Shown here: positions 1 to 20,983 of the stretch, piece after piece
Layout of the letters: each line of letters begins with the position of its first letter
Numbering within the stretch: position 1 is the stretch's first letter
DNA from: a virus
DNA length: 20,983 nt
Direction: 5' to 3' (one strand)
Virus record (IMG/VR): IMGVR_UViG_3300006916_008554
Span: 1 to 20,983 of that record
Program-made: the position numbers and the translations under genes
The notes under the pieces: generated by a model
What the model saw: the letters and a program-made list of their open reading frames with translations, nothing else
Databases searched by the model: none
What the model was told of the DNA's origin: nothing

Positions 1-1
1 C

Positions 2-79
2 ATGAACAAATTTTATATAACAGGGTGTGCAAAAACTGGTACTACACTATTAAGAAGGTTATTTAATGCGTTTGATTGA
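2..79 (+). pseudogene. truncated sulfotransferase-like P-loop N-terminus
   Basis: A 25-codon reading frame opens with ATG at position 2 and stops at TGA (77-79). Its residues 5-17, YITGCAKTGTTLL, resemble the 5'-phosphosulfate-binding loop at the N-terminus of PAPS-dependent sulfotransferases (GxxKTGTT followed by a hydrophobic helix). Such enzymes are normally 200-300 residues long, so only the first strand, loop and helix remain. After the stop no continuing frame is visible: a one-base shift gives only about 13 more codons to a TAA at 114-116. The acyltransferase gene starts at 121. This is probably a remnant left by deletion or frameshift in a sugar-modification cassette. The frame could also extend upstream of the window, because only one base precedes the ATG. 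Confidence 0.4.
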
Positions 80-120
80 TAAAAATCAAATAAAAATCAT
101 CGAAAAAAAGAATTAAACAT

Positions 121-588
121 ATGAGTAATATACACCCCACATCAATTATTGGAGATAATGTAAAAATTGGTAACAACGTAACCATAGGCCCATATTGTGT
201 CATTGGTAATAAAGGTGCGATAAGAAATAGTGATAAAAATAGTGGAACTATTATAATCGATGATAACACCACAATCATGAATTTTGTATCTATCATGTCA
301 GGAGAAGAGGGAGATACAATAATTGGTAAGAATAATTTAATTATGAATTATGTTAATATAGGACATAACACAATAATAGGTGACAATAATGAGATTGGTG
401 CCGGTACTATAATTGCGGGATGGTGTAATATTGGAAACGACAATAAGATTAAATTACACTGTACGATAAGAAATCGAGCAACTATTGGTGATAATACATT
501 AATTGGTATGGGGTCAAATGTGGTTAAAGATATTATTTCTAACACTCTAGTTAAGGGTAATCCGATAAAAATATATGAAAATGAATAA
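121..588 (+). CDS. hexapeptide-repeat (left-handed beta-helix) acyltransferase
   Basis: The 155-aa product is almost wholly hexapeptide repeats of the type [LIV]-G-x-x-x-x, for example IIGDNVKIGNNVTIGPYCVIG-like turns in residues 8-30, and again in residues 67-135. This predicts a trimeric left-handed parallel beta-helix as in LpxA, LpxD, NeuD/PglD and WbbJ enzymes. The opening resembles LpxA, but LpxA is about 260 aa and the C-terminal helical domain is absent, so a small sugar O- or N-acetyltransferase acting on a nucleotide sugar or glycan is likelier than a lipid A enzyme. His at about residue 77 (NIGHNTIIG) is a candidate catalytic base. The C-terminus (LVKGNPIKIY) is the usual end of WbbJ-type acetyltransferases. 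It overlaps the next gene by 14 nt, so the two are co-transcribed. The acceptor cannot be told from sequence. Confidence 0.82.
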   Translation: MSNIHPTSIIGDNVKIGNNVTIGPYCVIGNKGAIRNSDKNSGTIIIDDNTTIMNFVSIMSGEEGDTIIGKNNLIMNYVNIGHNTIIGDNNEIGAGTIIAGWCNIGNDNKIKLHCTIRNRATIGDNTLIGMGSNVVKDIISNTLVKGNPIKIYENE

Positions 589-1054
589 GATAAGTGAAAA
601 TTGTAAAATAGGTAAGAACGTTGTAATCGGTAATTATGTAATCATTGAAGACGATGTTGTGATTGGCGATAATACGGTTATTAAAAATTTCGTAGAAATT
701 AGGAAAAACACAGTAATCGGAAATAATTGCTATATCGACTCAAGAGTATCAACATCAGGAGAATGTATCATAGGAGACGATGTGACGTTGAGATACGATG
801 TAATAATCGCCAGAGGTTGTGTTGTAGGAGACAATACATATATTGCACCTAGAGTTATGACAAATAATTTAGACAGTGGTCGTGCGAAAATAGGAGGAGC
901 AAAAATAGGTAAAAAATGTTTTATCGGCACAAATGCGGTACTACATCATGGAATAACTATTGGAGACAATTGTATAATTGGGTCTATGTCGTTTGTAAAT
1001 AAAAATGTTCCGAATAATGAGGTGTGGTATGGTAATCCTGCTAAGAAAAAATAA
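575..1054 (+). CDS. second hexapeptide-repeat acyltransferase
   Basis: A 159-aa protein with the same left-handed beta-helix architecture as its upstream neighbour. Imperfect I-G-x-x-x-[VI] repeats run from about residue 9 to 145. A His-His pair (VLHHGITIGDN, about residue 125) is a plausible active site, and the terminal VWYGNPAKKK is the classic end of WbbJ/maltose-acetyltransferase-like sugar acetyltransferases. The start at 575 lies inside the preceding gene; an in-frame ATG at 581 is equally possible and would remove only two residues. Two adjacent, diverged copies suggest either two modifications of one glycan or a duplication. Such genes in phages usually accompany glycosyltransferases, and two of these lie about 1.8-2.8 kb downstream. 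Confidence 0.85.
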   Translation: MKMNKISENCKIGKNVVIGNYVIIEDDVVIGDNTVIKNFVEIRKNTVIGNNCYIDSRVSTSGECIIGDDVTLRYDVIIARGCVVGDNTYIAPRVMTNNLDSGRAKIGGAKIGKKCFIGTNAVLHHGITIGDNCIIGSMSFVNKNVPNNEVWYGNPAKKK

Positions 1055-1116
1055 TTAAGAGGTGTGGGAGAGTTATTTTTTATAGACAAGGTAAAGTGGT
1101 GAGTAGTCAAATAAAT

Positions 1117-1140
1117 AATATTAAAAACATTTTTAATATT
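1117..1140. repeat. perfect A/T palindrome in the 159-bp gap
   Basis: Arms AATATTAAAAA (1117-1127) and TTTTTAATATT (1130-1140) pair perfectly over 11 bp around a two-base centre. The gap 1055-1213 separates the acyltransferase genes from phoH and holds no credible gene. The palindrome could be a weak A/T-only terminator, since the right arm itself ends a T-rich stretch, or a protein-binding site. No classical G/C-rich terminator is visible in this gap. An AT-rich background makes chance palindromes fairly common. Confidence 0.4.
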
Positions 1141-1213
1141 AAGACTAAATAACATATGTATTGATATTTGTCAATCTATAATTAAATTATATCCATAAAA
1201 TATATAATACTAT

Positions 1214-1921
1214 ATGCCAACGAGACAAAAAACAACAGAATATAACGGCTCAAATAAAAAAGAGGTGATAAAAGAAATTGTTGGTAAAACAACAAGAAAA
1301 AAGTTTTTATCTGAAAATCAAAAAGAATACTACAATAAATTAACTAATAATGAAATAACTATTTGTTCGGGACCTGCTGGAGTTGGTAAATCATTTGTTG
1401 CTATGAGAGCTGCGGTTGATTTGTTGTTAGATGAAAATAACTCATATGAAAAACTGATAATCGTTAGACCCGCAGTTGAAGCTGAGGAAAAATTAGGTTC
1501 TTTACCTGGTAACTTAGAAGAAAAATTAGACCCTTACATTTTCCCATCATATTACTTATTAAATAAAATTATAGGTAAAGAATCAAGAGAAAAATTAAAG
1601 CAAAATGATGTTATTGAGGTGTTTGCATTGGCATATATGAGAGGTATGAACATAGATAACTCAATACTAATTTTTGAAGAGTCACAAAACTCAACACCAT
1701 CACAAATGAAATTGTTACTTACCCGTATTGGTTTTAATTCTAAGTTCTTCATTTCGGGTGACGTTGAACAGACAGATAGGTATCGAGATAAAACTCAATC
1801 AGGTTTATATGATGCATTAAAAAGATTTAGAGATATTGAGGGTGTTGGTGTATTTGAGTTTAAAAATGAGGATATTATTAGAAACCCGATAATTAGTAAG
1901 ATTTTAGATAAGTACGACTAA
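1214..1921 (+). CDS. phoH: PhoH-like ATPase
   Basis: The 235-aa product carries a Walker A loop GPAGVGKS (residues 53-60), the PhoH-typical IVRPAVEAEEKLGSLPGN segment (83-100) and a Walker B region ILIFEESQN (151-159) followed by SGDVEQTD (181-188). These elements in this order define the PhoH family, P-loop NTPases found in most bacteria and very often in marine phages. They are thought to act on RNA or in phosphate-stress physiology, though the role in phages is unsettled. The usual Walker B aspartate (hhhhDE) is replaced by glutamate, giving FEE. There is no N-terminal PIN or KH domain, and the length is normal for the short phage form. The stop overlaps the next start as TAATG, so translation is probably coupled. 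The upstream 159-bp gap is the likely promoter region but shows no TATTTAT motif, unlike the later structural units. Confidence 0.9.
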   Translation: MPTRQKTTEYNGSNKKEVIKEIVGKTTRKKFLSENQKEYYNKLTNNEITICSGPAGVGKSFVAMRAAVDLLLDENNSYEKLIIVRPAVEAEEKLGSLPGNLEEKLDPYIFPSYYLLNKIIGKESREKLKQNDVIEVFALAYMRGMNIDNSILIFEESQNSTPSQMKLLLTRIGFNSKFFISGDVEQTDRYRDKTQSGLYDALKRFRDIEGVGVFEFKNEDIIRNPIISKILDKYD

Positions 1922-2568
1922 TGAAAATTGCGTTCGATTTAAATGGTGTAATTAGAGACGTTTTTTTAAAGGCAGAACAAGTCTATACAAAATTTTATTT
2001 GGAAGATAAGGAAGATGAAATTATAACTGAGTATGACGAAAGTACTGGAGAATGGAGTGAGATAAATAACAACGATAGTTTTAGTTATGAGTTAAACTTA
2101 CCCATAACATCAATGAACTTAATTGAACATTTTAAATTTAAGACAAGTGAGGATTTATATAATTTTTTTTATGTAGACTTTCCCATGCAAATATTTGGAC
2201 ATAGTCCATCAATGGAAAATAATACATTTAATGTTTTAAATGATTACTACGAATCTTTACGTGATAATAATGAAATTTTTGTTATTTCAGATGAAATAGG
2301 TAAATCAAAACCGGCAACACTCTTCTTTTTATCTAAGTATGGTTGTTTAGTTGAAAACATAAAATTTTATTCTAAAATTACTTTACTAAATACTTTTGAT
2401 GAGTTCGATGTTATCATTACATCAAACCCTGATTTATTAGAGTTGAAAAGTAAGGATAAAATAATCATAAAAGTTAACACCACTTACAATTCTGATTTTA
2501 ATTCAAATTATAATATTAATGAGATAACTGAGTTAAGTGATGTTTTTAAAAAATTAAATATTTTATAG
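1921..2568 (+). CDS. HAD-superfamily-like phosphatase/nucleotidase
   Basis: A 215-aa protein starting MKIAFDLNGVIRD. The hydrophobic strand followed by D6-x-N8-G-V is HAD motif I, with the nucleophile Asp6. The second acidic residue of the usual DxD pair is Asn8, which is unusual for a phosphatase and may shift activity or signal loss of catalysis. Further HAD-like elements are VISDEIGKSKP (about 121-131; motif II Ser and a motif III Lys candidate) and FDVIITSNPDLL (about 162-173; motif IV position, without the expected paired aspartates). A cap-like insertion lies between. Candidate roles are 5'-nucleotidase or sugar-phosphate phosphatase, which would fit the neighbouring glycan genes. The substrate is unknown. 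It is joined to phoH by a TAATG overlap. Confidence 0.6.
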   Translation: MKIAFDLNGVIRDVFLKAEQVYTKFYLEDKEDEIITEYDESTGEWSEINNNDSFSYELNLPITSMNLIEHFKFKTSEDLYNFFYVDFPMQIFGHSPSMENNTFNVLNDYYESLRDNNEIFVISDEIGKSKPATLFFLSKYGCLVENIKFYSKITLLNTFDEFDVIITSNPDLLELKSKDKIIIKVNTTYNSDFNSNYNINEITELSDVFKKLNIL

Positions 2569-2569
2569 T

Positions 2570-2830
2570 ATGTTAAACGTATGTGGTGAAATGTATTATA
2601 TCGATTTAGACACTGTTAGTAATGTCGTCGATATGAATGTTAGTGGTGACACTGAACAAACAGTTAATTTGGTTTCTTTTGAAGTTGTAAAAATGATGTT
2701 AGAAATTTTAATGACTGAAAGAGAAGAAGTTGATAGTAGTTTAGGTATTCATTCTACTAAAAATTTAAGTATTCCCTTTAAGTTGGCTTTTAATACTTTA
2801 TTAAAACATCAAATATTAAAACATTTATAA
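2570..2830 (+). CDS. small protein of unknown function
   Basis: I do not recognise this 86-aa product. It starts one base after the HAD-like stop (TAG-T-ATG) and ends one base before the glycosyltransferase start, so it is firmly part of the operon. The sequence is acidic in its first half with predicted beta strands (YYIDLDTVSNVVDMNV), then a helix (about residues 36-52) and a second amphipathic helix near the C-terminus rich in Leu and Lys. No signal peptide, membrane segment or metal-binding cluster is visible. The tight packing on both sides is the best evidence that it is real. Confidence 0.65.
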   Translation: MLNVCGEMYYIDLDTVSNVVDMNVSGDTEQTVNLVSFEVVKMMLEILMTEREEVDSSLGIHSTKNLSIPFKLAFNTLLKHQILKHL

Positions 2831-2831
2831 T

Positions 2832-3896
2832 ATGGATTCAGAAACAATTAAAAAAGTTGAGTTATCTATTGATAATTTAAATAATAAAACTGCTAGAATA
2901 TACTTTATGGTTCAGGACACCAAAGGAAACGCCAAAGCGGGTGTTAGACAGATATATAAAATAGCTCTCACTTTGAAGAAAAATGGGTTTAACACATTTA
3001 TTATACATGAAAAAAACGATTATTCCGGAGTTTCGAGTTGGATGGGTGAGGAGTATATGGAACTACCTCATGAAAGTATTGAAGAGCAAAATTTAAAGAT
3101 ATCTCCTGAGGATTTTATAGTTGTCCCTGAAATATATGGTCACGTATTAGACCAATTAAGCGGTCTATCTTGTGGTAAAATTGTTTTGTGTCAGGCATAT
3201 GACCATATGTTAGAAACACTACAACCAGGCACTACTTGGTCACAATATGGGTTTGTAAAGTGTATAACGACTAGTGAAGAACAAAAAAAATATATAGAAG
3301 AGGTAATGAGAAATGTTAGTGTCGATATTATTGAACCGTTTATACCTGAACAATTTACTAAAAAAGAATTACCGTCAAAACCAATAATATCTATACACAC
3401 TAGAGAGCAAAGGGACACTATGAAAATAATTAAAACTTTTTATTTAAAATACCCACAATATAGATGGATAACTTTTAGAGATATGAGAGGATTGAATCAA
3501 GAAGAATTTGCGGAATATTTAAGAGATTCTTTCGTTTCGGTATGGGTCGATGATACATCGGGATTTGGAACATTCCCTATTGAATCTATGATGTCTAAAA
3601 CACCCGTTATAGGAAAGGTTCCAAATATGAAACCATCATGGATGAACGATAATAATGGAGTTTGGACATATGAGTTAAATAATATCCCTGATATTGTTGC
3701 CGAATTTATTCAAAATTGGTTGGAAGACAACATTAATGACGAATTATATGAAAAAGGTTTAGAAACGGCATCTAATTACTCTAATATAGATAAATTTACA
3801 GAAAATTTGACCAAAACGTTTGATGGTTATCTACAAGGTCGTAAAGTTGTGTTTGAATCACAACTTGATAAACTAAAAGTTGAAGAAGAAAATTAA
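2832..3896 (+). CDS. glycosyltransferase, GT-B fold (GT4-like)
   Basis: The 354-aa protein has the two-lobed layout of GT-B enzymes. Residues 22-55 form an opening Rossmann strand and loop (IYFMVQDTKGNAKAGVRQIY), where substrate-binding N-lobes carry a G-rich turn. The C-lobe contains ISIHTREQRD (about 186-195) and the donor-binding segment SGFGTFPIESMMSKTPVIG (about 243-261). That segment matches the GT4 E-x7-E block, but the first Glu is Ser and only the second Glu is kept. It would transfer a sugar from an activated donor to a glycan, lipid or protein. With the following GT-A gene and the acyltransferases it forms a glycan-modification set, presumably for virion decoration or for changing the host surface. 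Acceptor and sugar are unknown. Confidence 0.75.
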   Translation: MDSETIKKVELSIDNLNNKTARIYFMVQDTKGNAKAGVRQIYKIALTLKKNGFNTFIIHEKNDYSGVSSWMGEEYMELPHESIEEQNLKISPEDFIVVPEIYGHVLDQLSGLSCGKIVLCQAYDHMLETLQPGTTWSQYGFVKCITTSEEQKKYIEEVMRNVSVDIIEPFIPEQFTKKELPSKPIISIHTREQRDTMKIIKTFYLKYPQYRWITFRDMRGLNQEEFAEYLRDSFVSVWVDDTSGFGTFPIESMMSKTPVIGKVPNMKPSWMNDNNGVWTYELNNIPDIVAEFIQNWLEDNINDELYEKGLETASNYSNIDKFTENLTKTFDGYLQGRKVVFESQLDKLKVEEEN

Positions 3897-3899
3897 ATT

Positions 3900-4700
3900 A
3901 TGAACATATCAGTAATATTACCAATAGAATCATCTAAACATAAAAATTTCGATTCTCTATTTAAATCTTCAATTACTTCAATAACTAATCAGAATTTACC
4001 TGATGGTGAGATAGAAGTAGTACTTGTTCACTCTGATGAGGAAAGTTTGGTTAGTAAAATTAAATCTTTTGATTATAGTGGGTTAACAGTTAGTTTTATT
4101 GAGAATAATAAAGATACAGACTTTAGTACACAAGTAAATTTAGGTATTACAAATGCTACAAATGAATGGGTTAGTATATTAGAATTTGATGATGAATACT
4201 CAAACATATGGTTTAAAAATGTACTTAAATACACAAAATCATATCCTGATTTTGATGGGTTTTTACCTATAGTTGTAGATACTGATGAAAAAGGTGTGTT
4301 TGCTGGATTTACAAATGAAGCGACATTTGCTGCTAATATGAACACTGAGATTGGTATTTTAACTAATGAGGTTTTAATGAATTATCAAAACTTCCAATCA
4401 AGTGGAATGGTATTTAAGAAAAAAATATTCGATTCTTTTGGTGGATTTAAGAAATCAATGAAATTAACCTTTGTTTATGAGTTTTTATTAAGGATAACAT
4501 ATAACTCAGCAAGGATTATGACTATACCTAGAATTGGATATCGACACTCAAACATGAGAGAGGGTTCAATATTTTGGGACTATAAATACGGGAATAATCA
4601 ATTAACTGAGGACGAAGTCAAGTTTTGGATTGATTCAGCAAAAAAAGAGTATTATTTCAAAGAGGATAGAAATATAAAATATGAAGTAGTGAATGTTTAA
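3900..4700 (+). CDS. family 2 glycosyltransferase (GT-A fold)
   Basis: The 266-aa product begins with the GT2 strand MNISVILPIE and an N-terminal helix, then EVVLVHSDEES (about 39-49), matching the nucleotide-binding strand, and FSTQVNLGITNATNEWVSIL (about 75-94), followed by EFDDEY, a typical GT2 signature in which the acidic cluster D97-D98-E99 coordinates the divalent metal and donor phosphate. About 265 aa is the normal size for a single catalytic domain. No transmembrane helices are seen, so it should be cytoplasmic. It starts three bases after the GT-B gene stop and ends in a TAATG overlap with the gp55-like gene, so sugar-transfer and late-transcription genes share an operon. Confidence 0.82.
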   Translation: MNISVILPIESSKHKNFDSLFKSSITSITNQNLPDGEIEVVLVHSDEESLVSKIKSFDYSGLTVSFIENNKDTDFSTQVNLGITNATNEWVSILEFDDEYSNIWFKNVLKYTKSYPDFDGFLPIVVDTDEKGVFAGFTNEATFAANMNTEIGILTNEVLMNYQNFQSSGMVFKKKIFDSFGGFKKSMKLTFVYEFLLRITYNSARIMTIPRIGYRHSNMREGSIFWDYKYGNNQLTEDEVKFWIDSAKKEYYFKEDRNIKYEVVNV

Positions 4701-5446
4701 TGTTTTTTACAGAAAATACGGAAGGTAGTAAAGATAAAAAAAAAAGAGGTAGAAAGGCTAAAAGTCAAAATTACTTTGATGTGAGGGAGGAGACTGCTGT
4801 TCGTATGTTTCTCACCGCGAGTACGTGGGATGAAAAAAATGAAATATACAATGAGTATTTAAAAAAACCTTTTGATAAAATGATTGAGTCCATAATACGT
4901 AGATATAAACTCTATCGTAAAGATATGGATTTTATAGAGATACACCAAGATACTCATTCTTTTTTAATGACCAAAGTATCTAAGTTTAAACCCGATAAAA
5001 ATAAAAAGGCGTATTCTTATTTTGGAACCATTTGTAAAAATTATTTGATGGGTCAAATAATAAAAGACCAAAAAGAACAAAACAGAAAAATTTCATATGA
5101 AGATATTTCAACTAAAATTGAAAATCGACCCGATATGATATATTTTATAGAACATGAAAATATTTTACCTGAAGACGTTATAAAAAAATTTTTAATAGAA
5201 CTTGAATCATTTATAAATAATAACGATTTAAATAATAATGAGATTAAGTTAGGTTATGCGCTTATAGAGTTATTTGAGAATTATGAAGAGATATTTGTGG
5301 GTACTGATAATAATAAATTTAATAAAAATATTATTTTATTATCTATTAGAGAAATGACTAATATGACAACAAAAGAGATAAGAAATTCTATGAAAAAATA
5401 TAAAAATTTGTATTTTGAATTGATTGAAAAATTAAATAGTCTTTAA
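4700..5446 (+). CDS. gp55-like late-transcription sigma factor
   Basis: The 248-aa product resembles the small T4-type late sigma factors. After a basic leader (KKKRGRKAK) comes a helical region. Its core (about residues 92-130) includes FKPDKNKKAYSYFGTICKNY and LMGQIIKDQKEQNRKISYED. This matches sigma region 2, with the pattern of a helix ending in F-x-P, an aromatic A-Y-x-[YF] segment that would read the -10 element, and a basic helix. The C-terminal part looks helical and ends in a hydrophobic-acidic tail (FELIEKLNSL), the place where T4 gp55 contacts the sliding clamp. Region 4 is absent, as expected for gp55. It would redirect host RNA polymerase to late promoters; the recurring TATTTAT motif in this window is a candidate target. 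The start overlaps the GT2 stop by one base. Confidence 0.75.
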   Translation: MFFTENTEGSKDKKKRGRKAKSQNYFDVREETAVRMFLTASTWDEKNEIYNEYLKKPFDKMIESIIRRYKLYRKDMDFIEIHQDTHSFLMTKVSKFKPDKNKKAYSYFGTICKNYLMGQIIKDQKEQNRKISYEDISTKIENRPDMIYFIEHENILPEDVIKKFLIELESFINNNDLNNNEIKLGYALIELFENYEEIFVGTDNNKFNKNIILLSIREMTNMTTKEIRNSMKKYKNLYFELIEKLNSL

Positions 5447-5461
5447 AACCATAAAATTTAG

Positions 5462-5468
5462 TATTTAT
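5462..5468 (+). promoter_or_regulatory. candidate late promoter element TATTTAT
   Basis: TATTTAT lies 6 nt before the ATG at 5475, in the short gap after the gp55-like gene. If it acts as a -10 element, transcription would begin at or next to the start codon, implying a leaderless or nearly leaderless message. It is one of seven sense-oriented copies placed before transcription units in this window. Confidence 0.35.
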
Positions 5469-5474
5469 TATATT

Positions 5475-5846
5475 ATGGGTAGACCGAAAAAAAAACAAAT
5501 ATCACTTAATAAAGATTCAGTATTAAGTCTTATGCAAGAAATTTATAATGAACTAGTTGAACAGAGAGCAACTGCGGTTCGAATACAGAACAAAATGTTA
5601 TCTATGTTAAAAAATTCTGAAGACATGATAGTTATAGGTCCTGTATTAAAAGAACAGCAAAAAATCATAAACGACACTATCGAAAAAAAATTAACTTTAT
5701 CTAAATTACAATCGACAATATGGGAAAAATCTAATAGTAATACAGACGAAGATTTTAATCTATCTGAAATGGATGAAGATGTTTTAAAAGCATTAATTGA
5801 TAAAGATTTAGATAAAGAAAACAATAGTGGGTATAAAATAAATTGA
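5475..5846 (+). CDS. small helical protein, probably virion or assembly related
   Basis: A 123-aa protein that I do not recognise. It has a basic start (MGRPKKKQ), a long predicted alpha-helical or coiled-coil middle (about residues 15-85, rich in Leu, Ile, Lys, Glu and Gln in heptad-like spacing) and an acidic C-terminal third (NTDEDFNLSEMDEDVL). No membrane segment. It follows the gp55-like gene after a 28-bp gap holding a TATTTAT motif and precedes the large tail/baseplate candidate by four bases, so it is probably the first gene of a late structural operon. A T4 gp33-like co-activator was considered because of size and position next to gp55, but no supporting motif is visible. Confidence 0.6.
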   Translation: MGRPKKKQISLNKDSVLSLMQEIYNELVEQRATAVRIQNKMLSMLKNSEDMIVIGPVLKEQQKIINDTIEKKLTLSKLQSTIWEKSNSNTDEDFNLSEMDEDVLKALIDKDLDKENNSGYKIN

Positions 5847-5850
5847 TGTT

Positions 5851-7857
5851 ATGGCTATTGATTTAAAGGATGGGTTAGATGAGATTAACTCAAAAATTAT
5901 TGCTTATAAGACAACAATTATCACAACGGAAACTGAAAAACAATTAAAAAAATCATCAGATTTTGGAGATAATTTTGAAGAGAAAAAGTCAAAATCTTTA
6001 GAGTCCTTAAATGATATTGAAGGAAAAATAGGAGAGAGAAAAAATAGGATAAAGGACGGAGTAAAAAATCAGTACGAAGAATTAATAGATTTATTTAATC
6101 AAAGTGTTAAAGATACTAAAACTAAAATTTCAGAAAAATATTCAGAAAAATATTCAAAAGTTCGAGATACTAATTCTGTAGATTTTTTAATACGTCAGGT
6201 TTTAACGGCTTCACAAAACACTAAAAGTAGGATGTCTGAAATTTTTGTTAATGAGGTAATGAAAACTGCAGGATGTTCACAAGAACAAGAATTTATAGGT
6301 AACGTAGATAGTGAAGGTTCAAACAAAATATACATTAGAGTTAACCAAATAGATTTATTTAAATTACTTAACAAAGACCCTAATGAAGGTAATAACGAAT
6401 TATTATACGAAATAAATGAACCTGTGAATGGGAGTCATCCGTTTTCTATGGATAAAGAATTATATCATAGATTACAAAATGAAGGTTTTTCTTTTGAATC
6501 AGAAAATGGTGCGGATTATATAGGTTCTTCTGGATTAGGTATTATGAATATTAAATATGTAACTTCATATGTACAAAATAATAATACATTTAATGGTGAT
6601 TTTTTAGAGGTTACTCTTAAAAATAGACCTAATGGTAATAGAATATCTGATTTTTTGAGAGATTATTATGGTTCTATAGATATAGTTAATTTTGATGACT
6701 TATCAGTTAAAATATTAAATTTATTAACTAATTTTGTTGACATTTCTGTAAATCTTAGTGGTTCAGAAAAATCTGAACAAACAAAATTTGAAAAAATAAT
6801 ACAAAGAATTTTAGGTCTTTGTTTTGATAGTACAAAAGAAATAGATGTTAGTGGTAATTCTAAGTTATCGGCTTTGGAGTCTTTAGACCAAAGCTTTTTT
6901 GAATTATCGTCTGTTGAGCTCAGGAATATTGAAAGTGATGTTGAAAATATGATAAATGGTGTGACTGAATTTGAAGATTGTGGAACTGTAAAATTTCCAG
7001 TTAATTCTGAATTTATATCAGACTCAGTAAAAGTAATAAGAAGGGTTCCGGAAAATCAAAAGGTTGATAAGTTTTTAACAGTTGCGGAGGACTTGTCTAA
7101 AGACGAAAATTGGTCTTTTAATTTACCTGATGGTTTAAATTTAGACGTCGCTATTAAAAATGACATTTTAAAAATAATACCGAAAGCCGTAGTAATGACA
7201 ATGCTCGGTCCTAAGTCTATACTAGGTCTAATGATTGTATTAAAATCATTATCAAGTCCTGTAATTGATTTAATTGAAGATTTTAAAACTTTTATGGATA
7301 ATATGAAGTCTTTTATGGTAAATTTAGTAAGTAAGATAGGTTCTATTTTTATTGAGGAGTTGTTTATACAATTAAAAAAGAATTTACGTGAACTTGTTGA
7401 GACATTATTAGTAGATATAGTAAAAGAGTCAAAAAACGCTCAGATAAAAATTATAACAAGTATCTTATATGTACTTGTACAACTCGCTTCGGCGGTTATT
7501 GATTGGAGACAATGTAAAAGCGTTGTTGATGAAATATTAAGTTTATTAAATTTAGCGGTTTCAGGTTTAGGTGGAGGTAGAATACCCAATTTTGCCTTGG
7601 CGTTTTCTGGTTCGTTACCAGGGTATTCACCTATAAGAGCAATGACTAATGTTACTGAGAACTTACAAAAATTAGGTTTACCTACCGGTGACATGCCTGA
7701 TGGTTCTCCTAATTTAGTGCTTCCGTCAATACTACAACAAATAAAAGGAGTTAATGACGAACATTTAGAAAATTCAAAAACGGAAACGTGGTGTGCTCCA
7801 GTACCTGTTGGGTTAGTAATGACAAGTTATATAAGGTGTTCAGGTAAAAATTATTAA
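5851..7857 (+). CDS. large tail/baseplate-region protein of unknown family
   Basis: The 668-aa product is the largest in the window. Residues 1-130 are charged and strongly helical (coiled coil). Residues 130-330 look mixed alpha/beta. Residues about 435-555 form a hydrophobic helical belt including KIIPKAVVMTMLGPKSILGL and SILYVLVQLASAVIDW, interrupted by amphipathic helices. The last 100 residues are Gly/Pro-rich (LAFSGSLPGYSP, then LGLPTGDMPDGSPNL) and contain two cysteines. Coiled coil plus a hydrophobic core, placed just before the gp5-like hub, would suit a tape-measure or baseplate-hub component (T4 gp29 is about 590 aa). I cannot assign it to a T4 gene by motif. It starts four bases after the preceding stop and ends two bases before the next start. 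A virion role is inferred from context. Confidence 0.65.
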   Translation: MAIDLKDGLDEINSKIIAYKTTIITTETEKQLKKSSDFGDNFEEKKSKSLESLNDIEGKIGERKNRIKDGVKNQYEELIDLFNQSVKDTKTKISEKYSEKYSKVRDTNSVDFLIRQVLTASQNTKSRMSEIFVNEVMKTAGCSQEQEFIGNVDSEGSNKIYIRVNQIDLFKLLNKDPNEGNNELLYEINEPVNGSHPFSMDKELYHRLQNEGFSFESENGADYIGSSGLGIMNIKYVTSYVQNNNTFNGDFLEVTLKNRPNGNRISDFLRDYYGSIDIVNFDDLSVKILNLLTNFVDISVNLSGSEKSEQTKFEKIIQRILGLCFDSTKEIDVSGNSKLSALESLDQSFFELSSVELRNIESDVENMINGVTEFEDCGTVKFPVNSEFISDSVKVIRRVPENQKVDKFLTVAEDLSKDENWSFNLPDGLNLDVAIKNDILKIIPKAVVMTMLGPKSILGLMIVLKSLSSPVIDLIEDFKTFMDNMKSFMVNLVSKIGSIFIEELFIQLKKNLRELVETLLVDIVKESKNAQIKIITSILYVLVQLASAVIDWRQCKSVVDEILSLLNLAVSGLGGGRIPNFALAFSGSLPGYSPIRAMTNVTENLQKLGLPTGDMPDGSPNLVLPSILQQIKGVNDEHLENSKTETWCAPVPVGLVMTSYIRCSGKNY

Positions 7858-7859
7858 GA

Positions 7860-8057
7860 ATGGACGATAAGATAAAAAAAATAATACTTGACTATAAAGA
7901 GTTACCTAATAAAGATTTAGAGTACGCCCTTAAATCTATTGGTGAGGATTTTAATGACACAAAAGAATTACTTGTAAAATTAACACATCATTTAGATTCT
8001 TTAGAAGAAAATTACAACAACATATTAAAAGAATATAAAAAAAGAAATAATAGATGA
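7860..8057 (+). CDS. small charged helical protein
   Basis: This 65-aa protein is almost entirely charged and probably helical (DDKIKKIILDYKELPNKD at the start, KEYKKRNNR at the end). It sits between the 668-aa gene (gap of two bases) and the gp5-like gene, with which it shares an ATGA stop/start overlap, so its translation is tied to baseplate production. I recognise no family. A small baseplate assembly factor or chaperone is possible, by position only. Confidence 0.6.
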   Translation: MDDKIKKIILDYKELPNKDLEYALKSIGEDFNDTKELLVKLTHHLDSLEENYNNILKEYKKRNNR

Positions 8058-9634
8058 ATAATAAAGATACTCAGTCAGAAGACCGAATTAGAGGTCAAAT
8101 TATTTATCGAGGTGAGTGTATTGATAATAATGACCCTCTTAGACTTGGTCGTATACGAGCGGTTTTAAAAACCGAAAACACGGAAGACAGAGAAAAAGCC
8201 AATGAGAATTTTGGAAAAGTAAATTATAAGGAGTGGGATTCAAAAGACCCCTTCGTATATAATCCATTATTACCTTTTTTTATTAATATACCACCTAAAC
8301 CTGAAGAGTATGTTCATTTATTTTTTAGTAATATAACTAGAAAGGGTGATAAAGATAAGTTTTATATCGGTGGGGTGTATAGTTCACCAACAAGTTCTAA
8401 CTTAGAGGTTTATAACTCTGCGGTAACAAATTTAGATTTAGGTACAAGGAATAAAAAATTTAAAGACGTAGTCAAAAAAGTTAATAGTGTTAATATAAAC
8501 GATGTTGGAAACGCAACTAACGGAATTTTTGCGGAACCAAAGGACATCGGTTTTTATGGTAGGGGTAGTTCGGACATCATCATTAAAGAAAACGAAGTAC
8601 TATTAAGGTCAGGTAAAAGTAAAAAATTCGTAAAGAATGTTGACCCAGTAGCAGAAGAAAACAGGGTTTTTATACAGTTAAGTAAATTTAACGAAGAAAC
8701 AAGAAAAGAGGAACCAATAAAAAAACTGTTACCAATAGAAAAAGACAAACCAATTCAATATCTCATTGAATATAATATTGATAACTCTGAAAATTCATTT
8801 TCTTCTTTTACAGGTAACATTGTAATATATAAAGTTCATGGAGATATTTACTCTAGTTTAATGGTAGAAAACCCATATTATCCGGTTTTAAATAAAACAG
8901 AAAACACTCGAATAAAATTCACCAATAAAAATATGTCTAAAGTTAAAGATTTAATTAATGATACTATAACAAAATTTAGGGATAATAAAATCTCAGAGCT
9001 TGCAGACACAAATACAGTAGGTATAGAAGTAATTAACCCCACAAAGTTTGATAATATATATCCTTTTTATTATAGATTAAATCCTTTATTACAAGAGAAA
9101 TTAGATTCTTCGTTAACAGGAGCGACGTTAAATGGTCAAACTATAATTAATTTAAATAATTTAAAGTTGGGAATAAAAATAAGTCCGTCTGATTTAAAAC
9201 CAGGACAAGGTTTAGTTTACGATAAAAATGGTAGCCAAAAAATACCAACAGAATTTAAAGAACAGATTCTTGAACCTGAAACAATAAGACCAATAAATAG
9301 AACTGTAGGTGTTATTGGTGGTGATGAAATATACTTATTATCTCACAAATCTCAAAATACAAAAGGTAAAATCTCGTTAAATGATTCCCTATATGGAATT
9401 AGTGAAAATTTTATATCTCTCGACGTTAAACCAAAAACTTCAGCAATAGTTAGGGGAGAAGAGTTAATGGAATTACTTAATCTAATCGTTCAATATATGG
9501 GGAGTCACGTCCATGCATATCCTGGATTATCTCCAATTACTACAGCAACAAACGGAACTAAATTGTCAGACATTATAGAAAGACTTGAAAAGGCTTATGA
9601 TAATATTTTGAATGGACAAATTCGAATTAACTAA
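8054..9634 (+). CDS. gp5-like baseplate central spike/hub protein
   Basis: The 526-aa product begins with an OB-fold like that of T4 gp5 and VgrG/gpV spikes: GQIIYRGECIDNNDPLRLGR (residues 14-33) is the 'short-circuit' strand with N-D-P-x-x-x-G-R, and later YNPLLPFFINIPPKPEEYVH and FYIGGVYSSP complete the barrel by about residue 115. No lysozyme domain is seen between the OB-fold and the C-terminal part, so it lacks the cell-wall hydrolase of T4 gp5. Near the C-terminus GSHVHAYPG (483-491) gives an H-x-H pair, a motif that in some spike tips binds iron. Here it is about 36 residues from the end, so that role is uncertain. The protein would form the trimeric needle that punctures the outer membrane. 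It overlaps the upstream gene by ATGA. Confidence 0.78.
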   Translation: MNNKDTQSEDRIRGQIIYRGECIDNNDPLRLGRIRAVLKTENTEDREKANENFGKVNYKEWDSKDPFVYNPLLPFFINIPPKPEEYVHLFFSNITRKGDKDKFYIGGVYSSPTSSNLEVYNSAVTNLDLGTRNKKFKDVVKKVNSVNINDVGNATNGIFAEPKDIGFYGRGSSDIIIKENEVLLRSGKSKKFVKNVDPVAEENRVFIQLSKFNEETRKEEPIKKLLPIEKDKPIQYLIEYNIDNSENSFSSFTGNIVIYKVHGDIYSSLMVENPYYPVLNKTENTRIKFTNKNMSKVKDLINDTITKFRDNKISELADTNTVGIEVINPTKFDNIYPFYYRLNPLLQEKLDSSLTGATLNGQTIINLNNLKLGIKISPSDLKPGQGLVYDKNGSQKIPTEFKEQILEPETIRPINRTVGVIGGDEIYLLSHKSQNTKGKISLNDSLYGISENFISLDVKPKTSAIVRGEELMELLNLIVQYMGSHVHAYPGLSPITTATNGTKLSDIIERLEKAYDNILNGQIRIN

Positions 9635-9655
9635 GTATTTATATAAAAAATACTT
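9633..9655 (+). promoter_or_regulatory. inverted repeat enclosing TATTTAT directly before a start codon
   Basis: Arms AAGTATTT (9633-9640) and AAATACTT (9648-9655) flank a 7-base loop. The left arm overlaps the gp5-like stop codon, the right arm touches the ATG at 9656, and TATTTAT (9636-9642) spans the left arm and loop. It could be a late promoter with an operator-like symmetry, or an mRNA hairpin that would occlude the start. The promoter reading agrees with the other six copies of the motif. Confidence 0.4.
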
Positions 9656-11164
9656 ATGTCCATACATAAATCCTACTTTAGTAAAAATGACACCATAATA
9701 AGTAATTCTTATACTAATACAGGTAAAAATCCTATTGTAGAATTGTTTTTTGGTAATGTCGACAATGTTATTTCCCCCACAGGGTTTAGTAGGTTTATTT
9801 TTGATTTGGACATTACAGACTTGGAGGAGAAAATATCTAACGGAGAAATCTCAACCGGGTGTAGTTACAACTTAACACACAAACTTAAGATGACAAATAC
9901 GTCATTTTTTGATAAAGAGTTGTTAAACGACACATGGTCAAACGGGAGACGTAGAGCCACATCATTTGATTTGGTTTTATATAGAATACCAAAAACTTCA
10001 GGTGATACTGGTGACCCCCAAACATGGGATGAGGGTGTCGGTTACGATTATTATGCGGGTAACGCTATGGGGTCCAGTAATTCTGTTTCTGTAAAAAACG
10101 CGGTAGAAACGGATAAATCTTTTTCTGATAGACCGGTCAATTGGTATCAAAGGTCAACAGTAGATAATTGGTCATATAATGGGATATATGACAACACCAA
10201 TCAAACAACAGGAAATACGGGAATAAATTATTCAGCATTAACAATTGTCGACATACAACATTTTGAAGATGGTAATGAAGACATATATTTTGATATGACT
10301 GATGAAATAAATGATATTTTGACAGGTTCTACAACAGGTGTTACAGGGTGGGGGGTATCTTTTGTTCCTAAGGTTGAAAATATATCAGGTATGACAGAGA
10401 ATTACTCTGTCGGATTTTTTTCTCGTCACACTCAAACTTTTTATGAGCCGTTTTTGGAAACCACATACAACGATTTAATACAAGACGATAGACATACATT
10501 CTACGAACAAAGAGAAAACAAACTATATCTTTATTCGTTTAGATACGGTAATCCACAAAGATTAGATAACACACCCATAGTAAACATATTAGATTCAAAC
10601 GGGTCTGTTGTACCGGGATTTGAAAACTTGCCGACATGTGAAATACAAAGGGGTATTTATGAAGTAATCGTAAGTGGTCTTACCGCCTCTACAGTACCTT
10701 GTCTGTTTTATGATAACTGGTCGAGTTTATCTATTGATGGTGTTACGATTACACCGGTAGAAAATCAGTTTGTTGTGTATCCACTATCTGAACTATATCA
10801 AATCGGAATGGAGGATAACGAACCCAAATATTATGGATTTAATTTTAGTGGTATTAAACAAGATGAAAAGATACTTAACACAGATATAAGAAAAGTTAAT
10901 GTTTCACTTAAAAAAGCATATACCGCAAACCAAGTTTTAACACATGTTGATGCATATTATAGAATATATGTTAGAGAGGGGATGACTGAGGTACAAGTCC
11001 AAGATTGGACACCCATAAATAGAACCGCAACAGGTTACTATTTTATTTTTGATACAAGAGATAAGATACCCAACGAATATTTCATAGACATGAAAGTCGT
11101 TAGTGATAGAGAGGTTAATACCTATAAACGTGAACTACAGTTCCAAATAGTAAATAAAAAATGA
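9656..11164 (+). CDS. beta-rich virion protein with DNRLRE-like region
   Basis: This 502-aa protein is mostly predicted beta strand, rich in Thr, Asn, Tyr and Gly. Residues about 35-285 follow the layout of DNRLRE-type modules (stalk domains of bacterial surface proteins): a strand ending FSRFIFDLDITDL, a long insert with SFDLVLYRIP and a W-x-x-G-V-G-Y-D-Y turn, RPVNWYQRSTVDNWSYNG, DIYFDMTDEINDIL, then VGFFSRHTQTFYEPFLETTY, which recalls the 'SRE...P.L.V.Y' end of those modules. The C-terminal 200 residues look like one or two immunoglobulin-like beta sandwiches. No signal peptide is present, so it is a structural protein rather than an exported one; a baseplate wedge, fibre or receptor-binding protein is likely. 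It has its own TATTTAT/hairpin leader and overlaps the next gene by ATGA. Confidence 0.65.
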   Translation: MSIHKSYFSKNDTIISNSYTNTGKNPIVELFFGNVDNVISPTGFSRFIFDLDITDLEEKISNGEISTGCSYNLTHKLKMTNTSFFDKELLNDTWSNGRRRATSFDLVLYRIPKTSGDTGDPQTWDEGVGYDYYAGNAMGSSNSVSVKNAVETDKSFSDRPVNWYQRSTVDNWSYNGIYDNTNQTTGNTGINYSALTIVDIQHFEDGNEDIYFDMTDEINDILTGSTTGVTGWGVSFVPKVENISGMTENYSVGFFSRHTQTFYEPFLETTYNDLIQDDRHTFYEQRENKLYLYSFRYGNPQRLDNTPIVNILDSNGSVVPGFENLPTCEIQRGIYEVIVSGLTASTVPCLFYDNWSSLSIDGVTITPVENQFVVYPLSELYQIGMEDNEPKYYGFNFSGIKQDEKILNTDIRKVNVSLKKAYTANQVLTHVDAYYRIYVREGMTEVQVQDWTPINRTATGYYFIFDTRDKIPNEYFIDMKVVSDREVNTYKRELQFQIVNKK

Positions 11165-11427
11165 GTAAAGTAGTAAGATTATCAGAATCAGAATTAGTTG
11201 AAATGATACAAGTAATTTTGGAAAAAAAGAAAAAAAAGAAGAAGAAAAAAAAGAAGAAGAAAGACACTACTTTATGTGCGAGAGGTAAAAGTGCTGCAGA
11301 AGCTAAATATGACGTTTACCCCTCAGCATATGCTAATGGATATGCTGTTCAAGTTTGTAAAGGTACTAAACCAGGTTTAGATGGTAAGAAAAGATGTTCA
11401 GGAAAATATTGTTCGGGTAAAAAATAA
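11161..11427 (+). CDS. small poly-lysine protein, candidate packaged internal protein
   Basis: The 88-aa product has three parts. Residues 1-21 are an amphipathic helix (VVRLSESELVEMIQVILEK) containing LSE (7-9), LVE (12-14) and ILE (19-21), each fitting the (L/I)xE cut site of T4-type prohead proteases. Residues 22-34 are thirteen consecutive lysines. The rest is a small basic module with three cysteines after residue 60, including YPSAYANGYAVQVCKG and CSGKYCSGKK; the Y-P-S-A-Y-A-N motif recurs, to my recollection, in small lysine-rich phage proteins. The layout resembles T4 internal proteins, whose N-terminal capsid-targeting peptide is cut by gp21. Binding to packaged DNA is inferred from charge. 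The poly-lysine DNA contains A-AAA-AAG heptamers that could cause frameshifting. The start overlaps the upstream stop (ATGA). Confidence 0.7.
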   Translation: MSKVVRLSESELVEMIQVILEKKKKKKKKKKKKKDTTLCARGKSAAEAKYDVYPSAYANGYAVQVCKGTKPGLDGKKRCSGKYCSGKK

Positions 11428-11439
11428 ACCATATATTTG
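11409..11439 (+). promoter_or_regulatory. candidate Bacteroidota sigma-A promoter (TTG-N20-TATATTTG)
   Basis: TATATTTG at 11432-11439 matches the Bacteroidota -7 consensus TAnnTTTG, and TTG at 11409-11411 sits 20 bp upstream, within the normal spacing for the -33 TTTG box. The ATG at 11456 follows 16 nt later. This would let host housekeeping polymerase transcribe the small gene at 11456 independently of the late genes. Confidence 0.35.
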
Positions 11440-11455
11440 TAAAAACTTTTTGAAA

Positions 11456-11629
11456 ATGACTCAAGTTAATTACAGAACGTATCAACTATTAAAAGAAAAT
11501 GTGGTAGTTTTGGAAACCGAAGCCGCAACATTTGAAAGAGCTGTCGATTATTTTTGTGACATTCACCCGAATGCATATACCGACACAACATATAAGTTCA
11601 AGGTCGTTCAGCCGAAATACGGATTTTAA
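11456..11629 (+). CDS. small protein of unknown function
   Basis: I choose the ATG at 11456 (57 aa, starting MTQVNYRTYQLL) over the longest frame from 11381, because the longer start lies within the poly-lysine gene and its first 25 codons read as overlap. The product has a beta strand, an FERAVDYFCDIHPNAY helix and a closing strand (YKFKVVQPKYGF), a compact alpha/beta shape. No family recognised. Its stop overlaps the stop of the convergent minus-strand gene by two bases, and no terminator is visible there. Confidence 0.55.
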   Translation: MTQVNYRTYQLLKENVVVLETEAATFERAVDYFCDIHPNAYTDTTYKFKVVQPKYGF

Positions 11630-11889
11630 TATTCTTCAATAAGTATTTTAAGGTCACCAGTCCCTTTAATTACTCTGTGGTAGGTCTCCTTAGGGATTTC
11701 AAATTTTACTCCTTTTTTGAGGGGTATAGGTAACTCATTGTCCATTTGAAAGTACCAATCGGTATCCTTTAATACCTCTACTAACCTATTTTCTTTATCT
11801 CTGTGCCATTTTAATTCAGTTTCAGGTACATCTGAAGAAAAAACACGCTCAAATTTATTACTCGATATATTTTTTTGACTGTATATCAT
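11626..11889 (-). CDS. small cupin-like protein
   Basis: An 87-aa product with the pattern of a single-domain RmlC-like cupin seen in phages: ELKWHRDKENRLVEVLKDTD (about 25-44), WYFQMDNELPIPLKKGVKF, then IPKETYHRVIKGTGDL (about 66-81). The H-R and Y-H-R positions could supply metal or ligand contacts, but the complete four-ligand cupin set is not present. Biochemical role unknown. The start codon overlaps the stop of the T9SS-sorted secreted protein gene by ATGA, so the two are translationally coupled and probably produced together. It ends tail to tail with the plus-strand gene at 11456. Confidence 0.6.
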   Translation of the reverse strand: MIYSQKNISSNKFERVFSSDVPETELKWHRDKENRLVEVLKDTDWYFQMDNELPIPLKKGVKFEIPKETYHRVIKGTGDLKILIEEY

Positions 11890-13520
11890 CTAACAATAGT
11901 AACATGTCCAACTAACTTCTCAATAAATGAAGAGTTAATTCTTCTTGCAGTAAAAGTCCATGTGTAAGTATCTATTTGTGAGTAATATAAACCGTCTTTA
12001 TAACTACCATTCCATTTTAAATTATTTATATCACGACTTTCCCATATATTTTCACCCCACCTGTTAAATATTTTTACTTCAACATCAGTCCAACAATCAG
12101 GACTAATTATAACTTCCCATACATCATTTATACCATCATTATTCGGGGTAAATGAATTAGGTATATAAATGTCACTATTCTCACAACTCAATAAACCGAT
12201 ATCATCACAAGGTAAACCTGTTATACAATCAACTAATATAAACTCATATTGTATAATAGTATCAAATAGTGTTTGATATATAGTGTCTGTTATAAAAATT
12301 AATTCAGTCTCTATTATAGTGTCTATTTGAGTCACTATAAGGGTGTCTGTAACGAATTCTGTAAGCGTTATGGTATCAGGTGGTAATTCGACGTATAAAG
12401 TGTCTGTAACGAATTCTGTAAGCGTTATGGTATCAGGTGGTAATTCGACGTATAAAGTGTCTGTAATCGTTTCTATTAAAGTTATAGTATCAGGTGGTAA
12501 TTCGACGTATAAAGTGTCTGTAACGAACTCTGTGAGTGTTATGGTATCAGGTGGTAATTCTACATATGTCGTATCATACTGTGTAATATATTCAGTTTCT
12601 AATATTGTTACAGTATCGGTAGGAAACTGTATAATGATAGTATCTCCAGGTAATTCAACATAAAAAGTGTCTACTTGAAATATATAAGTAAATGTAAAAA
12701 TTGAATCTATTTGAATTATATATGTATATATTGTATCCGCAGGTGTAAATATTTCTATGGTGTCAGGTGGAGATTCAACAAAAATAGTATCAATACAATT
12801 ATATTCACAACTTCCATCATCAAATTCTGCGTCTTCATCGTAATTAATTGCATTCTCATCGGTACAACCTATTTCATCATCGGAATATAAACACTCAATG
12901 GGAGGATTTGGTGAAGAGATACTATATGTAGGGTTTTCATCTTCGCACGTCCTCCATACGTTATCACAGTCTTGGTCCGGATAAGGTATTCCTGGATTTT
13001 CATTTCCTATCGCCCAACCACCGTCTTGTTGGTACCAAGTACTAGAATAGTTTATTTGCCATATAACAAACTCAATACATTCTCCTTGTGACAACCAATA
13101 GTCTATATACTCGTCGAAACAGTTTTCAGGTAACGCAGGATTAGGATATTCATAATCTAATTGCATTACTATAGTATCACCCGCAGTTAATGGAAAATCA
13201 TAACCAAAATCGGAAGACCAATTACCGGGTAACGCGTTTGCATTAGGTCCCCATATCCATCCTAAGTGATTGTTTTGTTGCATTGCACAATTACCTACAT
13301 TCCAGTTATCCTCATTACCAGGAACATGGGCACCAATTTGAATCATATTTACCTCCGAGTTAGACCCTTGGTATCCAATATTTCCACAATTAGTACTATT
13401 GTTTACTACAACAGTTGCTTCATAAGTATTTAAATTTACATCTATGATTGATAAATCACATTGTGAGCTCATTAAGAATGAGCTTAATAATAAAAATATA
13501 AGACTAAAAACACCCTTCAT
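11886..13520 (-). CDS. secreted surface protein with T9SS type B sorting domain
   Basis: I start this gene at the ATG at 13518-13520 (544 aa) because it opens with a clear signal peptide (MKGVFSLIFLLLSSFLMSSQ, probably cut before Cys21). The longer frame to 13658 would hide the signal and overlap the upstream gene. Residues 21-210 are a Cys- and Trp-rich extracellular domain. Residues about 217-240 (GCTDENAINYDEDAEFDDGS) match an acidic, probably calcium-binding repeat common in Bacteroidota secreted proteins. About 250-430 is a Thr/Asp-rich stalk with a 19-residue repeat. The last 93 residues (452-544) are a gliding-motility/CHU_C-type C-terminal domain: YIPNSFTPNNDGINDVW, VKIFNRWGENIWES, and terminal GHVTIVR. 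That domain routes proteins through the T9SS to the outer surface. The product should therefore sit on or leave the infected host cell. It starts four bases after the 304-aa gene stop. Confidence 0.85.
   Translation of the reverse strand: MKGVFSLIFLLLSSFLMSSQCDLSIIDVNLNTYEATVVVNNSTNCGNIGYQGSNSEVNMIQIGAHVPGNEDNWNVGNCAMQQNNHLGWIWGPNANALPGNWSSDFGYDFPLTAGDTIVMQLDYEYPNPALPENCFDEYIDYWLSQGECIEFVIWQINYSSTWYQQDGGWAIGNENPGIPYPDQDCDNVWRTCEDENPTYSISSPNPPIECLYSDDEIGCTDENAINYDEDAEFDDGSCEYNCIDTIFVESPPDTIEIFTPADTIYTYIIQIDSIFTFTYIFQVDTFYVELPGDTIIIQFPTDTVTILETEYITQYDTTYVELPPDTITLTEFVTDTLYVELPPDTITLIETITDTLYVELPPDTITLTEFVTDTLYVELPPDTITLTEFVTDTLIVTQIDTIIETELIFITDTIYQTLFDTIIQYEFILVDCITGLPCDDIGLLSCENSDIYIPNSFTPNNDGINDVWEVIISPDCWTDVEVKIFNRWGENIWESRDINNLKWNGSYKDGLYYSQIDTYTWTFTARRINSSFIEKLVGHVTIVR
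12343..12570 (-). repeat. four tandem 57-bp repeats encoding the T9SS protein stalk
   Basis: Four head-to-tail copies (12343-12399, 12400-12456, 12457-12513, 12514-12570) encode a 19-residue unit DTLYVELPPDTITLTEFVT. The first two copies are identical at DNA level and the others differ by a few bases, so the expansion is recent. The unit sits in a longer Thr/Asp-rich stalk with more degenerate copies on both sides. Copy number probably varies between relatives. Confidence 0.9.
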
Positions 13521-13524
13521 GTAA

Positions 13525-14439
13525 TTACCAATACCTACCTGAAACATTTTTACCAAAGTCTTTATGTGCTCTACACGCCCAGTATCCCGCTTTTGTTCTA
13601 TCTTTTTTTTTGTGACACTGATGTCTAGCCGCGAAAGATTTTCTAGCTGCCGGGTCATTCCACTTTGCAGTCATAGTAGATGAACCATAACTTATTTTTT
13701 TAATTTTACCTGTTTTAGGATTTCTTACATATACATACCATTTTTTAGAGCCACCTGTTTTTGGTTTTCCTATGGGAGGGTCCTTCTTCTTCTTTTTTTT
13801 ACCCTCATTTAAATTTTCTTCATACTCAAAAGGGAAATCTAATGGTACTTTACCCTCAGTAGTGTTAACAAAAGTACCCACTTCGGATTTTAAAATTTCA
13901 ACATCAAAATCGTTAAATTGATATCCGTTGTTATATAATTTTCTAGATTCATTAACTATTTCAAAATATTTTTCGCTCCCGTGTCTAAAAATATTATCTG
14001 TTATTGATATATTATTATCAAAATGATATTGTAACTCTTCGGATATCTGAGTTTTTTCAAGTACTATTTTATTTATACTTTCTCTAATTATATTTTTAAC
14101 GTACATTGATTCATTTTTAGATTTTTTTTTATAGTTTTTTACTTTAATCCTCGTTGGACTTTTACCTTTTGTGTCTTTTGACCTACCTTTTTCTTTCTCT
14201 CTTTTCCTGCGACATGCGGAATCTTTGGCTGACTGACTCATTTTTCCAGCAACACCCGCTCCCCTACATACAGGATATCCTCCTTTATCTGAATCACTAC
14301 GACCACAGGGTGGGTGACCACCACCTTTTTTTTTCTTACAGATATTAACCCATGGACCTTTAGGTTGTTTAGAACCTTTTTTCTTTTTTTTCTTACCAAA
14401 CCATACGGCTAAATCTTCAGATAAAATATATTTGTCCAT
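13525..14439 (-). CDS. modular lysine-rich protein, candidate packaged and processed internal protein
   Basis: The 304-aa product is built from basic modules joined by linkers. Residues 1-90: ILSEDLAVWFGKKKKKKG, then a Cys-rich segment (GGGHPPCGRSDSDKGGYPVC and KMSQSAKDSACRRKRE) that looks like the DUF5872-type module of phages and large viruses. Residues 110-212: a less basic helical part beginning SMYVKNIIRESINKIVLEK, similar to the N-terminal helix of the poly-lysine protein at 11161. Residues 213-304: GKKKKKK followed by KKWYVYVRNPKTGKIKKISY and ARKSFAARHQCHKKKD, ending near GYWACRAHKDFG, a module I have seen in small T4-like phage proteins. LSE (6-8), IRE (118-120), ISE (132-134) and LNE (210-212) fit the prohead protease motif, two of them just before poly-lysine. 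A GGGAG Shine-Dalgarno-like site precedes the ATG, which is rare here. Confidence 0.72.
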   Translation of the reverse strand: MDKYILSEDLAVWFGKKKKKKGSKQPKGPWVNICKKKKGGGHPPCGRSDSDKGGYPVCRGAGVAGKMSQSAKDSACRRKREKEKGRSKDTKGKSPTRIKVKNYKKKSKNESMYVKNIIRESINKIVLEKTQISEELQYHFDNNISITDNIFRHGSEKYFEIVNESRKLYNNGYQFNDFDVEILKSEVGTFVNTTEGKVPLDFPFEYEENLNEGKKKKKKDPPIGKPKTGGSKKWYVYVRNPKTGKIKKISYGSSTMTAKWNDPAARKSFAARHQCHKKKDRTKAGYWACRAHKDFGKNVSGRYW

Positions 14440-14447
14440 GTTTACTT

Positions 14448-14452
14448 TCTCC
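14448..14452 (-). promoter_or_regulatory. Shine-Dalgarno-like site before the 304-aa gene
   Basis: On the minus strand AAAGGGAGAAAG stands nine bases (from the end of GGGAG) before the ATG at 14439. Most genes in this window have no such site, in keeping with Bacteroidota translation, so a strong one here is notable given the phage bS21 candidate at 19619. Confidence 0.45.
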
Positions 14453-14461
14453 CTTTTTTTA

Positions 14462-14468
14462 ATAAATA
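14462..14468 (-). promoter_or_regulatory. candidate late promoter element TATTTAT
   Basis: Minus-strand TATTTAT 22 nt before the ATG at 14439, upstream of the Shine-Dalgarno-like site, in the short gap between two divergent transcription units. It would drive the operon 304-aa protein, T9SS-sorted protein, cupin-like protein. Confidence 0.4.
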
Positions 14469-14488
14469 TTAGTTAAATCATAATAGTC

Positions 14489-14731
14489 ATGTCAGAAAAT
14501 AACACAAATACACTATTTAATACAATCAATTATAACGAACCACACGAATTAAATGAATTTATAGATAAAATGAATATAGACCAAGCATTATTTTCTTTAG
14601 TTCACGCAACAAGATATGCACATAATAAAGGTTTATATAATATTGAAGAATCTGAAGTTGTTTCTAAGGCGATTAGAGTTTTGACTACTCCTGTACCCTT
14701 AGCGAAGGAAGAGTCTAATGACGAAGGATGA
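14489..14731 (+). CDS. small protein of unknown function
   Basis: An 80-aa protein not recognised. Asn-rich start, then predicted helices (NEPHELNEFIDKMNIDQALF, about 16-35; a second with HATRYAHNKGLY, about 39-50; a third with EVVSKAIRVLTT). No membrane segment. It reads away from the 304-aa gene and overlaps the following gene by 14 nt. The pair forms a short plus-strand island between two minus-strand structural operons, a common place for accessory genes. Confidence 0.6.
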   Translation: MSENNTNTLFNTINYNEPHELNEFIDKMNIDQALFSLVHATRYAHNKGLYNIEESEVVSKAIRVLTTPVPLAKEESNDEG

Positions 14732-14921
14732 ATTAACTAGTAGAATTATTATTTTACAGTCTGAAATAACAGATGCGATTTTAAATGGTCATAAAGCACA
14801 TGATGAAGACGAATTTAAATCACATAGAATCGAATTAATGATACTTCGTTGTATGTTATATGGTAAAGATTCTAAAATCTGTAAAACTGAAAAGCTTAAT
14901 TGTAGAAATTGTAAGAAATAA
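14718..14921 (+). CDS. small protein with C-terminal cysteine cluster
   Basis: A 67-aa protein of unknown function. Residues 1-50 are helical and charged; the tail ICKTEKLNCRNCKK holds three closely spaced cysteines that, with Cys46 or so, could bind zinc. The start lies inside the previous gene (14-nt overlap). Its stop codon ends on the first base of the bidirectional terminator at 14921. Confidence 0.6.
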   Translation: MTKDELTSRIIILQSEITDAILNGHKAHDEDEFKSHRIELMILRCMLYGKDSKICKTEKLNCRNCKK

Positions 14922-14946
14922 AAAGGGAGACCGAAGTCTCCCTTTT
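14921..14946. terminator. bidirectional intrinsic terminator between convergent units
   Basis: Arms AAAAGGGAGAC (14921-14931) and GTCTCCCTTTT (14936-14946) pair perfectly around a CGAA tetraloop, with T-rich sequence after the stem on the plus strand and A-rich before it. It serves the plus-strand pair ending at 14921 and, read from the other side, the major capsid gene ending at 14966. Confidence 0.9.
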
Positions 14947-14965
14947 CTTATTGTTTAGAGTTGTA

Positions 14966-16702
14966 TTATCTTAACTCATTTAAGTCAAATGTTCTAACTC
15001 CATCAACTGTAATCTTACCGTAGAAACGGTTATTTACCATCTTCTTAGCGTATCTTGTCATGATACCCTTGATTGGTGTGAAGTTGAATGGGTTATACAT
15101 TGTTGGTGTCAACTGTAATGGTACGTATGGTGCATACACATAACCTGTGTCAAGTAGTGATGAACCTTTGTGTCCTAACAACAATGTGTTTGCTGGGAAA
15201 TAAGGGTCACGATAAACTTGATATCTACCTGATAATGTACCTACTCTTTCAATACCCATGTTATACTGGTCCTGGTCAGGAGCCGCGTTTGAAACGTGGA
15301 AGTACTCAAGGTCGTCAAAGATTGCTGAAACCTCTGAAGATACAACAATCCAGTTAGCACCACCTCTTAGAGTTGATTTATGGATTTGTGCTGAAACTTG
15401 GTTGATTGCAGTAATCAATGTTTGGTTCCAGTCCTTTTGGTTATAGTTAATAGAACCATTAGAAACTCTCTTCCAACCATCGTAATCCCATCTTAATGAC
15501 CAAGCAGCTCCTTTTCTTAAGTCTCTTAAGATTTCGCGGTCAATTTCTGCAGCTACCTGCTCTGATAACAACGCTGTCAATTCAGCCTCTGCATCAATAT
15601 TATGGAATGCAGAAACGTCTTGAGCGAGTTCTGGTGACCACTGAGCTCTTAACTTTCTTTCAGTTACTGAAACCGTAACCGCTTCAAGGTCAAATGATAC
15701 TTCACCAATAGCGTCTTCAAACTCCAATGTCTCATATCTTCTCCAAGATGCAGTTATAGTTGGTGCACTAGCAAATGTAGTACCTGTATATCCATCGGTT
15801 GAAGATGAACCGAATTCTGCAGGAACTGATGTGTCGATATCTAAGTAAATTGTACCAGTTTGGTCACAAATGTTATCGTAATTACCACCAGGACCTGAAC
15901 CTGGGAATGGTGCTGATGTTTTTGTACCATATTGTACAATACCCTTACCATATTTTTGTGTTACAACTCTAAAGTTCCAGTATGTTGGGTCAGTAGGTAA
16001 GTCAGTGTAAACTTCTAATGAAGATAGGAACTCTTCAGTATCCATCTCTTGTCCGTCAGGACCGATTAATTTACCAGCACCCACGCTTGAGAATCCTGTT
16101 AAGGATACTAAGATAGACCTCGTGTTACCGGTTACTGTACCTCCTGGTACTAATGTACCACCAGACCACTGAACTGCAGTACATGTACTAGTTAATGCGG
16201 TATATGCACCTTTTGAGTAATCAAATAATCCTTCAGGACTTGAATTAGGTGTTTTACCTTCATAAAAACGGTCATACAAGTTTTTACCTGTATCGTAGTT
16301 ATCAGATGTACCACCTGTATATCCAGGTGCTCCGTATGGTTGTAAGTGTGTATTATCAGTGTTTCTGTTCTGAATCTTTGGAACAAAGTAGAACAATTTA
16401 CCGATTGGTAGGTTCATAGCTTGAACTGAAACAATGTCATTAGCCAATAACTTAGAAAAAACTCTTCTTACGATTGGGAAAACGACAGTTTCGAATGAAC
16501 CTGAACTATCTGAAGCAGCAGCTTCGTTTATCAAATATGATGCTTGGTTCTCATATAACTGAGCCATATTTTCTTTTAAGTGTCCTTTAAGACCGTCGAG
16601 GAACCCTAACTTGTCCCATTTGTTAATTGTGTCTTCTTTGATAACTTTAAGGTGCTTAAGACCGATGTTACCAACTAGACCTGATTCTAATAATGCTCCC
16701 AT
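14966..16702 (-). CDS. major capsid protein, gp23-like
   Basis: The 578-aa product reads as a T4 gp23 homologue: an N-terminal helical propeptide (residues 1-60), INE at 58-60 followed by AAASDSSGSFETVVFPIVRR, the expected (L/I)xE cut position (T4 cuts after Glu65), then the HK97-fold core. Typical gp23 stretches include VTERKLRAQWSPELAQD, AAEIDREILRDLRKG and, near the end, LTPTMYNPFNFTPIKGIMTRYAKK. Residues about 130-300 form an enlarged Gly/Thr-rich insertion that differs from T4 and may be surface exposed. Synonymous codons look less AT-biased than in neighbouring genes, as expected for the most abundant virion protein. The start is 22 nt downstream of the scaffold stop with no Shine-Dalgarno site. 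Its transcript ends at the 14921-14946 terminator. Confidence 0.93.
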   Translation of the reverse strand: MGALLESGLVGNIGLKHLKVIKEDTINKWDKLGFLDGLKGHLKENMAQLYENQASYLINEAAASDSSGSFETVVFPIVRRVFSKLLANDIVSVQAMNLPIGKLFYFVPKIQNRNTDNTHLQPYGAPGYTGGTSDNYDTGKNLYDRFYEGKTPNSSPEGLFDYSKGAYTALTSTCTAVQWSGGTLVPGGTVTGNTRSILVSLTGFSSVGAGKLIGPDGQEMDTEEFLSSLEVYTDLPTDPTYWNFRVVTQKYGKGIVQYGTKTSAPFPGSGPGGNYDNICDQTGTIYLDIDTSVPAEFGSSSTDGYTGTTFASAPTITASWRRYETLEFEDAIGEVSFDLEAVTVSVTERKLRAQWSPELAQDVSAFHNIDAEAELTALLSEQVAAEIDREILRDLRKGAAWSLRWDYDGWKRVSNGSINYNQKDWNQTLITAINQVSAQIHKSTLRGGANWIVVSSEVSAIFDDLEYFHVSNAAPDQDQYNMGIERVGTLSGRYQVYRDPYFPANTLLLGHKGSSLLDTGYVYAPYVPLQLTPTMYNPFNFTPIKGIMTRYAKKMVNNRFYGKITVDGVRTFDLNELR

Positions 16703-16724
16703 TTTAATATATTTTTAAGGAAAT

Positions 16725-17984
16725 TTATTTTATTTTACTCATTAAATCCCTCATTCTTAAGAATTGAGGATTTTCATAAGTTTTACTCTCTATTAAATTA
16801 TTCGCAGAACCATTAGAAGGAGTTTTTTGAACTTTAGATTGTACTGTTTCCGTAACTACTGTAGTTTCTTTTCCTCCTAAATCTTCTTTGATTGTTTTGT
16901 AAAGAGATTTGGATTCTTTAAGAGTTTCGACACCATCGAAACGTCTTAGTATGTTTATTTTTTCTTTTTTCGTAGTAGAATGTTCAGTAAATAAACGAGT
17001 AGCGTATGCTAAATTAGAATTAAAAATAGCAACTTCATTAAGTTTTTCTTTGAATACGTTAAGTGCCTTACGGTACTCTTCGTTTTTTTCTCTTAATTGA
17101 GTTAACTCACTTTTTAATTTTTTATTTTCTCTCACTCCCGCTCTTTCTAAGGTTTCTGGAAAACCTTCAGGTTTTAAATTAGTTGCTCTACCATTTACAT
17201 GTGAACGAGCTGAACCTTCTTTAGTTTCACCCTTTTCTTCTTCTGAATCTTCTTCTTCTGAATCTTCTTCTTCTGAATCTTCTTCTTCTGAATCTTCCTC
17301 ACCAATCTCAATTTCATAAACAACATCTTCTTCTGTGTACTCACCTTCTTCCATGTGGTCTTCTTCTGTATACTCACCTTCTTCCATGTGGTCTTCTTCA
17401 CCTAAGTGGTTACCCATAGTTTCGTCAGTTTCTTCAGACTCACCCAACTGAATAACATATTCAGTATCGGCTTCATCGTCAGCTAAGTGTATGTCATCAC
17501 CGTCTTGTTTGACAATAATTCCATCTTCTTGACCCATTGCCTTAAAAACTTTTAAGACTTCATCGTCAGATGCGGATGTTAAATCGAGAGGTAAAAGAAC
17601 TTCTTCTTCATCATCTACTTCTAAGTCATCACCAGGTAAATCAACAGATAACATTTCGTCGTTACCCATTTCATTATCTAAATCTAACCCATCATTATCA
17701 GTTTCTATTTCATCCTCAAGGTCTTCAAGACCTAAGTCCTCCATATCAACATCTTCGTCATCAACCTCAACGTCTAAATCAAGTTCTTCTTGTTCTGACA
17801 TTTCAGTATCTGACACTTCAATCTCATCGTCCTCATTTGTTTCGGACATAGATTCTTTTACTAATTCACTGATTTCTTCCTTCATAGTAGAAGCAAGTAT
17901 TCCTTTTGCATTTTCACTAATGGCTTCTTGCAAATTCTCCATTTGCAGTAAAGCTTCTTCGACTAAATTTTTTTTGTTTGCCAT
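16725..17984 (-). CDS. prohead core scaffold protein, gp22-like
   Basis: The 419-aa product has the position and architecture of T4 gp22. A helical N-terminus (residues 1-50) is followed by an extremely acidic low-complexity centre (about 50-260) containing EEDSE repeats and two HMEEGEYTEED copies. The C-terminal half (about 285-419) is coiled coil, with KLKSELTQLREKNEEYRKAL, a scaffold-typical FKEKLNEVAIFNSNLAYATR stretch and KEKINILRRFD. Scaffold proteins build the prohead core around which the capsid protein assembles and are then degraded by the gp21 protease. Several LxE sites, such as KLNE, are present. It is 270 aa in T4; the longer acidic middle explains the extra length here. Its promoter region holds a TATTTAT element and a terminator for the upstream genes. 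Confidence 0.8.
   Translation of the reverse strand: MANKKNLVEEALLQMENLQEAISENAKGILASTMKEEISELVKESMSETNEDDEIEVSDTEMSEQEELDLDVEVDDEDVDMEDLGLEDLEDEIETDNDGLDLDNEMGNDEMLSVDLPGDDLEVDDEEEVLLPLDLTSASDDEVLKVFKAMGQEDGIIVKQDGDDIHLADDEADTEYVIQLGESEETDETMGNHLGEEDHMEEGEYTEEDHMEEGEYTEEDVVYEIEIGEEDSEEEDSEEEDSEEEDSEEEKGETKEGSARSHVNGRATNLKPEGFPETLERAGVRENKKLKSELTQLREKNEEYRKALNVFKEKLNEVAIFNSNLAYATRLFTEHSTTKKEKINILRRFDGVETLKESKSLYKTIKEDLGGKETTVVTETVQSKVQKTPSNGSANNLIESKTYENPQFLRMRDLMSKIK
17236..17391 (-). repeat. acidic tandem repeats inside the scaffold gene
   Basis: Two repeat types lie side by side: about four copies of a 15-bp unit (roughly 17236-17295) encoding EEDSE, and two 33-bp copies (17326-17358 and 17359-17391, one base different) encoding HMEEGEYTEED. 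Both are in frame and lengthen the acidic centre of the gp22-like protein. Near identity suggests recent slippage or duplication. Confidence 0.85.
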
Positions 17985-18018
17985 AATTTTTTTGCAAAAA
18001 AGTTTATTATATTCTTTA

Positions 18019-18025
18019 ATAAATA
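18019..18025 (-). promoter_or_regulatory. candidate late promoter element TATTTAT
   Basis: Minus-strand TATTTAT 34 nt before the scaffold ATG at 17984 and downstream (in gene sense) of the terminator at 18072-18093, exactly where a promoter for the scaffold-capsid unit is needed. Confidence 0.45.
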
Positions 18026-18034
18026 TACTAAATA

Positions 18035-18053
18035 GTAAAAAAGTGTTTTTTAC
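18035..18053. repeat. inverted repeat next to the scaffold promoter
   Basis: GTAAAAAA (18035-18042) and TTTTTTAC (18046-18053) pair perfectly around GTG. It lies between the G/C-rich terminator and the TATTTAT element; it could be an operator or UP-like element, or a minor terminator. Confidence 0.35.
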
Positions 18054-18071
18054 CTAACTTTTAGCAAAAAA

Positions 18072-18093
18072 AAATCGGGTATTAACCCGATTT
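18072..18093. terminator. intrinsic terminator after the protease/DUF4494-like unit
   Basis: AAATCGGGT (18072-18080) and ACCCGATTT (18085-18093) form a 9-bp stem with an ATTA loop, flanked by an A tract on the left (18066-18074) and a T tract on the right (18097-18105). On the minus strand this gives a hairpin followed by about nine T residues, terminating transcripts that pass the small gene ending at 18116. Confidence 0.88.
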
Positions 18094-18115
18094 ATATTTT
18101 TTTTTAAGACCTTAT

Positions 18116-18325
18116 TTATTCGTAAACCTCATCAATTTTACTTTCAACACACGCTGTGATTCTCCAGTCGTAAACAAAGTCTTTAAATTTTTCAGTTACT
18201 TTTGATTCTACATCAGTGACATTATAACCTTTTACTAACTTTTCTTCTCTAATTTTTTTAATCTTACCTGAGTTTTCATCAATTAAGTCATACTGAACTT
18301 TTGCTACAAAATATTTTTCGTCCAT
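18116..18325 (-). CDS. DUF4494-like small protein
   Basis: The 69-aa product matches the pattern I recall for DUF4494, a small domain found mostly in Bacteroidota and their phages: an opening strand KYFVAKVQYDLIDENSGKIK, a second strand REEKLVKGYNVTDVESKVTE combining a strand and a helix, then a final strand pair (WRITACVESKIDEVY). Function is unknown. It follows the gp21-like gene by 18 nt and is closed by the terminator at 18072-18093, so it is co-transcribed with the prohead protease. Its place between gp21 and gp22 is not one that T4 fills with a comparable gene. Confidence 0.55.
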   Translation of the reverse strand: MDEKYFVAKVQYDLIDENSGKIKKIREEKLVKGYNVTDVESKVTEKFKDFVYDWRITACVESKIDEVYE

Positions 18326-18343
18326 TTTATTTTTTTGTTTAAA

Positions 18344-19066
18344 TTAATATCCTAAATAATCGGTTAATTTTTTCATTAAGTCAACACTTTTACCTAAACC
18401 ACCGTCAATTCTTGGTTCTTGAGCTCTAAGATTAGTTTCTTCTTCAATATTTTCTTCATAGTTATTTCTGTCGTCTTTATTTAAGAATAAATAAGCCCCA
18501 GGTGTGGAAGGTGATGAAACCAAGTCAAAACAGATTAATTCAAAATCATCTTGTACTTCATTTCTTTCTCCTTTTTTAACAAGGGAACCTACACCACGAG
18601 AAGAAACACCCATAGTAACCCCTTGTCTCATTAAGTTAGCGGCTTGGTCACCAGGACATGATACAACACCTCTTTCATGAAAACCTGGTGAGGTTAATAA
18701 TTTTATTTTACCCATAAGTGTATTACCTTCCCACCATACATCCGTTATTAAATGAGATACTCTATCTAAATCTATTAAAGATGACTCAGGGTGGTTAAGT
18801 TCGGATATTGATAATCCTTTTTCGATTGCTTTTTTATAAACGTCAGCTTCTCTACGTAAAATTTTTTCAGGATATACTCTTCCGTTTCTATTGGGTGTGT
18901 CGTACTTTTGTAAAGTAGCATAAAACTCAAAGGGTTTACTATGGTCTAGCTGTCCATACGATTCTTTTATAATTTGAGCGTTACGACTGTCGTTTGGGTT
19001 AATTGTTCCAGCATCCCATTCTACTAAAATACCTTTTCCGATATCGGTTGGTCCTAAAATTTTCAT
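18344..19066 (-). CDS. prohead protease, gp21-like (serine peptidase family S77)
   Basis: The 240-aa product is a T4 gp21-type maturation protease. Conserved pieces: YATLQKYDTPNRNGRVYPEK (50-68), the N-R-N-G-R-x-Y segment shared by phage prohead proteases; ISELNHPES (87-95) with catalytic-His candidate His92; GVSSRGVGSL (153-162) holding the serine nucleophile (Ser155 or Ser156); and FDLVSSPSTPGAYLF (180-194), giving Asp181 as a third active-site residue candidate. The C-terminal 45 residues are acidic and probably removed on activation. It would cut capsid, scaffold and internal proteins after (L/I)xE during head maturation. Length is close to the T4 protein (212 aa). A TATTTAT element lies 11 nt upstream. 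Confidence 0.9.
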   Translation of the reverse strand: MKILGPTDIGKGILVEWDAGTINPNDSRNAQIIKESYGQLDHSKPFEFYATLQKYDTPNRNGRVYPEKILRREADVYKKAIEKGLSISELNHPESSLIDLDRVSHLITDVWWEGNTLMGKIKLLTSPGFHERGVVSCPGDQAANLMRQGVTMGVSSRGVGSLVKKGERNEVQDDFELICFDLVSSPSTPGAYLFLNKDDRNNYEENIEEETNLRAQEPRIDGGLGKSVDLMKKLTDYLGY

Positions 19067-19077
19067 AATCTTTTACT

Positions 19078-19084
19078 ATAAATA
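19078..19084 (-). promoter_or_regulatory. candidate late promoter element TATTTAT
   Basis: Minus-strand TATTTAT 11 nt before the gp21-like ATG at 19066. It overlaps the end of the intergenic gap just after the preceding gene's stop at 19087-19089. Read on the plus strand the same bases spell ATAAATA. Confidence 0.35.
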
Positions 19085-19086
19085 TG

Positions 19087-19530
19087 TCAGACCAACTCTT
19101 TTGTCTTTTTTGTTTTGTGTATAATAAAATATTTCGTATTCATTATATTTTCTATATAAATTGAAGATATGATTTCTTTTATTTCTTTTTTTAAATCATT
19201 TGATTTAAAATCAAATGTACTTTTCAAGTATAACGTTATTTCTAAATTCATAAAACTTCGTTTGCCTGTTTGTATACCCGAACTTCTTAAATCTAAGTCT
19301 ACGATATAATATGATTCAAAAGTATTTTTATTACATATTTCGTTAAGTGTGAATTTTATGTTACGATTTATTGAACTTGTTACTCTGTCCCAATTTTCTA
19401 AATCTCGTGTTGGTTCAACCCACGTTTGTAGTACAATGTAAATACTTTTTAATTTTATTGCGTCAACTGTGCCATAATAACATTTTGCGTTATTAAAAAT
19501 TTTTAATTGGCTCGTTTTTCCTTTTTTCAT
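19087..19530 (-). CDS. unknown protein upstream of the prohead protease
   Basis: The 147-aa product is not recognised. It is basic at both ends (MKKGKTSQLK and HKTKKTKELV) with alternating strands and helices between: YYGTVDAIKLKSIYIVLQTW, IKFTLNEICNKN, YYIVDLDLRSSGIQTG, FMNLEITLYLKSTF. The central strand-rich part with alternating hydrophobic residues suggests a ferredoxin-like or related alpha/beta fold. T4 places small core proteins (gp67, gp68) near gp21, but these are acidic or helical and this one does not look like them. It reads divergently from the bS21-like gene across an 88-bp gap. Confidence 0.6.
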   Translation of the reverse strand: MKKGKTSQLKIFNNAKCYYGTVDAIKLKSIYIVLQTWVEPTRDLENWDRVTSSINRNIKFTLNEICNKNTFESYYIVDLDLRSSGIQTGKRSFMNLEITLYLKSTFDFKSNDLKKEIKEIISSIYIENIMNTKYFIIHKTKKTKELV

Positions 19531-19605
19531 AAAATCTCATTTTTTATATTTTTATTGGTTTTGATAAAAAAATAAGATACATATGTACAATAGTCAAAAA
19601 TTTCA

Positions 19606-19612
19606 TATTTAT
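19606..19612 (+). promoter_or_regulatory. candidate late promoter element TATTTAT
   Basis: Plus-strand TATTTAT 6 nt before the ATG of the bS21-like gene. It sits in the 88-bp divergent gap, which otherwise shows only AT-rich sequence and no Shine-Dalgarno site. The short distance again implies a nearly leaderless message if this is a -10 element. Confidence 0.35.
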
Positions 19613-19618
19613 ATATGA

Positions 19619-19807
19619 ATGTTAATAATTAATGTAAAAGGTAAAAATGGTATTGAAAGGGCTTTAAAAGAATATAAAAATAAAGTCTATAGAACTAAAT
19701 TGCACCAAGAAGTTAGGGATAGGAAAGAACACGTCAAGGACTCTGTAAACAGAAGAGAAAAAAAGAAAAAGGCGATTTATATAAATAAGAAGAAAAACGA
19801 TTCATAA
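19619..19807 (+). CDS. rpsU: ribosomal protein bS21 homologue
   Basis: The 62-aa, very basic product aligns by eye along its whole length with bacterial bS21. It has MLIINVKGKNGIERALKEYK (residues 1-20; family pattern I-x-x-A-L-K-x-[YF]-K), KVYRTKLHQEVRDRKEHVKD (22-41; family pattern K-T-x-x-x-E-x-[RK]-x-R-[KR]-x-[YF]-x-K-P-S) and RREKKKKAIYINKKK (45-59; family pattern RR-x-x-x-x-K-A-x-Y). The opening MLII is the form typical of Bacteroidota bS21. bS21 sits near the 3' end of 16S rRNA on the small subunit and aids initiation. Viral bS21 genes are known, and a phage copy could replace the host protein to favour phage mRNAs. It is the only plus-strand gene within the minus-strand head module, has no Shine-Dalgarno site and runs convergent with the two-TM gene. 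Confidence 0.8.
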   Translation: MLIINVKGKNGIERALKEYKNKVYRTKLHQEVRDRKEHVKDSVNRREKKKKAIYINKKKNDS

Positions 19808-19810
19808 TCA

Positions 19811-20038
19811 TTATTCAGAACCTCGGTCCCTTGAGAACTTTTCAAGGGTGGTAAATCCTAATCCCGCACCTACAATATACATCATACCATCCCATACATA
19901 TTTTTGTAGTGGTATATCCATAAATACATTTGCAATAAATGCGACACACATCATAAAAAACGCACAAATAGTAATAAACCTTTTTGATGATTTTTGTCCA
20001 TCTACATCACCCAGCAAAGACGTAAAAAACTTTCTCAT
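19811..20038 (-). CDS. two-transmembrane protein, holin-like
   Basis: The 75-aa product has a polar start (MRKFFTSLLGDVDGQKSSKR), a first hydrophobic helix (FITICAFFMMCVAFIANVFM, about 21-40), a short loop and a second helix (about 50-67, MMYIVGAGLGFTTLE), then a charged tail. Size and topology fit class II holins and the small membrane proteins of Bacteroidota phages. It could form the inner-membrane lesion at lysis, or have another membrane role. No endolysin is encoded beside it in this window, which weakens the lysis assignment. Its start overlaps the stop of the 244-aa gene by ATGA. Confidence 0.55.
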   Translation of the reverse strand: MRKFFTSLLGDVDGQKSSKRFITICAFFMMCVAFIANVFMDIPLQKYVWDGMMYIVGAGLGFTTLEKFSRDRGSE

Positions 20039-20769
20039 AACCCTTTTTCTAATTGCTTTAACTTGTAAAGGGAGTGTTTTGTAAGGGTGTTATTGTTTAT
20101 TTCTTCGATTGTAGATTCGATTTTTTTGTTTAATTCTTCATCTACGGATTCATTTAAAGTTACCTTTAACTTATCTATAACTATAGATTTTGTATTTTCA
20201 ATTTCGTTAATTAACTGTTCTTTATTTAAAGAAGAATAATATTTAATCTCATTAATTTCTGACTCACTTAAATTATTATATTCTTTCTCTAATGTTTTAT
20301 TGGCGATTTTCAACATAGATGAAATAGGTATATTTAAAGAAGTTTTTTCTAAAATAGTGTTGTTGGATAACAACGATTCTTTTATTTTATTTTTAGATAA
20401 TAAAACGGATTCAAGACTTTTAACATTGGTTTTATTGTATAAAACGTTATCAATATCAACATATGTGTTATCCACATCTTCATTAATTTTACTATCAATC
20501 CATTTAGATAATTTGATAATATCTTCTTTACTTGACTCAAGATGATTACTGATAATTTCAAAAGTATTATTTATATAATCTTCTACTATTGACTCTTTTA
20601 CGTCATTTTTATTAGATAATTCGTCATATAAATAATATATTTCACTGATATTTTTTTTGTTTAAAATATGTAGTTTAAACTCCTTTAAATTTTTTTTAAA
20701 TGAATCAGTACCATAGCTAGACTCAAACAAAAACTCTATTTTAGATTTAATTTTTCCAAATGGTGTCAT
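20035..20769 (-). CDS. helical protein of the head region, unknown
   Basis: The 244-aa product is almost all predicted alpha helix, rich in Asn, Lys, Glu, Ile and Ser, with long amphipathic stretches (for example LESSKEDIIKLSKWIDSKIN and TLNESVDEELNKKIESTIEE). No membrane segment or catalytic motif. The composition resembles core or scaffold-associated proteins, and the position upstream of gp21 is that of T4 gp67/gp68, but no specific match can be claimed. It has its own TATTTAT element and is translationally coupled to the two-TM protein downstream. Confidence 0.6.
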   Translation of the reverse strand: MTPFGKIKSKIEFLFESSYGTDSFKKNLKEFKLHILNKKNISEIYYLYDELSNKNDVKESIVEDYINNTFEIISNHLESSKEDIIKLSKWIDSKINEDVDNTYVDIDNVLYNKTNVKSLESVLLSKNKIKESLLSNNTILEKTSLNIPISSMLKIANKTLEKEYNNLSESEINEIKYYSSLNKEQLINEIENTKSIVIDKLKVTLNESVDEELNKKIESTIEEINNNTLTKHSLYKLKQLEKGL

Positions 20770-20783
20770 GATATTCTTTTTAG

Positions 20784-20790
20784 ATAAATA
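20784..20790 (-). promoter_or_regulatory. candidate late promoter element TATTTAT
   Basis: Minus-strand TATTTAT 14 nt before the ATG at 20769, in the 37-bp gap after the partial gene that ends at 20807. Confidence 0.4.
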
Positions 20791-20806
20791 TTACGTTATA
20801 AACAAA

Positions 20807-20983
20807 TTACTCTTTAAGTAAAGAATTTAACTCATCTTCTATTTTTCCTAAAGACTGTCTTCCTTTGGATAAGTCTAGAATATTTTTACCTTTTATTAGG
20901 TCGTCCTCAACTAATAAATCTAAATCTCTATTTCTAATAAATCTTTCTACTGGTGGTTCTTCAGTAGTTTCTGTATCACCACC
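20807..20983 (-). CDS. partial gene, C-terminal 58 residues (possibly portal protein)
   Basis: An open frame enters from the right edge and stops at TAA (20807-20809). The visible 58 residues are acidic and helical: TEEPPVERFIRNRDLDLLVE, then GKNILDLSKGRQSLGKIEDE and LNSLLKE at the end. In T4 the portal gene 20 lies upstream of the gp67/68/21 cluster, so the C-terminus of a portal protein is the first candidate by synteny; portal tails of this group are often acidic and low complexity. The sequence alone does not settle it. Confidence 0.5.
   Translation of the reverse strand, partial: GGDTETTEEPPVERFIRNRDLDLLVEDDLIKGKNILDLSKGRQSLGKIEDELNSLLKE

Follow-up and report, generated by a model that had tools for sequence, protein, structure and literature searches.

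A phage gene family for putative surface proteins with a type B sorting domain of the type IX secretion system

The locus and its phage context

The sequence analysed was a virus fragment of 20,983 bases (IMG/VR record IMGVR_UViG_3300006916_008554, hereafter the window), which carries on its minus strand a complete gene for a protein of 544 residues with a C-terminal sorting domain of the type IX secretion system (T9SS). The coordinates originally predicted for this gene, 11886-13520, were correct, with the ATG at 13520, the last codon ending at 11889 and the stop codon at 11888-11886; translation of the plus strand was full of stops. The features of the locus are as follows, all on the minus strand.

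11626..11889, minus strand: downstream gene of 87 codons, its ATG overlapping the stop codon of the T9SS gene (ATGA)
11886..13520, minus strand: phage-encoded T9SS type B putative surface protein, complete gene (544 aa plus stop), from translation and profile matches
11889..12167, minus strand: type B T9SS sorting domain (CHU_C/TIGR04131), residues 452-544, from Pfam and TIGR profiles
12231..12794, minus strand: Asp-Thr-rich repeat stalk, residues 243-430, from sequence, its length differing between homologues
12807..12869, minus strand: hinge motif GCTDENAINYDEDAEFDDGSC (GCTD..DDGSC), residues 218-238, from sequence
12912..13463, minus strand: N-terminal Cys/Trp-rich domain, residues 20-203, the family-defining ectodomain, from alignment A4, profile and AF2 model
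13464..13520, minus strand: predicted signal peptide, residues 1-19, cleavage before Q20, from a heuristic scan, with 'QCD' conserved in the family
13525..14439, minus strand: upstream gene for a basic protein, PHROGs 7595/23735, unknown function
14966..16702, minus strand: T4-like major capsid protein, same operon block, phrog_138 (8e-67)

The Cys/Trp-rich domain, repeat stalk and type B C-terminus that had been predicted were all seen in the 544-residue protein. The N-terminus resembles a signal peptide (MKGVFSLIFLLLSSFLMSS, a leader ending in SS and followed by QCD) according to a home-made hydrophobicity rule, not SignalP, and the predicted cleavage position is conserved in the homologous loci L002 and L094-L104. 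The domain that follows has the consensus YIDYW...GEC.E...WQINYS.TWY..DGGWA (alignment A4), while the hinge motif occurs in repeated form in three homologues (L102, L108, L109). The stalk has a period of 19 residues, with ELPPDTI at 321, 340, 359 and 378, and 17 Asp-Thr dipeptides within residues 245-430.

The sorting domain sits at the extreme C-terminus (residues 452-542 of 544). It matched CHU_C (PF13585) over residues 452-524 (E=3.7e-13, 49.8 bits, curated cut-off 27) and the type B sorting domain TIGR04131 over residues 452-542 (E=1.9e-12, 47.1 bits, curated cut-off 35), and with both profiles above cut-off the possibility that residues 452-544 are not a recognizable T9SS sorting domain is excluded. 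Type B substrates are described as having five conserved motifs, A-E, in their last 100 residues (PMC12618676). The conserved blocks seen in the tag are PN.FTPNNDG.ND, NRWG, W.G, Y.W and G..T..R. The Pfam and TIGR profile search gave no type A match, the window protein fitting the type B profiles and not Por_Secre_tail. CHU_C was its only Pfam match, SprB repeats (PF13573) were not detected in it, and no PHROG matched the gene product. The full-length model was mostly unconfident (pLDDT 48), with a beta-rich sorting domain for which pLDDT was mostly 70-89.

The phage operon in which the gene was said to lie is real, with a T4-like major head protein, a head maturation protease (phrog_207, 3.5e-42) and PhoH nearby, so that this is a T9SS sorting domain inside a phage genome, surrounded by phage structural genes and with syntenic viral homologues. 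Among deposited records, the nearest counterparts of the window capsid were the capsids of Flavobacterium phage immuto and of a huge uncultured phage. The labels first given to the immediate neighbors fared less well. The upstream gene, taken for a virion-type basic protein, does specify a basic protein, but its matches were to PHROGs of unknown function only, and the 'cupin-like' label of the 87-residue neighbor found no Pfam or PHROG match to sustain it.

Ten relatives with a similar capsid block have an empty site at this position, the stop codon of the basic-protein gene overlapping or adjoining the start of the counterpart of the 87-residue gene, and an eleventh (L021) has a different small reading frame there. 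In the window and in L002, the T9SS gene lies exactly between these two genes; in the window, the stop codon of the basic-protein gene is 4 nt before its ATG. Since the flanking genes abut directly in the ten close relatives, the T9SS gene represents a clean insertion in the head operon, and the exact junctions, together with the ATGA overlap, suggest an accessory gene tied to that operon. It is missing in most close relatives of the window phage, and so is dispensable. In the capsid tree, carriers and non-carriers of the gene stand side by side, a pattern compatible with either one or two insertions.

Four other viral contigs (L001-L004), from four different metagenomes, carry the gene. L001 and L002 have full-length, syntenic copies of 80-84% identity, with L002 sharing both the upstream and downstream neighbors of the window, and L003 and L004 have partial ones. 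Between the window and L002, dN/dS was 0.086 for the whole gene, 0.079 for the sorting domain and 0.126 for the capsid gene. By this sequence comparison, the gene is under purifying selection similar to that on the capsid gene.

An N-terminal domain family across phages

Three viral scans that used the N-terminal domain alone recovered a family of 35 IMG/VR viral loci, with identities down to about 30%. Complete family proteins range from about 420 to more than 1000 residues, their stalks differing while both ends are fixed. CHU_C was above cut-off in all 14 family records first considered, and in ten of 15 more, the five misses being genes cut by a contig end; every family copy in these records (14 + 15) with its 3' end present has the type B tag. 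The carriers belong to several unrelated groups, comprising T4-like phages, podophages and other large contigs, and the window domain was recovered at 1.7e-60 by a profile from which its own group had been left out.

One T4-like carrier is a contig of 212 kb (G058, phrog_138). Other carriers have a phrog_6681 terminase and a phrog_6547 portal, and the deposited phages nearest to them are podophages of Flavobacterium and Cellulophaga. Terminase and portal genes immediately follow the family gene in this podophage-related group, and a tRNA gene lies beside it; in one locus a tRNA-Met gene (L099:7890-7964) overlaps the start of the T9SS reading frame, and in other podophage copies a tRNA-Arg follows the T9SS gene. 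In L168, the genes after the family gene include virion structural proteins.

No match to the N-terminal domain was found in 50,697 deposited phage records, where only the tag and hinge regions matched, nor was the domain found in plasmids. Two scans of 85k bacterial species genomes, each with two short peptide patterns and of limited sensitivity, returned no relative. The family is likely to be phage-specific, a grading that stops at likely because the genome scans used few patterns.

The AF2 model of the N-terminal domain (pLDDT 63, pTM 0.68) was mostly beta. Its best matches among PDB structures were lamin Ig and Fn3 domains, and since Z was at most 5.8 and the Foldseek E value at least 0.026, the domain is described only as possibly Ig/Fn3-like; no PDB sequence relative was found. 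The model also resembles the predicted structures of two viral proteins in BFVD, A0A7S9STS8 and A0A516LPX6 (Foldseek 5.0e-4 and 1.5e-9), the first of which (Virus NIOZ-UU157) is named 'Gliding motility-associated C-terminal domain-containing protein'. The names of both entries are automatic only.

Phage cargo of the T9SS is already known, of type A, and what is new here is a type B family across several phage lineages; no account of such a family was found in the open-licence literature. The Cryophage of Bellas et al. 2020 encodes type A cargo, described as a unique occurrence, for which superinfection exclusion was suggested (PMC7468147). The two cases are alike in that phage-encoded proteins with T9SS sorting domains vary between phage genomes and use of the host T9SS is proposed. 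In Cryophage, however, the type A tags are on an endoglucanase, a GH39 protein and a PA14 protein of one phage (PMC7468147), while the window family has a type B tag, another ectodomain and several phage lineages as carriers. BACON reading frames with a T9SS sorting domain were noted in crAss-like phages in 2019 (PMC6949934), and, as in the window, these lie near head genes. They are proteins of gut phages with BACON repeats (PMC6949934), which the window protein does not have.

Export route and possible roles

The window protein is laid out like type B substrates such as SprB of Flavobacterium johnsoniae (PMC12618676, PMC9143113), with a predicted signal peptide, a long repeat region and the type B domain at the C-terminus. 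SprB-type substrates are chromosomal and usually paired with an adjacent porP/sprF gene, whereas the phage protein lacks SprB repeats and its gene lacks an adjoining shuttle gene, the window neighbors being the 87-residue and basic-protein genes. Type B substrates depend on a PorP/SprF shuttle, which is in short supply and seems not to be recycled (PMC12618676), and a SprB/SprF complex has been described (PMC9143113). The tag of SprB alone is enough to anchor other proteins on the cell surface and move them, and anchoring by other type B tags is static (PMC12618676; PMC9143113). PorP/SprF (PF11751) was found in none of the 19 phage records searched, which were up to 296 kb long and may be incomplete, the window being a 21 kb fragment. 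As a positive control, the same search strongly matched two Bacteroidota plasmids, one of which (pGSB-24) carries porP/sprF immediately after a CHU_C gene.

Without a shuttle gene in the phage records examined, export would probably occur via host shuttles, and the type B tag indicates that the protein should ride these and stay on the surface, so that infected cells probably display a phage-specific protein. Judging from tested relatives, we think it quite probable that the protein is exported by Sec and the T9SS and anchored on the surface. The central claim of the original prediction, that the phage encodes a surface protein which the host T9SS sorts, has good sequence support from the profile matches, the syntenic copies, purifying selection and the family-wide link between the N-terminal domain and the type B tag. 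The prediction had left open whether the protein is kept on the cell or shed from it. Retention is favored and shedding is less likely, because SprB-type type B tags anchor their cargo via PorP/SprF shuttles (PMC12618676, PMC9143113). The roles suggested in the prediction, namely superinfection exclusion, receptor masking, aggregation and capture of virions, are candidates only.

The T9SS gene would then be a late accessory gene of the head operon, specifying an exported phage protein. The signal peptide would direct this protein through Sec into the periplasm of the infected Bacteroidota cell, where the host type IX system would recognize the C-terminal type B domain and a PorP/SprF-type shuttle of the host would carry the protein to the outer face and anchor it, with the Asp-Thr stalk holding the conserved N-terminal domain outward. 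The altered surface of the infected cell might serve to reduce attachment by further phages and by the phage's own progeny, because the displayed domain blocks or occupies a surface structure, because the cargo exhausts the few host shuttles on which SprB and other adhesins that serve as phage receptors normally travel, or for both reasons. Flavobacterial phages use gliding/T9SS surface proteins in adsorption (PMC13288928, PMC7345892). A phage protein that is exported, displayed by the host T9SS and hinders further adsorption is, on balance, the best explanation overall, and we lean towards it. As to role, superinfection exclusion through interference with receptors or shuttles seems the likeliest, and is put forward tentatively and as a hypothesis only. 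A more specific version is speculative and rather unlikely to hold in full: that a phage-specific exported protein shared by unrelated Bacteroidota phages, made at capsid-gene levels and without a shuttle of its own, seizes the scarce PorP/SprF shuttles of the host, displaces SprB-like receptor adhesins and replaces them with a phage domain.

The main alternative, which we regard as possible though doubtful, is a surface adhesin by which infected cells stick to other cells, to particles or to released virions, aiding the meeting of progeny and host without any exclusion. A beta-rich domain, Ig/Fn3-like at best, on a long stalk is an adhesin-like build, and elsewhere in the clade the phage G033 has both SprB repeats and type A T9SS tags, but the window protein has no Pfam adhesin, lectin or SprB domain, and no binding function was recognized in it. 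Less probable is a surface protein that works with co-encoded proteases against the envelope of the host or against competitors, for instance by presenting or assisting a secreted M43 metalloprotease. Secreted Peptidase_M43 genes do adjoin the family gene directly in two loci (L159:6843-8888 and L160:2917-4953; 4.6e-16 and 2.9e-14), and reading frames resembling M12/M43 lie just upstream of the L102 copy. However, none of the copies in the podophage group, in L002 or in the window has a protease gene next to it, and L159 and L160 also carry TonB-receptor genes and may include cellular sequence.

It is somewhat more improbable again that the gene is a passenger, a recently captured bacterial surface protein without a phage-specific role. 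CHU_C proteins are ordinary in Bacteroidota, as the plasmid matches illustrate, and the gene is patchily present among relatives; on the other side, its N-terminal domain is spread over 35 viral loci at identities as low as about 30%, with none in plasmids or in the two limited species-genome scans, the gene is under purifying selection, and no SprF gene adjoins it, in contrast to the case on the Flavobacterium plasmid. A virion protein, such as a head fiber or decoration in which CHU_C is reused as a structural module and never exported, might be expected from the position of the gene in or next to head and packaging genes in several lineages. We consider this very unlikely: all through the family the predicted signal peptide is retained, with its 'QCD' cleavage region, which would be senseless for a head part assembled in the cytoplasm, the gene is missing in close relatives with the same head genes, and the copies in L102 and L108 are away from head genes. 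An assembly chimera of host and phage DNA, named at the outset as what would undo the prediction, was rejected as having a negligible chance of being correct, given that contigs assembled independently, from different metagenomes, agree in gene order and that the operon junctions are exact; nothing was found in its favor.

If the preferred reading of a host-T9SS-displayed phage protein is true, the single reported case of phage T9SS cargo would become a widespread, probably phage-specific type B family, and phages would be displaying their own proteins via a secretion route of Bacteroidota and relatives. A contest between phage and host over adhesin shuttles could then be tested directly in Flavobacterium and Cellulophaga, in which gliding/T9SS proteins have already been linked to phage adsorption and resistance.

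Other secreted and surface-related proteins

Secreted-looking proteins were also seen at other positions in these phages. In G033, a contig of 229 kb, five such genes stand in a row directly after the capsid gene (L067:12015-18932), among them a subtilase with SprB repeats and Por_Secre_tail, a second SprB-repeat protein with Por_Secre_tail, and a third protein with SprB repeats. Secreted proteins with Fn3, GEVED or galactose-binding-like domains occur no more than about 4 kb past the capsid gene in four further loci of the capsid clade (L030:5015-6762, L049:11975-13048, L085:5949-7328 and L068:16048-19296), and the complete ones have ends such as NLLGQEV...G..I.YEDGT..KV.R. By eye, the proteins of L030, L049, L067, L068 and L085 could be read as type A cargo, a reading not kept for the set, as only the two L067 proteins pass Por_Secre_tail. 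The remaining post-capsid secreted proteins gave no match in a profile comparison with those two, and so are not claimed as T9SS cargo.

A contig of 296 kb (G034) has three consecutive small secreted proteins (L090:33-1773) with CHU_C only on the third, as if one large adhesin had been split over three genes. A capsid relative of the window phage (G013) encodes, elsewhere in its genome, a long protein in which CHU_C is combined with numerous GCTD..DDGSC repeats (L086:1492-3264); the near-identical L019 has the empty site between the basic-protein and 87-residue genes. TonB-dependent receptor genes lie near the family gene in two loci (L159:2087-4804 and L160:9171-10615), and are either unusual for a phage or a sign of cellular sequence in these contigs. 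On the plus strand of the window, at 121-1054 and 2832-4700, are two hexapeptide-repeat (LpxA-like) transferase genes and two glycosyltransferase-like genes, which may point to further modification of the surface or of glycans by the phage.
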